Source: an uncultured Lachnospiraceae bacterium
Lineage (GTDB): Bacteria > Bacillota > Clostridia > Lachnospirales > Lachnospiraceae
DNA: 64,000 nucleotides
NCBI GenBank assembly: GCA_944383545.1
Contig: CALWPY010000004.1
Span: forward strand, 124,001 to 188,000
Direction of reading: 5' to 3'
In this document: positions 1 to 64,000 of the stretch, piece after piece
Layout of the letters: every line of letters begins with the position of its first letter
Position numbering within the stretch: the stretch's first letter is position 1
Made by a program: the position numbers and the translations under genes
The notes under the pieces: model-generated
The model's database searches: none
What the model saw: the letters and a program-made list of their open reading frames with translations, nothing else
What the model was told of the DNA's origin: nothing

Positions 1-1494
1 GTTTATCTTATCTCCCGAATATTTCGGAAGGCTTTTTTTCTTTTTATTTTTCTTATCCTTAAAGATATCACTTTCACTTATTACCGTAAGTGCGGATTCC
101 TTTATTTCAAAGCCTTCGGTAATATTTCCGACAGTTACCATTATCTCTTTTGGCAGAAGCTTCCTTTTCTTATCCTGAGAAAAGAATGCAGGTATGTCAT
201 TCTGACTCAGATTGGAAGCTATTCTTCTCGCCCTAGTCTGTGAAGGGGAAATAATGACTATCCTGTAATCTTTTTTTCTCCATTTCTCCAAATCGCTCAT
301 GAGATTATCAAAACTGTTATCATATGTGATTAAGCTTCTTGATTCAAAATGGATAACTTCTTTTTCATTAAATACTTTTCTGTTGGAATAGAGCCCTGAA
401 GCAAGTAGTGTTTTTCTTGAAGCGAGCTTTGCAATAATAAATTTATCATCATACAGTACATCTGCCTGACCGGGAAGTATATAGCCTCCTGTAAGTCTGC
501 TTTCCATTGACATGGAAAACTCCTGCGCATATACTCTTGCCCTTTCTGCGACACGGTCCTGTTCATCTATAAATATAAAGGCATCATCTTTAAAATAATC
601 CAGAAATGAAACTGTTTCATCATAAAAATACCCTACCAGACTGTCAATTCCGGCAGCAGAGTCAAATTCCCGAAGTTCTTCTTTTATTGATTCCACATTT
701 TTGTTAAGCCTTGCATACTGCTCTGTTTTAAATTCCTTTTTAAATTTTTCGGCTGTTTTCTTATGTTCTGCTTCAATCTTTTTTAATCCCGCTAAAAGTC
801 TCTTATCTGTTAGTGTAAATTCACTGGCAGGATATATTGAAAATCCCTCAAGATTTTCAATAGAACGCTGGCTTTCCGCATCAAAGCTTCTTATAGAATC
901 AATCTCATCTCCCCAAAGCTCAATACGATATGGGCACTCCTCCGTAAGGGGGTATATATCAATTATTCCTCCTCTTACGCAGAACTGCCCTGCTTCTTCT
1001 ACCATCGGTACATTATCATAACCAAATGTACTTAATTTTTTCTTTAAAGCGGAAACATCTATTGTATTTCCTTTTTTTATTTCGATAACATCGCCCATTA
1101 TATCAGAAAGGGCGGGGATTTTATCCATCAGTCCGTCTATTGTTGTTATTACTACAGTTTCTTTTTCTTCATAAATTCTTTTAAATATTTCAAGTCTTTT
1201 TCTGACCGTAGCGTTCCCATGTACGTCAGCATAGTAAAACAATGCATCTTTTGCCGGATACAGATATACATTTTTATTATAAAATCTGTATTCTTCATAC
1301 AATTTCTCGGCCCGGCTCTCATCATAAGTGACAATAAGTAAGAATTTATTATCACTCCGTATAGCTTCTGCAAGAGGCATCATAACATTTTTATCTATGC
1401 CCCACATATAAGCAGGAAGCCTGCCGGAATCCATTGCTTCACGTAATCTGGCAAATCCCGGATTATCAATAATTGCTGAAATTATCGCTTCCAT
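1..1494 (-). CDS. mfd: Transcription-repair coupling factor Mfd, N-terminal part (cut by window edge)
   Basis: Open from an ATG at 1494 to the window edge, giving the first 498 residues of a protein that usually has about 1150. The visible part holds the UvrB-like N-terminal region, with the hallmark stretch IELWGDEIDSIRSFD about 185-200 residues in. It then runs to the ITEGFE and ISESDIF motifs, followed by a lysine-rich stretch that leads into the RNA-polymerase interaction domain. Mfd is the ATP-driven translocase that removes stalled RNA polymerase at DNA lesions and recruits UvrA. The helicase half lies outside the window. pth lies 28 bases upstream, the usual Firmicutes order pth-mfd. 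The family call is firm. Confidence 0.93.
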   Translation of the reverse strand, partial: MEAIISAIIDNPGFARLREAMDSGRLPAYMWGIDKNVMMPLAEAIRSDNKFLLIVTYDESRAEKLYEEYRFYNKNVYLYPAKDALFYYADVHGNATVRKRLEIFKRIYEEKETVVITTIDGLMDKIPALSDIMGDVIEIKKGNTIDVSALKKKLSTFGYDNVPMVEEAGQFCVRGGIIDIYPLTEECPYRIELWGDEIDSIRSFDAESQRSIENLEGFSIYPASEFTLTDKRLLAGLKKIEAEHKKTAEKFKKEFKTEQYARLNKNVESIKEELREFDSAAGIDSLVGYFYDETVSFLDYFKDDAFIFIDEQDRVAERARVYAQEFSMSMESRLTGGYILPGQADVLYDDKFIIAKLASRKTLLASGLYSNRKVFNEKEVIHFESRSLITYDNSFDNLMSDLEKWRKKDYRIVIISPSQTRARRIASNLSQNDIPAFFSQDKKRKLLPKEIMVTVGNITEGFEIKESALTVISESDIFKDKKNKKKKSLPKYSGDKIN

Positions 1495-1522
1495 TTTTAC
1501 CTCAAATTATTAACTTAAATAA

Positions 1523-2086
1523 CTAATTTCCATTAAATTTATTCATTGCTGCATCTGCTCCCTCGGCAATAATTACCGATACCGCACTGCATGCCTTTTT
1601 TGCGCCCTCTCTTATAAGCGGCTGCTCTTCTTTTCCGAATCTTCCTAAGACATAATCCGCCAGGTCCATTTCAGGCGGCTTATGTCCTATACCTACTCTT
1701 ATTCTGTCAAATTCCTGTGTACCCAGATGTGAGATAATGCTTTTAATTCCGTTATGGCCTCCAGCACTTCCCTTTTTTCTTATGCGTAGACGTCCCACAT
1801 CCAAATCAATATCATCATAAATTACTATTATGTCACTGTTATCACACTTATAGTAATCTACGAGTTCCCTCACGCTTTCACCGCTCAGATTCATATAGGT
1901 CTGAGGCATTGCAAGGAGCACCTTTTCTCCTTCTATAATTCCCTTACCTATAAGAGCCTTATGCTTTTTTGTATCAACTTTTATATTATACGTATCAGAA
2001 ATTTCATATATTACGGAAAATCCTGCGTTATGTCTTGTTCCTGCGTACTTTTCAGTAGGATTTCCAAGTCCGATTATTATTTTCAT
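1523..2086 (-). CDS. pth: Peptidyl-tRNA hydrolase
   Basis: 187 residues, the normal length for bacterial Pth. It opens with the family signature IIGLGNPTEKYAGTRHNAGF, in which the His of RHNAG is the catalytic base. YDDIDLDVGRLRIRKKGSAG carries the conserved Asp and substrate-loop residues, and GGHNGIKSII follows. Pth releases peptides from peptidyl-tRNA that drops off ribosomes. It sits 19 bases downstream of the nucleotidyltransferase gene and just upstream of mfd, so the three are probably co-transcribed. Confidence 0.97.
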   Translation of the reverse strand: MKIIIGLGNPTEKYAGTRHNAGFSVIYEISDTYNIKVDTKKHKALIGKGIIEGEKVLLAMPQTYMNLSGESVRELVDYYKCDNSDIIVIYDDIDLDVGRLRIRKKGSAGGHNGIKSIISHLGTQEFDRIRVGIGHKPPEMDLADYVLGRFGKEEQPLIREGAKKACSAVSVIIAEGADAAMNKFNGN

Positions 2087-2105
2087 AATTATAGCCTACA
2101 GATTT

Positions 2106-2837
2106 TTAACTTCTTTTTTCCATTATTCTTTCTGCTTCTTTTAGCTGTTCCTGAGTATTTACGCCCATAATTTCATCCGGGTCAGCAACCTTAACCGCTT
2201 CTACGCTCAGACCGATTTTCTTAATAAGTGCAATGGTATCAGTGAGATAATATTCTCCCTTTGCATTATCATTGGTTATTAAATCCAGACTTGTATAAAG
2301 AGCTTCGGAATTATATATATACATTCCCGAATTTACCTCATTTACAAGTTTTTCCTCATCGGTTGCATCCTTATCCTCAACAATTTTTACAAATGTGCCG
2401 TCCTTATCTCTTATTATTCTTCCATATCCCGAAGCATCTTTAACTTCAGCTGATAAAACGGTCACTCCATTAGACTGTCTTTTGTGCGTTTCAATAAGAG
2501 TTTTTAAAGTATCTCCTGTTATAAGTGGCGTATCACCGCAGAGTACCAGTGTATCTCCTTCCGTACCTATAAAATCTCTGGCACATTTAAGAGCATGTCC
2601 CGTTCCAAGCTGCTCTTTCTGTTCAGCAAATTCCACAATATCATATATGGCTGTTTTTACCTGGTTTGCTTCATATCCTACAATAACACAAACGCTATAT
2701 GCACCTGCATCCTCAGCAGCCTTAATGGAATAATGCACCATAGGCTGTCCCATAACCTTATGAAGTACTTTAGGGAGTTCCGAATTCATTCTTGTACCCT
2801 TTCCGGCTGCAAGAATAACTGCTTTCAATTTATTCAT
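2106..2837 (-). CDS. glmU: GlmU-type UDP-N-acetylglucosamine pyrophosphorylase, N-terminal domain only
   Basis: The ATG at 2837 starts a 243-residue protein with the nucleotidyltransferase motif AVILAAGKGTRMNSELPKV. The GlmU hallmarks EQLGTGHALKCA (uridine-binding region), LCGDTPLI (metal-binding Asp), GYGRIIRD and EVNSGMYIY are all present. An AAAGGA ribosome site lies about 12 bases upstream; the reading frame is open further upstream but without family similarity. Full GlmU has about 455 residues. This one stops after the linker helix (KEAERIMEKRS) and lacks the whole left-handed beta-helix acetyltransferase domain. It should therefore make UDP-GlcNAc from GlcNAc-1-P, with the acetylation done elsewhere. 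It sits in the usual glmU position next to spoVG and pth. Confidence 0.88.
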   Translation of the reverse strand: MNKLKAVILAAGKGTRMNSELPKVLHKVMGQPMVHYSIKAAEDAGAYSVCVIVGYEANQVKTAIYDIVEFAEQKEQLGTGHALKCARDFIGTEGDTLVLCGDTPLITGDTLKTLIETHKRQSNGVTVLSAEVKDASGYGRIIRDKDGTFVKIVEDKDATDEEKLVNEVNSGMYIYNSEALYTSLDLITNDNAKGEYYLTDTIALIKKIGLSVEAVKVADPDEIMGVNTQEQLKEAERIMEKRS

Positions 2838-2904
2838 ATAAATATCCATTCCTTTACAGTTCATACAATATCTACATTTTAACAATATTATTTTAAATGT
2901 CAAG

Positions 2905-2936
2905 AAAAAGAACGGCACTAAAACGGTGCCGTTCCC
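2905..2936 (-). terminator. Intrinsic terminator after spoVG
   Basis: AACGGCAC (2911-2918) pairs with GTGCCGTT (2926-2933) around a 7-base loop. On the minus strand the stem is followed by CTTTTTCTTG. It lies between the spoVG stop and the glmU start, so it would separate spoVG from the glmU-pth-mfd run. Confidence 0.85.
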
Positions 2937-2957
2937 CTTTTTTGAGTAAGAATCAGT

Positions 2958-3236
2958 CTATTCAGCGTCTATGTCATCTTCCAGAGATGCCTGTTCATAC
3001 TTTTCAAGTATGAGTGCCTGTATTCTTTCTCTCGTAGCAGAATTAATAGGATGGGCTATATCTCTATACTCTCCGTCTGCCGCTTTACGGCTTGGCATTG
3101 CAATGAATAAGCCCTTTTCCCCTTCAATTACCTTGATATCGTGTACAACAAATTCATTGTCAATCGTTATTGAAACGACTGCTCTCATTTTTCCTTCTTT
3201 TGCTACTTTTCTTACCCTAACATCCGTTATCTGCAT
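2958..3236 (-). CDS. spoVG: SpoVG, conserved RNA/DNA-binding regulatory protein
   Basis: 92 residues, almost wholly the conserved SpoVG core: [57 protein letters not shown] and the C-terminal RERIQ helix. SpoVG proteins bind nucleic acids and affect septation, sporulation and surface or virulence gene expression in Firmicutes. A strong GGGAGG site lies 8 bases before the ATG. The gene has its own terminator, and its position next to glmU and pth is the usual one in this phylum. Confidence 0.97.
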
Positions 3237-3328
3237 GTTTAACCCTCCCTATGCTTAGCCAACTTACGTCGACATAGATGTCATATTATATTTATTTAAA
3301 TATCCGCTTAATATCGGACATATAAATA

Positions 3329-4453
3329 TTAGATTGAATATCTGAAGCTTTTTTCAACAATTACCTTCGGCTTGCCTGCTTCACCAGTGTGCACCGTATT
3401 TGCCCTGAGAGTATCACGGCTTTCCACTATACAATTTTCAATATAGCAGTTATCTCCTATATGAACGTCATTTAAAATAATGGAATTTTTAATTACACAG
3501 TTATTTCCCACATATACCTTTTTGAAAAGAATTGAATTCTCTACCGTACCGTTTATAATACAACCGCTTGCAATCAGGCTGTTGTTTACAACGGCTTCCC
3601 CGTTATATTTTGCCGGTGGTAAATCTTCAACTTTTGAATATACATCAGGATGCTGCCTGAAGAAGTAATCCCTTACATCTTTTTTCAGGAAATCCATATT
3701 AGTTTTATAATATGAACTTACTGTTCCGATATTTCTCCAGTATGAATCCAGTTTATAAGCATATATCTTCTTAACATTTTTGTATCTGACAAGAATGTCT
3801 TTTACAAAATCTGTTCTTCCTTCATAAGCACATTTTTCAAGCAGTTCTATAAGCTGACGGCGTCTTATGATATATACACCTATAGAAGCAGTATTTGTCT
3901 CTGCAACTATCGGCTTCTCCTCAAAGTCGAGAACTCTGTTATCCTCATCAACTTTGACAACACCAAATCTGCTGATATCATCTTCGTCTGCCTTTATATC
4001 ACTTGTAACAACCGTGATATCCGCCCCTGTTGCAATATGCTCCTCTAATACTTTATTATAATCCAGCTTATATATACCGTCTCCCGAAGCAATAACCACA
4101 TAAGGCTCGTGAGCACTCTTAAGGAAGTTTATATTCTGATACAAAGCATCTGCTGTTCCTTTATACCAATAGCTGTTTGTAGATGTAATAGTTGGTGTAA
4201 ATACATACAGACCGCCCTGCTTTCTTCCAAAATCCCACCATTTTGAAGAATTCAAATGCTCGTTAAGTGACCTTGAATTATACTGCGTAAATACGGCAAC
4301 CTTCTGAATGTGTGAATTTGCCATATTTGACAGTGAAAAATCTATTGCTCTGTAACAGCCTGCCATAGGCATAGCCGCAACTGCTCTCTTTGCAGATAAG
4401 TCACCCATTTTGCTGCTGTTTCCGCCTGCTAATATAATACCGATAGCTCTCAT
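3329..4453 (-). CDS. glgD: Glucose-1-phosphate adenylyltransferase regulatory subunit GlgD
   Basis: 374 residues from the ATG at 4453, which has AGGTGA six bases upstream; the upstream GTG at 4462 overlaps glgC and is less likely. The N-terminal IGIILAGGNSSKMG is the degenerate nucleotidyltransferase loop of GlgD, where GlgC has GGQGSRLG. Next come AIDFSLSNMANS and YWYKGTADALYQN, and the C-terminal third has hexapeptide repeats of a left-handed beta-helix. GlgD pairs with GlgC to form the ADP-glucose pyrophosphorylase of glycogen synthesis and is thought to be mainly regulatory. It starts one base after the glgC stop, so the two are translationally coupled. Confidence 0.95.
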   Translation of the reverse strand: MRAIGIILAGGNSSKMGDLSAKRAVAAMPMAGCYRAIDFSLSNMANSHIQKVAVFTQYNSRSLNEHLNSSKWWDFGRKQGGLYVFTPTITSTNSYWYKGTADALYQNINFLKSAHEPYVVIASGDGIYKLDYNKVLEEHIATGADITVVTSDIKADEDDISRFGVVKVDEDNRVLDFEEKPIVAETNTASIGVYIIRRRQLIELLEKCAYEGRTDFVKDILVRYKNVKKIYAYKLDSYWRNIGTVSSYYKTNMDFLKKDVRDYFFRQHPDVYSKVEDLPPAKYNGEAVVNNSLIASGCIINGTVENSILFKKVYVGNNCVIKNSIILNDVHIGDNCYIENCIVESRDTLRANTVHTGEAGKPKVIVEKSFRYSI

Positions 4454-4454
4454 C

Positions 4455-5723
4455 CTATTCACCTGCCTTTATTATACTTGAGCCGCTCTTCAGCAAGCCG
4501 TCAGGATATTCATCTATGGTTGTTTCACCTATTATGGCTGTATTCTTTCCAACCTTTACACCTGCCGGAATAACCGAATTTTCACCTATAGTTACAAGTC
4601 CGAATGAATAAATATGAGGTGCAAACTCATTAGGAGCTTCTTCTCCGACTCCGAGTTCCGTACCTTCTCCAATTCTTACGCCTTCTGCCAGTATTGCCTT
4701 ATCCATGACAACACCTTTTTCTATAACGGCGCCATTCATAATAATTGAGTTTCGCACTACAGCGTCTTCTCCGATATATACACCTGAGCCGATAACTGAA
4801 TTTTCTACAGTTCCGAATATTTCAGTTCCCTCACCGACAATACTCTTAACAACCTTGCTACGGTCAGCAATATACTGCGGTGGAAGAATATCACTCTTTG
4901 TATAGATTCTCCAGAATTCTTCATAAAGATTAAATTCAGGAATAATATCCACAAGCTCCATGTTGGCCTCCCAATAGGAGCCAAGTGTTCCAACGTCCTT
5001 CCAGTAACCTTTATACTCATATGCACATATCTTCATACCCTGCTCATGACAGTGAGGAATGATGTGCTTTCCAAAGTCACATGAAGGCACGTCCTTCATT
5101 TCTATAAGCGCGTCACGAAGTACTTTCCAACTGAATATATAAATACCCATTGAAGCCTTGTTGCTTCTCGGATTTTCAGGTTTTTCCTCAAATTCCTTAA
5201 TACAGCCTGTCTCATCTGTAATAACCACACCAAATCTGCTTGCTTCTTCCATAGGCACCTGGTATGTAGCAAGCGTAATATCTGCCTTTGATGACTTATG
5301 AAAATCAAGCATTACCTCATAATCCATTTTATATATGTGGTCGCCTGAAAGAATAAGCACATAATCAGGATTGTAATAATCCATATATTCAAGGTTTTGG
5401 TATATTGCATTTGCAGTTCCCGTATACCACTGGCTGTTGCTGCTTTTCTCATAAGGAGGAAGCACGGTTACACCGCCTATATTCCTATCCAAATCCCAAG
5501 GCATTCCAATGCCTATGTGCTGATTAAGTCTTAACGGTCTGTACTGTGTCAGAACGCCCACAGTATCAACGCCTGAATTAATACAATTACTTAACGGGAA
5601 ATCTATAATCTTATATTTTCCGCCGAAAGCAACTGCCGGTTTAGCCAGCTTAGATGTAAGGACTCCAAGCCTGCTCCCCTGACCTCCGGCAAGAAGCATA
5701 GCAATCATTTCCTTCTTAATCAT
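4455..5723 (-). CDS. glgC: Glucose-1-phosphate adenylyltransferase GlgC
   Basis: 422 residues. [15 protein letters not shown] is the catalytic nucleotide-binding loop. [35 protein letters not shown] (metal-binding Asp) and EFEEKP follow, and a left-handed beta-helix makes up the last ~130 residues. It makes ADP-glucose from glucose-1-phosphate and ATP, the committed step of bacterial glycogen synthesis. AAAGGGGTGA lies just upstream of the ATG, and a good sigma-A-type promoter lies at 5786-5814. The branching enzyme glgB is 17 kb away at 22.6 kb; glycogen synthase is not in this window. Confidence 0.97.
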
Positions 5724-5785
5724 AATGTCACCCCTTTTAGCATAAATATTTCTGCAGAGTCATCTGACTCATTACTATCCTACAC

Positions 5786-5814
5786 ATTATAACATCAAAA
5801 AACGAAAAGTTAAA
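5786..5814 (-). promoter_or_regulatory. Sigma-A-type promoter of glgC-glgD
   Basis: On the minus strand, TTTAAC (5809-5814) and TATAAT (5786-5791) are separated by 17 bases, and TG lies one base before the -10 box (extended -10). It lies about 65 bases upstream of the glgC start. The rest of the 245-base gap up to the glycosyltransferase stop at 5969 is very AT-rich and shows no further feature I can support. Confidence 0.75.
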
Positions 5815-5968
5815 TACCTTTTTATGCAAATTTACGAAAAATATAAGTTAAATTTCCGACGAATTATGCATTTATACAGAATTTCTAATTTTAAAAAAAA
5901 TCGAAAACGAAAAAATAAACAATATTTTTTGAAAAATATGTTATATTTGACAATGATATATTTTTCAA

Positions 5969-7825
5969 CTATCTGAGCGAGCAGTCCGGCTTAAGAAATG
6001 TAAGATTAGGATTGTAATATGGGTCATTATTTACAAGCTCATAATTATTTATTAGAAAAAGTCCCTTTTCTGCATCCAGACGTTTTAAAGCCACAGCATC
6101 AATATCCACTCCTCTGGTTTTTGATTCATAGTGATAAAGTTTTGCATTAGGATTATATGTTACCAGTTTTCCTGACTTAAATACTCTCACGCAGAGGTCA
6201 ACGTCATTTACCGCTATTTCCATAAGTTCATTGAAACGGCCGACTTCTTCAAAGACCGTTCTCTTTATCATAAGACATGCTCCTGTTACGGCGCAAAAAT
6301 TCTGAGCCATGCTGCTTCTGTGGAAATAAATTCCGTCATCTTCTTTCATGGCAGCAAATAGATGCCCTGCAATTCCGTTAAAGCCCAGAATAACTCCGGC
6401 ATGCTGAAGTCTTCCGTTCGGGAAGTACATCCTTGCACCTACAACCCCTACCTCATCTCTCTGGCAGAAGGAAACAAGCTCACTTATGCAGTCATTATTT
6501 ATCATTTCAGTATCATTATTGAGAAAAAGAATGTATTCACTGTTTGTTTTATCAACGGCAAAATTACAGATTGCAGAAAAATTAAATTTTCTGTTCCATG
6601 TGAGTATCTTTACTCTCTCATCTGTCTCTATTTTTTCATAATATCTTTTTATGTTCTTTGTCTCGCTGTGGTTTTCCACTATAACTATTTCATAATTATC
6701 ATAGTCCTGTTTAAAAATAGAATTGATACATTTTTCCAGGTCTTCAAAATGATCTTTATTAGGAATAATTATAGAAACCTTAGGCTTATTCCCATCAGCG
6801 TCGGTCTTTATTTTATACCTTGTCCTGTAAAACATACCGTCTTCGCCCGAAAAAACCTCTGCATCTATTCCCATTCTGCTGTAATGGTCGATAAGTGCTC
6901 TCTTTCCTGCTTCATGTGCATAGTTTTTAGAATCCATGCTTCCGGCAGTAGAGCCTTCATGAGCCCTCCAATGATAAAGAGCTGACGGAATATGGGCAAT
7001 ATGTTTACTGCATTCACACAGACCATACAGTTTTGATATTTTTTCAACACAGCGAAGTATAAAATCATAGTCCTGTGCTCCGTCATATTCCTCCCTCATT
7101 TTGCCCACTTTCTTCTGAAAATCCGCAGACACCATAAGCATATGACAGATATAGTTCTGACTTCTAAGTAAATCAAGGCTGAAATCCGGCTTAAAATGAG
7201 GATAAAATCTCTTACTGCTGTCTTCACTTATTTTATCTTCATCTGTATAAATCATAAGAATGTTTTTGCCGTCCTCTTCATTAAGCCTTTCCACACATTC
7301 AAAAAAGGCGTTGGGAGCAATAACATCATCATGGTCAGCAAATACTATCCACTCACCCTTTGCCATCTCAATAGCCTTATTTGTATTTCCCGATATACCA
7401 AGATTTTTTTCAAGTGCATTATATCTTATTCTTAAATCTCCCTTATATCTTTCTTTTATCATGTCAGACACTTTATTTTCTTCCGAAGAAAGACAGCTTC
7501 CGTCTGCAAGGCATAATTCCCAGTTACTGTAGGTCTGCCTTTTTAATGAATCAATAAGCTCAATCAGATATTTTTCCTCTGTTCTGTACATAGGTACAAC
7601 AACGCTTATCAACGGCTCATAATTAAATTCAATATGTCTCTGTTCTAAAAGCTCCTTCTGAGAAGGCTCATTATCCCGACACCAGAGCATATAATTTATT
7701 TTTCTCCGAAACTTCAGATAGTTTACTGCTTTTTTAAAGGTTTTTACCGGTCCCTGACGTTTGAGCATCTTACAACCTTTTAAAAATATATTATCATTCA
7801 TCTCATGACCTTTTTCTTTTCTCAT
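5969..7825 (-). CDS. Two-domain family 2 glycosyltransferase
   Basis: 618 residues with two GT-A folds in tandem. The first (roughly residues 70-290) begins ISVVVPMYRTEEKYL and carries FADHDDV. The second (roughly 345-600) begins VSIIIPNKDHFEDLEKC and carries LFLNNDTEMI. NDVDLCVRVFKSGK resembles the acceptor-site region of the family. A strong GGAGAGG site precedes the ATG at 7825. It is similar in layout to the next gene upstream (7868-9682) and is probably a duplicate of it. Such double-domain enzymes extend rhamnan-type or other surface polysaccharides at the inner face of the membrane. Donor and acceptor sugars cannot be told from sequence. It is the last gene of the glycan cluster. Confidence 0.88.
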   Translation of the reverse strand: MRKEKGHEMNDNIFLKGCKMLKRQGPVKTFKKAVNYLKFRRKINYMLWCRDNEPSQKELLEQRHIEFNYEPLISVVVPMYRTEEKYLIELIDSLKRQTYSNWELCLADGSCLSSEENKVSDMIKERYKGDLRIRYNALEKNLGISGNTNKAIEMAKGEWIVFADHDDVIAPNAFFECVERLNEEDGKNILMIYTDEDKISEDSSKRFYPHFKPDFSLDLLRSQNYICHMLMVSADFQKKVGKMREEYDGAQDYDFILRCVEKISKLYGLCECSKHIAHIPSALYHWRAHEGSTAGSMDSKNYAHEAGKRALIDHYSRMGIDAEVFSGEDGMFYRTRYKIKTDADGNKPKVSIIIPNKDHFEDLEKCINSIFKQDYDNYEIVIVENHSETKNIKRYYEKIETDERVKILTWNRKFNFSAICNFAVDKTNSEYILFLNNDTEMINNDCISELVSFCQRDEVGVVGARMYFPNGRLQHAGVILGFNGIAGHLFAAMKEDDGIYFHRSSMAQNFCAVTGACLMIKRTVFEEVGRFNELMEIAVNDVDLCVRVFKSGKLVTYNPNAKLYHYESKTRGVDIDAVALKRLDAEKGLFLINNYELVNNDPYYNPNLTFLKPDCSLR

Positions 7826-7867
7826 AAAGCCTCTCCAATCTCATTTCTTTAACCTGTTCCAACAGAA

Positions 7868-9682
7868 TCAGTCAAGTGTAAAAGGAGCAACTGTAACAGG
7901 GAAATTCTTATTATAATACGGGTCTCCTTTTTCCAGAACATCGCCCCATTTTTCCTGAAAAAGTTTTATTTCTCCTGCAAATCGTTTCTGTTTTTCAGGA
8001 GTATCCTCATAACCTCTTGACTTAGATTCATAATGGTGCCATAAAGAAAATGCATCATATACTACTAAGTAACCATAATCTCTTACCTTAAGGCAGTAAT
8101 CCACATCATTCAATCCTACCTTAAACTCCTCAGTCATCCCTCCGACTTCTTTAAATACATTCTTCTTTGTCATGAGGCAGGCTCCTGTCACCGCACTATA
8201 GTTGCAGTTTATTCTGGCTCTCATCATATATCCCAAATCATTTTTACCTATTCCGTTAAATACATGTCCTGCAAATCCGCCAAAGCCCAAAACTATTCCT
8301 GCATGCTGTACAGTATCATCCTCATAAAGAAGTTTGGCACCAACTACACCTACATCGTTTCTCATACATATTCCCAGCATGTCCGAAATTCCGTCAGGTG
8401 ATATAAGCTCAGTATCATTATTTAATAACAGAATATAGTCTCCGGCTGCATATTCCACTCCAAAATTATTAATGGCAGAATAATTAAATTCCTTATCCCA
8501 ATATACAACCTTTACAAAAGGATATTTTTTCTCAAGCTCCTCATATGCCTGAAATGTACCCTTTTCCTCACTGTTATTTTCTACAATTATAAACTCATAA
8601 TTTTTATAGTTGCTCACCCTGACTATAGAATCTATACATTTTTTTAAATCATCTGCATGGTCCTTATTAGGGATAATAATAGACAAAAGGGGCGTACCTG
8701 TTGTTTCATATATTGTATGATACATACCCCACATATCGGTATGTTCAACTCTTGCCTTTATCTTCATTCTGTCCAGGTGTGACTGAACAGCCTTTCTTCC
8801 CGCTTCATAACAGTACATCTTACTTTTAGGGTCACCCGCTGTCGATGAACGGTGAATGCGCCAATGATAAAGGACCTTGGAAATATGCTTAATCTTATGA
8901 TTTCTTTCCCGCACTCTCTCTATGCACCTGAACATAACATCATAATCCTGAGAGCCGTCATATTCTTTTCTGAATCCGCCGATTCCATTTAATATCTCAG
9001 CATCAACCACAAAGAAATGTGTAATGTAATTATGGCTTCTAAATAAATCTATACTGAAATCAGGCTTAAAATTCGGGTCCTCATGCTTAAGCTTTTTACC
9101 TGATACCTTGTCTTCATCAGTATATACTATATCCACATTCATATCCTGCAGTTTTTTTACTACTTCATAAAGTAAATCCGGCTCTACAAAATCATCATGG
9201 TCCAGAAGTCCGATATATTCGCCTTCAGCCATATATAATGCCTCATTAGTATTATCCGATATTCCTAAATTTTCGTCAAGATATTTTACGCAAATTCTTT
9301 TATCTTTTTCGACGTAGCTTTTAAGAATCTTTCTTGTTTCTTCAGATGAGCTTGCATCAGCTATACAAAGCTGCCAGTTTTCATATGACTGTGCCAGTAC
9401 AGAATCAATCATTTCTCTCAAATATTTTTCGGGAGTATTATAGGTAGGAACAAGTATACTTATGGTAGGGAGAAAATCAAATTCCTCCTTTTTCTGCCTT
9501 TCCAGTTCTTCAGGAGTTACTTTGTGTCTTTGAAACCATTTTTCATAATGCAAATCAGGAGCGCCTTCCTGCATACCGCTCTTAAACTTGCCCCATATTC
9601 CCTTGAATCCGTATTTCCCGATATAGGCAAAGAGCCTTTTATAACTAATCGGGCTAAATATCTTTTTTATCTTATAATCCAT
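7868..9682 (-). CDS. Two-domain family 2 glycosyltransferase (paralogue of the preceding gene)
   Basis: 604 residues with the same double GT2 layout as its downstream neighbour. Domain one starts at ISILVPTYNTPEKYL with GLLDHDDFVEPD; domain two starts at LSIIIPNKDHADDLKKC with LLLNNDTELISPDG. The shared phrases NPDFKPDF-like, SQNYI/SHNYI, EYDGAQDYD/EYDGSQDYD and YHWR.H...TAG show it is a tandem duplicate that has diverged in its first 50 residues. GGGGAAGGA lies upstream of the ATG. Probable role: adding sugars to a cell-surface polysaccharide. The substrate is unknown. Confidence 0.88.
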   Translation of the reverse strand: MDYKIKKIFSPISYKRLFAYIGKYGFKGIWGKFKSGMQEGAPDLHYEKWFQRHKVTPEELERQKKEEFDFLPTISILVPTYNTPEKYLREMIDSVLAQSYENWQLCIADASSSEETRKILKSYVEKDKRICVKYLDENLGISDNTNEALYMAEGEYIGLLDHDDFVEPDLLYEVVKKLQDMNVDIVYTDEDKVSGKKLKHEDPNFKPDFSIDLFRSHNYITHFFVVDAEILNGIGGFRKEYDGSQDYDVMFRCIERVRERNHKIKHISKVLYHWRIHRSSTAGDPKSKMYCYEAGRKAVQSHLDRMKIKARVEHTDMWGMYHTIYETTGTPLLSIIIPNKDHADDLKKCIDSIVRVSNYKNYEFIIVENNSEEKGTFQAYEELEKKYPFVKVVYWDKEFNYSAINNFGVEYAAGDYILLLNNDTELISPDGISDMLGICMRNDVGVVGAKLLYEDDTVQHAGIVLGFGGFAGHVFNGIGKNDLGYMMRARINCNYSAVTGACLMTKKNVFKEVGGMTEEFKVGLNDVDYCLKVRDYGYLVVYDAFSLWHHYESKSRGYEDTPEKQKRFAGEIKLFQEKWGDVLEKGDPYYNKNFPVTVAPFTLD

Positions 9683-9708
9683 AGCTATTGTCCTTCCCCT
9701 GTCAGATA

Positions 9709-10497
9709 TCAGTTATCGTATGTCTTATATGCTTTCTTATAAAAAATCATTATAATTTTTGTTATAAACTCAGGCCAGAATTTATTAAACATTTCCATGT
9801 CTTCTGCAACTCTGCCGTTATTTTCTATAAATTCCTTACTTGTTGCCCCATCATACACCCTGTAAAAAGTCAGAGGCTTGTCTACATATAAAAATCTTCC
9901 CTTTACCTTAGAAAGTTTCAGAAAAGTGTCCCAGTCAATATTAAATTTCATTTCCGATGTAAAGACGGACGGACCCAGTAATGCCTTATTATATGTTACC
10001 GTAGGACAGCATATGCTGTTTCCCAGAGAAAGAACTGCCTTCTTAAAAAAGCGCATTTTTGACAATCCTTTTATTTTAAGGGGAGTCCTTAAAAATCTTC
10101 TTATTTTGCAGTTTATATCACGTTTTCCTATTTTTCCATGCTTTATAGGCATATAATCCGTAAGGTACATCACAAACTTACCTTCTGCTTTTTCAATGGA
10201 ATTGGCAAGATATTTAACATAATCTTTATCATATACATCGTCCTGATGAGCGACTGTTACATAGGAAGCCTCTGCTTTATTGTAAGCGAAATTCCAGTCA
10301 TCTCTGATGTCACTCTTACCGTTTCTTACATAAAGATTAAGCTTGTATTTTTCTGCAATATCCTTAATGTGCTTATTCGGTGTAGATGTACATATGATTA
10401 TATCTGATTTTACGGTCTGATTAACAAGTGATTTAATACAGTCCTCCAGATATTCAGATTCCTTATATGCACATACGGAAAAAACATGTTTTTTCAT
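9709..10497 (-). CDS. Family 2 glycosyltransferase
   Basis: 262 residues with a single GT-A domain. It opens with FSVCAYKESEYLEDCIKSLV, a looser version of the usual VPxYNxExxL start. VAHQDDVYDKDYVKYL is the DXD-like nucleotide-sugar/metal motif. No membrane segment is apparent. It lies between the two-domain transferases and the DUF2142 membrane protein in the same transcription direction, so it probably adds one residue of the same glycan. The acceptor is unknown. Confidence 0.82.
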   Translation of the reverse strand: MKKHVFSVCAYKESEYLEDCIKSLVNQTVKSDIIICTSTPNKHIKDIAEKYKLNLYVRNGKSDIRDDWNFAYNKAEASYVTVAHQDDVYDKDYVKYLANSIEKAEGKFVMYLTDYMPIKHGKIGKRDINCKIRRFLRTPLKIKGLSKMRFFKKAVLSLGNSICCPTVTYNKALLGPSVFTSEMKFNIDWDTFLKLSKVKGRFLYVDKPLTFYRVYDGATSKEFIENNGRVAEDMEMFNKFWPEFITKIIMIFYKKAYKTYDN

Positions 10498-10526
10498 TCC
10501 GGTATCCTTTCTTTTGGGTAAAATAT

Positions 10527-12500
10527 TTACGTACAGTAAACACGTATTATATTCATATATAGCATTATATAATTAAGAATCACTGCATAAGTAAATATAA
10601 TTTTATTATAAACACCCTTGTCAATATTGTTTATAAGTTTTTTCGTTCCAAAAAGCATAAAAAACGGCAGCATGAGCGGGATATAATAACGTCCCTGCAC
10701 GCCAAGTATGGTCCCGTATGCTACCGGGGTAAATGCCACATACATTGATGTCCATACAAACGCCACACTTATAGCAATAAGCAGGAATATAAGAAGTCTT
10801 CTGCTTACCTTAATTTCTCCCCTCTTATCAGTATCATTTGTGAGTACTACAAATAATACCATAGGAAGTATAAAACCTGCATAATATCCTGTGCCGTAAT
10901 GTCCCAGAACACCCCATGCCTCCGAGCCCATGGTATACGAAAGAAATGTATCTGCTATGTTTTTAATAAGCAGAACGGCATAAGAAAGCGGATTCGACAA
11001 TATATTTTCAATTTGTCCTTTTGCACTTATCTTTGTATCCGTAGCTCCTCCTGCGGCAGCATAGCCTCTTGAATCCCCGCTGTCCGACGGATTAAGTACC
11101 GTAGGCATTATAAGAACTGCTATAAGTAAAATACATATGGCTATAATTCCGCCCTTCATTATATACTTTGTTTTCCTGTCCTTAAATTTATCCGAAGGAA
11201 GGAATAAAAGCATAAGCAGCATAGGTGCATAGACAGCCTTAAGAAGTCCCGCAATGAACATCGATACTACAAAAATTATATAGCTTTTCCAGGTAATTTT
11301 TTTGTCTTTCTCGTAAAACTCCGAAAACATATATGCAAATCCCAAAAAAGCAAATGCAATAATAACAGAATCCCTGTTATATACAGAAGCCATAAACAGT
11401 GGTGTCGGAAGAAGCGCAAGAAGTGTCATGAGAGATTTACCCACTGACATTCTTTTAATGGCAAAGAATACCACAACAGCATAAAGTATAAGATTAAATA
11501 CCTTTCCCAACGCATATACCGAAGCAAACGGCAGGTTTAAAAGACTTCCGATTCCTATTCCCAGTGCCGGCGCAAAATAGCCCACAATATTGCTCAAAGA
11601 AATCTCTGCACTGACACTGTCTGTTCCTTCTGCCATTTTAGAAAGATATTCATTCTGATAAGCATATTCCTCATAAGTCTGAGGATAATTTAACGGCCAC
11701 ACCTTAGTATCATCCATGTACGTAAATACGGATTCTCCCACATTTTTATGCGGAAGCAGGCTATAAGCTTTTTCAAAATGATAACACTCATCCCAGCTCA
11801 CCTTCTGCTGAGGCATTACAACTATATAAGATAAACCTATTAACAATGTAACGATAAGAAAAATATTTTCAGGCTTGTCCTTAATCCATGATGAAGAAGC
11901 AAGTATCAAAAGAATAAGGAACACCGCAGAACATACAGCCACAAATCTTCTCCAGTTAAAGGTCAGCTCGTTATATGCTGATATATCCTCTATAACCAGA
12001 TTTTCAGCTTTGGTAAATACAATAATTATGCAGTCAGAACTGCTGTAAATTTTATGAACTGAAGTTCTTAAGTATTGATTGTTTGCATCGGAAGAAAGCG
12101 AATAAATATTTTCTCCGTTTTCGTCAACACCTGTTTTTACATAAATAACCGCTTCAACACTTCCTTCAGAAGTAAAGCTGTATTTCAGTTTATTTACATA
12201 ACTGTTATCCTTATTTATTGTAATTGACGGATAGTAAAGCCTTGCTTCACTTAAGTCCTCCGCGCTTAATGTATCAGTAGACACGGAAGTGTCCCTGTTC
12301 ATTACAAGTTTTCCATCCTCATAAGAGAAACCATTCAGCTCAACCTGCGATAAATCAAAAAATCTCTCTCCTTTTTCCTGCCCCGACCTGAGTACAGCCA
12401 TATTCCCGTTAAGCTCTACCAGAAGTCCTGCCGCAACCGATATAAACGCTATAATTATTATTTTATATTTTTTAATAAATTTTTTTAATTTTTCTTTCAT
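10527..12500 (-). CDS. DUF2142 multi-pass membrane protein
   Basis: 657 residues. A first membrane segment (about 13-30) is followed by an extracytoplasmic stretch to about residue 185, then roughly ten further membrane segments. The phrase VSWDECYHFEKAYSLLPHK, after the third segment, is the conserved motif of the DUF2142 family, which resembles lipid-linked-sugar glycosyltransferases of the GT-C type; its Asp-Glu pair is placed like the catalytic acid of such enzymes. By inference it transfers a sugar from a lipid carrier outside the membrane. It sits amid glycosyltransferase genes, 27 bases downstream of the DUF6056 gene. Confidence 0.8.
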   Translation of the reverse strand: MKEKLKKFIKKYKIIIIAFISVAAGLLVELNGNMAVLRSGQEKGERFFDLSQVELNGFSYEDGKLVMNRDTSVSTDTLSAEDLSEARLYYPSITINKDNSYVNKLKYSFTSEGSVEAVIYVKTGVDENGENIYSLSSDANNQYLRTSVHKIYSSSDCIIIVFTKAENLVIEDISAYNELTFNWRRFVAVCSAVFLILLILASSSWIKDKPENIFLIVTLLIGLSYIVVMPQQKVSWDECYHFEKAYSLLPHKNVGESVFTYMDDTKVWPLNYPQTYEEYAYQNEYLSKMAEGTDSVSAEISLSNIVGYFAPALGIGIGSLLNLPFASVYALGKVFNLILYAVVVFFAIKRMSVGKSLMTLLALLPTPLFMASVYNRDSVIIAFAFLGFAYMFSEFYEKDKKITWKSYIIFVVSMFIAGLLKAVYAPMLLMLLFLPSDKFKDRKTKYIMKGGIIAICILLIAVLIMPTVLNPSDSGDSRGYAAAGGATDTKISAKGQIENILSNPLSYAVLLIKNIADTFLSYTMGSEAWGVLGHYGTGYYAGFILPMVLFVVLTNDTDKRGEIKVSRRLLIFLLIAISVAFVWTSMYVAFTPVAYGTILGVQGRYYIPLMLPFFMLFGTKKLINNIDKGVYNKIIFTYAVILNYIMLYMNIIRVYCT

Positions 12501-12527
12501 ATATTACTCCAAAATATCAGTTTTAAA

Positions 12528-13871
12528 TTAATATAAAAGCATAAACAGACAGTAAAAATTATATACACCTGTAACTGCCGTTAACGCAGGAATAATCCAT
12601 TTAAATATCTTTAATTTTGAAAAATCTATTTCATTTAATACAAAAAGAGCCAGCATAATAAAAGTAAAATACATTATGGTATACGGTCTGTCGGTAGACG
12701 CCCATACCGTAGGGGAAAACGCCACAACCATTCTGCCGCCAAGTCCTCCGAAAAGCATAACAGTAGCAATAATGCTTTTAAAGCTTTCACCGAATATCAG
12801 ATAAAAGCATACTATTAACATTATTCCCATAAAAAACAAAATGGCAAGCGGTATATAATCTTTTAAATTATAGTAATTATCCTCAGTTATGATTCCCCTG
12901 GAAAGCAGTCTCTGCTGAAATATGAATATAAGATTCTTATCCTCAAGAATATGCCCTATAAAATATCCGAAAAACATATACATTGCAAACGGAACTGCTC
13001 CCATAAGCCTAAAAAATAATTTTTTTTGTTTCTGGCATACTGCAATTAATATAAATAAGGTCATAAAGAAGAATATATAATCACTTTTAAATACAAATCT
13101 GTAAAGAGTAGAAGAAAATCCAAGTTCAAGTTTATCTATCAGGGAAAGTGTATTGTAATCCGTAAAATACACAGCCGACTCGTGTGCCGCCCTTGCAGCA
13201 TTTCCCGGCGTAAGCGCATGAAAGCACAGGTTAAAAACGGAAATTAAGGCCTGCATTATAATAACAGCAGAAGGCATTTTCTTATAAACAGTATAAATGG
13301 CACATGCCCCAAAACATAAGGTAAGAAAGACTGACATTTCCTCCTGATTTGCCCCATACAGGGTAATAAGCGCATAAACGGCAACATGATACCATTTAAA
13401 TTTCTTTCCGTCCTTCCACATTCTTGTACTTGTCAACGCAAAAATTCCTGCTGCAAGCGGCCATATATATGTCATGGTTGTGGTTATCCATCCCGCTGAG
13501 GTTACATAGTTAAACGGAAACATCAGAATAAGCGAAACAAGTATTATGTTTTTTCTTGTTTCACAATTATCAATAAATATATACGAAAGTCCTGCCGCTA
13601 TTGTAAGCCACATGAACATCTCAATGAAAAGCCACACTCTGTAATCCAGATGAAGCATAATATGAATCGGCAGATTTACCAGAACTCTGGAACTCCAGCT
13701 TGTAAAATTATATATTACTGTCCCAAATTCTTCCCATATGCTTGGTTTCAGAGTATTTTGTATGAGGTTTACATCATCATCACTCAGTTTAAAGGTCATA
13801 TGCAGAATAAACATCAAAATTATAAATACCGCAAAGGGAAGATATTTAATTATCCTGTGTTTTTTATCCAT
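12528..13871 (-). CDS. DUF6056-like multi-pass membrane protein
   Basis: 447 residues with about eleven hydrophobic segments. The first extracytoplasmic loop reads KLSDDDVNLIQNTLKPSIWEE, then NFTSWSSRVLVNLPI. An Asp-rich motif followed by W-[ST]-[ST]-R is typical of the DUF6056 group of GT-C-like membrane proteins (assigned from memory). Its start lies one base downstream of the stop of the 168-residue anchored protein, so the two are tightly coupled. Likely role: a membrane glycosyltransferase or polymer-modifying enzyme of the surface glycan. The specific activity is not known. Confidence 0.7.
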   Translation of the reverse strand: MDKKHRIIKYLPFAVFIILMFILHMTFKLSDDDVNLIQNTLKPSIWEEFGTVIYNFTSWSSRVLVNLPIHIMLHLDYRVWLFIEMFMWLTIAAGLSYIFIDNCETRKNIILVSLILMFPFNYVTSAGWITTTMTYIWPLAAGIFALTSTRMWKDGKKFKWYHVAVYALITLYGANQEEMSVFLTLCFGACAIYTVYKKMPSAVIIMQALISVFNLCFHALTPGNAARAAHESAVYFTDYNTLSLIDKLELGFSSTLYRFVFKSDYIFFFMTLFILIAVCQKQKKLFFRLMGAVPFAMYMFFGYFIGHILEDKNLIFIFQQRLLSRGIITEDNYYNLKDYIPLAILFFMGIMLIVCFYLIFGESFKSIIATVMLFGGLGGRMVVAFSPTVWASTDRPYTIMYFTFIMLALFVLNEIDFSKLKIFKWIIPALTAVTGVYNFYCLFMLLY

Positions 13872-13872
13872 A

Positions 13873-14379
13873 TTAATCTGTTATTCCTCCTGCGGTTAAT
13901 TTATATCCCGTAAAATAATAATCGTTGTGTCCGTCATTATTATAATAAATTATTATGTCATAATCCGTATTATTTAAATCCAGCTTATCACTCTTCACAT
14001 TTGCCGAAAATACTGCTCTTTCAAGATTATTCTGATAATCATTATACATATCGCAGATTATTGTATCAGGATTACTTATTGTGGGAATTTCAAGACATTC
14101 ACCTGTAGAAACACTTCTAAGAATCACTCTTACATCAAAATTTCCTATTTTTTCTCCCGGAATAAAAATATATGCATCTCTTATTACTACCACATCTCCC
14201 ACGGTAACTTCTCCGACAGAAAATTCAAACACCTCCGTGCTCTCTGTAACAGGTAGAGAGACTGTTTTTACCCTGCCGTCCTCATAACCGCATAACACCA
14301 TGAATAGTACAGACAATACTCCTCCTATAAGTATTATCTGTACTATTCTCTTATACCTTATATTTGTATTTTCTTTCAT
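13873..14379 (-). CDS. Membrane-anchored extracytoplasmic protein of unknown function
   Basis: 168 residues. Residues 10-28 form one membrane segment after a basic N-terminus; the remainder is a beta-rich outer domain with no motif I recognise. It contains VGEVTVGDVVVIRDAYIFIP and IIYYNNDGHNDYYFTGYKL. It lies between the polyprenyl-type glycosyltransferase and the DUF6056 gene, with a one-base gap to the latter. That spacing suggests an accessory subunit of the membrane glycosyltransferase or a glycan-binding partner. Confidence 0.7.
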   Translation of the reverse strand: MKENTNIRYKRIVQIILIGGVLSVLFMVLCGYEDGRVKTVSLPVTESTEVFEFSVGEVTVGDVVVIRDAYIFIPGEKIGNFDVRVILRSVSTGECLEIPTISNPDTIICDMYNDYQNNLERAVFSANVKSDKLDLNNTDYDIIIYYNNDGHNDYYFTGYKLTAGGITD

Positions 14380-14403
14380 TTTTTGTTATCCTGCTTTGCA
14401 TTA

Positions 14404-15354
14404 CTATTTTAAAAGCTTATCCTTTATAATATACCTTGGTCTTTCTTTGGTCTCCATATATATTTTTCCAACATATTCTCCGACTATTCCTATGCTCATA
14501 ATCTGAAATCCGCCAAAGAAACAGATAAGTACCATAAGTGTAGGCCAACCCTGTACGGTATTTCCCATAAAATGTCCGACTATTACATAGATAAGTAATA
14601 TAACACTAAGAAATGATATAATCAAGCCTGCAGAAGTTATCATCCTTATAGGTTTTACACTACAGGAGGTTATTCCGTCCACGGCAAAGGAAATCATCTT
14701 TTTAAGCGGATATTTTGATTCTCCTGCAAAACGCTTGTCTCTTTCATAGCTTACTGTAGAAGACTTATAACCAATCATGGGAACTATTCCTCTTAAGAAA
14801 AGGTTTACTTCCTTAAATTCAGCCAGTCCTTCCAATGCACGTTTGCTCATAAGTCTGTAATCGGCATGGTTATACACTATTTCCACACCCATTTTTTCCA
14901 TTATCTTATAAAACATAAGGGCTGTATGTTTTTTAAAAAATGAATCCTTTTTTCTGGAGCTTCTTACTCCATATACAATATCCGAGCCTTTTTTAAACTC
15001 TTCCACAAAACGGTCTACCGCCTCCACGTCATCCTGTAAATCGGCATCCATTGATATAACTGCATCGGCATATTCTTTTGCTGTCATAAGTCCTGCCAGG
15101 AGAGCATTCTGATGACCTCTGTTTCTCGAAAGACAAAGTCCGGTAACAAGAGGATTTTTTTCATAATATTCACTGATTATATCCCATGTTTTGTCCTTAG
15201 AGCCGTCATTGACATACATTATTCTGCTTTCTCCGGATATATTTCCTTCAGCTATCATTTTATTCATTTTTTCCGTAAGTCTTTTCGTTGTCTCGTGTAA
15301 AACCTCTTCTTCGTTATAACACGGCACAACAATGTAAAGTACAGGCTTATCCAT
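14404..15354 (-). CDS. GtrB/DPM1-like polyprenyl-phosphate glycosyltransferase
   Basis: 316 residues from the ATG at 15354, which has GGAGA seven bases upstream; the longer TTG reading at 15375 has no ribosome site. YIVVPCYNEEEVLHET starts the GT2 domain, SMDADLQDDVEAVDRF carries the DXD motif and LSRNRGHQNALLAGL is characteristic of the GtrB/DPM1 subgroup. Two membrane segments near residues 235-255 and 265-290 follow. These enzymes load a sugar on undecaprenyl phosphate for use outside the membrane, which fits the GT-C-like DUF2142/DUF6056 proteins encoded downstream. Confidence 0.88.
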   Translation of the reverse strand: MDKPVLYIVVPCYNEEEVLHETTKRLTEKMNKMIAEGNISGESRIMYVNDGSKDKTWDIISEYYEKNPLVTGLCLSRNRGHQNALLAGLMTAKEYADAVISMDADLQDDVEAVDRFVEEFKKGSDIVYGVRSSRKKDSFFKKHTALMFYKIMEKMGVEIVYNHADYRLMSKRALEGLAEFKEVNLFLRGIVPMIGYKSSTVSYERDKRFAGESKYPLKKMISFAVDGITSCSVKPIRMITSAGLIISFLSVILLIYVIVGHFMGNTVQGWPTLMVLICFFGGFQIMSIGIVGEYVGKIYMETKERPRYIIKDKLLK

Positions 15355-15383
15355 ATGGTATCTCCATCTGTTCAATGTATTAT

Positions 15384-16253
15384 TTATAAACCGTTAGCAA
15401 CATCTACAAGATATTTTCCGTAATTGGTCTTCATAAGAGGCTCAGCAAGAGTAAGCAACTGTTCTCTGTTTATAAAACCCCTCTTATATGCTATCTCCTC
15501 TATACAGGATATATAAAGTCCCTGTCTCTTCTGAAATGCCGCAACAAAATCCGCAGCGTCAAGGAGCATGTCGTGATTTCCTGTATCAAGCCATGCAAAA
15601 CCTCTGCCGAGAGTTTCTACCATAAGTGTTCCTCTGTTAAGATATTCATTGTTTATTGATGTAATTTCTATCTCGCCTCGTGCAGACGGCTTTACGTTTT
15701 TTGCAATTTCTACTACATCATTATCATAGAAATACAGTCCCGGTACTGCATAATTTGATTTTGGATTTTCAGGTTTTTCTTCTATTGAAAGCGCTTTACC
15801 GTTCTCATCAAACTCTACAACACCATATTCTCTTGGGTCCTTAACATAATATCCGAAAATTGTAGCACCCTTTTCACGTTCTGCCGCTCTTTTAAGCACT
15901 TTTGAAAAGCTTTGTCCGTAGAAAATATTATCTCCCAAAACAAGCGCCACATTATCATTTCCTATAAATTTTTCTCCGATTATAAATGCGTCTGCGAGCC
16001 CTCTTGGTACCTCCTGCACCGCATATTCAAATCTCATTCCAAGCTGCTCACCCGTACCGAAAAGCTCTTTAAAGGTCGGCAGGTCACGCGGTGTTGAAAT
16101 TATAAGCACCTCTCTTATCCCTGCCAGCATAAGAGTAGATAAAGGATAATAAATCATAGGCTTATCATACACCGGCATAATCTGTTTAGATACCGCCTTT
16201 GTCAAAGGATAGAGCCTTGTACCGGAGCCCCCCGCAAGTATTATTCCTTTCAT
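15384..16253 (-). CDS. rfbA: Glucose-1-phosphate thymidylyltransferase (RmlA/RfbA)
   Basis: 289 residues, the full family length. [20 protein letters not shown] is the nucleotide loop. [31 protein letters not shown] and the C-terminal [16 protein letters not shown] motifs identify RmlA rather than a general UTP transferase. It makes dTDP-glucose, the precursor of dTDP-rhamnose. rmlB, rmlC and rmlD are not in this window. As the first gene of the cluster it suggests that the surface glycan contains rhamnose or another dTDP-derived sugar. Confidence 0.95.
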
Positions 16254-16366
16254 ATTTTAAATCCTCCTGATTTTTAGAATCTTTTTCAAACATTATATAT
16301 TGCATTTTACCACGTTTTCCCAATATCTTCAAGCCACGAGCGGTTTTAAGGAAAAGTGCTGCATTG

Positions 16367-16966
16367 TCAATAAACATTTGAAAATTTTAATCCGTCATAA
16401 TTCTTTATGGATTTTGTAACCATTCCGTTTTTATCTATAACAGTATAATTTCCTCTTTCTGCATACTCTATTCGTATTACTCCGCTGTGATTATATATCA
16501 CCATTATATATACTGAGGCGCTGCCTGTCACATTTGCATTTACCGGAGAATCGGCAGCATATGAAATATCGCCGCCTAGCGAATCATTTATCCTCTTTAA
16601 CAGCCTGCCTGCCGGACTGTTATCATTATCATAGGCACCATTATCAGCCTGTCGGAGCGTTACATTTGTTATAAGCCCACATGTTTCTCCCGTAACACTG
16701 TCAGTATAGGTATTATTTCCTTCACAACCGTAAAAGAGAGCTCCATTTACATCCTGATTATCTTCACTAAGAAAAAACGATATTATTTCAGCATTTAAAG
16801 AGGAATAAATAGTATTTACATCCTGTTCCTGCTTGGATATTCTTGATTTGTCTATGTATCTTACAATACCCATTGCTACCACGGAGCTTAATATCGCAAG
16901 TATTGCAATTACTATTATCAGTTCAACCAGTGAAAATCCTTTGTTATTATACTTTAAGTTGTTCAT
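16367..16966 (-). CDS. Type IV prepilin-like protein
   Basis: 199 residues. The N-terminus MNNLKYNNKGFSLVELIIVI is a class III prepilin leader: Gly10, cleavage before Phe11, Glu at +5 and a hydrophobic helix to about residue 33. The remainder is an acidic, Asn/Gly-rich globular head. No prepilin peptidase, ATPase or platform protein gene is in the window, so it is an orphan that would rely on machinery elsewhere. It begins 29 bases after the stop of the ChW/L,D-transpeptidase gene and may be co-transcribed with it. Confidence 0.82.
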   Translation of the reverse strand: MNNLKYNNKGFSLVELIIVIAILAILSSVVAMGIVRYIDKSRISKQEQDVNTIYSSLNAEIISFFLSEDNQDVNGALFYGCEGNNTYTDSVTGETCGLITNVTLRQADNGAYDNDNSPAGRLLKRINDSLGGDISYAADSPVNANVTGSASVYIMVIYNHSGVIRIEYAERGNYTVIDKNGMVTKSIKNYDGLKFSNVY

Positions 16967-16994
16967 ATATTTTCTCTCCCATTATTATCCAATT

Positions 16995-18449
16995 CTATGG
17001 ATTAGGGTCCGTAGGGTCCCATCCCTGACCTGCCGGAAGCTTTTGTGCCGTAGGTTTTCCGAGTGGTCCGGGGTCATTGCTGTTATATATAATTACCGTA
17101 GTACCTCTGTCAATATTGTCATATATCCATTTTGCATCTTCACAGGTAAGTCTTACACAGCCTGCCGATGCAGTAGTTCCCAGTTTGTTGTATGAGCTTG
17201 TTATAAGAGTATGATTATCTCTTTCTCTGTAAGGTACTGAATGAAATAATATATTTGTGGTAATTACCGATGCCCATTGTGACCATACGTCATGTATCAT
17301 AAGTTGCCAGCGGTACTGATTTCCTATATGGAATGTACCGAGCGGAGTAGCCTCTCCCGTAGAACAGACCATTGCCTTTACAGGATATTCTCCCTTATAT
17401 ATTGTAACGCAGTTCATTTTTTTATTTACTTTAATAACATACTCACCCGGTATGTCATTTATTCCGTCAACATACGAATCTCCCGTAGGAGAAGGAGCCT
17501 GTCCTCCCTTTTTTACCAGCATTACCTGAAGCGCTTCAAGCCTGCGTGAAAGTGCCGAAGAGCCTGCCGCTTCTCCATTTTTAGCCCAGTCGAGCCAGCC
17601 AAAAGTCTGGATATGTACTCTGTAGTATACGTCATAATATGCCGATATATCTCCTGTAAGTTTAATTCTTATGGCCTCTATTCTTTTGGATTCTCCTGTT
17701 GTTCCTGCAATCTGTCCGTCGCTGACCCAGTTCTGCCAGCCGTAGCCCTGTACGTGGGTCTGATATGTTATACCGCCGGAAATATCGGAGCCTTCCAAAT
17801 TTATTATTACCGCCTCAAGCCTCTTTCCCGAGCCGGTAGTTCCTGAAACAAGTCCGTTTGACATATAGTTCTGCCAGCCTGTCCCCTGTACATGAGTAGT
17901 ATATGAGACCGATGCACTCTCACCGCTCTTATTTACAAGCTTTATCTGTATAGCCTCTATTCTCTTGGATTCTCCTGTTGTTCCTGAAACTTCTCCATTT
18001 TTCACCCAGCTCTGCCAGCCTGTTCCCTGTACGTGTGTACGGTATAAGACATCGTATTTTTCTGCCATTTCTCCATATAAATTAATGCAGACAGCTTCTA
18101 TCCTCTTACTTTCGCCTTCCGTTCCGGCTTTTTCTCCATCGCTGACCCAATTCTGCCAGCCGTAACCCTGTACATGTGCAGAATAGGTTATTCCTCCTGA
18201 AACAGGCTGGTTTTTTAGTGATATTTCCATCGCCTCAAGTCTTTTTGACTCGCCTACCGTCCCTGCAACATCTCCGTTCTCTGTCTCTTGAAGCCATCCC
18301 AGTCTTTGCGCATGTACCCTGTAGATAACCGAAGGACTGCTCTCCGTATTCTCATCCGCCCTGCTTTCCAAAGTGCTGATTTGAATTCCCGATATCATTA
18401 TGACAGCCGCCAGAAACACCGCCAGAAATCTCTTTAAAGCTTTTCTCAT
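16995..18449 (-). CDS. Secreted six-ChW-repeat L,D-transpeptidase (YkuD)
   Basis: 484 residues. A signal peptide (1-31) is followed by six ChW repeats of about 48 residues (roughly 42-325). Each has the core H-[VAI]-Q-x-x-G-W, then G-x-x-[GS]-T/S and R-[RLI]-E-A. A YkuD domain follows (about 345-460), with the catalytic signature TTASAGCVRLTCEDAKW, and a short Pro/Gly tail ends the protein. YkuD enzymes make 3-3 peptidoglycan cross-links or attach proteins to peptidoglycan. ChW repeats are typical of clostridial secreted proteins and are thought to bind partners at the surface. Only the combination with YkuD seems less usual. Confidence 0.92.
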   Translation of the reverse strand: MRKALKRFLAVFLAAVIMISGIQISTLESRADENTESSPSVIYRVHAQRLGWLQETENGDVAGTVGESKRLEAMEISLKNQPVSGGITYSAHVQGYGWQNWVSDGEKAGTEGESKRIEAVCINLYGEMAEKYDVLYRTHVQGTGWQSWVKNGEVSGTTGESKRIEAIQIKLVNKSGESASVSYTTHVQGTGWQNYMSNGLVSGTTGSGKRLEAVIINLEGSDISGGITYQTHVQGYGWQNWVSDGQIAGTTGESKRIEAIRIKLTGDISAYYDVYYRVHIQTFGWLDWAKNGEAAGSSALSRRLEALQVMLVKKGGQAPSPTGDSYVDGINDIPGEYVIKVNKKMNCVTIYKGEYPVKAMVCSTGEATPLGTFHIGNQYRWQLMIHDVWSQWASVITTNILFHSVPYRERDNHTLITSSYNKLGTTASAGCVRLTCEDAKWIYDNIDRGTTVIIYNSNDPGPLGKPTAQKLPAGQGWDPTDPNP

Positions 18450-18484
18450 ATTACATCCTCCCTTCCGTCAACCGGTAAGTTTAA

Positions 18485-18517
18485 AAAAATGGGTGAAGAA
18501 ATTTTCCACCCATTTTT
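18485..18517 (-). terminator. Intrinsic terminator after dapL
   Basis: AAAAATGGGTG (18485-18495) pairs with CACCCATTTTT (18507-18517) around an 11-base loop. The A/T-rich flanks supply a U tract on either strand. On the minus strand it lies just after the dapL stop. Confidence 0.85.
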
Positions 18518-18538
18518 AATTCATAATAATTTTTTATC

Positions 18539-19756
18539 TTATATAGCTTTTATTCTTTCAATAGCCGCTACCGTATTTTCGTAAGAGCCGAATGCGGTCA
18601 GTCTGAAGTAACCTTCTCCGCTCGGTCCAAATCCTGAGCCCGGCGTACCGACTACCTGTGCTTTGTCAAGCAGATAATCAAAGAAATCCCATGACTTCAT
18701 TCCGTCAGGAGTTTTAAGCCAGATATAAGGCGCATTTACCCCTCCTGAAACCGTATAACCTGCTTCCTTTAAACCGTTATAAATATATTTTGCATTATTC
18801 ATATAATAAGCTATCTGCTCTTTAGTCTGAGCCTTACCTTCGTCAGAGTAAACGGCCTCTCCTGCCGCCTGAATTATATAAGGGGCTCCGTTAAATTTTG
18901 TTCCGTGGCGTCTTGCCCAGAGAGCATTTAAAGAAACTCCGTCAGAAGACTTTAAGTCCTTAGGCACAACCGTAAATCCGAGTCTTGTTCCCGTAAATCC
19001 TGCATTTTTTGAGAAACTTCTTATTTCGATTGCACATGTCCTTGCACCCTCACACTCATAAATGGAATGAGGTACGTCATCTTCACTGATATATGCTTCA
19101 TATGCAGCGTCATAGATTATAACTGCTTTTACCTTATTTGCATAATCAACCCAGTCCTGAAGCATGGACTTTGTTATTGTAGCTCCTGTAGGGTTGTTAG
19201 GGAAACAGAGGTAAATAATATCAGGTGTTTCCTTTGGAATCTCAGGCGCAAAATTATTTTCTTCAGTACACGGCATATAGATTACATCACTCCATAAACC
19301 TGTTTCCGCATCATATGTACCTGTTCTTCCTGCCATTACATTGGTATCAACATATACAGGATATACAGGGTCACACACTGCTATTCTGCAGTTCCTATCA
19401 AATATTTCCTGTATGTTGCCTGAATCAGACTTGGCACCGTCACTTACAAATACTTCATCAATATAAACCTCGGCGCCTCTTTTTTCATAATCATTTTTTA
19501 CTATTGCTTTTCTTAAAAATTCATATCCAAGGTCAGGTGCATAACCCTTAAAGGTCTTTGCATCAGCCATTTCATCAACTGCCTCATGCAGTCTTTTTAT
19601 TATGGCAGGAGCAAGAGGCTGGGTCACGTCTCCTATTCCAAGTCTTATTATAGATTTATCAGGATTTGCGGCCTGATAAGCTGCAACCTTTTTTGCAATG
19701 TCAGAAAAAAGATAGCTTCCCGGAAGCTTTAAATAATCTTCATTTACCTTAAACAT
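18539..19756 (-). CDS. dapL: LL-diaminopimelate aminotransferase
   Basis: 405 residues, close to the family norm of about 410. Diagnostic stretches are [58 protein letters not shown] and [16 protein letters not shown]; the Lys of the last binds pyridoxal phosphate. It converts tetrahydrodipicolinate directly to LL-diaminopimelate for lysine and peptidoglycan. dapF, the next step, lies directly upstream in the same direction. AGGAGG lies before the start, and the gene has its own promoter at 19828-19856. Confidence 0.97.
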
Positions 19757-19827
19757 AATATCCTCCTGTCAAACTCAAAAATTCCGATAATGTACGCAGG
19801 AAGCATTTCCTACTATAACATACCTGT

Positions 19828-19856
19828 AGTATAAAACATATTTGAAATTTTCTCAA
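19828..19856 (-). promoter_or_regulatory. Sigma-A-type promoter of dapL
   Basis: Minus strand TTGAGA (19851-19856) and TATACT (19828-19833) with a 17-base spacer, about 70 bases upstream of the dapL ATG. dapL can therefore be expressed independently of dapF. Confidence 0.72.
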
Positions 19857-19917
19857 GACAAACTATCGTTAAGCTGAGATTTTTTCAATATAATTTTTCA
19901 CTTCTGCCATCATATTA

Positions 19918-20766
19918 TTATGACAAAATATTTATATCGCCATCAAATACTGTTGTCGCAGGTCCTGTCATGTATACTATATTTTCTTCCCTGTCCCAAT
20001 TAATAACAAGGTCACCGCCCAAAAGCGATACCGTAACCTCATCATCAGTTTTTCCATTCAATATACATGCAACTGCTGTTGCACAGGCTCCCGTACCGCA
20101 GGCAAGGGTTTCTCCCGTCCCCCTTTCCCATACGCGCATCTTTACATGCTTTCTGTCTGTCACCTGAACAAACTCAGCATTTATTCTGTTTGGAAACATT
20201 TCATGGTTTTCAAATAAAGGTCCGACTTCTTCCAGAGGGAAACTGTCCGTATCATCCACAAATACCACGCTGTGAGGATTTCCCATGGAAACGCATGTGG
20301 TTTTATACACTTTTCCTTCCACGGTAATCGGCACCTGAACTGCAATATCGAGATTCTTATCAGAAAGATTAACCGGAATAAGCTCAGGTTTTAAAATCGG
20401 AGCTCCCATGTTTACCTTTACAGAGCTTACTTTTTCATTTTCAACATTAAGTTTTAGATATTTTATACCCGCAAGAGTTTCCACTGAAATTTCTTTTTTG
20501 TCAGTAAGCCCATAATCATAAACATACTTTCCCACACATCTTATACCGTTTCCACACATTTCAGAGCGGGAGCCGTCGGCATTATACATATCCATTTTAA
20601 AATCCGCAATTTCACTTGGTTTTATAAGTATCAGCCCGTCAGAGCCTATACCGAAATGCCTGTCACTAAGCTTTACGGCAAGTTTCTCGGGATTTTCCAC
20701 CTTTTCCTTAAAGCAGTTTATATATACATAATCATTTCCTAAACCTTCCATTTTTGTAAATTTCAT
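19918..20766 (-). CDS. dapF: Diaminopimelate epimerase
   Basis: 282 residues. [17 protein letters not shown] opens the family fold. The two catalytic cysteines lie in [16 protein letters not shown] and [15 protein letters not shown]. It converts LL- to meso-diaminopimelate, the form used in peptidoglycan and as lysine precursor. AAGGAGGGG lies upstream of the ATG. It neighbours dapL; the 161-base gap between them contains the dapL promoter and no clear terminator. Confidence 0.97.
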
Positions 20767-20944
20767 AATACCCCTCCTTCAGGTTTATAATTATTTTTAG
20801 ATTAATTATATCTTCTAATCAATTTTAAAATAACACAGCGGGGTATTATTTTCAATCAGTCGGTTTTTTCATTATCTGCTTTCTGATTGTCGTAAAATGC
20901 TTTATAATTATGTAATACCTCATTTAATAATTATAAAACAGCAC

Positions 20945-20975
20945 AGCAGGATGCTCTTTTACAGAACATCCTGCT
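20945..20975 (-). terminator. Hairpin terminator after the 279-residue membrane protein gene
   Basis: AGCAGGATG (20945-20953) and CATCCTGCT (20967-20975) form a perfect 9-base stem with a 13-base loop. On the minus strand it is followed by GTGCTGTTTTATAATTA, an imperfect U run. It lies just after the gene's stop and about 180 bases before the dapF start. Confidence 0.7.
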
Positions 20976-20993
20976 ACCTTAATTTACCATATG

Positions 20994-21833
20994 TTACTGG
21001 TTGTTATCATTTCCGTCACAGTATCCGTTTCCAGCATCTGTTCCTGCTCCTGTATTACTTCCGCCGTCATAATATCCGTTGTTATCATACCCGGTCCCCT
21101 GATTCTGATTAGAAGCATCTCCGTTATAATAACCCATTGAATCCTGATTTGTTCCATAGTTTTCAGGGTTATAATATGCATAATTCTGTGGATTTCCATT
21201 GTAAGTTTCCACTACATTCTGAACAGGCGCAGCTTTTTCTTTCTTTCCGGCTCTTATTCCAAGTATCAGGAATATAAGTCCTATTATAAATAAAACCCCG
21301 GCTATTCCTAAAGCAATCAATCCCATCTGCTTTGTATTTGTGGTATCAACCGTCCAGAGGTAAGCATACTGAGGAATCTCATCACTGGTATAACCCATAT
21401 CCATCAGATAATCTTCAAAATAGTCCTGTTCCTCTGTCTGCATCTTTGTAAGTGTTCCTGTAAACTGGGTAGGAACAGGATAACTTTCTGCATCACCATC
21501 CAGATATTCCCATGTATCATCTATAATGTCATCAACAGTATCCTTATCACTTTCCCTTACTGCCATGCTGATAAACTTTGAATCATCCAGCCATACAATG
21601 CAATAATACTCAGTGGAAGTGGTTACACCGTTTCTCTGATGCTCAAGCGTTGCAAACCAGTCTATAACCGCATCTACATCCACTGTAACAGGTGTTCCCT
21701 CTTCAGGATTTTCCATTGCCTCAAGTATGTCTACCGGCTCCTGAAATACAAGTTTTACCGAATCAATACAGGCAAATACAATAACTCCTGCCAATATCCA
21801 ACATACAATTGTGTAAACTATCTTTTTTCCCAT
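20994..21833 (-). CDS. Two-pass membrane protein with a Gly/Asn/Tyr-rich tail
   Basis: 279 residues. Membrane segments at about 5-25 and 170-192 flank an outer domain of about 140 residues containing EPVDILEAMENPEEGTPVTV and DYYC-like/FISM motifs. After the second segment a charged KKEKAA stretch leads to a 75-residue tail almost wholly of Gly, Asn, Tyr, Gln, Asp and Ser, predicted to be cytoplasmic and disordered. The outer domain is clearly homologous to the next gene upstream (21905-22597), so the two are tandem paralogues. I do not recognise a function. Confidence 0.75.
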   Translation of the reverse strand: MGKKIVYTIVCWILAGVIVFACIDSVKLVFQEPVDILEAMENPEEGTPVTVDVDAVIDWFATLEHQRNGVTTSTEYYCIVWLDDSKFISMAVRESDKDTVDDIIDDTWEYLDGDAESYPVPTQFTGTLTKMQTEEQDYFEDYLMDMGYTSDEIPQYAYLWTVDTTNTKQMGLIALGIAGVLFIIGLIFLILGIRAGKKEKAAPVQNVVETYNGNPQNYAYYNPENYGTNQDSMGYYNGDASNQNQGTGYDNNGYYDGGSNTGAGTDAGNGYCDGNDNNQ

Positions 21834-21904
21834 AGTAAAATAATCTCCCTCTTTTTTTATTTTTTATTTATTGTTTACTCCTGTGAACCGCTTATATGTC
21901 ATAT

Positions 21905-22597
21905 TTATCTGCAGTTGTTTTGCCAGTTATAAACATTAAATTTATTTTTACTCAGTTCTTCTTCCCTGCGTTTTTCTTTTTTCAGCTTCACCATTCCGAC
22001 GATAAGAAGTATAAGGCCGAGGAAAAACAGAAAAATAATACATCCCAAGGTTATATATCCACTCTGTCGTGAAACTTTTGTATCAATCGTATAATAATAT
22101 GCCGTACCGGAAAGCCCGGAATCGCCATGGTCCAACGCCCTTAAGTAAGACTTAAAAAATGTTTTTTCCTTTGAGCTAAGTTCCCTTAAAACTCCTGAAA
22201 ATTCAGTTTTTACAGGCAGGCTGTCCCTGTCCCCGTCAATATATGCCCATGTAAGCGGTATTATATTATCAATTATATATTTTTGACCTTCATCCACTTT
22301 CATGCTTATAAACGTAGAATTGTCAAGCCACAGCATGCAGTAGTAATCCGTAGAAACAACCCTTCCGTCTCTTTCCTGCTCATAAGCTTCATACCAGTCC
22401 AAAACCGCATCAACCTGTACAGTAACAGCCTTTCCTTCTTTAGGATTTTCAAGAGCTTCCATGATGTCAACCGGCTCTTGTAACGAAAACCATATTGAAT
22501 TCCTGCAAATAAAAGCACAGGCGGCTGCTACAATCCATAATACAATTCCAACAGACAGAGAAACTCCTGAATAATTATTTACTTTATCCATAAGCAT
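21905..22597 (-). CDS. Two-pass membrane protein, paralogue of the 279-residue protein
   Basis: 230 residues. It shares with its neighbour the sequence EPVDIMEALENPKEGKAVTV, then VDAVLDWYEAYEQ, STDYYCMLWLDNSTFISM and the spacing of the two membrane segments (about 15-35 and 180-203). It ends in a short basic KLKKEKRREEELS tail and lacks the Gly/Asn/Tyr-rich extension. Function unknown. AGAGGAG lies just before the first ATG; a second ATG two codons in is equally plausible. It starts 19 bases after glgB stops. Confidence 0.75.
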   Translation of the reverse strand: MLMDKVNNYSGVSLSVGIVLWIVAAACAFICRNSIWFSLQEPVDIMEALENPKEGKAVTVQVDAVLDWYEAYEQERDGRVVSTDYYCMLWLDNSTFISMKVDEGQKYIIDNIIPLTWAYIDGDRDSLPVKTEFSGVLRELSSKEKTFFKSYLRALDHGDSGLSGTAYYYTIDTKVSRQSGYITLGCIIFLFFLGLILLIVGMVKLKKEKRREEELSKNKFNVYNWQNNCR

Positions 22598-22616
22598 TTT
22601 CTCCTCTACTTACGGA

Positions 22617-24845
22617 TTAGCTCTTATAATTATACTTAAATACCATAACCGAAAGCGGCGGCACATCTATAACCATTGAGTTTTTCATTTTATCGCATGG
22701 CTCAGGTACAGCCTTAATCTTCTTTTTATTATGTCTTCCCTGTCCGCCGTACTTTTCATCATCAGAATTAAGTATCTCAGTATATTCCGTAATACATGGT
22801 GCTCCTATCTGATATCCCTTTCTTTCAACAGGCACAAAATTGCATACAAACATAAGCTGGTCCGTTGTAGTACTGCCTCTTCTCACAAATGCAACTATGC
22901 CTGAATCCGCATCATCACATTTTACCCACTCAAATCCAATGACTTCGTTATCATTATAATACATGCAGTCATACTTTGTATAAAGGTCATTTAAATCTCT
23001 TACAAAGGTCTGCATTTCTTTATGAAGCGGTTTATCCAAAAGGTACCAGTCAAGACTTCTTGCCTCACTCCATTCACGAAGCTGGGCAAATTCCTGTCCC
23101 ATAAAGAGAAGCTTCTTTCCAGGGTGTCCGTACATAAATCCGTATGCAGTCCTTAAGTTCGCAAATTTATCTACCTCGAATCCCGGCATCTTGTTTATCA
23201 TCGAACATTTAAGGTGTACAACCTCATCATGAGATATTACAAGCACATAATTTTCAGCATAGGTATATGAAAGACTGAATGTGAGTCTGTTATGATTAAA
23301 CTTTCTGAAATAAGGGTCAAGCTTCATGTATTCAAGGAAATCATTCATCCATCCCATGTTCCACTTGAATAAAAATCCAAGTCCGCCCATTGACACAGGT
23401 GCGGTAACTCCCGCCCATGCGGTCGACTCTTCAGCTATAAGAAATGCTCCCGGATTTCTGTCTTCCATAACCTGATTTACATTTCTTAAAAGGTCTATTG
23501 CTTCAAGATTTTCTTTGCCACCGTTTTTATTAGGAAGCCACTGTCCGTCCTGCTTTCCGTAATCAAGATAAAGCATGGAAGCAACCGCATCCACGCGGAG
23601 CGCATCCACATGGAATTTTTCCACCCAGAACAGTGCATTTGCAACGAGGAAGTTCACAACCTCATTTCTTGAATAATCAAATATATATGTTCCCCAGTCG
23701 GGATGTTCTCCCCTTCTTGGGTCAGGATGCTCATAAAGAGGCATACCGTCAAATCTTCCCAGTCCGTGGGCATCTCTCGGAAAATGAGCAGGTACCCAGT
23801 CAAGAATTACGCTTATTCCCTTTTCATGCATGTAATTTACAAAGTACATGAAATCTTCAGGTGTTCCGTATCTGCTTGTAGGTGCAAAATAGTTGGTTAC
23901 CTGATATCCCCATGAGCCGTCAAAAGGATACTCTGCTATACCCATAAGCTCGATATGGGTATATTTCATATCAAGCAGATAATCGGCAAGCATATGCGCT
24001 AAATCTCTGTAATTATAAAATCCGAAATCAGAGTCCTCGTCCTTCTTTTTCCATGAGCCTAAGTGACATTCATAAATACTCATAGGCTTCTTTATACGCT
24101 TAACCCTTGTAACCTTTTTACGGGCATCAATCCATTCCTTATCCGTCCACTTAAAATTCTCTAAATCAAAAACTATATTTGCATTGTCGGGACGCATCTG
24201 GTTGTAATTTCCATAAGGGTCTGCCTTGTATAATATTTCTCCGTATCTTGTGAGAATCTGATATTTATATACGGCTCCCGGATTTACATCAGGTATGAAT
24301 ATCTCATGTATTCCCGATGCAGAATGTATCTGCATGGGATTTAACGCTCCGTCCCACATATTAAAGTCTCCGACAACACTTACACGTCTTGCATTCGGAG
24401 CCCATACGGCAAAGTAAGTTCCCTGCACGCCGTCAATGGTCATAGGATGAGCACCCATTTTATTGTAAATATCATAATTTTTTCCTTCTGCATAAAGATA
24501 TGCATCATAATCAGTCATAAGCCCGTCAAAAGCATAGCAGTCTGCCGAAGTAACAGTTGTTCCGTCATAATATTCTGTTACAAGCCTGTATTTACTTCCG
24601 TCAAATTTTTTCTTCGGAAAATAAATCCCATAAAATCCGTCTTCGCCTACCTTTTCCATAGGAATAAGATTTTTCCCCTGCGGAGACTTAACAGAAACCG
24701 ATACCGAATGAGGCTTATAGCAGGTAATTACCTGTCCGTCACCATAATCATGATTTCCGAGCAGATGTTTCGGAGCATTAAGTTTTCCGTCCATAAGCTC
24801 ATCATAAAGTATCCAGTTAATCCAGTTCTGTAATTTATTATTCAT
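22617..24845 (-). CDS. glgB: 1,4-alpha-glucan branching enzyme GlgB
   Basis: 742 residues. An N-terminal CBM48-type region (about 120-220, with YFAVWAPNARRVSVVGDFNMW) precedes the GH13 barrel. Catalytic residues are visible as DALRVDAVASMLYLDY (nucleophile Asp), AFLIAEES (acid/base Glu) and VISHDEVVH (transition-state Asp). GYQVTNYFAPTSRYGTPEDF is typical of branching enzymes. It makes the alpha-1,6 branches of glycogen, complementing GlgC/GlgD encoded at 3.3-5.7 kb. It starts 13 bases after purH stops, an odd but not rare operon partner. Confidence 0.96.
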   Translation of the reverse strand: MNNKLQNWINWILYDELMDGKLNAPKHLLGNHDYGDGQVITCYKPHSVSVSVKSPQGKNLIPMEKVGEDGFYGIYFPKKKFDGSKYRLVTEYYDGTTVTSADCYAFDGLMTDYDAYLYAEGKNYDIYNKMGAHPMTIDGVQGTYFAVWAPNARRVSVVGDFNMWDGALNPMQIHSASGIHEIFIPDVNPGAVYKYQILTRYGEILYKADPYGNYNQMRPDNANIVFDLENFKWTDKEWIDARKKVTRVKRIKKPMSIYECHLGSWKKKDEDSDFGFYNYRDLAHMLADYLLDMKYTHIELMGIAEYPFDGSWGYQVTNYFAPTSRYGTPEDFMYFVNYMHEKGISVILDWVPAHFPRDAHGLGRFDGMPLYEHPDPRRGEHPDWGTYIFDYSRNEVVNFLVANALFWVEKFHVDALRVDAVASMLYLDYGKQDGQWLPNKNGGKENLEAIDLLRNVNQVMEDRNPGAFLIAEESTAWAGVTAPVSMGGLGFLFKWNMGWMNDFLEYMKLDPYFRKFNHNRLTFSLSYTYAENYVLVISHDEVVHLKCSMINKMPGFEVDKFANLRTAYGFMYGHPGKKLLFMGQEFAQLREWSEARSLDWYLLDKPLHKEMQTFVRDLNDLYTKYDCMYYNDNEVIGFEWVKCDDADSGIVAFVRRGSTTTDQLMFVCNFVPVERKGYQIGAPCITEYTEILNSDDEKYGGQGRHNKKKIKAVPEPCDKMKNSMVIDVPPLSVMVFKYNYKS

Positions 24846-24858
24846 TACATTCCTCCTT

Positions 24859-26412
24859 TTAATGCCTGAAATGCCTCATACCCGTAAATACCATGGCAAT
24901 TCCGTACTCATCGCATTTATCGATGGAAAGCTGGTCTCTCATTGCTCCTCCCGGCTGTATAATCGCCGTAATTCCTGCCTTTGCTGCAGCCTCCACGCAA
25001 TCATCGAATGGGAAAAAGGCGTCCGAAGCCATTACGGCTCCTTTTATGGCATCTTCACCAATCTGAGTTCTGGCATGCTCTATACCCTGCTCGGTAGCCC
25101 AGATTCTGTTCACCTGTCCCGGTCCGATTCCTACAGTCTGCTTATCCTTTGCATAAGCAATACCGTTTGATTTAACATACTTTACAACCTTCCATGCAAA
25201 CTTTAAGTCCTCCATCTCCTTTTCGGTAGGCTGTCTCTTTGTCACAACCTTTAAGTCCTCTTCGTTATACATTGGGCTGTCTACAGTCTGTACAACAAGT
25301 CCGCCGTTTACTTTCTTCATGTCAAGGGCATCTTCCGGCTGTTTAACCGAAATATCCTCTAATGTAAGTATACGTATATTTTTCTTCCTGCAGAGGATTT
25401 CCAGTGCCTCATCAGTATATGATGGTGCAACCACAACCTCCATGAACATCTCGCTGATATCCTTTGCAATATCCGCTGATATCTCTCTGTTTGCTACAAC
25501 TATTCCGCCGAAAATAGAAGTTTCATCTGCCTCGTAAGCTTTGCGCCATGCAGTATAAATATCATCGGCTGAGCCCACTCCGCAAGGATTACCGTGCTTG
25601 CAGGCAACGACCGTCGGCTCATCAAATTCCTTAAGAAGCTCTAAAGCTCCGTTTGTATCATTTATATTGTTATATGAAAGTTCTTTACCGTTAAGCTGTT
25701 TTGCTGATGTAAGAGAGCCTTTTAATTTTCCTATTTCTTTATAGAAAGCAGCCTTCTGGTGGCTGTTTTCACCATAGCGCATTTCCTGTACTTTTTCATA
25801 AGTCAGAGTAAGTGTTTCAGGGAATGATTTATCTCCTCTTTCTTTTTTAAGATAGGCTGCTATCATAGCGTCATAATTTGCCGTATGCTGGAACACCTTC
25901 TGCATAAGATAGAATTTGGTATCAAGAGATACTTCTCCCGAAGCCTTAAGCTCCGAAAGTACAGTTTCATAATCCGCAGGGTCAATTACAACCGCAACAT
26001 CCTGATAATTCTTTGCCGCCGCACGAAGCATGGTAGGTCCGCCTATATCAATATTTTCCACTGCCTCTGCCCTTGTAACCCCGTCCTTCATAATTGTCTG
26101 CTTGAAAGGATAGAGATTTACGATTACCATATCAATGGTTTCTATATTAAGTTCCTTGAGAGTCTTCATATGCTCTTCATTGCTTCTCATTGCAAGAAGT
26201 CCCGCATGTACTACAGGGTGAAGGGTTTTTACTCTTCCATCCAGACATTCAGGAAAACCTGTAAGCTCGGAAATTTCTATTGCAGATATTCCTTCTTCTT
26301 TAAGCTTATTATATGTTCCTCCGGTTGAAATAATTTCAACTCCCAGTGAAACAAGTTCTTTTGCCAGCTCTACAATTCCTGTTTTGTCAGAAACACTTAT
26401 TAATGCTCTCAT
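24859..26412 (-). CDS. purH: Bifunctional AICAR transformylase / IMP cyclohydrolase
   Basis: 517 residues, the usual length. The N-terminal cyclohydrolase domain opens [16 protein letters not shown] with [11 protein letters not shown] and [19 protein letters not shown]. The transformylase domain carries [24 protein letters not shown] (with its Lys-His pair) and a C-terminal [19 protein letters not shown]. It performs the last two steps of purine synthesis to IMP. No other pur gene is adjacent; the PurM-like protein at 39.4 kb is a separate fusion. Confidence 0.97.
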
Positions 26413-26443
26413 TCTGATTTAACCTCCGTATATTTATTAATTA

Positions 26444-27112
26444 TCAGAACCTGTGCGGTCTGTTTATAAACCTTATAATTAATCGTATCAGCACAAATAC
26501 GCCTGCCAAAGCAAGTACCGCCATGATGTAAAAAAGCGCAGTGTTTAAAGCCAGATTAGGCGGAAGAATGTCCGTAAATCCGTCACCCGAATCAAAAAAC
26601 GAATAGTCCTTATGAATAACCATATCCCTTACTCCTTTAATTACAGGATTTCCGGATACAAAGAATCTAATCATATTTAATAATGTAAGAAATATTCCTC
26701 CCAATGCCCCATATAAAAACGACTGATATCTTTTCCTCTTTGCAGCCTTTATGAAGAAAAATAAAAAAGCCGCCACACTTATCACGGCAAAAACCACCGC
26801 CCTGTCATAATATGACTTAAGACTAGATATCCTGTCCGTGTTTTCCCCGGACAAATTTATTGTAAGTCCTGAAAAATCACGATTTCCAAACCTGCAAAAT
26901 TCATCCTTAAGTATCTCATAATTTAACTCTGCTTCAAAAGAGCCCTCACTTCCTGTTAATTCTTCAGCAGAATTTCTGTAGGCCCACAGGCTGTTCGCCG
27001 TGATTATAAGAGCCATGCATATTATAAAAACTGCCAGAAAAAATGATGCTGCAAGTTCTGACAGCTTGTACTTTTCTGTTTTTGTGTTGAATCTTAATCT
27101 TATTTTTTGCAT
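26444..27112 (-). CDS. Integral membrane protein, DUF1461/TIGR01906-like
   Basis: 222 residues with four membrane segments (about 23-45, 100-118, 130-150 and 185-212). An outer loop of about 55 residues follows the first. The motif IHKDYSFFDSGDGFTDILPPN between segments three and four matches the F-H-x-x-F-F...D...L-P pattern of the DUF1461 family, which is found in Firmicutes and has no known function. The match is from memory and only moderate. It lies 31 bases upstream of purH. Confidence 0.6.
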   Translation of the reverse strand: MQKIRLRFNTKTEKYKLSELAASFFLAVFIICMALIITANSLWAYRNSAEELTGSEGSFEAELNYEILKDEFCRFGNRDFSGLTINLSGENTDRISSLKSYYDRAVVFAVISVAAFLFFFIKAAKRKRYQSFLYGALGGIFLTLLNMIRFFVSGNPVIKGVRDMVIHKDYSFFDSGDGFTDILPPNLALNTALFYIMAVLALAGVFVLIRLIIRFINRPHRF

Positions 27113-27188
27113 ATCATTTACATTTTAACACCTAAAATAATATATGTAAAGAAACTTATCCTTAATGTTTTTTGGAATTGGGGTGATT

Positions 27189-27791
27189 CTATTTTAACCC
27201 CAGTGCCTCTTTTGCCAGCCCGTCTGCCATGTCGTTATATTTATCACCTGAATGTCCTTTTACCTTCACAAATTTTACATCAACTGTTTTTCCTGCATTT
27301 TTGTAAAATTCTGCATATGCCGCGGTGCCTTCTCTTGTCGTCTGCCACGCTCCCGTGCACCATTTTTCAATTCCCGCGTAGTCGTAATATATTGTGAGAT
27401 ACCGGATATTATTATCCATACAGTACTGCATTGCAGCTTCAGCGCCCTTTATTTCTCCTGCCACATTTCTCATTTCGGCATACTTATCATTTTCATATTT
27501 TTTTGAAGCTTTGAGCATCTGTCCGTCATAAAAAATTACCATACCATAGGAATACGAAGAAGTTTTTACGTCGTAGCTTCCGTCCACATATGCCACGGCA
27601 TGGTCTTTATCGGTTTTAATCATGTCACAGTCGCAATTATCAATGTTTAAGAATGCGCGGGCGTCTGAAAGACTTGAAAAGCCCTTAAAAACCGGTTTGG
27701 AATATCCGTTTACCTGCTTCTGACATTCTTCCCATGTATCATAAATTCCCGGCACTCTTCCTTCCTTTACCGCATAATATTTTTTTGCCAC
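27189..27791 (-). CDS. rnhA: Ribonuclease HI with N-terminal viroplasmin-like (RNase H1 N) domain
   Basis: 200 residues from a GTG at 27791, which has GGGAGGA seven bases upstream; the frame is open a little further to 27809. Residues 1-45 are the small hybrid-binding domain (AKKYYAVKEGRVPGIYDTWE, then KGFSSLSDARAFL). The RNase H fold follows: AYVDGSYD (first Asp), GEIKGAEAAMQYC (Glu), YYDYAGIEKW (Asp) and KVKGHSGDKYNDMADGLAKEA (His and last Asp). It degrades RNA in RNA:DNA hybrids. All catalytic residues are present. Confidence 0.94.
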   Translation of the reverse strand: MAKKYYAVKEGRVPGIYDTWEECQKQVNGYSKPVFKGFSSLSDARAFLNIDNCDCDMIKTDKDHAVAYVDGSYDVKTSSYSYGMVIFYDGQMLKASKKYENDKYAEMRNVAGEIKGAEAAMQYCMDNNIRYLTIYYDYAGIEKWCTGAWQTTREGTAAYAEFYKNAGKTVDVKFVKVKGHSGDKYNDMADGLAKEALGLK

Positions 27792-27846
27792 AAAGTCTTC
27801 CTCCCTCATATCTTCTTAAATAATATATTTTTTATAACACAAAAAA

Positions 27847-27897
27847 AGAAGATTAACAACCTGATTTCCTGTATATAATCAGAACTGTTAATCTTCT
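27847..27897 (-). terminator. Terminator after the flavodoxin lipoprotein gene
   Basis: AGAAGATTAACA (27847-27858) pairs perfectly with TGTTAATCTTCT (27886-27897). An inner stem CTGAT/ATCAG lies within the loop. On the minus strand a T7 run follows. It closes the TetR-controlled redox operon. Confidence 0.88.
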
Positions 27898-27922
27898 GCC
27901 TTTTTAATTAATAAATTAAAAC

Positions 27923-28963
27923 TTATTCCGCCCTTTTTAATACTGCTGAAAAATCACTGTCTTTTTCTGACAGTATTTCCATGCCTGACTCAACATGTCC
28001 AAGTAAAATCAATCCGTCTGACTCTCCGAAATCCTGATAAAATATTGCCAGATTACCCCATGGCGCATACAGACATAAATCACCTTCCTCAGGGTCACAG
28101 CTTTCCGGCTCCCCCTCCGCAGGCAGTTCTTTGGTCAGATAGCTTATTTTTTCAGTCTGATTAAAATCCTCAAACTCAAGCTCTAACGGAAGCATTTCAT
28201 ATAAGGCATTTGCCGCAGGAGTATCATATAAGGTAATTACGATTTCCTCTTCGTCCACAACCATTATGACCGTCTTTTCTCCGTCTTCTTCAGCCATTTC
28301 TTCAGATGATGTTTCTCCGCTTATTTCTGTTTCCACAAATCCAAGTCTGTCCAGCCACTCATTTACTTCAGACTGTGATTCATCCACATCCGGGCGGTAA
28401 ATTCCTATTGGCTCAAGTATTTCCACAGAGTCAGGCAAATCAGCTTCAATATCCTGAATAGTAGATGCAAGACCTCCCGTACCATGTGTAACAAAAGGAA
28501 TTACTGTTTTCCCGGAAAAATCATATTCTTCAAGGAAGCTGTGAATTGCCATGGGAACAGTATACCACCAGTTTGGAAAACCAAGGTAAGGCTCTGTTAC
28601 AATAATGGAAAACAAATCTCCTCCCGTACGCTCCTCTATCCATGCAGCAATTTTCGCAGCATTTCCGGGCGCAAGAACACTTGCAGAAGTGGTGGCGTCC
28701 ACATCAACAGAATCAGGGTCTTCTACAACCGTATTATCCGCCCATGTAAAATAAGCAATCAGAATCCTGCTTGTTTCCGATGCATTGTCAGAGCTCTGTG
28801 TATCGGCTTCCTCAGATGATGTATCAGTCTCATAAGCTGAAGTAACCGTAGCATCACTATCATTTATATCCGACGTGTTTTCCTGAAAATTTCCGGACCC
28901 GCCACAGGCTGTCAGAGAAAAAATCATACATATACTAACAAAAAATGTTATAAACTTTTTCAT
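27923..28963 (-). CDS. Flavodoxin-domain lipoprotein with cyclophilin-like domain
   Basis: 346 residues from the ATG at 28963, with AGAGGTGAG seven bases upstream; the GTG at 28975 overlaps that site. A lipoprotein signal ends in LTACGGSG, so Cys is the lipidated residue (about position 19). A Ser/Asp/Thr-rich linker leads to a flavodoxin fold (about 65-205: ILIAYFTWADNT, PYLGFPNWWYTVPMAI, PFVTHGTGG). The C-terminal 110 residues (MVVDEEEIVITLYDTPAANAL) form a cyclophilin-like domain. It is probably an FMN-binding redox protein outside the membrane. Last gene of the TetR operon. Confidence 0.88.
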   Translation of the reverse strand: MKKFITFFVSICMIFSLTACGGSGNFQENTSDINDSDATVTSAYETDTSSEEADTQSSDNASETSRILIAYFTWADNTVVEDPDSVDVDATTSASVLAPGNAAKIAAWIEERTGGDLFSIIVTEPYLGFPNWWYTVPMAIHSFLEEYDFSGKTVIPFVTHGTGGLASTIQDIEADLPDSVEILEPIGIYRPDVDESQSEVNEWLDRLGFVETEISGETSSEEMAEEDGEKTVIMVVDEEEIVITLYDTPAANALYEMLPLELEFEDFNQTEKISYLTKELPAEGEPESCDPEEGDLCLYAPWGNLAIFYQDFGESDGLILLGHVESGMEILSEKDSDFSAVLKRAE

Positions 28964-29032
28964 ATTATATCTCACCTCTAATCTAATTTCTTCCGACTGT
29001 CAGGACATAATGTTTTCCGCTCTGAGGTGATG

Positions 29033-30061
29033 TTATTTTTCAGCAGTCCAGACCTGCTTTTTCCCTGAATCCGAAGCCGTATTCTGTGCCATAACACCTA
29101 CCAGTCTGTGCGGAACATAAGGCTCTTCCAGATAAGATATTTCTTCCTCGGATAATTTTAAATCCGTCGCCTTTACGGCTCCTTCAATATGATTAAGCTT
29201 CGTTGCACCCACCACCGGAGCCGTTACTTTTTCCAAAAGCCATGAAAGAGAAATTTCCGTCATTGACACACCGTGCTTTTCGGCAAGCTCTGCCACTCTG
29301 TTTATGATTATTCCGTCCTGCTCTGCGGTAGCGTCATACTTAAGCCTTGCATAATCATCTTCCTTAAGACGCTTAGAGGTTTCTCCCGGATGTTTTGCAA
29401 GACGTCCGCCCGCAAGGACGCTGTACGGTGTCATGGCAATATTATCTTCTGCACACAGCTTTGCCATTTCCCGTTCCTCTTCACGAAAGATTAAGTTATA
29501 ATGTCCCTGTACCGATACAAATTTTGCAAAGCCTTCCTTTTCAGCCAGTGCATTTGCTTTGGCAAGCTGCCATGCATAGCAGTTTGAAATCCCGATATAA
29601 CGGACCTTTCCTGCCTTTACCATATTGCTTAAGCCTTCCATTATGTCATAAAGCGGTGTCCTGTAATCCCACATATGGTAAATATATAAATCCACATAAT
29701 CCATTCCCAGATTTTCAAGACTCTTATTTAACATAGTCTCTATGTGCTTCTGACCCGTGATTTTTGCTTCTATTTCTTCATTAGTACGTGGAAGGAACTT
29801 TGTGGCAACCACTACATCGTCCCTTTTTGCATAATCTTTAAGAGCACGTCCCAGATACTGTTCACTGGTGCCGTTCTGATAAGCTATGGCAGTATCAAAA
29901 AAATTTACTCCAAGTTCCAGTCCCCGTTTTATAATTTCACGGGAATTTTCCTCATCAACAGTCCAGCTGTGCTGACCGTTTCCCGCTTCTCCAAAGCCCA
30001 TACAACCCATACATATACGGGAAACCTTTAATTCCGAATTACCTAAATTTATATACTGCAT
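29033..30061 (-). CDS. Aldo/keto reductase
   Basis: 342 residues. The catalytic tetrad can be followed: Asp in NFFDTAIAYQNG with its Tyr, Lys in VVVATKF and His in LYIYHMWDYRTPL. ISLSWLLEKVTAPVVGATKLNHI is the NADPH-binding end. These enzymes reduce carbonyl compounds with NADPH. It lies in an operon with a TetR regulator, an FMN reductase-like protein and a flavodoxin lipoprotein, which suggests a response to reactive carbonyls or quinones (inference). Confidence 0.93.
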   Translation of the reverse strand: MQYINLGNSELKVSRICMGCMGFGEAGNGQHSWTVDEENSREIIKRGLELGVNFFDTAIAYQNGTSEQYLGRALKDYAKRDDVVVATKFLPRTNEEIEAKITGQKHIETMLNKSLENLGMDYVDLYIYHMWDYRTPLYDIMEGLSNMVKAGKVRYIGISNCYAWQLAKANALAEKEGFAKFVSVQGHYNLIFREEEREMAKLCAEDNIAMTPYSVLAGGRLAKHPGETSKRLKEDDYARLKYDATAEQDGIIINRVAELAEKHGVSMTEISLSWLLEKVTAPVVGATKLNHIEGAVKATDLKLSEEEISYLEEPYVPHRLVGVMAQNTASDSGKKQVWTAEK

Positions 30062-30072
30062 AACAACCCTCC

Positions 30073-30606
30073 TTAAAGCGACTTTCCAAGCTCATAAGCC
30101 TTTTTAGGAAACTCCGTACGTGCGGTCATTGACGGCATACCGCAGCCTGTTCCCAGAATCTGCCCCATGTCTTTAAAGTTAAGATAATTACATAATGTTT
30201 CATAATGAGCTTTTATGTCTTTCATTGTCCAGTCATTACTGTCCCAAGCAGCCACAATCAGGGCAGTTTTAAGTCCTCTTTGGGTCAGTTTTCCGTTAAA
30301 GCTGTAAAATCTGTCAATTACGTTTTTAAGCTGTGCGGAAAATCCAAAATAATATAACGGAGTCACAAATACCATCATATCCGTATTAAGAATTTTTTCA
30401 CGAAGCTCCGTCATATCGTCCTTAATACAGCACGGTCCGCTCATTCCGCAATAATCACATCCCATACAGGGTGAAAAATCACCGTGAGCAACGTCAAAAA
30501 CGCTTACTTCATGTCCTGCTTCCCTGGCACCTCTGATAAAATTATCTGCCAAAAGATTTGAAGAGCCTTTTTTATGAGGACTGCTTAAAATAACCAAAAT
30601 TTTCAT
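30073..30606 (-). CDS. NADPH-dependent FMN reductase / flavodoxin-fold protein
   Basis: 177 residues. It opens KILVILSSPHKKGSSNLLAD, the phosphate-binding loop of the FMN reductase family. The cysteine-rich DFSPCMGCDYCGMSGPCCIKDD resembles the iron-sulfur-flavoprotein type. VTPLYYFGFSAQLKNVIDRF is the flavin-contact region. It likely reduces flavin or quinones at the cost of NAD(P)H. It begins 27 bases after the TetR gene stop. Confidence 0.9.
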   Translation of the reverse strand: MKILVILSSPHKKGSSNLLADNFIRGAREAGHEVSVFDVAHGDFSPCMGCDYCGMSGPCCIKDDMTELREKILNTDMMVFVTPLYYFGFSAQLKNVIDRFYSFNGKLTQRGLKTALIVAAWDSNDWTMKDIKAHYETLCNYLNFKDMGQILGTGCGMPSMTARTEFPKKAYELGKSL

Positions 30607-30633
30607 ATTGCTCCACCTTCATTTCTAAAATAT

Positions 30634-31257
30634 TTAAGCTCCTAAAAGCTTCTTTACCTCGGCATAGGTAATCTCATAAATTGACATATATACATAATTT
30701 ACATTTGCCTCTTTCATTGCCTCACGTTGTTTTTCAGTCACAACTGTATACGGATAGATACCAAACATAAACGGAAAAAAGGAAAAGATAAAATCCTGCT
30801 TATCCTGAAAAGTCATTTCCGGAAAAAACTGATTCAGACAGTTTCTTACTTCACTGAGTGACTGACCATAAACAACCTTAAATTCTATCAGCCGTTCAAG
30901 CCGGCTGTTTTCCTCCATATCATAGTGATTCATGGACATAAGCTTAAGCAGATTTTTTCGTTCAACCAGTGAATCAGCCAGTGCGTGAGCAAATTCCAGG
31001 CGTGTCATTTTTTCATTTTGCTCCCTGATTTCTTTAAGCTTTGCATTCCACATCTCGTATTCTCTTTGCAAAAGAGCCAGAAATATCTCCTCTTTAGTCT
31101 GGAAATAATTATAAATTGACGTTCTTGTAAAGGAAGTAGCTGTCCCTATGTCCTTTATTGTTATTTCCTTAAAGCTCATGGTTTCATACAGAGAAGCACA
31201 TGCATTTATAATTTCCTCCTTTCGTGCGTTTGTTAATTCTACTGAAGCTTTCGGCAT
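30634..31257 (-). CDS. TetR-family transcriptional regulator
   Basis: 207 residues. The N-terminal HTH runs from about residue 10 to 55 (ITIKDIGTATSFTRTSIYNYFQTKEEIFLALL), followed by a helical ligand domain that I cannot assign. Two identical 13-base palindromes at 31286-31298 and 31322-31334 overlap its own promoter, so it almost certainly represses itself and the redox genes downstream (FMN reductase, aldo/keto reductase, flavodoxin lipoprotein). Effector unknown. Confidence 0.93.
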   Translation of the reverse strand: MPKASVELTNARKEEIINACASLYETMSFKEITIKDIGTATSFTRTSIYNYFQTKEEIFLALLQREYEMWNAKLKEIREQNEKMTRLEFAHALADSLVERKNLLKLMSMNHYDMEENSRLERLIEFKVVYGQSLSEVRNCLNQFFPEMTFQDKQDFIFSFFPFMFGIYPYTVVTEKQREAMKEANVNYVYMSIYEITYAEVKKLLGA

Positions 31258-31285
31258 ATCTTATTTTCTCCTTATCTTATCATTC

Positions 31286-31335
31286 TGACACTGTGTCACT
31301 ATCTGTATTATATCCTCATTCTGACACTGTGTCAA
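31286..31335 (-). promoter_or_regulatory. tetR operon promoter with twin palindromic operators
   Basis: On the minus strand, consensus TTGACA (31330-31335) and TATAAT (31307-31312) are spaced by exactly 17 bases. The palindrome TGACACTGTGTCA occurs at 31322-31334, over the -35 box, and again at 31286-31298, downstream of the -10 box. Bound TetR dimers at both would block polymerase. The copies share the flank ATTC and begin 36 bases apart. Confidence 0.9.
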
Positions 31336-31381
31336 CACATTATTTAATTTTAATATCGGACAATAATAACTTATTTTAAAA

Positions 31382-31425
31382 AATCAGGATATTCCCCGGT
31401 ACATTTACCGAAAAATATCCTGATT
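31382..31425 (-). terminator. Terminator of the thi operon
   Basis: AATCAGGATATT (31382-31393) pairs with AATATCCTGATT (31414-31425). On the minus strand the stem is followed by TTTTAAAATAAG. It lies 20 bases after the thiE stop. Confidence 0.85.
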
Positions 31426-31445
31426 CATTTTCAAAATTTTCTGAT

Positions 31446-32048
31446 TTAATTTAACTGTTCCAGATACTTCTCCACATCTTCACACGCCATAGCCCCGCTC
31501 ATCACGCAGGCTCCCACGGCTCCGCAGCGTCTTATATCTGAAATATTTTCAGAGCTGACACCGCCTATTGCATATACGGGAATTTTCGTGTTTTGACATA
31601 CCTGTTTTAAAAATTCAAGTCCTCTTCCGGGAAGCCCTTTCTTGCAGTCCGTTTCAAACACATGCCCTGCAGTAATATACGTACATCCGATTTTTTCAGC
31701 GATTAAAGCATCGTCTGCCGAATGGCAGGATGCACCGATTACTGAAAATTTAGATTTATCTTCATTACTTAGCTGTAATAACAGCAGAAGAGGAAGATGA
31801 ATTTTATCCGCACCGAGAGAAAGCGCCGCTTGGGCAAAGCTGTGCAATATGCAAGGTACATCATATTTCCTGCATATCTTCATCACTTCTTTGGCAAGCA
31901 CCGTATAATCCGTTTCTGAAAGGTCCTTTTCCCTTAAGATTATTCCTTTTGGCTTTGCCTTGGCTATCTTTTCAATACGTGTGAGGAAGTCTTCCTTACA
32001 TAGTTTTCTGTTGGTAACACACAAAATATCAGACATATAAGTAATCAT
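31446..32048 (-). CDS. thiE: Thiamine phosphate synthase (ThiE/TenI family)
   Basis: 200 residues, a TIM-barrel of the ThiE/TenI type: ILCVTNRKLC, GIILREKDLSE (pyrophosphate contact), ADKIHLPLL, VIGASCHSADDA, YITAGHVFETDCKKGLPGRG and VYAIGGVSSEN. It would join the thiazole and pyrimidine moieties into thiamine phosphate; a TenI-like aromatase role is the alternative in a thiazole-only operon. Its start overlaps the thiH end, with no distinct ribosome site, so it is probably translationally coupled. A second ATG lies at 32036. Confidence 0.85.
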   Translation of the reverse strand: MITYMSDILCVTNRKLCKEDFLTRIEKIAKAKPKGIILREKDLSETDYTVLAKEVMKICRKYDVPCILHSFAQAALSLGADKIHLPLLLLLQLSNEDKSKFSVIGASCHSADDALIAEKIGCTYITAGHVFETDCKKGLPGRGLEFLKQVCQNTKIPVYAIGGVSSENISDIRRCGAVGACVMSGAMACEDVEKYLEQLN

Positions 32049-33282
32049 TTAAAACAGGCTGCAGACCCTCATTGGCAATGTCTTTATACATCTTATCCAG
32101 ACTACGGCTGTCATTAATCTCAAACTGCTCATCGCCCTGCTCGCCGCCTGACTCCTTTCCGCTGTATTTTGTTTCATGGTCACCTATTCCTGTAGATACT
32201 CCTGCCGATACTTTGGTTGCCGCAATTTTAACAATTCCGTTTCTGAATTCGGCACTCTCGCGAGAAGATACCGTAATTCCTACAAATGGAAGGAAAATCC
32301 GGTAAGCACAGAGAATCTGGCAGAGCTGTCTTTCATGCACATCCAGAGGATTTATTTTATCATTGTTTATAATAGGTCTCAGTCTCGGACAGGAAAGTGA
32401 CATTTCTGCATAAGGATACTTACGTTGCAGGTAGTACACATGTAATGCGCTTGCCAGAGCATCCTTCCTGAAATCAGAAAGTCCGAGAAGAGCCGAAAAT
32501 GCAACTCCCCGCATACCGCCCATAAGAGCACGCTCCTGTGCATCAAAACGATAAGGCCATACACGCTTATGTCCCATAAGGTGCAGGGTTTCATACTTTT
32601 CAATATCGTAGGTTTCCTGAAATACAGTAACATAATCAGCACCGCATTCGTGCAGATAGCGGTATTCGTCAGTATTTACGGGATATATTTCAAGTCCGAC
32701 CATACGGAAATATTTTCTCGCAAGCTTACACGCTTCACCTATATACTCCACATCACTCTGGGCCCGGCTCTCTCCTGTCAGGATAAGTATTTCTTCCATA
32801 CCGCTTTCAGCAATGATTTTCATTTCACTCTCAATCTGTTCCATATTAAGTTTCATACGGTTTATGTGGTTATAACAGTTGAAACCGCAATATACACAGT
32901 AATTTTCACAGTAGTTTGCAATATAAAGCGGAGTAAAGATATATACCGTATTTCCAAAATGCCTGCTTGTCTCAAGCCTTGCCCTCTCTGCCATCTCCTC
33001 TAAGAAAGGCTCTGCCGCAGGAGAAAGCAGGGCTTTTAAATCTTCTATCGAGCAGGTTTCATGCTCCAATGCTGTTCTTACATCTTTAGCAGTATATTTT
33101 GAATAGTCATATGAGTTCATATGCCCCATTACATTTTTACATACATCTGACTCAATTTTTTCCATTCCCGGAAGATATTCCATAGGGTCCTTACGCGATG
33201 ACGGGTCTGTCTCCAGTCTGTGCTTTTTTTCAAGTGCTTCGGGAGATAAATATTCTGAGTCTACAAAAAACTGATTTTCCAT
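32029..33282 (-). CDS. thiH: 2-iminoacetate synthase ThiH (radical SAM)
   Basis: 417 residues. NYCENYCVYCGFNCYNHINR holds the CxxxCxxC iron-sulfur motif of radical SAM enzymes. EILILTGESRAQSDVEYIGE and the C-terminal SPGIGDHE-like VSTGIGDHETKY, with the tail GLQPVLNDYL, are typical of ThiH. It cleaves tyrosine to give dehydroglycine for the thiazole ring, the anaerobic alternative to glycine oxidase ThiO. It fits the thiS-F-G-H-E order. Confidence 0.95.
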   Translation of the reverse strand: MENQFFVDSEYLSPEALEKKHRLETDPSSRKDPMEYLPGMEKIESDVCKNVMGHMNSYDYSKYTAKDVRTALEHETCSIEDLKALLSPAAEPFLEEMAERARLETSRHFGNTVYIFTPLYIANYCENYCVYCGFNCYNHINRMKLNMEQIESEMKIIAESGMEEILILTGESRAQSDVEYIGEACKLARKYFRMVGLEIYPVNTDEYRYLHECGADYVTVFQETYDIEKYETLHLMGHKRVWPYRFDAQERALMGGMRGVAFSALLGLSDFRKDALASALHVYYLQRKYPYAEMSLSCPRLRPIINNDKINPLDVHERQLCQILCAYRIFLPFVGITVSSRESAEFRNGIVKIAATKVSAGVSTGIGDHETKYSGKESGGEQGDEQFEINDSRSLDKMYKDIANEGLQPVLNDYLYV

Positions 33283-33320
33283 TAATCATGCCTCCAAATC
33301 CGTAAAACTTTCTAAAAATC

Positions 33321-34088
33321 CTAGTCACGCAAAAATCCGGTGAGAGGGTCTGAGGCTGAAGCTCCTCTTGTAAGCACTCTTCCAAGTCCTGAAAGATATG
33401 CCTTTCTTCCTGCCTCTATTGCCTTACGGAATGCCTCTGCCATCATCGGAAGGTCTCCTGCCGTTGCAAGTGCCGTATTTGCCATAATAGCCGCAGCTCC
33501 CATTTCCATGGCTTCGCATGCCTGTGAAGGTCTTCCTATACCTGCGTCAACAATAATAGGAAGGTCGATTTCATCTATTAAAATCTGAATAAAATCTTTC
33601 GTTGCAAGACCTTTATTGGATCCAATCGGAGATGCAAGAGGCATTACCGCCGCCGCACCTGCATTTACAAGGTCACGGGCACAGTTTAAATCAGGGTACA
33701 TATAAGGCATTACCACAAAACCTTCCTTTGCCAGAATTTCAGTCGCCTTAATGGTCTCCTGATTGTCAGGAAGCAGGTATTTTGAATCACGCATAATCTC
33801 AATTTTTACAAAATCTCCACAGCCAAGCTCTCTGGCAAGTCTTGCAATGCGGACAGCTTCTTCCGCAGTTCTCGCACCGCTTGTATTTGGGAGAAGTGTA
33901 ATTCTCTTTGGAATAAAATCCAGAATATTTTCCTGTTCCTTTGTATTTGCACGGCGTACTGCAAGTGTTATTATTTCTGCACCTGCATACTTTACCGCCG
34001 CTTCAATAAGATTAAGGGAATACTTTCCCGAGCCTAAAATAAAACGGGAATTAAATTCGTGTCCGCCGATAATAAGTTTGTCATCCAT
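33321..34088 (-). CDS. thiG: Thiazole synthase
   Basis: 255 residues, full length. It begins [19 protein letters not shown] and contains [22 protein letters not shown] and the barrel signature [30 protein letters not shown] (read in parts at about 180-215). It builds the thiazole phosphate from deoxyxylulose phosphate, dehydroglycine and ThiS thiocarboxylate. Confidence 0.96.
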
Positions 34089-34175
34089 AATTCTGTTTCC
34101 TTCTTTCTGCTACAATAATTTATTGTTACTATTCTTATATTTAAAATAACCCTGTAAAATATCCAAAGAAATATT

Positions 34176-34844
34176 TTACGCTTCTGCTTCACCTGCTAAA
34201 ATTCGTAAAACCATATGCGCCTCATGTGCGGCACATATCATGACACGGGAAGAAATAAGCCCCATGCCGTCTTTTACATCACTCACTTCGTCTCCGCAGA
34301 TATAAAATTTATCTGTTATCTTTCTTGTCTTTATGTTATTTGCACTTCCAAGTCCTGCCATACCGGATGCCGCAATAAAATATTTATCAGTTATTTTTTC
34401 AAGCACCACATTGGTAAGCACGGCTTTACACTCAGGATTATCAAATGCTTCGCATATAATATCTGCATCCTGAAGCAGTTTCACGGCATTATCTTCATCA
34501 ATTCTCAAGGTATGCGTTTCAAGCTCAACATACGGCGCAATTTCTTTTAAATTTTCCGAAAGTGCCTCCGTTTTATACATTCCAATCTGAGATGCCTTGT
34601 ACTGCTGTCTGTTAAGATTTGTAATATCCACCCTGTCAAAATCAATTAGTATAAGCCTGCCTATTCCCGCACGGGCAAGCGCTATGGCAATATTCGAGCC
34701 AAGCCCTCCCAGTCCGCATATGGCAACTGTTGCATTTGAAATCTTTTTCTGAATTTTTTCTCCGTGGCGAAGTGCCAAAGCGGCATACATTTCTTCTCTC
34801 GATACTTTATCTCTCTGTACGGCTTTTCCTGCTTCTTCCGTCAT
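34176..34844 (-). CDS. thiF: ThiS adenylyltransferase ThiF
   Basis: 222 residues of the E1-like family. The ATP-binding part is AICGLGGLGSNIAIALARAG with LILIDFDRVDITNLNRQQY; ICEAFDNPECKAVLTN follows. It adenylates the ThiS C-terminus for sulfur transfer. It is shorter than E. coli ThiF, and the paired CxxC zinc sites are not evident, like other short clostridial ThiF proteins. Its ATG lies 3 bases after the thiS stop. Confidence 0.93.
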   Translation of the reverse strand: MTEEAGKAVQRDKVSREEMYAALALRHGEKIQKKISNATVAICGLGGLGSNIAIALARAGIGRLILIDFDRVDITNLNRQQYKASQIGMYKTEALSENLKEIAPYVELETHTLRIDEDNAVKLLQDADIICEAFDNPECKAVLTNVVLEKITDKYFIAASGMAGLGSANNIKTRKITDKFYICGDEVSDVKDGMGLISSRVMICAAHEAHMVLRILAGEAEA

Positions 34845-34847
34845 GTA

Positions 34848-35042
34848 TCAGCCACCTCCCACAAAGCTTACCACCTCAACCGTATCACCATCTGTAAAAA
34901 CCGTTTCAGCGTACTTTGCCTTGGGTACAATCTCACCGTTTTTTTCCACCGCAACACGCTTTAAATCATAGCCTGTGGCTTCAAGATATTCTGCTATGGT
35001 CTTTCCGGCAACGTCCTTTTCCTGCCCGTTAACTTTAACCAT
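34848..35042 (-). CDS. thiS: Sulfur carrier protein ThiS
   Basis: 64 residues with the ubiquitin-like beta-grasp fold. It begins [20 protein letters not shown] and ends VVSFVGGG. The C-terminal Gly-Gly receives the thiocarboxylate; here there are three glycines. GGAGGT lies 5-6 bases upstream of the ATG, just beyond the riboswitch terminator, so this is the first gene of the regulated operon. Confidence 0.94.
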
Positions 35043-35061
35043 TTCACTACCTCCGTAAAAT

Positions 35062-35098
35062 TAAAAAGAGGAAAGCTGCCAGCTCCGGTAACTTTCCC
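35062..35098 (-). terminator. Expression-platform terminator of the TPP riboswitch
   Basis: GGAAAG (35070-35075) and CTTTCC (35092-35097) form the base of a hairpin continued by GCC/GGT pairs. On the minus strand TCTTTTTAA follows directly. It lies between the aptamer and thiS, as expected for transcription attenuation when TPP is bound. Confidence 0.85.
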
Positions 35099-35120
35099 TA
35101 AAAGTACTCTTTATTCTAAA

Positions 35121-35223
35121 GTTTCCCTACGTTGGCATTACCCAAATCAGGTTATCGGTCGAAGGTCATACCTTCCTCTCAGCTTGTCCACACAATGCAG
35201 CCTCATCATATACAAGCTCCCGT
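35121..35223 (-). promoter_or_regulatory. TPP riboswitch (thi box)
   Basis: Read on the minus strand, the conserved elements appear in order: a GGGAGC 5' end, GCTGAGAGGAAGG, then GACC, AACCTGATTTGGGTAATGCC and ACGTAGGGAA. These match the thi-box aptamer that binds thiamine pyrophosphate. The terminator hairpin at 35062-35098 follows, and the thi genes lie downstream, so high TPP should stop transcription. Confidence 0.96.
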
Positions 35224-35241
35224 CAATTTATTTTTATATAT

Positions 35242-35270
35242 GTTATACAGGATTTTTATATAAAATGCAA
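35242..35270 (-). promoter_or_regulatory. Promoter of the thi operon
   Basis: Minus strand TTGCAT (35265-35270) and TATAAC (35242-35247) with a 17-base spacer. The aptamer begins about 19 bases beyond the -10 box, giving a short leader before the riboswitch. Confidence 0.72.
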
Positions 35271-35288
35271 GTCATTTGAAAGCATCCT

Positions 35289-37670
35289 TTACAAGCCAAA
35301 TGCACTTCCGACGGCATGTATGATAAATGCCATAAGCCATGCAATAAGACACTGTACGGCAACCGTCCAGACTGCCGCCTTTGTTCCTCCCATTTCTCTT
35401 TTTACTGTTGCAACCGCCGCAACACAAGGTGTGTAGAGCAAAGTAAATACAAGAAATACAAATGCCGTAAACGGAGTAAATAATGTTCCGAGCAGTGAGA
35501 CGTCGCCGCCCAGAAGCACGGTCAGTGTTGATACCACATTTTCCTTTGCCGTAAATCCCGTGATAAGTGCAGTTGAAACTCTCCAGTCACCGAATCCAAG
35601 CGGTGCAAATATCGGCGCCACAAATCCGCCGATTATTGCAAGGAGACTGTCTTCAGCAGTATCAACTACATTAAGTCTTACATCGAAGGTCTGTAAAAAC
35701 CAGATTACGATTGAGGCAAGGAAGATTATTGTAAATGCTTTCTTAATAAATCCTTTTGCTTTCTCAACAATCAGGTGCAGTACACTTTTCCCTGACGGGA
35801 AGCGGTAATTCGGAAGCTCCATTACAAAAGGCACCGGCTCTCCATGGAATTTTGTCTTCTTAAGAATCATTGCATAAAGCACGGCACAGAAAATCCCGAA
35901 GAAATACAGCCCCACCATAACAAGCGCCTGATATTTCCTTTCAAAAAATGCACCAACCATCATGGAATAAATAGGAAGCTTTGCGGTACAGCTCATAAAA
36001 GGTATAAGGAGAATCGTCATCTTACGGTCACGCTCACTGGAAAGTGTCCTAGTGGACATAATAGCAGGCACAGAACAACCAAATCCGATTAGCATAGGCA
36101 CTATACTTCTTCCTGAAAGCCCTATTTTTCTTAGAAGCCTGTCCATTACAAAAGCAACCCTTGCCATATAACCCGTATCTTCAAGTATTGAGAGGAAGAA
36201 AAACAGCGTAACAATGGTCGGAAGGAAACTAAGTACACTTCCTACGCCACTGCATATACCATCTATTACAAGCGAGTGAACTACTTCATTTACGTCTATT
36301 GCTTCAAGAAGTTTATCCACAGACGAAATAACATAATCCACGCCCATTGTCATCAAATCCGAAAGTGCCGCACCTATAAAGCTGAATGTCATGGCAAATA
36401 TGAGTGCCATAATTCCGATAAAACAAGGAATTGCAGTATATTTCCCTGTAAGGATTTTATCTATTGCCATGCTTCTTCTGTGCTCTTTGCTTTCATGGGG
36501 ACGTACCACGGTTTTTGCACATAAAGATTCTATAAACGTAAATCTCATATTGGCAAGTGCAGCTTCCCTGTCAAGTCCCGTCTCTTTTTCCATAATGGAA
36601 ACAAGCTGCATAAAAGCAGTTTCTTTTTCTTTTGTGAGATTCAGGCTGTCTGCTATCAGATTATCATTTTCCACAAGTTTAGTGGCGGCAAAACGGACAG
36701 GAAGCCCCTTTTCCTTTGCGTCAGGCTCCAACATATGTATCGCTGCATGAATACAGCGGTGTACTGCGCCCACAGGGTCTTTTTCATCCGTACTCGAAGG
36801 GCAGAAATCCACTCTTCCCGGTGTTTCCCTGTGTCTTGCCACATGAAGTGCATGGTCAATCAGTTCCTCGATTCCCTCATTTTTAGCCGCTGAAATAGGA
36901 ACAACGGGAATTCCAAGAATATTCTCTAATTCATTTACACGCACTGAGCCGCCGTTTGCCCTTACCTCATCCATCATATTAAGTGCAAGTACCATCGGAA
37001 TGTCAAGCTCCATGAGCTGCATTGTAAGATAGAGATTTCTCTCCATATTCGTTGCATCAATTATATTGATAATTCCTTCAGGATGAGTTTTCATCAAAAA
37101 GTCCCTTGTGACAATTTCCTCACTGGAATATGGAGAAAGGGAATAAATTCCCGGTAAATCAGTCACAACTGCTTCAGGATGATTACGTATTGTACCGTCC
37201 TTTCTGTCAACGGTTACACCCGGAAAATTTCCGACGTGCTGATTTGCTCCCGTAAGCTGATTAAACAGAGTTGTTTTTCCGCAATTCTGATTTCCCACTA
37301 ATGCAAATGTTATTTTCTTTCCCTTTGGAATTACATTTTCATTGCTGTGATTATGGTAAGGTCTTGCGCTTCCAAGTTCACCTACTCCGGGATGCTCTAT
37401 TGCTTCAACCCTTTGTTCAGTATGCGGTTTTATTTCTTTTTCATGTATGTCTTCAATTTCAATATTTCGTGCCTCGTCAAGCCTTAATGTAAGTTCATAT
37501 CCCCTTAATTCAATTTGCACAGGGTCTCCCATAGGTGCAATTTTTTGCAGGGTGACTTCCGTCTTAGGTGTGAGCCCCATATCCAGCAGATGGTGACGAA
37601 GCGCTCCGCTTCCTCCCACGGACCGGATATAAGCACTCTGACCGGGCTTTAATTCATCCATTGTAGTCAT
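35289..37670 (-). CDS. feoB: FeoA-FeoB fusion ferrous iron transporter
   Basis: 793 residues. Residues 1-75 are a complete FeoA-like SH3 domain (MDELKPGQSAYIRSVGGSG, then LLDMGLTPKTEV). A GTPase domain follows at about 115-285: FALVGNQNCGKTTLFNQLTG (G1), NFPGVTVDRK (G2), DLPGIYSLSP (G3) and NMMDE (G4). From about 400 onward there are the gate/core membrane segments, with LIGFGCSVPAIMST holding the conserved Cys. It imports Fe2+ into the cytoplasm. No separate FeoA gene is adjacent, as the fusion makes it needless. Confidence 0.96.
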   Translation of the reverse strand: MTTMDELKPGQSAYIRSVGGSGALRHHLLDMGLTPKTEVTLQKIAPMGDPVQIELRGYELTLRLDEARNIEIEDIHEKEIKPHTEQRVEAIEHPGVGELGSARPYHNHSNENVIPKGKKITFALVGNQNCGKTTLFNQLTGANQHVGNFPGVTVDRKDGTIRNHPEAVVTDLPGIYSLSPYSSEEIVTRDFLMKTHPEGIINIIDATNMERNLYLTMQLMELDIPMVLALNMMDEVRANGGSVRVNELENILGIPVVPISAAKNEGIEELIDHALHVARHRETPGRVDFCPSSTDEKDPVGAVHRCIHAAIHMLEPDAKEKGLPVRFAATKLVENDNLIADSLNLTKEKETAFMQLVSIMEKETGLDREAALANMRFTFIESLCAKTVVRPHESKEHRRSMAIDKILTGKYTAIPCFIGIMALIFAMTFSFIGAALSDLMTMGVDYVISSVDKLLEAIDVNEVVHSLVIDGICSGVGSVLSFLPTIVTLFFFLSILEDTGYMARVAFVMDRLLRKIGLSGRSIVPMLIGFGCSVPAIMSTRTLSSERDRKMTILLIPFMSCTAKLPIYSMMVGAFFERKYQALVMVGLYFFGIFCAVLYAMILKKTKFHGEPVPFVMELPNYRFPSGKSVLHLIVEKAKGFIKKAFTIIFLASIVIWFLQTFDVRLNVVDTAEDSLLAIIGGFVAPIFAPLGFGDWRVSTALITGFTAKENVVSTLTVLLGGDVSLLGTLFTPFTAFVFLVFTLLYTPCVAAVATVKREMGGTKAAVWTVAVQCLIAWLMAFIIHAVGSAFGL

Positions 37671-37692
37671 GTTATTACCTCTTTTGTATGTT

Positions 37693-38409
37693 TTACTTCA
37701 TGTAACTTTCTCCGGTTGCATAATCTATCTCTATTCCCGGCTGCACATTATATACGAATACACAGAAGCATACTCCTTCCCCCGAATCCTCGACGGAATA
37801 TGCCTCCATAAGGACACCGTCTGCCACAAGATTATCTCCAGTAAAAACAGGTGTTACTCTATATAATACATGATTTCCCGTCTCATGTACATATGAAGCT
37901 ATTTCATTTTCAAAAGGAAGCATACCCACTACATTAAAATACCTTGTTCCCGTAATGAGATTTTTTTCATTTGCATTCTCACCCGCAAGCTGAAATCCAA
38001 TCAGATGACAGCGGTTATATAAATACAGGTCATCTATTACTTCCGGATATTTTACGGTATGCCAGCCTGTCGGCCTTATTTCTCCTATATCTCCTCTCTC
38101 TTCAGTAGGCATAAGTTCGTCGCAGATATTTGCATATGCAACCCTACACCTTCCCAGAGAATCCAGCTCACTGTAATTTTCAAACACCTCCGTGGTATAA
38201 TCACTTTCATCAAAATAAGGCATATTTTCATTTACTATGTAGTAAGGCTCATCCGAATATTGCGGAATTTCCAGTGTTTCAAGTGAAATCTCTGCCTGTC
38301 CGGTTTCATCATTTTTACCCTGCCTGTATATCTCTTTGCTTACAATCAGGACACATATTGAAATTATGATAAGAAGAGTATATATTATTATCTTTTTTAC
38401 CGTTTTCAT
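37693..38409 (-). CDS. Exported DNA/RNA non-specific endonuclease
   Basis: 238 residues. One N-terminal membrane segment (about 6-25) is followed by a beta-beta-alpha-metal nuclease domain: LGRCRVAYANIC, RPTGWHTVKY, YLYNRCHLIGFQLAGENANE and NLITGTRYFNVVGM. The His of NRCHLIG is the catalytic residue in this EndA/streptodornase-like group, where other families have DRGH. It probably degrades extracellular DNA for nutrition or during DNA uptake. Its ATG overlaps the stop of the membrane protein gene upstream (ATGA), so they are coupled. Confidence 0.9.
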   Translation of the reverse strand: MKTVKKIIIYTLLIIISICVLIVSKEIYRQGKNDETGQAEISLETLEIPQYSDEPYYIVNENMPYFDESDYTTEVFENYSELDSLGRCRVAYANICDELMPTEERGDIGEIRPTGWHTVKYPEVIDDLYLYNRCHLIGFQLAGENANEKNLITGTRYFNVVGMLPFENEIASYVHETGNHVLYRVTPVFTGDNLVADGVLMEAYSVEDSGEGVCFCVFVYNVQPGIEIDYATGESYMK

Positions 38410-39287
38410 ACATTTTCTCTTATTTTCTTTAACTGCTTTGTTGAACGAATAATCATAAATACTGCCATACCAAGTATAAATACGCAGATAACTCCACCGG
38501 TTGCTCCCGTCATAATCCTGCGAAACAAAGCATCGTCCGAATCCCCAAACTGTGATAACATGGCTGTTTCCAGAGCAAGCATAGATACAAGCGCCGTTGC
38601 CAGATTTATCGCTTTTGCCGCTGACATAACCGGACTTCCCAATTTTTTGTATTTCATAATATTTACCACTGCTATAACAGTTGTATAAAATGTATAAAAT
38701 GCCATAACATAAATAAGATATCCCGCATATTCAAATCCGCGGTTTTCATGAACAACAAGAACAACCATTCCGCCAAGTGCCAGATTCATAAGCATAAGAA
38801 TTATGCCGCACAATCTGTATCTTCTCCACTCCGACCTCAAGTTTTCACCTGCCGTATTTTTATTTACATGCCTGAGCAGTAAAAAGCGCACAACAACAAG
38901 GCTGATATAATATACTGCCAGAGTAATCAGCCACACCGAAGAATAATAAACACCTGTAACAAATTTGAATAATGCATATAATGAATTAATTCCTAAAGAG
39001 CCATAAAGAGATACCTTTGCCTTAAATAGCATATCGGTCAGATATCTGTGTATGTGTTTGTTTTTATGTAGAATTTTTTTGCTTTTTTTAATTGCAGGAA
39101 CAATCCCTATACATAGAATGGTAAGAGAATATGCTGAAAACACATACGAAACATATGCTATCGGCGAATTTTCCCCCGCATATATAAATGTATAAATAAG
39201 TAAAGCCGCAGCAATCGGTACGCTCATAATTATTACCGCCGTGCCCGGAAACAAAAGTCTGTTCAGTATCTTTTTGAAACGCTCCAT
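38406..39287 (-). CDS. Multi-pass membrane protein of unknown function
   Basis: 293 residues with about eight hydrophobic segments spread over the whole length and short loops. The charged loop KKSKKILHKNKHIHRY lies at about 66-82. No motif I recognise. The last four bases overlap the start of the exported nuclease gene, which suggests a joint function, for example in handling DNA at the membrane, but the sequence gives no direct support for that. Confidence 0.65.
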   Translation of the reverse strand: MERFKKILNRLLFPGTAVIIMSVPIAAALLIYTFIYAGENSPIAYVSYVFSAYSLTILCIGIVPAIKKSKKILHKNKHIHRYLTDMLFKAKVSLYGSLGINSLYALFKFVTGVYYSSVWLITLAVYYISLVVVRFLLLRHVNKNTAGENLRSEWRRYRLCGIILMLMNLALGGMVVLVVHENRGFEYAGYLIYVMAFYTFYTTVIAVVNIMKYKKLGSPVMSAAKAINLATALVSMLALETAMLSQFGDSDDALFRRIMTGATGGVICVFILGMAVFMIIRSTKQLKKIRENV

Positions 39288-39370
39288 TCTTTATCCCCCA
39301 TGTTATATTGTATTATATATATTATAACACAGAGATGTTAAAGTTTTGTTAGTTTTTTTCTATTTCTCAG

Positions 39371-40621
39371 CTAACACCAATTTATACGATTTTCAAACAC
39401 TATTTTCTTATCTCCTTTTTCTATTTTCCCAATTTCATAACAATCGTAAAACTGTTTTATATGTTTCATAATATCAGCCTTATCTCTCTGAGAGGCAATT
39501 ATATTAAATCCCACTCCACAGTTAAATGTCCGTAACATTTCTTCATCACTAATGTTTCCTGCATTTCGGATATACCTGAATATATTTAATGTCTTTATCT
39601 TGGATAAATCAATTTTCGCACTTAAACCATCAGGAATTATCCTGCACAAATTACCCTCTATTCCACCACCGGTAATATGAGCCATACCATGTATAACATC
39701 CTTGTCAAAAAGACCTTTGATTGATTTATAATATGGTGTATGCGGTTTCATAATTTGTTCTATAAATGTTAATCCATCTATTTTATCCAGCTTTATTTGA
39801 GGCATTTTATCCATCATAAGACGAATTAAAGAATATCCGTTAGTATGCAAGCCATTTGAAGATATTGCTAAAACAGAATCTCCTTCTTTTACTTGCGAGC
39901 CGTCAATCACTTTTGATTTTTCAACAATACCGGCAATGCTTGAGGTAAGGACATAAACCCCTGACTGCACAACCAGTGGCTGTATGGAGGTTTCCCCTCC
40001 GACAAGTGAACATTCATTTTCTTTGCAGGCTTCTGAAATGCCCTTTACCAGAGTCTTTATAGTATCTTTTTCGGCATTACCGCACACAATCGTATCTAAC
40101 ACTGCCAACGGTCTTGTTCCCATAACCACAATGTCATTTACCAGATGATTAATCATATCATGACAAATTGATTCGGTATAACCATATTCCATTGCAAGCT
40201 TTTGTTTTGAGCCCGGCTCTTCTGATTTTAATACCAGTACCGGATTTTTAATCTCAGGGAAGTTAATATCATACAAAGAAGCGAACTGTCCCAACCCATT
40301 TGACACACGCTTGTCACCTGTCTCAAGAGACTTTGACATTTCCTTCTTAATCATATCCGTATATGTAATATCTATGCCTGCCTTACTGTATGATAACCCT
40401 TCCACGTTTCTTTCAGCACCTGCTAAAATTTCATCTACTGATACCTCTAATATATCTGCCAAATCCATTAATATTTCAATGTTTGGATATGCAGTTCCGT
40501 TCTCCCATTTGGATATTGCCTGAAAAGATACATTTAATTTATCTGCAAGCTGCTGCTGTGTAAGTCCGAGAGTTCTACGTTTGTCCATTATAAAGTTACC
40601 GATTTTAATACTGTTAAGCAT
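39371..40621 (-). CDS. HTH (Cro/C1) domain fused to a full PurM/AIR-synthetase domain
   Basis: 416 residues from the ATG at 40621, with GGAGGTG six bases upstream. Residues 1-65 are a Cro/C1 helix-turn-helix (LGLTQQQLADKLNVSFQAIS, then KWENGTAYPNI). The rest is a complete PurM-type domain: YSKAGIDITYTD, GSKQKLAMEYG, CHDMINHLVNDIVVMGTRPL, LVGGETSIQP, SSNGLHTNGYSLIR, HGMAHITGGGIEGN and RTFNCGVGFNII. Ordinary PurM has about 345 residues and no HTH. It could be a DNA-binding sensor of a purine intermediate or nucleotide, or an enzyme with autoregulation. It is divergent from an AraC gene. Confidence 0.9.
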   Translation of the reverse strand: MLNSIKIGNFIMDKRRTLGLTQQQLADKLNVSFQAISKWENGTAYPNIEILMDLADILEVSVDEILAGAERNVEGLSYSKAGIDITYTDMIKKEMSKSLETGDKRVSNGLGQFASLYDINFPEIKNPVLVLKSEEPGSKQKLAMEYGYTESICHDMINHLVNDIVVMGTRPLAVLDTIVCGNAEKDTIKTLVKGISEACKENECSLVGGETSIQPLVVQSGVYVLTSSIAGIVEKSKVIDGSQVKEGDSVLAISSNGLHTNGYSLIRLMMDKMPQIKLDKIDGLTFIEQIMKPHTPYYKSIKGLFDKDVIHGMAHITGGGIEGNLCRIIPDGLSAKIDLSKIKTLNIFRYIRNAGNISDEEMLRTFNCGVGFNIIASQRDKADIMKHIKQFYDCYEIGKIEKGDKKIVFENRINWC

Positions 40622-40645
40622 ATAACACACCTCCGTTTTTTCTTT

Positions 40646-40687
40646 ATAATAACGTCATCAAGCCTTTTTCACAATAACCTCACAATA
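40646..40687 (-). promoter_or_regulatory. Promoter and direct-repeat operator of the HTH-PurM gene
   Basis: Minus strand TTGTGA (40669-40674) and TATTAT (40646-40651) with 17 bases between. TATTGTGA occurs twice (40669-40676 and 40680-40687), as direct repeats exactly 11 bases apart, one helical turn, and the first overlaps the -35 box. This is the layout of a regulator site, for AraC or the HTH-PurM protein itself. Confidence 0.6.
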
Positions 40688-40835
40688 GAATTTATCGGTC
40701 AGATTCAACCATGAGTTGAGTTTGTCTTTATGCCGGCTTTTGTCTGTCATATATATGTTTCAAAATAATTGCTACAATATCAGGTTCATGATATATTTTA
40801 TATATAAGTTTCTTTTCACGAAATGGGGGCTGTAT

Positions 40836-41606
40836 ATGGAATTTCAAAAAGAATGGTATAAGCAGGAGACACGGGAAAGTGAAGAAAACAACCTTCATCG
40901 TCCGGCAAATGAAGAATATGCATTTTATCATGCCGTAAGCACAGGAGATATTGATACAGTACGACTGAACTGTGAGCAAAACAGATTTACCGATTTAGAT
41001 GGTGTAGGCAAACTTTCACGTGATAATCTTACCAATCTCAAATATCACTTTGTTATTACCGCCGCCTTAATTACCAGAGCATGCAAAGAAGCAGGAATGG
41101 AAGCAGAACAGGCATATCGACTGAGTGACTTTTATATCTTAAAACTGGATACCGCCCATACGACGCAGGCAGTCTCTGCCCTTCATGATCAAATGGTCTT
41201 AGATTTCACCGGAAAAATGCGTCTGTTACAAAATGGCACCACCTCCAAACCAATAACCGCATGTATAGACTATATTTACGCTCATATAAAGGAAAGGATT
41301 ACAATTGAAGACCTGGCAGCATATACTAATATGTCTTCAAACTATCTCTCCCGGCTATTTAAAAAAGAGGTCGGAATATCGATTAGTGACTACATTCGTG
41401 AAAAAAAGATTGAGAAATCACAAAATCTGCTAAAGTATTGTGACTATAGTCTGGTTGAAATTGCAAATTATCTGTCTTTTTCTTCCCAAAGTCACTTTAT
41501 ACAAGTCTTTAAACAGTTTGTAGGAATGACCCCAAAGAAGTATCGTGACCTGTATTACTGTACCAGTTGGACCGTTACATATGAAAAAAAGGACACTGTC
41601 GACTGA
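40836..41606 (+). CDS. AraC-family transcriptional regulator
   Basis: 256 residues from the ATG at 40836, with GGGGGC six bases upstream; the frame is open 40 codons further but that stretch reads as non-family sequence. The N-terminal ~150 residues are a helical domain (NEEYAFYHAVSTGDIDTVRL, then KYHFVITAALITRACKEAG), common in clostridial AraC proteins. The last 100 hold two HTH motifs: ITIEDLAAYTNMSSNYLSRL and YSLVEIANYLSFSSQSHFIQ, ending in the VGMTPKKYRD signature. It is divergent from the HTH-PurM gene, its possible target. Confidence 0.92.
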   Translation: MEFQKEWYKQETRESEENNLHRPANEEYAFYHAVSTGDIDTVRLNCEQNRFTDLDGVGKLSRDNLTNLKYHFVITAALITRACKEAGMEAEQAYRLSDFYILKLDTAHTTQAVSALHDQMVLDFTGKMRLLQNGTTSKPITACIDYIYAHIKERITIEDLAAYTNMSSNYLSRLFKKEVGISISDYIREKKIEKSQNLLKYCDYSLVEIANYLSFSSQSHFIQVFKQFVGMTPKKYRDLYYCTSWTVTYEKKDTVD

Positions 41607-41621
41607 AAACAGTGTCCTTTT
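41586..41621. terminator. Bidirectional terminator between the AraC gene and the GH16 gene
   Basis: AAAAAGGACACTGT (41586-41599) pairs with ACAGTGTCCTTTT (41609-41621). The AraC stop codon (41604-41606) lies in the loop. U tracts follow on both strands, so it would stop both the plus-strand araC transcript and the minus-strand transcript of the GH16 gene that ends at 41660. Confidence 0.88.
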
Positions 41622-41659
41622 CTATTTACCCCCGTATTGTCTGATTAATTACAGACATT

Positions 41660-44600
41660 TTATTGATTTTTAACCAACTTGAAATTTTCCAGAGTAATTA
41701 TGGATGCAGGAGTTTCAACAGGAGCCCCTGTACTATCATCCACTATCTGTCCCATTCCTACCTGAATATAAGCATCTGTATCAGTCGGATGCTCACCCGT
41801 AGTAATTGTCATAGTAATTTCCTGCGGTATATTTGCTTCCAATGAAACATTTCCGCCGCCATACCAATTAGCATTTGTACTATCCATGCTGCTTACTTTA
41901 ATACTGCGCGAAACATCAGAGGTTGCAGTAAATGTTAATGTATAGCTTGCACCCTGCTCTAAAGTAATACCACTTTGCTTTAACTGGATATTCCAATCAT
42001 AACTTCCGACATTGGTTATTGCAAATATTGATTTTCCGTCCGCAAAGCTTGCAGTTGCAGATGCAGCAGAATCAACATAAGATGACCATCCTGTCTCTCC
42101 TTCTGAAAAATCTCCATTCGTTAATAAATTATCATCCTGTGATGCAGTTGCATCCACCTTCTTTAAACTAAAGCCTGACAACCTAATGGTTGAAGCCGGA
42201 GTATCACCTGATGCCATCTTGCCCATTGAAACTGTCATTGATGAATTGACATCTGTACTGTTTGACATAGTAAATGTGACAGCTATCTCCTTCGGCGTAT
42301 TTGCTTCCAGCTCAACGCTTTCTCCATAATACCAGTCATAACTTGAGCTCATAAAATCCCATTTAATGCTTCTCGCCACAGTTGATTCAGCAATGAACTT
42401 TAATTCATAATTGCATCCCTGCTCTAATTGAATTCCTTCCTGCTTTAACTGGATATCCCAATCATTTACACCAACATCTCCAATCGTCCATACTGAAGTT
42501 CCGTTTTCAACTGCAACAGAACTTCCAGCATTCACGCTCATAGTCCAGTTATTTGCCGCATCACTAAAGGTGGTATCCTTTAACAATTCCTCTCCTACAG
42601 GCTTTGTAGTAACTGCAGGCGGCTCAATTTTTTCCAGCACAATGTTATCAATACAGATTCTATGCTGATTAGTAATCTGAACATTGCCAACTGCACCCAT
42701 GGAAATACTTAGGATGGAATGTAAATCTGTAGGCTCTGTCATCTGGAATTCCAGAGAATAGTTCTGGTAAGCATCCGTGAGGTCTACTATCTTCTCACCT
42801 GAATATGGTGTCCAGTCTTCTCCGCCGGAATCATTCGTATGAACAGAACCGTCTCTTTGAATTGCAAACATTAACTGTCTGTTAATGCTTGACTTTGCAT
42901 CAAAGCTTAATCGGTACCACTGTCCGTTTTCCAGTTCTACATTATTCTGCTTTAACTGGATTTTCCATGCCGCATCACCGGTATTATTAATTGTAAAATC
43001 AATCGCATTGTCTTCAGTTAAGCTGTCCACCACATAAGTTGCTGAGGCAGAACCATCTACGAATGGCTCGTAACCAGCAAGCCCTGCTGAAAAGCTTCCG
43101 TTCTTAATTAAGCTGTCCTCATCAATTCGTACATTATCCAGGTAGTATGTTCCCGGTTGTGAAAAGATAAATTCCAGATTCTTACTGTTTGCTGATTCTG
43201 CAGTAAACTTGTAAGTATTACCTGTCTGTACTTCCCCTGTTAAATTTACTGAATATGAAGCCTGCCCTGCTACAACGACATCCACTGATGTTCCTGCAGT
43301 TCCCTGTATGTCATAGCTTAATGCATACTCTCCTCCGTCTGTCATAGCCAAATCACTCTGTGAAATCACCACCGTGTTACCTGATGTAACTCCTTCTGGA
43401 ATTACTACCTTTAACCTTCTTCCGTCCGCAAGATTCGTAACGGAAATATCTGCATTTGCTCCATTTTCGATATCCCAGTATTCCGTGCGGCCCTCACCTT
43501 CCTGAAATCCGCCATTATATACATAGTTACCATCTGCAAGCATTACTTTTTTACCGTCATCAACAATTTCCTGATAATCTGTCATCTTAAGAGTTACATT
43601 GCTAATCGAAATACCTGCTGCCGACTCATTTTTTCCCATGTTGAATTCCAAACGGCCATTTGCATCATCTTCATCTGTCATGGAGAAAACATAAGTATAA
43701 GTCTGTTTGGTCGTTGTTAAATCAACTGTTGTATCCGGCATATAACGCTGCCATGAGCGGTCAGGTGCCGATACATCTACAATCATTGTTCTTGGTGAAT
43801 CCGCATAAGCATCAAATGTCAGGGTATAAGTTCCTCCCTTTTTCAGTGGGAGATTAGGCTGCACTAATTGAATACTATGGTTTTCAGTTCCCGTGCTTTC
43901 TGTTGAAACAAAAATCTGGTTTTGACTGATTGCAGCTGCTCCGGTGCCTCCTGCTGCCTGAAGGAAAATCCAGTCTTCATCATCCTCCAAATCCTCAGCT
44001 ACTGCAAAGTCACCATTTACAATATAATTGCCATTTGCATCCGGGTCTCGGAGTATTACCTCTTTTTCCGGTTTTGTAACATTTTCATCATAACTGTCTT
44101 TCTGATATACACGAACATAATCAATTTCATATGCAGCATTTTCAAAATCAGTTGTTTCATCCGGATATCCTACCCAGCTGCCGCCGACTGCAAGATTAAG
44201 TATCATATAAAACGGCTGGTCGAACGGTGCAGGATATGTAATTTCGCCCTGTCCCTCTGTAGCAGAATACCAGTCGTCTGCCGTATGGAATAAAACTCCA
44301 TCTACATACCAGTTAATTCTTCCCGGCTCCCATTCTACGGCAAAGGTATGATATTCATCAGAAAAGCTTCCATCATCTAATGTATATGTTCCCTGGGTTT
44401 CCCTATGCGGATTACCATAGTGAATAGTTCCGTATGTCGTATCGGTATCACTGCCGTGTACCTCCATAATATCAATCTCACCACATCTCGGCCACTGTCC
44501 ATATACGTTTTCATCAGATGCCATTAACCAGAATGCCGGCAGATATCCCTGCCCTTCAGGGACCTTTACTCTCGCCTCAAATAAACCATATGTGAAATCA

Positions 44601-45613
44601 TGCTTTCCCTGAGTATTAATTCTTCCTGAAGTATAGGAAGTACTTCCGTCATCATTCACGGTCTTTATAGGTTTAATTACCAGTCTGCCGTCTTCCAAAT
44701 AAATATTTTCAGAAGAATCAACATATTCCTGCCATTCAGCATTTACCCAGCCCGGGGCATGTAATTCTACATTCCAGTCATCTCTATTTAGTTCCGTTCC
44801 GTCAAATTCATCCTGCCAGATTAAGGAATATCCGTCATAGGATAAGCGGTCTTCTGTTTCTTCCTGCTCATAATATGTAAGTTGGGCGGTCAATGTCACT
44901 GTTTTGCCGTCAATCAATATATTGCTTTCAGTATTAACTGTCTTTTCCTCAGATGCTCCGTCACCCGATTCTGCTGCCATTACACCGGTCCCATTCACCT
45001 GACACATAGAGCCTGCTAATAACACAGCCAAAATGAATGATAATATCTTTTTACCTTTTTCCTTTCTCTTCTTACCTAAGAATACTAAAGCCGCCAGACT
45101 TAATACCCCTGCAAATAAGATTAATTCCGGTAAGAAGGAATCCCCCGTTACTGGTCCTTTTCCATTATCATCTGTACCATCCGCACTGTTTGTACCATTT
45201 GTACCTTCTGTTCCATCTGTATCATTCGTATCGTCGTCTACCTGTGTGTCTCCCGGAACAGAGATTTCCGAATCTTCCTTTGCCATAGTAATTGTTACTT
45301 CTTTTGTTTCACCTGAAGCCAGTTCCGAAATATCATATGTCCACCTGGCAGAATATTTTTCTCCTGAATTTTCCACATCTGCCAAATAACCGTCCGGAAC
45401 ATTACCGCTTACCACGGCATCCTTAATGTCATTATTCGTAACATTAGTTATCACAATTATCTCTTTAATTGTTTCATCACCGGTATACTCCGATTTATCT
45501 GTGTTAATCTGCATTTCCGGTGCCATTTCAGCGGCAAAAGTCACTACGTAAATTGGTAGCATACACATGATTATCGCCAGTATTCCTGCCGCTATTTTGC
45601 TTCTTCTAAGCAT
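41660..45613 (-). CDS. Large GH16 beta-glucanase with five carbohydrate-binding-like modules and internal sorting signal
   Basis: 1317 residues. Order: signal peptide (1-28); an outer beta-sandwich domain (about 30-112); an Asp/Thr/Asn/Gly-rich linker; GPVTGD, a hydrophobic stretch and KKRKEK (154-187), like a degenerate sorting signal; a second signal-peptide-like segment (188-214); a GH16 domain (about 262-505) with the catalytic motif EIDIME at 379-384; then five jelly-roll modules of about 150 residues, each opening NGDF, NGGF, NGSF, DTTF or NGDF. GH16 enzymes cut beta-1,3 or mixed-linkage glucans (laminarin, lichenan, cereal beta-glucan). Substrate undetermined. It lies between terminators as a single-gene unit. 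Confidence 0.92.
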   Translation of the reverse strand: MLRRSKIAAGILAIIMCMLPIYVVTFAAEMAPEMQINTDKSEYTGDETIKEIIVITNVTNNDIKDAVVSGNVPDGYLADVENSGEKYSARWTYDISELASGETKEVTITMAKEDSEISVPGDTQVDDDTNDTDGTEGTNGTNSADGTDDNGKGPVTGDSFLPELILFAGVLSLAALVFLGKKRKEKGKKILSFILAVLLAGSMCQVNGTGVMAAESGDGASEEKTVNTESNILIDGKTVTLTAQLTYYEQEETEDRLSYDGYSLIWQDEFDGTELNRDDWNVELHAPGWVNAEWQEYVDSSENIYLEDGRLVIKPIKTVNDDGSTSYTSGRINTQGKHDFTYGLFEARVKVPEGQGYLPAFWLMASDENVYGQWPRCGEIDIMEVHGSDTDTTYGTIHYGNPHRETQGTYTLDDGSFSDEYHTFAVEWEPGRINWYVDGVLFHTADDWYSATEGQGEITYPAPFDQPFYMILNLAVGGSWVGYPDETTDFENAAYEIDYVRVYQKDSYDENVTKPEKEVILRDPDANGNYIVNGDFAVAEDLEDDEDWIFLQAAGGTGAAAISQNQIFVSTESTGTENHSIQLVQPNLPLKKGGTYTLTFDAYADSPRTMIVDVSAPDRSWQRYMPDTTVDLTTTKQTYTYVFSMTDEDDANGRLEFNMGKNESAAGISISNVTLKMTDYQEIVDDGKKVMLADGNYVYNGGFQEGEGRTEYWDIENGANADISVTNLADGRRLKVVIPEGVTSGNTVVISQSDLAMTDGGEYALSYDIQGTAGTSVDVVVAGQASYSVNLTGEVQTGNTYKFTAESANSKNLEFIFSQPGTYYLDNVRIDEDSLIKNGSFSAGLAGYEPFVDGSASATYVVDSLTEDNAIDFTINNTGDAAWKIQLKQNNVELENGQWYRLSFDAKSSINRQLMFAIQRDGSVHTNDSGGEDWTPYSGEKIVDLTDAYQNYSLEFQMTEPTDLHSILSISMGAVGNVQITNQHRICIDNIVLEKIEPPAVTTKPVGEELLKDTTFSDAANNWTMSVNAGSSVAVENGTSVWTIGDVGVNDWDIQLKQEGIQLEQGCNYELKFIAESTVARSIKWDFMSSSYDWYYGESVELEANTPKEIAVTFTMSNSTDVNSSMTVSMGKMASGDTPASTIRLSGFSLKKVDATASQDDNLLTNGDFSEGETGWSSYVDSAASATASFADGKSIFAITNVGSYDWNIQLKQSGITLEQGASYTLTFTATSDVSRSIKVSSMDSTNANWYGGGNVSLEANIPQEITMTITTGEHPTDTDAYIQVGMGQIVDDSTGAPVETPASIITLENFKLVKNQ

Positions 45614-45620
45614 TATTTTA

Positions 45621-45720
45621 CCCTCCTTATACCTTTTAATTACATGGTCACAAGCCTTCTAATTGAAATTATAAGTATAAAAGGAGGGCAGATATATCAT
45701 TTCCTAATTAAAAATGTCAA
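45621..45720 (-). promoter_or_regulatory. GH16 promoter and ribosome-site-sequestering leader
   Basis: Minus strand TTGACA (45715-45720) and ATATAT (45692-45697), 17 bases apart, give a plausible promoter; the -35 box lies inside the rtcB terminator stem. Downstream, CCCTCCTTTTATAC (45675-45688) can pair with GTATAAGGAGGG (45621-45632), the latter being the GH16 ribosome binding site, with two bulged bases. An inner A/T stem extends the hairpin. Confidence 0.5.
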
Positions 45721-45736
45721 ATTCATGACATTTTAA
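45705..45736 (-). terminator. Terminator of the rtcB transcript
   Basis: AAAATGTCA (45711-45719) and TGACATTTT (45726-45734) form a perfect 9-base stem with a 6-base loop. On the minus strand it is followed by TTAATTAGG after four stem Ts. It lies 12 bases after the rtcB stop. Confidence 0.75.
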
Positions 45737-45745
45737 TATTAACTT

Positions 45746-46978
45746 TTATTTCTTCTTCCACGGCACATCATCACCGGATGCCTTAAAGTTATACACAGGC
45801 TTCATAATGTCAATTATATCCACTGAATCACTGATAACCTCAATTATATCCTCAAGTGATTTATATGCCATAGGCGCCTCGTCTATTGTCTTCTCATTTA
45901 CAGAGGTAGTATATATACCCTTCATGGATTCTTTATATGTCTCCATATTAAGAGCTTCCTTTGCTTTAGCACGGGACATTACTCTTCCTGCGCCATGAGG
46001 TGCGGAATAATTCCACTCAGGATTTCCTTTCCCTACCGCTATGACAGAGCCGTCCCTCATATTGATTGGAATTAAGACTTTCTCTCCTTTATGTGCTGCA
46101 ATCGCACCTTTTCTTAAAATCATTTCATCCGTATCAATATAGTTATGAATGGTATGAAAGCCTCCCTCACCCGTCATACCTGTTCTGTCCAATATTATTT
46201 CCGCCATTCTCTCCCTGCTTCTTTTTGCAAAACGCTGGCATATTTCCACATCATGGAGATAGTCCAAAAGGAATGTTCCGTAGAGCCAGCAGATATCCTC
46301 AGGCACTAAAAGATTCTGTGCTTCAAAACTGTTCTTAAGCTCCTTTAAGGCTGTCTGTATCTCGCTTCTTCGCCCCTCTTCCTTATAGGTATTAATAAGC
46401 TCATCACGCTTTTTAAAGTACTCCTCTTTTCCCATATGTAAATCCACCGCAAGCTGCTGATATATTTCAGCTACCTGCTTTCCGAGATTACGGCTTCCCG
46501 AATGAATTATTAAATAAAATGTGCCGTCCTTCGCCTTATCAATTTCTATAAAATGGTTTCCTCCTCCAAGCGTACCAAGAGACCTCTCAAGTCTTCTGGT
46601 ATCTCTCAAGGAACGGTAGCAGCGAAGCTCTGTTAAATCAAACCTCTCCATACGCCCCTCCCATACGCTCTTCCCGGAAGGAATATAATGGCACACCTCA
46701 TCAATCTTTTCAAAATCCATTTCCTTATCAGAAAGCTTCACGGTATACATTCCGCATCCTATATCCACTCCGACAATATTCGGACATGCTCTGTCCGATA
46801 CTGTCATTGTCGTACCTATTGTACAGCCCTTTCCCTCATGCACATCAGGCATGATTCTGATTTTTGCTCCTTCTGTAAGAGCGTAGTCGCACATTCTGCG
46901 AATCTGCTCTATTGCGCCCTCCTCTATGACCTTTGCATAGCAGACGGCTGTATTTACTTTACCCTTTATTTCAAACAT
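45746..46978 (-). CDS. rtcB: RtcB-family RNA ligase
   Basis: 410 residues from the ATG at 46978, which has GGAAAGGA eight bases upstream; the frame runs on to 47038 but overlaps the upstream gene. The catalytic set is complete: MPDVHEGKGCTIG, VGVDIGCGMY (metal-binding Cys), GTLGGGNHFIEI, IIHSGSRNLG, SAPHGAGRVMSRAKA (guanylylated His) and a C-terminal DIMKPVYNFKA. RtcB joins 2',3'-cyclic-phosphate ends to 5'-OH ends with GTP. It follows the TROVE-like gene by 31 bases, an association known for Ro/Rsr proteins. Likely role: repair or processing of cleaved RNA. Confidence 0.95.
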   Translation of the reverse strand: MFEIKGKVNTAVCYAKVIEEGAIEQIRRMCDYALTEGAKIRIMPDVHEGKGCTIGTTMTVSDRACPNIVGVDIGCGMYTVKLSDKEMDFEKIDEVCHYIPSGKSVWEGRMERFDLTELRCYRSLRDTRRLERSLGTLGGGNHFIEIDKAKDGTFYLIIHSGSRNLGKQVAEIYQQLAVDLHMGKEEYFKKRDELINTYKEEGRRSEIQTALKELKNSFEAQNLLVPEDICWLYGTFLLDYLHDVEICQRFAKRSRERMAEIILDRTGMTGEGGFHTIHNYIDTDEMILRKGAIAAHKGEKVLIPINMRDGSVIAVGKGNPEWNYSAPHGAGRVMSRAKAKEALNMETYKESMKGIYTTSVNEKTIDEAPMAYKSLEDIIEVISDSVDIIDIMKPVYNFKASGDDVPWKKK

Positions 46979-47009
46979 ATTATCAATCCTTTCCAACTTA
47001 ATCGGAGCA

Positions 47010-48503
47010 CTATGCTGAAATTTTAGCATAACGCTCACTTAATAGAGTATCCGTCATTATTTTATATGGAGATAAATCATCTCCTGCAACCATTGAAAAA
47101 ATCTGAGGTGTCGCACCGGATACAAGTGCCACTCCCTGCTCGTTTAATTCTACAGGCTGTTGTCTGTTTCTGCTTGCCACATTCCAGAATATAACATTTG
47201 GCAGCCTGTAGCCCCAAGCTTCAAATTTTCTCCTGGCATTTATAAAGTTAGTTCTTGAAGCATTCTCCGCACAATAATCAAATTCCATATCGGATATAAT
47301 TACGAGCTTTACAGGAAGCTGTTCCTGTGGAAGATGATTTTTTACTGCTGTTTTAAGAATGAGTTCAAAAACTGCTTCTATATTTGTATTTGCAACCTCG
47401 CTAAATGTTGTTATATAACTGAGTTTTTCAAAAAAGGTTTTTCCCTTTATCTCAATTAATTGTGGTTTCTCCGAAAATGTTATAAAATGGTTTGCAAAAG
47501 CACCTTTGTTTCTCTCTGCAAAATACATCCCCAGAGAAAGTGCCACAGAAGTAGGCTTTGGATTGGCTCTGCCGTACATTGACCCCGAAGTGTCCACTAC
47601 CGCAATCGCATTTTCAGAGCCTCCAAAATCAGGAAGTGAATTCCATGTGGCATTTAGGACCTTCTTTTCTTTTTCTGAAATATTTTTTACAAAACTGTAT
47701 CTATGATTTTTACTGTAAAAGATTCCTAAATACGGGTCGATTAATTCATATGGTGAAATATTTTCTGAATTAAGTTTTGCATTTCCTTCTGACACGCTGT
47801 TTAAAAACTCATTATATCTTTCATAATCATTTCTCATAAAGGCTTTTTTGTATTTAAACATTGCACGGGAAGGCTGTTTTTCGTAATCAAAGGTGTAATC
47901 CTTTTCACGAAGGTTATTTTCTATTATATGTATCTTTTTTCTTAATGAAGAAAGTGATTTTCTGTATTCAGAATCGCTGATTAAAAAAAATCCTGCAATC
48001 CTTTTTGCCGCTCTTACAGTTTCCTTATTTGAAGCATTTATTGACGGAAGCCACTTTGCAAGAAGAGAAATATTTTCTCCTTTTTCGAGCGCTGTCATAT
48101 CCGCTTCAAATTTTTCTTTGATATAAGAAAGCATATCTTTTTCACATGGCGTATCAAGGAGTAACAAGAGGTCATCATAGCGGCCATATTCCGCTACATA
48201 TTCTATATTCTTTCTTACAGAGTCAGGATTGTTTTCCGAAAGCCAGTTAAATGCTATACGGAAAAATCTTCTTTCTCCCAATCCACCCCTTATATCTCTG
48301 GCAAAGAAAAGGAGTTTCATTGCTAAATCAGGATTTTCCATATAAGCTCTTATGAAACGGCTTATAATTTCTTCTTCTGATGCATGACGAAGTGCTCCCG
48401 CTGTTGCAAACAGGTCCAGACAGTCAGAGCCTGTGCTCATGTATGTAGTTGCGCCATTTTCAGTTGTAGTTAAGTTTGCTTCATTTTTCAAATAATTTAA
48501 CAT
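47010..48503 (-). CDS. TROVE-like/vWA protein (DUF2828 type), Ro60-related
   Basis: 497 residues from the ATG at 48503 with AAAGGAG upstream. The N-terminal ~290 residues are helical repeats like those of the Ro/TROVE ring (MKLLFFARDIRGGLGERRFF, NIEYVAEYGRYDDLLLLL, LLAKWLPSINASNKET). The C-terminal ~190 residues form a von Willebrand A domain with a metal site: AIAVVDTSGSMYG, TNIEAVF and VIISDMEFDYC. The wording resembles DUF2828, found in plants and giant viruses. Ro proteins hold misfolded or Y RNAs. Neighbouring rtcB and a structured RNA upstream support an RNA-quality-control role. Confidence 0.85.
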   Translation of the reverse strand: MLNYLKNEANLTTTENGATTYMSTGSDCLDLFATAGALRHASEEEIISRFIRAYMENPDLAMKLLFFARDIRGGLGERRFFRIAFNWLSENNPDSVRKNIEYVAEYGRYDDLLLLLDTPCEKDMLSYIKEKFEADMTALEKGENISLLAKWLPSINASNKETVRAAKRIAGFFLISDSEYRKSLSSLRKKIHIIENNLREKDYTFDYEKQPSRAMFKYKKAFMRNDYERYNEFLNSVSEGNAKLNSENISPYELIDPYLGIFYSKNHRYSFVKNISEKEKKVLNATWNSLPDFGGSENAIAVVDTSGSMYGRANPKPTSVALSLGMYFAERNKGAFANHFITFSEKPQLIEIKGKTFFEKLSYITTFSEVANTNIEAVFELILKTAVKNHLPQEQLPVKLVIISDMEFDYCAENASRTNFINARRKFEAWGYRLPNVIFWNVASRNRQQPVELNEQGVALVSGATPQIFSMVAGDDLSPYKIMTDTLLSERYAKISA

Positions 48504-48534
48504 GAGATTTCTCCTTTCCGAGTTATAAAATACC

Positions 48535-48675
48535 AAGGCGCAGACTGCTTTGCGTATGTCATCAGCAAAGCAGGTTTATTCTTTAAAATAAGACCATGAA
48601 AATTGCTGTATGCGCCTTTATTTGCAAGCATGCGTTTTTCGGAGTTTATCCGAAGACCTCTGACATCAGGTCCGC
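48535..48675 (-). ncRNA. Structured RNA candidate upstream of the TROVE-like gene (possible Y-RNA analogue)
   Basis: Domain one (48535-48618) is a three-way junction. AAGGCGCA (48535-48542) pairs with TGCGCCTT (48611-48618) and encloses a perfect 9-base hairpin CTGCTTTGC/GCAAAGCAG (48545-48573). It also encloses a second hairpin of 7 bases with one bulge (48574-48594). Domain two (48632-48675) has two hairpins, TTCGGA/TCCGAA (48638-48654) and GACCT/AGGTC (48655-48672), between GCG and CGC. It could be a Y-like RNA bound by the TROVE-like protein, or a regulatory leader. No tRNA-like T-loop sequence is seen, unlike YrlA. No poly-U end is present, so processing would be needed. Confidence 0.5.
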
Positions 48676-48721
48676 TCTGTTTACATTGACATCTTACAAT
48701 ATATGGAAATACTTATCACGG

Positions 48722-48763
48722 AAAAAAAGTTGCGAACTTAAATTTAAAGCTCGCAACTTTTTT
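48722..48763 (-). terminator. Terminator after the WYL gene pair
   Basis: AAAAAAGTTGCGA (48724-48736) pairs with TCGCAACTTTTTT (48751-48763), with T runs on both sides. The stop codon of the second WYL gene (48744-48746) lies in the loop. It separates the WYL pair from the structured RNA and TROVE-rtcB unit. Confidence 0.88.
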
Positions 48764-49655
48764 GGTTAATCAGTCTCTTCTTTATTAATTCTATAAAATG
48801 CTGAGGTGCCGTAACCCTAATCATTGGTCCGAATGAAAGAATTCGTATTACAATTTCCATCTCATCATCTTTATCGTAAGAAACTGTAATTCGGTACCTC
48901 TCGTCATCCAGTTTTTCAGCCTGCTTTTTAAAATGTGCAAAGTGAAGAAGCACACGCTCCAGAGCATTCCTTTTATCAACCAGTTCAAAAATAACCGTTC
49001 TCTCTCTTAAGGGAGTTTTTTTCGCATGCTCAGCATCAAAAGACTCATTATAAGTCTTTACACTTATAATTCTGCTTAAATTTACGGTACTTCCAAACTT
49101 TTCTCCCGAGCCTGTCAGGCGGAATTTATCATCCTTCTCCGAATACTCCAGATATTCAGGCATTAAAATTATATGTACTGCTTCTCCGTTTCTGCTCGTT
49201 GTTTCAATGTCTAAAGGATATCTTTTCTTTATTGCATCCAGTGTAAGCCGGAAATTCTTTATGTAAACTTCATCAGAAAAGGGGTCGCCGTCTGCATATT
49301 TATCAAATACAATAATATCCTCCGGTTTAAAAAGCGGCTCTACATCCGTGAAATCCAAAGTCTTATCCGTAAACAGCTTAATCCTTTTATCCATAAAGAT
49401 TGCCTTAAGCCATCTCTTTTGAAGTGTAGTAAGCGGCATGGTGGGAACATTTTTTATCGTTGTTTTTCCATCAGGTTTTAAAAGCTGCCACCTCTCCTCT
49501 TTAAACGCGGGAATGATGTTTAACATACTTTCGGAAAAAGCATGTTTCTCTATTATTGTCTGAAGCTCATTATCTGAAAGAGGGTGTTTTATCGCTTCCG
49601 TAATTATTTTTGCAACAGTATTATAATACGCACTGTAAAGCTCACTGAATACCAT
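48744..49655 (-). CDS. WYL-domain protein (second of a pair)
   Basis: 303 residues if it starts at the ATG at 49655, which overlaps the end of the first WYL gene by 14 bases and has GGTGGGG nearby; a start at 49688 is possible. The N-terminal half is helical (MPLTTLQKRWLKAIFMDKRI). The C-terminal half is WYL-like (about 165-240: LSRIISVKTYNESF; then TVIFELVDKRNALERVLLHF). No clear DNA-binding HTH is seen, so it may act with its partner. WYL proteins are ligand-responsive regulators, often of defence and RNA-repair genes. Confidence 0.8.
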   Translation of the reverse strand: MVFSELYSAYYNTVAKIITEAIKHPLSDNELQTIIEKHAFSESMLNIIPAFKEERWQLLKPDGKTTIKNVPTMPLTTLQKRWLKAIFMDKRIKLFTDKTLDFTDVEPLFKPEDIIVFDKYADGDPFSDEVYIKNFRLTLDAIKKRYPLDIETTSRNGEAVHIILMPEYLEYSEKDDKFRLTGSGEKFGSTVNLSRIISVKTYNESFDAEHAKKTPLRERTVIFELVDKRNALERVLLHFAHFKKQAEKLDDERYRITVSYDKDDEMEIVIRILSFGPMIRVTAPQHFIELIKKRLINQKSCEL

Positions 49656-50925
49656 TTTCCCCACCGCCTTCCAATCCATAAAGGGCATACATTTTCATTA
49701 TGTCATTTTTAAATTTTTCCTCCAGCTTTTTATCGGAAAAACTGATATCTGTAATCCTGCATATAAATGTTCTTATCCACGGCACAAGCTCTTCCGCATC
49801 ATAAACATCTGCCGAAAACCTTATTTTGTTACCCTCCAGATATTCCAGTGTTCCGCAACGCTTTTCCCTCTCCATACGTCTTGGTATATACTGTTCATAC
49901 TCTGCGTAACGTATGGTAAATTCCACATGCTCCATACGTTCTCCCGAACTCCCCTGAGTGCTTACGCCCCAGATATGCGGAAGCATTCCTTTTAATTTTT
50001 CCTGAAGAATATCATAATCCGTATTTTCTGATTCAGTAATTTTTCTTTCATTATTTACTGAACAAGTTTTAACCGAGACGATATTATCCAGTCTGTAGGA
50101 TGTGATTCTTTTAAACCGCGGAACATAAGCCATAAGATACTGCCTTCCGCTCTGTGCACTTATCATAATCTTAAGCGGTACCACATCATTTTCCGTAAAA
50201 ACTTCTTTTTTTCTGGTCAAAATATCCAAGTCTATACTGCATTTTTCCTGCATGGCCATAAGAAGCAGACAAAGCACCTCGCTGTCCATGGCAGAAGTAA
50301 TGTAATGGTGCTTAAACAAAAAATTTTCTTCATGAGAATCAATCTTATCAAGAAGAAATGAGCCCACAACACCACAGGGAGAAACTTCAGAAAAGAAGTC
50401 AAGTATGTCACAGTTAACAGGCTCAGACATCTTGTTTCTTTTATAATAAGCTGTCTTTCCCTTCTTTTCTGTTATAATTATTCCTGCCTCTGTATATTCC
50501 TTAAGTTTTTTTCTTACGGTCGATACATCAAAATATCTGGGATTTTCAAACTGCCCGAGATAATCATCAAGCTCCTCCATTATTTCATTAATGGAAAGAC
50601 TTTTATCTTCATCCGAAAGAATGTCAAACAATATAAAATGCAGTGTAATGTCTCCGTCCGTAAAGCTTTTCGTTTTCCATGCCTTATAAAGCGGATTATG
50701 ACGGGATTGTCTGCTGTCAATCGAAATAAAGACATTCTTTCCGTCAGGCGTCCTGCGAAACTGCATATAATCACCCAGCCAGCTCTCTAAGCGGCGACGT
50801 TCATCATCATATGAGCGCGCACTCTTTTTCGTATATTCGTCCCTGCTCTTAAAGCCATAAACATAGAACTCACGCATGTAGTCACGTATTCGGTTGAAAT
50901 TTTTTACAAGTTCATTGTAAGACAT
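49642..50925 (-). CDS. WYL-domain transcriptional regulator (first of a pair)
   Basis: 427 residues. A winged-helix region lies at about 70-165 (LHFILFDILSDEDKSLSINE, then VSTVRKKLKEYTEAGII). A WYL domain lies at about 245-300 (VPLKIMISAQSGRQYLMAYV, then ITSYRLDNIVSVKT), and a C-terminal extension typical of WYL regulators (YIPRRMEREKR, AEELVPWIRTFICRI) follows. It begins three bases after the transketolase subunit stop, so it is the tail of the pentose operon and very likely co-transcribed. Its natural target may be the TROVE-rtcB unit just beyond the terminator. Confidence 0.9.
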   Translation of the reverse strand: MSYNELVKNFNRIRDYMREFYVYGFKSRDEYTKKSARSYDDERRRLESWLGDYMQFRRTPDGKNVFISIDSRQSRHNPLYKAWKTKSFTDGDITLHFILFDILSDEDKSLSINEIMEELDDYLGQFENPRYFDVSTVRKKLKEYTEAGIIITEKKGKTAYYKRNKMSEPVNCDILDFFSEVSPCGVVGSFLLDKIDSHEENFLFKHHYITSAMDSEVLCLLLMAMQEKCSIDLDILTRKKEVFTENDVVPLKIMISAQSGRQYLMAYVPRFKRITSYRLDNIVSVKTCSVNNERKITESENTDYDILQEKLKGMLPHIWGVSTQGSSGERMEHVEFTIRYAEYEQYIPRRMEREKRCGTLEYLEGNKIRFSADVYDAEELVPWIRTFICRITDISFSDKKLEEKFKNDIMKMYALYGLEGGGENGIQ

Positions 50926-50928
50926 AAA

Positions 50929-51867
50929 TTATATTCCTGCTTTAATCTGTCCGTAAATTCCTTCCGCATCCAGCTCATATTTATGTATCAGCTCCTTGGC
51001 AGGTCCAGATTCACCGAAGGTATCCCGTATTCCTATTCTGGTAAGCTTTGTAGGACATTTTTCTGAAAGCACCTCAGAAACCGCGCTCCCAAGTCCTCCG
51101 ATTATGGAATGCTCTTCCACCGTAAACACCCTTTTTGTCTTTTTAGCAGTTGACATCACTAAACTTTCATCCAAAGGCTTTATTGTATGAATATTTATAA
51201 CCTCTGCCGATACACCATCTTTCTCCAGCATTTCTGCTGCCTTAAGACTCTCATATACGCAAAGACCTGTTGCTATAATGGAGATGTCCTTTCCTTCCCT
51301 TAATAAAACGCCCTTACCGATTTCAAACTCATAATCAGATTCTTTATTTATTACAGGAACGGCAAGCCTTCCAAATCTCAGATACACCGGACCTTCATGA
51401 TAATATGCAGCCTTTACGGCAGCCCTTGCTTCCACATCATCACAAGGATTAATTACCACCATTCCAGGTATTTCTCTCATAAGTGCAATATCTTCACAGC
51501 ACTGGTGGGTTGCTCCGTCCTCACCCACGGAAATACCTGCATGTGTAGCACCTATTTTTACATTTAAATGCGGATATCCTATACTGTTTCTCACCTGCTC
51601 AAATGCACGTCCTGCCGCAAACATGGCAAATGAGCTCATAAACGGAACAAATCCGCAGGTCGAAAGTCCGGCTGCTATGCCGGCCATGTTCGACTCGGCA
51701 ATTCCACAGTCAATATGTCTCTCAGGATATGCCTTTTTAAAAACAGCCGTCTTAGTTGCTGCTGCAAGGTCGGCATCAAGAACAATTAAGTTTTCATGTT
51801 CAGCTCCCAATTCACAAAGAGCATTACCATAGCTGTCTCTTGTAGCTATCATTATATTTTCACCCAT
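50929..51867 (-). CDS. Transketolase, C-terminal subunit
   Basis: 312 residues from the ATG at 51867, with AAAGGAGG eight bases upstream; TGATG overlaps the stop of the N-terminal subunit. It covers the pyrimidine-binding and C-terminal domains: RDSYGNALCELGAEHENLIV, the catalytic Glu in HIDCGIAESNMAGIAAGL, and HAGISVGEDGATHQ. FTVEEHSIIGGLGSAVSE is typical of the C-terminal domain. Together with the next gene it forms a split transketolase that moves two-carbon units between xylulose-5-P and other sugar phosphates. Confidence 0.94.
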   Translation of the reverse strand: MGENIMIATRDSYGNALCELGAEHENLIVLDADLAAATKTAVFKKAYPERHIDCGIAESNMAGIAAGLSTCGFVPFMSSFAMFAAGRAFEQVRNSIGYPHLNVKIGATHAGISVGEDGATHQCCEDIALMREIPGMVVINPCDDVEARAAVKAAYYHEGPVYLRFGRLAVPVINKESDYEFEIGKGVLLREGKDISIIATGLCVYESLKAAEMLEKDGVSAEVINIHTIKPLDESLVMSTAKKTKRVFTVEEHSIIGGLGSAVSEVLSEKCPTKLTRIGIRDTFGESGPAKELIHKYELDAEGIYGQIKAGI

Positions 51868-52718
51868 CACTCAATGCCTCCTTTACCAGTCTCTGTACCT
51901 GCTTCCTGTTTTTCCAATTCCTCCATGGCAAGCCTGTATTCATCATCATTCGGTGCCTTTCCGTGCCAGGAAACATTATTTTCCATAAATGAAACACCTT
52001 TTCCTTTTACAGTATGGGCTATAATGGCTGTCGGAGCTCCTTTATAAGAAGAAGCCTCCTTAAATGCCTCAGATATTTCATCAAAATCATTTCCGTTTAT
52101 ACTTACCACATGAAAATTAAATGCCTCAAATTTTTTTCCTATAGGATAAGGAGAACATACCTCAGCAACAGTTCCGTCTATCTGAAGATTATTGTTATCT
52201 ACAATTACACAGAGGTTATCCAGTTTTTTATGTCCAGCGAACATAGCAGCCTCCCATATCTGTCCTTCCTGAAGCTCTCCGTCACCTAATAGGCAGTATG
52301 TCCTGTATTCTTCTTTCTTAAGCTTTGCGGCAAGTGCCATGCCTACTGCTGCTGAAAGCCCCTGTCCTAATGAGCCTGATGACATATCAACTCCCGGAAT
52401 ATGTTTTTTATCCGGGTGCCCCTGCAAATATGAGCCCAGATGCCTTAATGTCTTTAAATCCTCAACCGGAAAAAAGCCTCTGTATGCCAGAGCACTATAA
52501 TACCCCGGTGCGGTATGACCCTTGGACAGCACAAACCTGTCACGTTCCGGAAAGTCCGGCTCCTCAGGATTTATATTCATTTCCTCAAAATAGAGATATG
52601 TAAAAATATCAGCCGCCGAAAGCGAGCCGCCAGGATGACCGCTCTTTGCATTATAAACTGCTGTTATAATGCCTTTTCTAACATCAATGGCGTATTTTAT
52701 AAGTTCCTTCTTATTCAT
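51867..52718 (-). CDS. Transketolase, N-terminal (TPP-binding) subunit
   Basis: 283 residues from the ATG at 52718 with GGGAGG four to five bases upstream. AKSGHPGGSLSAADIFTYLY and KGHTAPGYYSALAYRG open the domain. The thiamine-diphosphate motif is LLGDGELQEGQIWEA with VIVDNNN 25 residues later. HTVKGKGVSFMENNVSWHGK ends it. It supplies the cofactor half of the split transketolase. The cofactor itself comes from the thi operon at 31-35 kb. Confidence 0.95.
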   Translation of the reverse strand: MNKKELIKYAIDVRKGIITAVYNAKSGHPGGSLSAADIFTYLYFEEMNINPEEPDFPERDRFVLSKGHTAPGYYSALAYRGFFPVEDLKTLRHLGSYLQGHPDKKHIPGVDMSSGSLGQGLSAAVGMALAAKLKKEEYRTYCLLGDGELQEGQIWEAAMFAGHKKLDNLCVIVDNNNLQIDGTVAEVCSPYPIGKKFEAFNFHVVSINGNDFDEISEAFKEASSYKGAPTAIIAHTVKGKGVSFMENNVSWHGKAPNDDEYRLAMEELEKQEAGTETGKGGIE

Positions 52719-52789
52719 TTTTCCTCCCATTTATCATATATATTTAACTTGTAATCATTCTTTCTTCGTCTCTCATATCTAAAAAGGAA

Positions 52790-52834
52790 GGGCAGACATA
52801 AAACACCGGTTCCCCCCTGCACCTCATGTCTGCT
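52790..52834 (-). terminator. Hairpin between the transaldolase-like and transketolase genes
   Basis: GCAGACAT (52792-52799) and ATGTCTGC (52825-52832) pair around a 25-base loop. On the minus strand CCTTCCTTTTTAG follows. It may be a partial terminator that lowers expression of the transketolase-WYL genes relative to xylB-tal, or a processing site. Confidence 0.5.
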
Positions 52835-52845
52835 CTTTGTGAGAC

Positions 52846-53499
52846 TTATTTATTTACGGATTTAAGATAATCCTTCTGAAATTTTTCTATTCCGTTTGTT
52901 GTAAGAGGATGAGATATCATGGATTTAATTACGCCATACGGAATTGTAGCAATATCAGCTCCTGCCAAAGCACACTGGGTAACATGGATAGGATTTCTGA
53001 TTGAGGCAGCTATAATCTCTGTTTCAATTCCATAATTATCAAATATTGTAACTATATCCTCCACAAGCTCAATCCCCGGCTGTCCTATATCATCAAGTCT
53101 CCCAAGAAATGGTGATACATAGGTTGCTCCTGCCCTTGCGGCAAGAAGAGCCTGATTTGCCGAGAATATAAGTGTCACATTAGTTTTAATACCTTCTGAA
53201 GAAAGCTGTTTAACCGCCTTAAGTCCGTCTTCCGTCATTGGAATTTTAACGACCATGTTAGGGTGAATCTTTTCAATTTCCCTGCCTTCTTTAATCATAC
53301 CTTCACTGTCTACAGTAGTGGCTTTAACCTCACCGCTTATAGGTCCGTCCACAATTTTTGCTATTTCTGCTATAACCTCCTTAAAATCCCTGCCTTCTCT
53401 TGCAATAAGAGAAGGATTTGTGGTAACTCCAGAGATAACACCCAGAGAATTTGCCGCCTTAATTTCATCAATATTTGCAGTATCAATAAAAAATTTCAT
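52846..53499 (-). CDS. Transaldolase-like / fructose-6-phosphate aldolase
   Basis: 217 residues, the short TalC/FSA type. [48 protein letters not shown] (Schiff-base Lys) and [20 protein letters not shown] are hallmarks. The context of a split transketolase and xylulokinase favours true transaldolase activity in the non-oxidative pentose phosphate pathway over fructose-6-phosphate aldolase activity. It starts 15 bases after xylB stops. Confidence 0.92.
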
Positions 53500-53514
53500 T
53501 TTAATCCTCCATTT

Positions 53515-54978
53515 TCACTCTTCGTACAGCCCTATGACTGCAGGATATATTTTTTTAAATTTATTATACCTTTCTTCATATTTCTTCACAAGCTCTTTAT
53601 CAGGATAAACACTGCTCACAACTTTTACAAGCTTATTGCAGGCTGTCTCAACATCAGGATATTCTCCACAGCCTACCGCAGCAAGTATCGCCGCACCAAA
53701 ACCCGGACCCTCTTCATTTTCCACTATATCAAGCCTTAAATTAAGTACTGATGCAATTATTTTTCTCCAAACCTCACTTTTAGCTCCGCCGCCGCATATC
53801 TTTGAACTCCTTATATCAATGCCAAGGCTTTTTGCGACCTCAAGAGAATCCCTGAGTCCAAATGCCACTCCTTCCAAAACCGCCTGAGTCATATCCTCTC
53901 TTTTTGTATCCATTGACATACCAAAGAAAACAGCTCTTGCTTCCGGATTATTATACGGCGACCTTTCTCCCATGAGATAAGGAAGGAAGAATACTTTATT
54001 TTCGCCTAATTTATCTATTTGCGCCTGTTCTCCTGAATAATTTGAAGTTTTTAATATATCATTCATCCACCACATATTGCAGGAAGCAGCAGAAAGCATA
54101 CAGCCCATGAGATGATATCCTCCATCGGCATGTGCAAAGGAATGAAGTGCATTGTTATCATCCACCCTGAAATTTTTACTTGATATAAAAATCGTACCAC
54201 TTGTTCCGATGGAAAGATTACATGTTCCTTCACCGATTGTCCCCGTACCGATAGCCGCTGCCGCATTATCACCTGCTCCTGCTATTATTTTAACATCCTT
54301 TTTAAGTCCAAGAAGCTCTGCAAGCTCCGGTTTTATATTTCCAACCACCTCATAGCTTTCATAAAGTTCAGGAAGCATTTCCTTTGAAATATTACATATG
54401 GCAAGCATTTCTTCAGACCATTTTTTATTTTTTACATCCAGAAGCAGCATGCCTGATGCATCTGAATAATCCGTACTGAACGCTCCCGATATACGGTAAA
54501 CCAGATAATCCTTAGGAAGCATAATCTTTTTAACCATTGCCCAAAGCTCAGGTTCATTTTTTTGCATCCACAATATTTTAGGTGCGGTAAAACCCGCAAA
54601 CGCTATGTTTGCAGTGTATTCAGAAAGCTTTTCCTTTCCAATTTGACTATTTAAATATTCTGTTTCTTTTGTTGTTCTTCCGTCATTCCAGAGAATTGCA
54701 GGGCGGATTACATTATCATCCTCGTCCAACGTAACAAGTCCGTGCATCTGTCCGCCAAAGCTTATTCCTCTGACCAATTCTTTATTTTCAGAATCTAAAA
54801 GCTCTTTCAGTCCCTCAATCGACTGGCCAAACCAATCCTCAGGATTTTGTTCGGACCAGCCTGTGTGAGGAAATGCGAGATTGTAGCTTTTAGATACAAT
54901 CTTTCTTATATTACCTTCAGCATCCATTAGAAGAAGCTTTACTGCTGAAGTTCCAAGGTCTATGCCAATATACAACAT
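53515..54978 (-). CDS. xylB: Xylulokinase
   Basis: 487 residues from the ATG at 54978, with AAGGAGG six bases upstream. FGGY-kinase features: MLYIGIDLGTSAVKLLLMD, SFGGQMHGLVTLD (sugar contact), AILWNDGRTT, AGAGDNAAAAIGTG (catalytic Asp) and ICGGGAKSEVWRKIIASVL. It phosphorylates D-xylulose at C5. The MHGL motif and its place downstream of the isomerase support xylulose rather than ribulose or glycerol. Its start lies 10 bases beyond the isomerase stop. Confidence 0.93.
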   Translation of the reverse strand: MLYIGIDLGTSAVKLLLMDAEGNIRKIVSKSYNLAFPHTGWSEQNPEDWFGQSIEGLKELLDSENKELVRGISFGGQMHGLVTLDEDDNVIRPAILWNDGRTTKETEYLNSQIGKEKLSEYTANIAFAGFTAPKILWMQKNEPELWAMVKKIMLPKDYLVYRISGAFSTDYSDASGMLLLDVKNKKWSEEMLAICNISKEMLPELYESYEVVGNIKPELAELLGLKKDVKIIAGAGDNAAAAIGTGTIGEGTCNLSIGTSGTIFISSKNFRVDDNNALHSFAHADGGYHLMGCMLSAASCNMWWMNDILKTSNYSGEQAQIDKLGENKVFFLPYLMGERSPYNNPEARAVFFGMSMDTKREDMTQAVLEGVAFGLRDSLEVAKSLGIDIRSSKICGGGAKSEVWRKIIASVLNLRLDIVENEEGPGFGAAILAAVGCGEYPDVETACNKLVKVVSSVYPDKELVKKYEERYNKFKKIYPAVIGLYEE

Positions 54979-54988
54979 ATCTTCCTCC

Positions 54989-56476
54989 TTAAAACGGATT
55001 TTCACCTGAATACCGCTCGCCCTTCGGCTGATTATAATCTATTTCCGATACATCCACACCTGCCATTTTAAAGAAATCATATAAAAGCTTTCCATAATGG
55101 CCAAATGCCACGGCACCGTGGTGAGGATAGTTCTTTTCAATTAAAACATAACGGTAAAAACGCTTCATTTCCGGAATTGCAAATACTCCGATAGAGCCAA
55201 ATGACCTCGTTTTAACAGGTAGCACTTCACCCTGTGCCACATAGGCACGCAGTCTGCAGTCGGCTGTACTCTGAAGCCTGAAGAATGTTATATCTCCAGG
55301 CATGATGTCTCCTTCAAGAGTTCCGTTTGTAACTTCCTCAGGAAGAGAACGTGCCATTATCATCTGGTTTCTCATTTCACAGAAAGTAAGCTTCTTTGAA
55401 CAGGTATTTCCGCAATGAAATCCCATAAATGTATCTGTGATATCATAATCAAACTTACCCCTGATATCCTCATCATATATATCCTTAGGCACTGTATTAT
55501 TAATGTCAAGCAGTGTTACAATATCATCTGATATAACTGTTCCGATAAACTCTGAAAGCGCACCATAAATATCCACCTCACATGAAACAGGTATTCCCAT
55601 GCCTGTAAGTCTTGAGTTTACATAACATGGAACAAATCCAAACTGTGTCTGGAATGCAGGCCAGCACTTTCCTGCTATTGCCACAAATTTTCTGGAGCCC
55701 TTATGCTCCTCTACCCAGTCAAGAAGGGTAATTTCGTACTGAGCGAGCTTTTCAAGTATTTCCGGCTTCTTATTACCGGCACCAAGCTCATTTTCCATTT
55801 CTGCTACAGTCACCGCAATTCTCGGGTCATTAGCATGCTTGTTAAAGCTCTCGAAAAGATCCAGTTCTGAATTTTCTTCAATTTCAACTCCCAGATTATA
55901 AAGCTGCTGTATCGGGGCGTTGCACGCAAGGAAATTAGTAGGACGCGGACCAAATGAAATTATCTTTAAATTCTGAACTGCATATAATGCCTTTGCAATC
56001 GGAATAAATTCATGTATCATATCCGCACATTCTTCAGCTGTTCCCACAGGATACTCTGGAATATACGCCTTAACACCTCTTAACTTCAGGTTATAGCTTG
56101 CATTAAGCATTCCGCAATATGCATCGCCCCTTCCCTGTACAAGTCCTCCGTCCTTAGATGTCTCTTCTGCTGCTGCAATAAACATCTTAGGTCCGTCAAA
56201 GTATTTTGCGAGCATCGTCTCTGAAATTTCAGGACCGAAGTTTCCGAGATAAACGCAAAGTGCGTTACATCCTGCTTTCTTTATATCCTCCAAAGCCTGC
56301 ATCATATGGATTTCACTCTCAACAATGCAGACAGGACACTCATAAATCTCTGTCTCATCATATTTTTCCCTGTATGCCTGAACGAGATTCTTTCTCCTTG
56401 TAACCGAAAGTGATTCAGGGAAACAGTCGCGGCTCACCGCTACAATTCCTATTTTCATTTTTGGTGTGTTATTCAT
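54989..56476 (-). CDS. L-fucose-isomerase-like sugar isomerase, probably XylA-II xylose isomerase
   Basis: 495 residues. It belongs to the L-fucose/L-arabinose isomerase fold family (KIGIVAVSRDCFPESLSVTR, CNALCVYLGNFGPE, FAIAGKCWP-like VAIAGKCWPAF, CEVDIYGALSEF, GFHCGNTC) and is unrelated to classical XylA. From established work on clostridia, a protein of this family in Clostridium acetobutylicum was shown to be a novel xylose isomerase. Here the linked xylulokinase and the lack of araD-type epimerase or fucose genes support xylose as substrate. GAGGAGG precedes the start. Confidence 0.82.
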   Translation of the reverse strand: MNNTPKMKIGIVAVSRDCFPESLSVTRRKNLVQAYREKYDETEIYECPVCIVESEIHMMQALEDIKKAGCNALCVYLGNFGPEISETMLAKYFDGPKMFIAAAEETSKDGGLVQGRGDAYCGMLNASYNLKLRGVKAYIPEYPVGTAEECADMIHEFIPIAKALYAVQNLKIISFGPRPTNFLACNAPIQQLYNLGVEIEENSELDLFESFNKHANDPRIAVTVAEMENELGAGNKKPEILEKLAQYEITLLDWVEEHKGSRKFVAIAGKCWPAFQTQFGFVPCYVNSRLTGMGIPVSCEVDIYGALSEFIGTVISDDIVTLLDINNTVPKDIYDEDIRGKFDYDITDTFMGFHCGNTCSKKLTFCEMRNQMIMARSLPEEVTNGTLEGDIMPGDITFFRLQSTADCRLRAYVAQGEVLPVKTRSFGSIGVFAIPEMKRFYRYVLIEKNYPHHGAVAFGHYGKLLYDFFKMAGVDVSEIDYNQPKGERYSGENPF

Positions 56477-56525
56477 ACTAATTCCTCCTCACAAATTTTT
56501 ATAAATCATATAAATATATATCATG

Positions 56526-57140
56526 CTATACGGACAGATTTTTCCCCTTGAGACCTAAGAATGTTCCCTCTGGAAGTCCGCCTTCTTCATGTCCTATGAG
56601 CCACTTATTCACGGCTGTCATAAGCTTATCCTCTCCCTCTTTATGCTTTTTTGAAAGAGGATAATTTGTTCCCTTTGGTAAAACCACAACCACCTTAAAG
56701 CCTTTTCCATTTACATTACAAGGTGCATAATGCAAAGCTGTTGCATACAGCTCAATACCCACACCCTTTGGCAGGAAAAACGCTTCCATTCTGGAAGTCT
56801 CATATGTAAAATCTTCTGCTACATCCTGAAGCATTCCGAGAATAAGTATCGCATCTGTCACAGCAATATTTAATTCCGAATTCCTGTGGTACTCAACTGC
56901 ATTTAAAAAGTTGTTATTTCCATTGCAGTATCCAACCTGTACAGGCATTTCGCCAAAAGCTCTTTCCTTAAATTCTTCTGCAATACCAAGCTTTTCAAGC
57001 TTTTCTACAGAAGGCTCATAAACCACGCCCTCAGGCAGCGGCGTTTCCTCCATGGCTTTAAAAAGCTCTGAATAATCATATCCCGTAAGTACTCTCCCAT
57101 ATTTTTTAAACCTTGTATCCTCAATACTTATTACTTCCAC
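56526..57140 (-). CDS. DUF4867 family protein
   Basis: 204 residues from a GTG at 57140 with AAGGGGGA six to seven bases upstream; an ATG at 57146 is also possible but sits directly on that site. The sequence has a cupin-like look (VGYCNGNNNFLNAVEYHRNS, MEAFFLPKGVGIELYATALH, CNVNGKGFKVVVVLPKGTNY). It seems to be a DUF4867 member, a group found beside fucose-isomerase-like genes. It may be a sugar mutarotase or isomerase helper (inference). It is the first gene of the isomerase-kinase-tal-tkt operon. Confidence 0.75.
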   Translation of the reverse strand: MEVISIEDTRFKKYGRVLTGYDYSELFKAMEETPLPEGVVYEPSVEKLEKLGIAEEFKERAFGEMPVQVGYCNGNNNFLNAVEYHRNSELNIAVTDAILILGMLQDVAEDFTYETSRMEAFFLPKGVGIELYATALHYAPCNVNGKGFKVVVVLPKGTNYPLSKKHKEGEDKLMTAVNKWLIGHEEGGLPEGTFLGLKGKNLSV

Positions 57141-57214
57141 AAACATTCCCCCTTAATAAAAATTATCAATTATTGCTTTTTTTGATTTATTTTTGTATAT
57201 TAATAATAACGATG

Positions 57215-57240
57215 TCAGATTTGCTTAAATTTTAATCTGA
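57215..57240. promoter_or_regulatory. Inverted-repeat operator candidate between DUF4867 and the AraC gene
   Basis: TCAGATT (57215-57221) and AATCTGA (57234-57240) form a perfect 7-base inverted repeat with 12 bases between. It lies near the middle of the 139-base divergent region. It is a likely binding site for the AraC-type regulator encoded at 57286. Confidence 0.5.
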
Positions 57241-57285
57241 TATTTTATTCCTTATTTTCACATTTAACAAAGGAGATATTTTTAT

Positions 57286-58173
57286 ATGATACCTGAATTA
57301 GACGGAACCAGAGAAATAGTTGCCTTTCAGGAATGTCCCTCACTTCTTTTTTACAGAAACGTAGAGTTTGAGGAATATCCTATGCACTGGCACACTTCAA
57401 CCGAAATCATAATGCCCATAGAAAACGGTTATTCCATAACCTGCAACGGCAGAACTTATGACTTAAACGTCGGTGACATCATTATAGTTGCACCCGGTGT
57501 AATTCATAGTATGCCTGCCATAAAGGGTACCAGATATGTATTTCTGGTTAATTTTTCAAACTCCATAACCTCTAAGGCATTTGATTCAATACTTTCGCTG
57601 ATTCAGCCTGCCATTCTCATAACTCCCGAAAATTTTCCGTCCATTTATCAGCGCTGTTATAACCGTATAGTAAGCTGCGCCGATGAATATTTCGGAAACG
57701 AGCCTTTTAAAGAGGTTTCAATATACAGCGAGCTCATGAAACTATTTGTTTTAATCGGCCGCTCTTACACAACCCAGAACGAAATGTTTTCAGATACACC
57801 TCTTGCCAAGCAGCAGGAATACATGAATAAATTCATGTCCCTTTGCGAATATATAAACAACAACTGTACCGAAAACCTTACTGTTGATGATGCCGCACAG
57901 ATGGTGGGTTTCTCAAAATTTCACTTTTCCAGACTGTTTAAGAAGTTTACGGGTAATACCTTTTACAGCTATGTAAATGAAAGGCGAATATCACATGCCA
58001 CCCTGCTTCTTTTAGACCCCGAAAACAGCATTACTGATGTTGCAATAAATTCAGGTTTTAATTCAATATCTTCTTTTATAAGAATATTTAAAATTAATAA
58101 AGGCTGTACACCTACCGAATTCCGCAAAATACATCATTCCGGAAGTGAAATTGCAAATGATACCGAGCCATAA
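57286..58173 (+). CDS. AraC-family regulator with N-terminal cupin domain
   Basis: 295 residues. The N-terminal cupin (about 25-110: MHWHTSTEIIMPIENGYSIT, VGDIIIVAPGVIHSMPAIKG) would bind the sugar. The C-terminal HTH pair is LTVDDAAQMVGFSKFHFSRL and SITDVAINSGFNSISSFIRI, ending with GCTPTEFRKIH. AAGGAG lies about ten bases upstream of the ATG. It is divergent from the DUF4867-isomerase-kinase operon and convergent with the GH43-transporter operon, so it is the probable xylose/xyloside activator of both. Confidence 0.93.
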   Translation: MIPELDGTREIVAFQECPSLLFYRNVEFEEYPMHWHTSTEIIMPIENGYSITCNGRTYDLNVGDIIIVAPGVIHSMPAIKGTRYVFLVNFSNSITSKAFDSILSLIQPAILITPENFPSIYQRCYNRIVSCADEYFGNEPFKEVSIYSELMKLFVLIGRSYTTQNEMFSDTPLAKQQEYMNKFMSLCEYINNNCTENLTVDDAAQMVGFSKFHFSRLFKKFTGNTFYSYVNERRISHATLLLLDPENSITDVAINSGFNSISSFIRIFKINKGCTPTEFRKIHHSGSEIANDTEP

Positions 58174-58211
58174 GATGTGCCTTTTTAAGGTTGCGAATAA
58201 GACACATCTTA
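58171..58211. terminator. Convergent hairpin between the AraC and GH43 genes
   Basis: TAAGATGTG (58171-58179) pairs with CACATCTTA (58203-58211); the AraC stop codon forms the first three bases of the stem. An inner CCTT/AAGG stem is possible. No strong U tract follows on either strand, so termination may be weak. Confidence 0.45.
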
Positions 58212-58227
58212 TTTGCCCTGTATATCA

Positions 58228-59721
58228 TCAGAATGCAATTTCCTTTATGTCAAACATACCCGTGCCGGAATATTTGAGATAAATCGGTACAATTCCATCC
58301 TCAAATGACACATCCGCAGTGATTTCGGTCCAGTCAGATGTGTTTTTTATATTAAATTCTCCCAATACCTTACCATTTTCTTCAGTAGAAACCGCAAGCA
58401 CCCCTTCTGCATTTCCGCGGTATACTACTTTAAATTCTTTGTTTCCTTTAATCTCAAAATACTTATAACCTATTAATGTTCCGTTTGAAATCTCACTTAC
58501 AAACCTGTCCTCTCCCTCATGATTAACATTCGGGAAGCTGTCTGTATAAATTTTATTGCAGCCATGAGGCATATTTCCATTAGTTAAGTTGCAGCAGATT
58601 ACTGCCGGATATGAGCCGCTTGCAACAAGCGGTCCGCCGTTTAATCCGCAAGAGGTTATTTCCACCTGCTTAATACTTCCATCTGCTTCAATCTTAATTT
58701 TTTCCGCACATGCCTGGCGGCTGTAATCAGACTTGTGAGTCAGCCTGTGGTAAAATACATACCATTCTCCGTTTATTAATTCTATGCTTCCATGCGTTGT
58801 TCCCGTCATATTCATCTTATCTTCAAGAGTTCTGCCGTTTATGCCTACATCGCCGTTTGACACTATAACTCCGCCAAAGGTAAAATCCCTGTCAGGATAG
58901 TCGCTTGTGGCATAACAGAGCTCATGATTCTGCATAGACGAGTAGATGAAATAATACTTATCATTTACCTTTCTCATGGAGCTTGCCTCAAAAAACGGAT
59001 GCTCTTCAAATGAAGTTCCCTTTACCTTATATGGAATAAGATGCTTTGCAGGTTTTTTAAGAGTCAGCATGTCATCTTCAAGCTCCATTACAATGGCACC
59101 CATGACACTATCCTTCTTTGCCTTCTCAATAATAACCTCTCTGCTTCTGTTAAACCTCTCCATTTCTTCCTGAATCCGTTCTTCATTCTCGAAAAAGCCT
59201 TCTTCCTCCTCATATCCGTACTGAGTTCCCGAATATAAGAAAATCCGTCCGTTATCATTAATTACTCCCGGGTCAAAGCACACATAATCCTGCGCGGGCT
59301 CTCCATTTTTATTTCTTACATATCCCAGATATTCATATTTTCCGGCAGGTGTATCACAGACCGCAACCTGAATTGGTCCGAAATATCCCCCGTTACCAAA
59401 CGGTCCGGACATGCAGTAATAAAGGTAATAGCGTCCGTCATTCCCCCTTACCACATCCGGCGCATACATATATTTTCTTTCGTTATAATCCGGGTCCTGC
59501 TCGGCGCGGTATATAACACCCTCGCATCTCCAGTCCTTAAGATTATTTACCGGTGCGGAATAAACTGTATAATCAAGCATACAGAAGGTTTCTCCGCCCT
59601 CCTTATCATGTGAGCCATAAAGATATACTCTGTCCCCGAAGACATGTGGTTCTCCATCAGGAATACATTCGTAAATCGGCAAAAATGGATTAAATACCTG
59701 TTTATTTCTGATTTCAGCCAT
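58228..59721 (-). CDS. GH43 family glycoside hydrolase (xylosidase/arabinofuranosidase type)
   Basis: 497 residues. The five-bladed propeller lies at about 8-320. ECIPDGEPHVFGDRVYLYGS, YMYAPDVVRGNDGRYYLYYC and EEHPFFEASSMRKVNDKYYF hold the three catalytic carboxylates typical of GH43. GTTHGSIELINGEWYVFYHR is the family's C-terminal blade. A further beta-sandwich (about 345-497) resembles a carbohydrate-binding module. It has no signal peptide, so it acts on short oligosaccharides brought in by the linked ABC importer. Probably beta-xylosidase or arabinofuranosidase. Confidence 0.93.
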   Translation of the reverse strand: MAEIRNKQVFNPFLPIYECIPDGEPHVFGDRVYLYGSHDKEGGETFCMLDYTVYSAPVNNLKDWRCEGVIYRAEQDPDYNERKYMYAPDVVRGNDGRYYLYYCMSGPFGNGGYFGPIQVAVCDTPAGKYEYLGYVRNKNGEPAQDYVCFDPGVINDNGRIFLYSGTQYGYEEEEGFFENEERIQEEMERFNRSREVIIEKAKKDSVMGAIVMELEDDMLTLKKPAKHLIPYKVKGTSFEEHPFFEASSMRKVNDKYYFIYSSMQNHELCYATSDYPDRDFTFGGVIVSNGDVGINGRTLEDKMNMTGTTHGSIELINGEWYVFYHRLTHKSDYSRQACAEKIKIEADGSIKQVEITSCGLNGGPLVASGSYPAVICCNLTNGNMPHGCNKIYTDSFPNVNHEGEDRFVSEISNGTLIGYKYFEIKGNKEFKVVYRGNAEGVLAVSTEENGKVLGEFNIKNTSDWTEITADVSFEDGIVPIYLKYSGTGMFDIKEIAF

Positions 59722-59737
59722 AAATCTATCTCCTTAA

Positions 59738-60223
59738 CTATAATTTTTCATCTAAGTAATCTATAACAATTTTCAGTAAGTCACCTTCCCTTGCGCTTTT
59801 CGGAACTCCCATATACATATCTTTACTTTCAACAGGTGCATATGAAAGAAGGAATCCGTTCTCTGACATAAGCTTCATTTCATTTTCAGGAGCAATTACC
59901 AAATCTATTACATCGCAGCCGATTTTAGCAGCAAAAGCCTGTGAGCCATAAGGGTCAGAAACACTTATTACCTGTATGCTTACACTTTTTCCTGTTTTCT
60001 CTTCAATTTCACTTTCATATGTCAGACATTCCTCCTGCGTAACTTTATCACTATAAATAAGTACGCAGACATCCTCTGTTTCTTCAGGCAAAAATATTGA
60101 TTTTATTAAAATCCCCATAACAATTAAAACACCTAAAACCGCTATGAGCGGCAGACTGTAATAATCAAAAAGCCATCTTAACTTCTGCCTGAAGGTCATT
60201 TCTTTAAATTCTTCCTTTGTCAT
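59738..60223 (-). CDS. Small single-pass membrane protein of the sugar-transport operon
   Basis: 161 residues from the ATG at 60223; a GTG at 60235 that overlaps the preceding gene is an alternative. A cytoplasmic N-terminus (MTKEEFKEMTFRQKLRWLFD), one membrane segment (about 24-45) and an outer domain of about 110 residues with VCVLIYSDKVTQEEC, FAAKIGCDVIDLVIAPENE and FLLSYAPVESKDMY. The outer part faintly recalls a substrate-binding fold. Function unknown; it overlaps or abuts the DUF624 gene. Confidence 0.7.
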   Translation of the reverse strand: MTKEEFKEMTFRQKLRWLFDYYSLPLIAVLGVLIVMGILIKSIFLPEETEDVCVLIYSDKVTQEECLTYESEIEEKTGKSVSIQVISVSDPYGSQAFAAKIGCDVIDLVIAPENEMKLMSENGFLLSYAPVESKDMYMGVPKSAREGDLLKIVIDYLDEKL

Positions 60224-60227
60224 CAGG

Positions 60228-60869
60228 CTATGCACCTGCCTTTTCCTCTTTTTCTTCTAACCCTGTAAATATACTGCCGATAATCATAGCTATAAAGTAT
60301 CCCGGAAAACTGAATCCATATAAAAACCAAAACCATACGAAATAATTCGAGGTCATCATAAGTGCAACCGGGAAAAAGCTTATTATCAAAATGCACACAG
60401 TCTTTGGAAAATACGCCAGTATCAATAAAACAGCATTTCTTGCTGCGTTTTTAACATCCGTCTTATATCTGGACAGTATTGCGAAATAATATTGTAAAAA
60501 CACAATTACAAATATCAGAATAAGTCCGATACTGATACCTGCAGGTATAAACAGCCCTCCCAATTTGTTTAATACCCCCTGATATATCAGATATGCATTG
60601 CTTAAGAGAACGACAAGAGCGCAAAATGCAAGCATCCACACCGGTGTTGCTTTTTTCAGGCTTCCTTTAAATTCTTTAATGAATTCAGAGGTAACCGTGC
60701 CATCCTCTCCTACTGCCATTTTGATTAAAACTCTGTACATTGCAGTGAATGCTGCCCCTGCCGTTACGACAGGGAGAGCAAATATAAGTGTTAAAATATT
60801 TAACCATACAAGGTCTGTTACTTTTCCGACAAAGCGGAAGAAAGGATTTTCCATACTGAAAATATACAT
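60228..60869 (-). CDS. DUF624 (YesL-like) membrane protein
   Basis: 213 residues with five to six membrane segments. It begins FSMENPFFRFVGKVTDLVWL followed by LPVVTAGAAFTAMYRVLIKM, the hallmark of DUF624/YesL proteins. They occur beside carbohydrate ABC importers of Firmicutes, where their role is not known. It begins one base after the permease gene stop and its end meets the 161-residue protein gene. Confidence 0.9.
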   Translation of the reverse strand: MYIFSMENPFFRFVGKVTDLVWLNILTLIFALPVVTAGAAFTAMYRVLIKMAVGEDGTVTSEFIKEFKGSLKKATPVWMLAFCALVVLLSNAYLIYQGVLNKLGGLFIPAGISIGLILIFVIVFLQYYFAILSRYKTDVKNAARNAVLLILAYFPKTVCILIISFFPVALMMTSNYFVWFWFLYGFSFPGYFIAMIIGSIFTGLEEKEEKAGA

Positions 60870-60870
60870 A

Positions 60871-61806
60871 TTACTCCTTCACACCTCCCAGTGCTACACC
60901 GGCAATAATATACTTAGAAAGCAGGAAGTAAACTACAAAAAGCGGAAGTACGGTCAGTGTCAATCCGAGATAAACCGAGCCATACTCTGTTTTGTAAATA
61001 TCTCCCTTAAGCAGACTTACCATTATAGGCATCGTATACTTATCCTGCCTTGTAAGAAGTATCATCGGTAAAAACAGGTTATTCCAGCTTGCCACAAATG
61101 AGAATATAGCCTGTGTTGCTATCGCCGGCTTCATTATAGGAAGCACTATCCTGTTAAATGTATAAAACTCTCCGGAGCCGTCAATTCGTGCAGAATTAAT
61201 GACATCTATGTGCAGAGACGGTATCATAAACTGCCTCATAAAGAACACACATGTCGGTGCGGCTATAGACGGAAGTATGAGCGGAAGGAAATTATTAGTT
61301 AAATGAATCTTATAAATAAACTGATAAAATCCTATACTTACAAGCTGTGACGGTATCATCATTACCGCCATTATAAATGTGAAAAACGGTTTTCTGAGCT
61401 TCCACTCATAAACTACAAGCGCATATGCCGTAAGTGTTGAGAAGTAAACCGTACACAGTGTTGAGCAGGTTGAAATAATCATGGAATTCATAAATCCAAG
61501 CAACGGATTAAAGCTCTTACCTGTTAATATCTTGAAGTTATTTAAAAGATATTTTGACGGTATCAGAGATAACGCATGCTGCTGAATCTCCGTTGTACTT
61601 CTTGTGGCATTTACTACCATAATCAAAAACGGCATGATGCTGAGGAGTGTAAGTATAATGCACAATGTATAGATTAAAAATCTGGAAATATGAGGTTTTT
61701 TATCTTTTTTTGTTTTTACCGGAACAACAATGGCTGACATTTTGGTATCCATTACGTCATCCATCTTTTTCTGCACCGGATTTTCTTTTAGATTTTTCTT
61801 TGCCAT
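60871..61806 (-). CDS. Carbohydrate ABC transporter permease (MalG/LacG type)
   Basis: 311 residues with six membrane segments. The EAA loop that contacts the ATPase reads DGSGEFYTFNRIVLPIMKPA, followed by SWNNLFLPMIL. A long basic cytoplasmic N-terminus (about 45 residues) precedes the first segment. It pairs with the MalF-type permease two genes up. The usual multi-sugar ATPase (MsmX/MsmK type) is not encoded here, as is common. Confidence 0.95.
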   Translation of the reverse strand: MAKKNLKENPVQKKMDDVMDTKMSAIVVPVKTKKDKKPHISRFLIYTLCIILTLLSIMPFLIMVVNATRSTTEIQQHALSLIPSKYLLNNFKILTGKSFNPLLGFMNSMIISTCSTLCTVYFSTLTAYALVVYEWKLRKPFFTFIMAVMMIPSQLVSIGFYQFIYKIHLTNNFLPLILPSIAAPTCVFFMRQFMIPSLHIDVINSARIDGSGEFYTFNRIVLPIMKPAIATQAIFSFVASWNNLFLPMILLTRQDKYTMPIMVSLLKGDIYKTEYGSVYLGLTLTVLPLFVVYFLLSKYIIAGVALGGVKE

Positions 61807-61809
61807 TAT

Positions 61810-62793
61810 CTACACACCCACTTTCTTAGCCTTCTGTCTCAGCTCTTTTTCTACCTTCTTCATCTGCTTTCGTTCCGCTACTTCCGAACGGTCCTGAAGG
61901 AGATAGAATACTATGACTGAAAGGATTGCAATTATAACAAACATAATCATACTTGCAGCAGATGCGCGGTTATACATATAACTGCCGCTGAATGCCTGGT
62001 TATATATAAAGCAGCTTGTTGTAAGTGTAGCGTTGTCAGGTCCGCTCTTTGCAACGAGAAGCTGTGGAATGTCAAACATCTGAAGACCACCGATTAAGCT
62101 TGTAACAAGGGTATAAATAAGGATTGTTCTTAAGTTAGGCAGAGTTACATAAAAGAATTTCTGCCATCCCGAAGCTCCGTCAATATCGGCAGCTTCATAT
62201 ATATCCGGATTAATACCAAGGATACCTGATATAAGTATAATCATTGTATTTCCATACCACATCCAGAACTGGATAAAGGATACAACACCTCTTGCCACTG
62301 ACTTATCCTGCATGAAAAAGTACGGTTCATCAAATATTCCAAGTGATACAAGTAAATCGTTAATAGGTCCCATAGGATATCCGAACAGGGAGCCGAAAAG
62401 AAGTGCTACTGTCGCAGCAGTGATAATATTAGGCATATAAAATACTACCTTGAAAAATCCCTGTCCCTTTATCTTGTGCCTTCTGCTTGTAAATATGGCA
62501 GCAAGAAAAAGTGCCAAAAGAATCTGAGGCAGGAAATTCCATCCCCAGAGCCTGAAAGTATTACCAAGCGCCGTTTTAAACGACTGTGATTCTAAAATTG
62601 TTTTATAATTCTGGAACGGATCATCCAGAAAATTAAAAGAAACTGCACCTAACCCCTTTAAATCCGTAAAACCTATGATAATAGTATATATAATCGGATA
62701 AAGAGTAAATAATGCAAATGTAACTACAAACGGAATGCTGAATATATAACCATATTTTGCATATGATATCTTCTTTTTCCTTCTCTTTTTCAT
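61810..62793 (-). CDS. Carbohydrate ABC transporter permease (MalF/LacF type)
   Basis: 327 residues from the ATG at 62793, with GGAGG eight bases upstream. It has six membrane segments and an EAA loop, YEAADIDGASGWQKFFYVTLP. The C-terminus is a long basic helix (DRSEVAERKQMKKVEKELRQ). It works with the MalG-type permease and the binding protein encoded upstream to import xylosides or arabinoxylo-oligosaccharides (inferred from GH43 and xyl genes). It stops three bases before the next gene. Confidence 0.95.
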   Translation of the reverse strand: MKKRRKKKISYAKYGYIFSIPFVVTFALFTLYPIIYTIIIGFTDLKGLGAVSFNFLDDPFQNYKTILESQSFKTALGNTFRLWGWNFLPQILLALFLAAIFTSRRHKIKGQGFFKVVFYMPNIITAATVALLFGSLFGYPMGPINDLLVSLGIFDEPYFFMQDKSVARGVVSFIQFWMWYGNTMIILISGILGINPDIYEAADIDGASGWQKFFYVTLPNLRTILIYTLVTSLIGGLQMFDIPQLLVAKSGPDNATLTTSCFIYNQAFSGSYMYNRASAASMIMFVIIAILSVIVFYLLQDRSEVAERKQMKKVEKELRQKAKKVGV

Positions 62794-62820
62794 ATACCAT
62801 TCCTCCAATGGTTAAGCTCA

Positions 62821-62862
62821 TTTTATAAAAATGGAGGACGATGAAAACGTTTCACCGCCTCC
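62821..62862 (-). terminator. Strong hairpin between the binding-protein and permease genes
   Basis: GGAGG (62833-62837) and CCTCC (62858-62862) close a long stem, continued by CGATGAAA and TTTCACCG with a bulge, around a 3-base loop. On the minus strand ATTTTTATAAAA follows. It would give partial termination, so that the binding protein is made in excess over the permeases. Confidence 0.85.
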
Positions 62863-62887
62863 CATAAATCTATTATTTCTGCAATTA

Positions 62888-64000
62888 TTACTCTACGATT
62901 ACATCCAGGTTGTCCTTAATGTTCTGCTTAAAGGCTTCAATAGCCTCTTCCTTGGATTTCTCACCTGAGGTATAAGTTCTTACAGCATCTCTCCAGTACT
63001 GATTGATTGTTTCATCGTACTGTGTTAAGTTCTTACCATTTGCATAATCATTTGCAGGAACAAAGTAATCAAACATATTCTGTCCGCCGAGGAAATCAAG
63101 TGAGCCGTCCGAAATAGCCATTACAGTTCCTGATGCCACAGCATCCTTTGTTCCGCCTTCGCCATTAAGTGTTCCATTTGCCCACATATACTGAAGTCCG
63201 TCCTCTCCATAGTTAAGAGTAATCCACTCAATAATTTCACCTACAGCTTCCTTCTTATCAGAATTATTGTTTGCAAGTAACCATGTACCACCCCAGAAGA
63301 AACCAATTGGCGGATCACATACTGCCCAGTCACCATATGTACCTTCACCTACTCTCTCGCCGCCACAGTTAGGAGCGATTGTATAGTTAATCAGCCATGC
63401 AGGTCCGAAGAAACCAAAGATTTCCTTTTCACCTTCGCCCTTCATATCTGCAAACCATGCATCCTGCCAGTCCTGAGTGTCATTTGTATAACCATTGTCT
63501 TTAAGTGTCTTAGAGAGATCCATGAAAGCTTCTCTCTTTGGGTCAATGTAAAGCTTACCATCTACAATCCAGCCCTTGTCTGAACTGTTCTCAACTGCAT
63601 GCCAAAGGTCTCCGTCACCGGAAATAATTCCATATCCCTTAGCCTTTAATTCATCAGCAGCGCTAAAGAACTGATCCCATGAGCCTGAGCCGCCACCGAT
63701 AATCTTGCTTATTTCAGCAGGATCATCTGTTCCAAATACATCCTTAGCGATTGACCTTCTGTAAATAAAGCAACCGCCCGTTGCCTGATATCCCAGTGCT
63801 ACAACATCTCCGTTTGGATTTGTTCCGATATCAACTGAATACTGGGCAATCTGCGCCTCATCAATTGCAGTATCAACATCAATACCAAGATCTGCATAAG
63901 GAGCAGCGTATGAGCTTGCATCTCCCTGTGTATACTTAAGTACGAATGCTGCCTCAGCGCAATACATATCAGGTGCATCCGCGCCTCCCGCAGCCAGTGC
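62888..64000 (-). CDS. ABC transporter sugar-binding protein (N-terminus beyond window)
   Basis: 370 residues visible, open to the window edge and therefore lacking the signal peptide and first lobe start. The fold is that of family 1 binding proteins: GGCFIYRRSIAKDVFGTDDP, DLWHAVENSSDKGWIVDGKL, EKEIFGFFGPAWLINY, NNNSDKKEAVGEIIEWITL and a helical end EKSKEEAIEAFKQNIKDNLD. It captures the imported sugar outside the cell. It is transcribed first in the transporter operon and is followed by the hairpin at 62821-62862. Confidence 0.95.
   Translation of the reverse strand, partial: ALAAGGADAPDMYCAEAAFVLKYTQGDASSYAAPYADLGIDVDTAIDEAQIAQYSVDIGTNPNGDVVALGYQATGGCFIYRRSIAKDVFGTDDPAEISKIIGGGSGSWDQFFSAADELKAKGYGIISGDGDLWHAVENSSDKGWIVDGKLYIDPKREAFMDLSKTLKDNGYTNDTQDWQDAWFADMKGEGEKEIFGFFGPAWLINYTIAPNCGGERVGEGTYGDWAVCDPPIGFFWGGTWLLANNNSDKKEAVGEIIEWITLNYGEDGLQYMWANGTLNGEGGTKDAVASGTVMAISDGSLDFLGGQNMFDYFVPANDYANGKNLTQYDETINQYWRDAVRTYTSGEKSKEEAIEAFKQNIKDNLDVIVE

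What the first reader, a model, noticed from the sequence alone, without database searches (positions are those of the whole stretch)
45746..50925. Candidate RNA-repair locus: RtcB, TROVE-like/vWA protein, structured RNA and two WYL regulators
RtcB follows a DUF2828-type TROVE/vWA protein by 31 bases, with a structured RNA candidate upstream and two overlapping WYL genes next to it. Ro-RtcB pairs are known from Salmonella-type rsr-rtcBA loci, where a sigma-54 activator and Y RNAs are involved. Here the regulators are WYL proteins and the Ro protein is of a different subgroup, so this looks like a divergent version of the system.
Basis: partly seen in the sequence, partly recalled or inferred. 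Interest (0 to 1): 0.8.

Follow-up and report, generated by a model that had tools for sequence, protein, structure and literature searches.

The report
Ro60-like RNA-repair locus with RNA arrays
A bacterium carries a probable stress-switched RNA-repair gene cluster whose Ro60-like protein travels, in many bacteria and phages, with small RNAs that share one stem but carry quite different inserts, some of them tRNA-like, and sometimes with tRNA genes that have the same stem built into their anticodon arm.

Summary
Two WYL regulators, a Ro60-fold protein (DUF2828/DUF7788) and an RtcB lie in line, with a structured RNA at 48532-48619(-). The RNA became the main result. It belongs to an RNA class that reached no Rfam threshold except as tRNA: an 8-bp terminal stem, then ACAGCAA, with unlike inserts. 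Elsewhere it forms arrays of up to 8. A covariance model trained on bacterial loci finds 214 matches in 80 viral contigs carrying the protein, 213 on its strand. In 27 of 80 viral and 9 of 62 bacterial loci a scan finds tRNA genes with the same stem, circularly permuted, inside the anticodon arm. A promoter element, TTCGCAACTTTTTTT-TGAT, 40 nt before the -10 box in 29 of 43 copies, precedes many arrays; in stretches without this protein it sits beside rtcB and WYL genes. I read this as a WYL-controlled Ro/Y-RNA/RtcB regulon: a new variant of a known kind. Binding and function are inferred. Y RNAs near Ro60 genes, some tRNA-like, were reported before (recalled).

The parts
49642..50925 (-). WYLa: WYL-domain regulator, 427 aa, first gene of the pair
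   Evidence: PADLOC WYL E 2.3e-12; no Pfam match at 1e-3; 24-row alignment A5
48744..49688 (-). WYLb: WYL-WCX regulator, 314 aa, overlaps WYLa by 47 nt
   Evidence: PADLOC WYL E 2.3e-5; Pfam WCX 20.4 bits, under its cut-off of 23.9; AF2 pLDDT 81.5, pTM 0.52, best PDB matches PafBC, DriD, BrxR
48716..48736 (-). conserved promoter element TTCGCAACTTTTTTTCCGTGA, proposed WYL binding site
   Evidence: 0 mismatches, only match in own genome with up to 2 mismatches; shared with array, Ro and rtcB promoters
48691..48696 (-). -10 box TAAGAT, 40 nt from the start of the element
   Evidence: read from the sequence; best hexamer at offset 40 in 29 of 43 element copies; for the window copy the script preferred another hexamer at offset 33
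48532..48619 (-). structured RNA: 8-bp terminal stem, ACAGCAA, two-hairpin insert
   Evidence: R1 42.8 bits; fold z -3.2; covariation; no Rfam match at gathering score; 12 matches under it at E<=10 in 48400-48800, none a Y RNA
47010..48503 (-). Ro60-fold (TROVE ring + vWA) protein, 497 aa, DUF2828/DUF7788
45746..46978 (-). RtcB RNA ligase, 410 aa, 31 nt behind the Ro-like gene
   Evidence: PF01139 E 2.8e-56; PDB RtcB 4dwr E 1.5e-16 over three weak pieces, with DIGCGM, GNHFIE, HSGSR and HGAGR aligned

Best explanation
This is an inducible RNA-repair regulon. The two WYL proteins act together, as PafB/PafC do, sense a product of nucleic-acid or translation stress, and switch on promoters that carry TTCGCAAC-T7-nnn-TGAT placed 40 nt before the -10 box. 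Switched on are (a) one or more small RNAs, (b) the Ro60-like protein, (c) RtcB. Each RNA has a shared handle, the 8-bp stem plus ACAGCAA, by which the Ro-like protein holds it; the insert is the working part. Some inserts mimic tRNA bodies, and in some loci the handle is instead built into the anticodon arm of a tRNA gene, so that the protein is brought to tRNA-like shapes. The RNP presents or shields broken or threatened structured RNAs, above all tRNAs; RtcB reseals 2',3'-cyclic-phosphate/5'-OH breaks. Shown: gene anatomy, Ro60 fold, handle conservation and covariation, co-location and strand, promoter geometry and its sharing with rtcB. Inferred: WYL binding and activation, the signal, handle-protein binding, the role of the inserts, repair.
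For: Ro60 fold. Handle: 8-bp stem, 96.8% of cells paired over 58 bacterial elements, slid controls 32-54%; the eighth pair was not used in choosing them and pairs in 42 of 57 with six pair types. In held-out viral elements (best 150 matches) all 8 pairs change on both sides, 94.7% paired (alignment fitted to the model). Location: 120 of 120 bacterial elements on the gene's strand, 119 from 2.5 kb upstream to 0.1 kb past its start; 213 of 214 viral matches on its strand. Genomes: a match at E<=0.01 in 17 of 30 genomes with the protein, 0 of 30 without. T-arm in 23 of 121 bacterial and 23 of 150 viral inserts; shuffled inserts give 0.75 and 1.15. Promoter element: of 18 places with 0-1 mismatch in 299 genomes, 17 lie beside the Ro-like gene, the WYL genes, rtcB or an element; -10 at offset 40 in 29 of 43 copies in fetched loci. 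Copies with the same promoter lie on contigs without the protein gene, one with a terminator-like hairpin. WYLb resembles PafBC/DriD activators.
Confidence: 0.6

Rival explanations
1. tRNA decoys: the tRNA-like inserts and the handle-bearing tRNAs are bait for anticodon nucleases or other tRNA-attacking toxins. The Ro-like protein keeps or concentrates them, sparing real tRNAs; other inserts mimic other RNA targets. This could be the effector step of the main explanation.
For: T-arm excess; tRNA genes whose acceptor, D and T stems are kept (7/7, 4/4 and 5/5 pairs in 8 of 10 parsed bacterial cases) while the anticodon arm is interrupted (the parse asked for at least 6, 3 and 4); viral loci rich in tRNA genes, 51 of 80; inserts within a locus unlike each other, 0 of 340 pairs alike. 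[quoted passage not shown]
Against: About four in five inserts show no T-arm; no toxin tested; no partner nuclease identified.
Confidence: 0.25
2. Cis regulation: the elements are leader structures of the Ro-like mRNA, and the protein binds its own leader to control its level or processing.
For: Nearly all bacterial elements lie just upstream on the same strand.
Against: Arrays of up to 8 different units; copies with their own promoter on contigs without the gene, one followed by a terminator-like hairpin (L134, L128; short contigs, L128 element weak at E 0.24); copies behind the gene in viral loci (26 of 150 more than 1.2 kb past its start); the tRNA-embedded form.
Confidence: 0.12
3. Intron-like inserts: the handle in tRNA anticodon arms is an intron, cut out and sealed by RtcB, so these tRNAs become active only when the system is on.
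For: In 3 of 10 parsed bacterial cases (L068 5331, L078 7489, L079) an anticodon loop with U33 (GTC, GAT, TTT) lies behind the insert and a full 5-bp anticodon stem is possible with the first one to three stem bases from before it; 3 more (L076, L077, L229) reach 4 pairs with U33.
Against: In the other 4 of 10 no loop with U33 and at least 4 pairs is found; insert borders vary; of the 9 loci only L229 has RtcB in the fetched stretch; no endonuclease site was looked for; L079 folds no better than shuffles.
Confidence: 0.1
4. The elements are a small mobile repeat that accumulated near tRNA and Ro genes without function.
For: Similar ends with unrelated middles could suggest inserted units.
Against: Compensatory stem changes, strand and gene association across bacteria and phages, shared promoter element.
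Confidence: 0.03

Closest known systems
Ro60/Rsr with bacterial Y RNAs (Deinococcus, Salmonella rsr-yrlBA-rtcBA)
   Same: Ro60-fold protein, small structured RNA(s) beside its gene with paired ends, some with tRNA-like modules, linked to RtcB (PMC7790460 passages; Chen et al. 2014 on Y RNAs in >250 bacteria and phages, recalled, not held)
   Different: protein matches DUF2828/DUF7788 and the own genome has no PF05731 match; RNAs have a stem/ACAGCAA signature and no match to an Rfam Y RNA; arrays of unlike units; tRNA-embedded permuted form; WYL-linked promoter
PafBC and DriD, WYL transcription activators
   Same: fold of WYLb; two adjacent WYL genes as for PafB/PafC (recalled); promoter element at a fixed distance from -10
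   Different: regulon is RNA repair; ligand unknown; their regulons and ligands are recalled
RtcR (CARF, sigma-54) control of rtcBA
   Same: dedicated regulator of an RtcB operon linked to damaged tRNA (PMC7790460 passages)
   Different: different regulator family and a sigma-70-like -10 box here
Anabaena trn tRNA operon and rtcB under TrcR (PMC10272220, abstract and passages)
   Same: tRNA genes and rtcB under one stress regulator
   Different: RHH repressor; the words TROVE and Ro60 do not occur in its main text; there the genes are apart, here tRNA genes lie in some of the same loci
Phage Ro-like proteins (mycobacteriophages, Listeria phage P100 gp165 with gp160 'tRNA splicing ligase')
   Same: same protein family by tblastn: 680 phage records; some annotated as Ro-like or RNA-binding
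   Different: of the 26 R1 matches at E<=0.1 in 13 opened records, 24 lie in annotated records and outside every listed feature (coordinates); the other 2 are in a record without annotation

Membership tests
Ro60/TROVE proteins | TROVE ring plus vWA domain fold | tested here: met
Ro60/TROVE proteins | match to Pfam TROVE PF05731 | tested here: not met
   no hit; 0 matches in own genome
Ro60/TROVE proteins | binds Y RNA / misfolded RNA | not testable with these tools
   -
Y RNAs | encoded beside a Ro60-type gene | tested here: met
   49 of 62 bacterial loci at E<=0.1; 69 of 80 viral loci at E<=1 (loci counted by hand)
Y RNAs | 5' and 3' ends pair to form the protein-binding stem | tested here: inconclusive
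   pairing and covariation met; binding not testable
Y RNAs | tRNA-like module in at least one RNA (recalled criterion) | tested here: inconclusive
   a T-arm element in 21 of 62 bacterial loci; absent from the window's RNA
Y RNAs | match to a described Rfam Y RNA family | tested here: not met
   12 matches under threshold at E<=10 for 48400-48800, none a Y RNA; only tRNA at gathering score in 14 distinct loci (7, 9, 2 in both)
RtcB ligases | RtcB domain with active-site motifs | tested here: met
   PF01139; DIGCGM, GNHFIE, HSGSR, HGAGR aligned to archaeal RtcB 4dwr; catalytic roles recalled
Salmonella-type rsr-rtcBA operon | RtcR sigma-54 activator and RtcA cyclase | not tested
   no search for RtcR or RtcA was run
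WYL activators (PafBC/DriD) | WYL-WCX fold | tested here: met
   WYLb; WYLa by sequence only (no PDB sequence match at E<=0.1)
WYL activators (PafBC/DriD) | ssDNA or nucleic-acid ligand, binding to the promoter | not testable with these tools
   -

The most novel reading that the evidence does not exclude
The handle is a general address tag that evolution grafts onto arbitrary RNAs, including live tRNA genes at the anticodon arm, so that a Ro60-type protein controls them. The tagged tRNAs of bacteria and phages are conditional tRNAs, inert while tagged and released by cutting and RtcB-type resealing (a bacterial, Ro-guided counterpart of tRNA splicing).
Probability: 0.12. Interest if true: 0.95.

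Novelty: new variant of a known kind. Interest (0 to 1): 0.8.

Why it matters
What bacterial Ro60 proteins and Y RNAs do is an open question. Here a sequence signature lets one look for their likely RNA partners in any genome: arrays of unlike RNAs, copies away from the protein gene, and tRNA genes carrying the same stem, in bacteria and in phages, among them phages of laboratory hosts such as Bacillus phage FADO (B. subtilis; 5 elements). The promoter element defines a candidate regulon, so the signal for RNA repair outside the RtcR world becomes testable by reporter assay. If the tagged tRNAs are decoys or spliceable, phages and bacteria share an unrecognised layer of tRNA protection or control.

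Tried and rejected
Riboswitch or known RNA: no Rfam match at threshold for the window RNA, 12 matches under threshold (the best, Spd-sr07 at E 0.058, lies over the hairpin at the end of wylB); the L006 array gave tRNA plus two RAGATH matches under threshold on the other strand. A single 5'-arm pattern (AAARRYRYNNACAGCAA) was too loose: 158 of 299 genomes matched, hence the covariance model. A first hand-made scan had about two matches per locus on the opposite strand and was used only to pick training elements. The second match in the own genome (C7:41536-41627, E 0.0045) lies inside what I read by eye as atpF/atpH coding sequence and is taken as chance. Matches at E 0.1-1 include some away from the Ro-like gene. 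The permuted hairpin alone, without tRNA halves, is not specific: 183 against 94 on the other strand in viral loci, 181 against 147 in bacterial loci by locus strand. Defence system: PADLOC gave WYL and weaker matches only. That WYL and RtcB accompany the protein in all genomes was expected and not found. Literature: searches (listings; the library lacks most subscription journals) showed no description of these arrays, of the stem/ACAGCAA signature, or of Ro-linked inserts in tRNA genes; DUF2828 occurs in 4 papers, plant papers by title. Two papers that I recall as most relevant (Chen et al. 2014; Burroughs and Aravind 2016) are not held, so prior description is possible.

Rows dropped: 9 of 80 viral loci that looked like near-duplicates by equal scores (L143, L144, L151, L160, L171, L173, L179, L183, L198) were left out; A3 keeps the best 150 of 172 matches. 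From 64 chosen elements one was left out for length and 5 by eye (near-duplicates or long), 58 used in A2. The 39 viral tRNA-insert sites include near-duplicates (L142-L144, L159/L160, L174/L183). L226-L228 come from one genus.
Full report

The RNA. One genome-contig scan gave 25 homologous loci. Of nine upstream stretches printed, several hold repeated units of the form AAGRYRC-N-N-ACAGCAA ... N-GYRYCTT-G. From 64 units in 32 loci picked for a 7-bp stem, ACAGCA and TTG, 58 were aligned (A2). The stem shows changes on both sides at 6 of 8 pairs, 2 never vary; because seven pairs were a selection rule, only the eighth is a free test: 42 of 57 paired, with AU, CG, UA, GC, GU and UG. Model R1 was built with this stem only.

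Tests of R1. (a) 55 sources including the window, 832 kb: 109 matches at E<=0.1. (b) Sixty genomes of the family: a match at E<=1 in 24 of 30 with the protein and 2 of 30 without (E 0.47 and 0.81); at E<=0.01, 17 of 30 and 0 of 30. One of the two own-genome matches is a false positive in coding sequence. The 30 without were taken from the 269 genomes lacking a match. (c) Held-out viral contigs: of 346 encoding a relative, 80 were kept; 214 matches at E<=1, 213 on the gene's strand, in 69 of 80 loci (loci counted by hand from the table). (d) Held-out loci of the phylum survey (7 of 348 genomes positive): the 5 full-length loci L225-L229, from 3 genera, have 1-3 elements each; 2 further stretches with partial or broken matches (L230, L231) have none. 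(e) Thirteen named phages: 28 matches at E<=1, all on the gene's strand, 9 of 13 phages at E<=0.1; 24 of the 26 matches at E<=0.1 lie in annotated records, outside every listed feature, the other 2 in a record without annotation. (f) Six PF05731 loci of 3.1-3.4 kb: none. In viral elements all eight pairs change on both sides, though the eighth holds in only 89 of 149, and the alignment was fitted to the model.

Array anatomy. Over 62 bacterial loci, 120 elements, all on the gene's strand, 119 between -2.5 kb and +0.1 kb of its predicted start; up to 8 per locus (L006). In viral loci (best 150 elements) all on the gene's strand, 119 in that range and 26 more than 1.2 kb past the start. Median length 77 nt in bacteria and 65 in viral loci. 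Within loci, 0 of 340 pairs of inserts share more than 30% of 9-mers: units share the handle and little else. A T-arm occurs in 23 of 121 bacterial and 23 of 150 viral inserts against 0.75 and 1.15 in shuffles. ARAGORN reads whole tRNAs inside at least two units, L002 5890-5961 (Met cat) and L016 5750-5821 (Ala tgc). The window has one unit, whose insert folds as two hairpins without a T-arm.

tRNA genes with the handle. Rfam's tRNA model matched seven stretches of 113-130 nt in phage loci; in the two shown the surplus lies in the anticodon arm and holds the handle circularly permuted: GYRYCTT-loop-AAGRYRC-NN-ACAGCAA (read by eye). A scan for this hairpin with a D-arm-like pattern before and a T-arm behind found 39 sites on the gene's strand and 0 on the other in 80 viral loci (27 loci, some near-duplicates), and 11 sites in 9 of 62 bacterial loci, all on the gene's strand; in 18 promoter loci none. 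The hairpin without tRNA halves is not specific. In 13 named phages 1 site, by eye not a true one. Of the 11 bacterial sites 10 could be parsed as tRNA; acceptor 7/7 in 9 and 6/7 in one, D 4/4 in 9 and 3 in one, T 5/5 in all 10. In three (L068 5331, L078 7489, L079) an anticodon loop with U33 is intact behind the insert and 5 stem pairs are possible; three reach 4 pairs with U33 (L076, L077, L229); four reach neither. Folding of four of them gives acceptor, D and T stems plus the extra hairpin in L078, L068 and L071 (z -4.3, -2.9, -2.4); L079 is not better than shuffles. Four bacterial loci without R1 matches (L069, L071, L077, L079) have this form, so 53 of 62 have one or the other.

Promoter and regulon. 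Upstream of many arrays lies TTCGCAACTTTTTTT-nnn-TGAT. Among 43 copies read in fetched loci, the best -10 hexamer is exactly 40 nt from its start in 29. In 299 family genomes 43 places (another 43) match with up to 2 mismatches, against 13 for the reversed pattern. Of the 18 with 0-1 mismatch, 9 are at the Ro-like gene, 6 beside rtcB and/or WYL genes in stretches without it, 1 behind a WYL pair and before another gene, 1 before an element on a contig without the gene, and 1 (L118) has no known partner. Of the other 25, 8 are a variant with AAATGA, fetched: rtcB of a more distant type lies beside it in six (L122, L124-L127, L129), four of these with WYL genes (L122, L124, L125, L126), L130 has WYL only, L123 neither; one is at a Ro-like gene (G088); 16 were not looked at. 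Genome G091 has elements behind this promoter on short contigs without the Ro-like gene: L134 before a small ORF (R1 44.8 bits) and L128 followed by a terminator-like hairpin (R1 only 15.6 bits, E 0.24; handle read by eye). This speaks for RNA genes of the regulon in their own right.

Mechanism. WYL proteins sense a stress product and activate; the handle is held by the Ro-like protein; inserts act as adapters or decoys; RtcB reseals. Only the anatomy is shown. [quoted passage not shown]

Comparison. The paper on RtcR states that Ro60 orthologues and Y RNAs occur in some rtcBA operons and names inhibition of the nuclease by the tRNA-like YrlA domain as a possibility (passages). A survey of jumbo phages notes TROVE proteins in a small subset of phages (passages). 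Makarova et al. predicted WYL and CARF domains to bind ligands (passages). What I did not find in print (searches listed under Tried and rejected) are the signature, the arrays of unlike units, the tRNA-embedded form and the WYL-linked promoter element. Hence: new variant of a known kind.

Noticed in passing
48722-48735 and 48751-48763: Inverted repeat (TTGCGA/TCGCAA with A and T runs) at the end of wylB; one arm is the promoter element, so terminator-like hairpin and proposed operator overlap.
   Followed up: partly
48626-48690 (-): Possible degenerate second element between the -10 box and the detected one (AAGATG...ACAGAGC...GCATGCTTG), by eye; not detected by R1.
   Followed up: no
35107-35233 (-): TPP riboswitch, 59 bits.
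   Followed up: no
41660-45613 (-): 1317-aa protein with GH16 and four CBM_4_9 stretches directly behind rtcB.
   Followed up: no
L009, L025, L122: Ordinary tRNA genes between the Ro-like gene and rtcB (L009 four, L025 three) or about 1.9 kb behind rtcB (L122 six); L025 has a second promoter element before its tRNA genes and rtcB.
   Followed up: partly
L121, L123: Promoter element before genes that I read by eye as slipin/SPFH-like; the list of genes raised in the Anabaena trcR mutant also has a slipin.
   Followed up: no
L119 around 6288 (-): Promoter element followed by tRNA-like fragments and a 691-aa ORF of unknown type.
   Followed up: no
L135-L137: ARAGORN calls a Pyl (cta) tRNA in viral contigs with the Ro-like gene; could be a suppressor tRNA.
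   Followed up: no
L233 (Listeria phage P100): Ro-like gp165 followed 1.3 kb later by gp160 'tRNA splicing ligase'; three handle-like units by eye upstream, two seen weakly by R1.
   Followed up: partly
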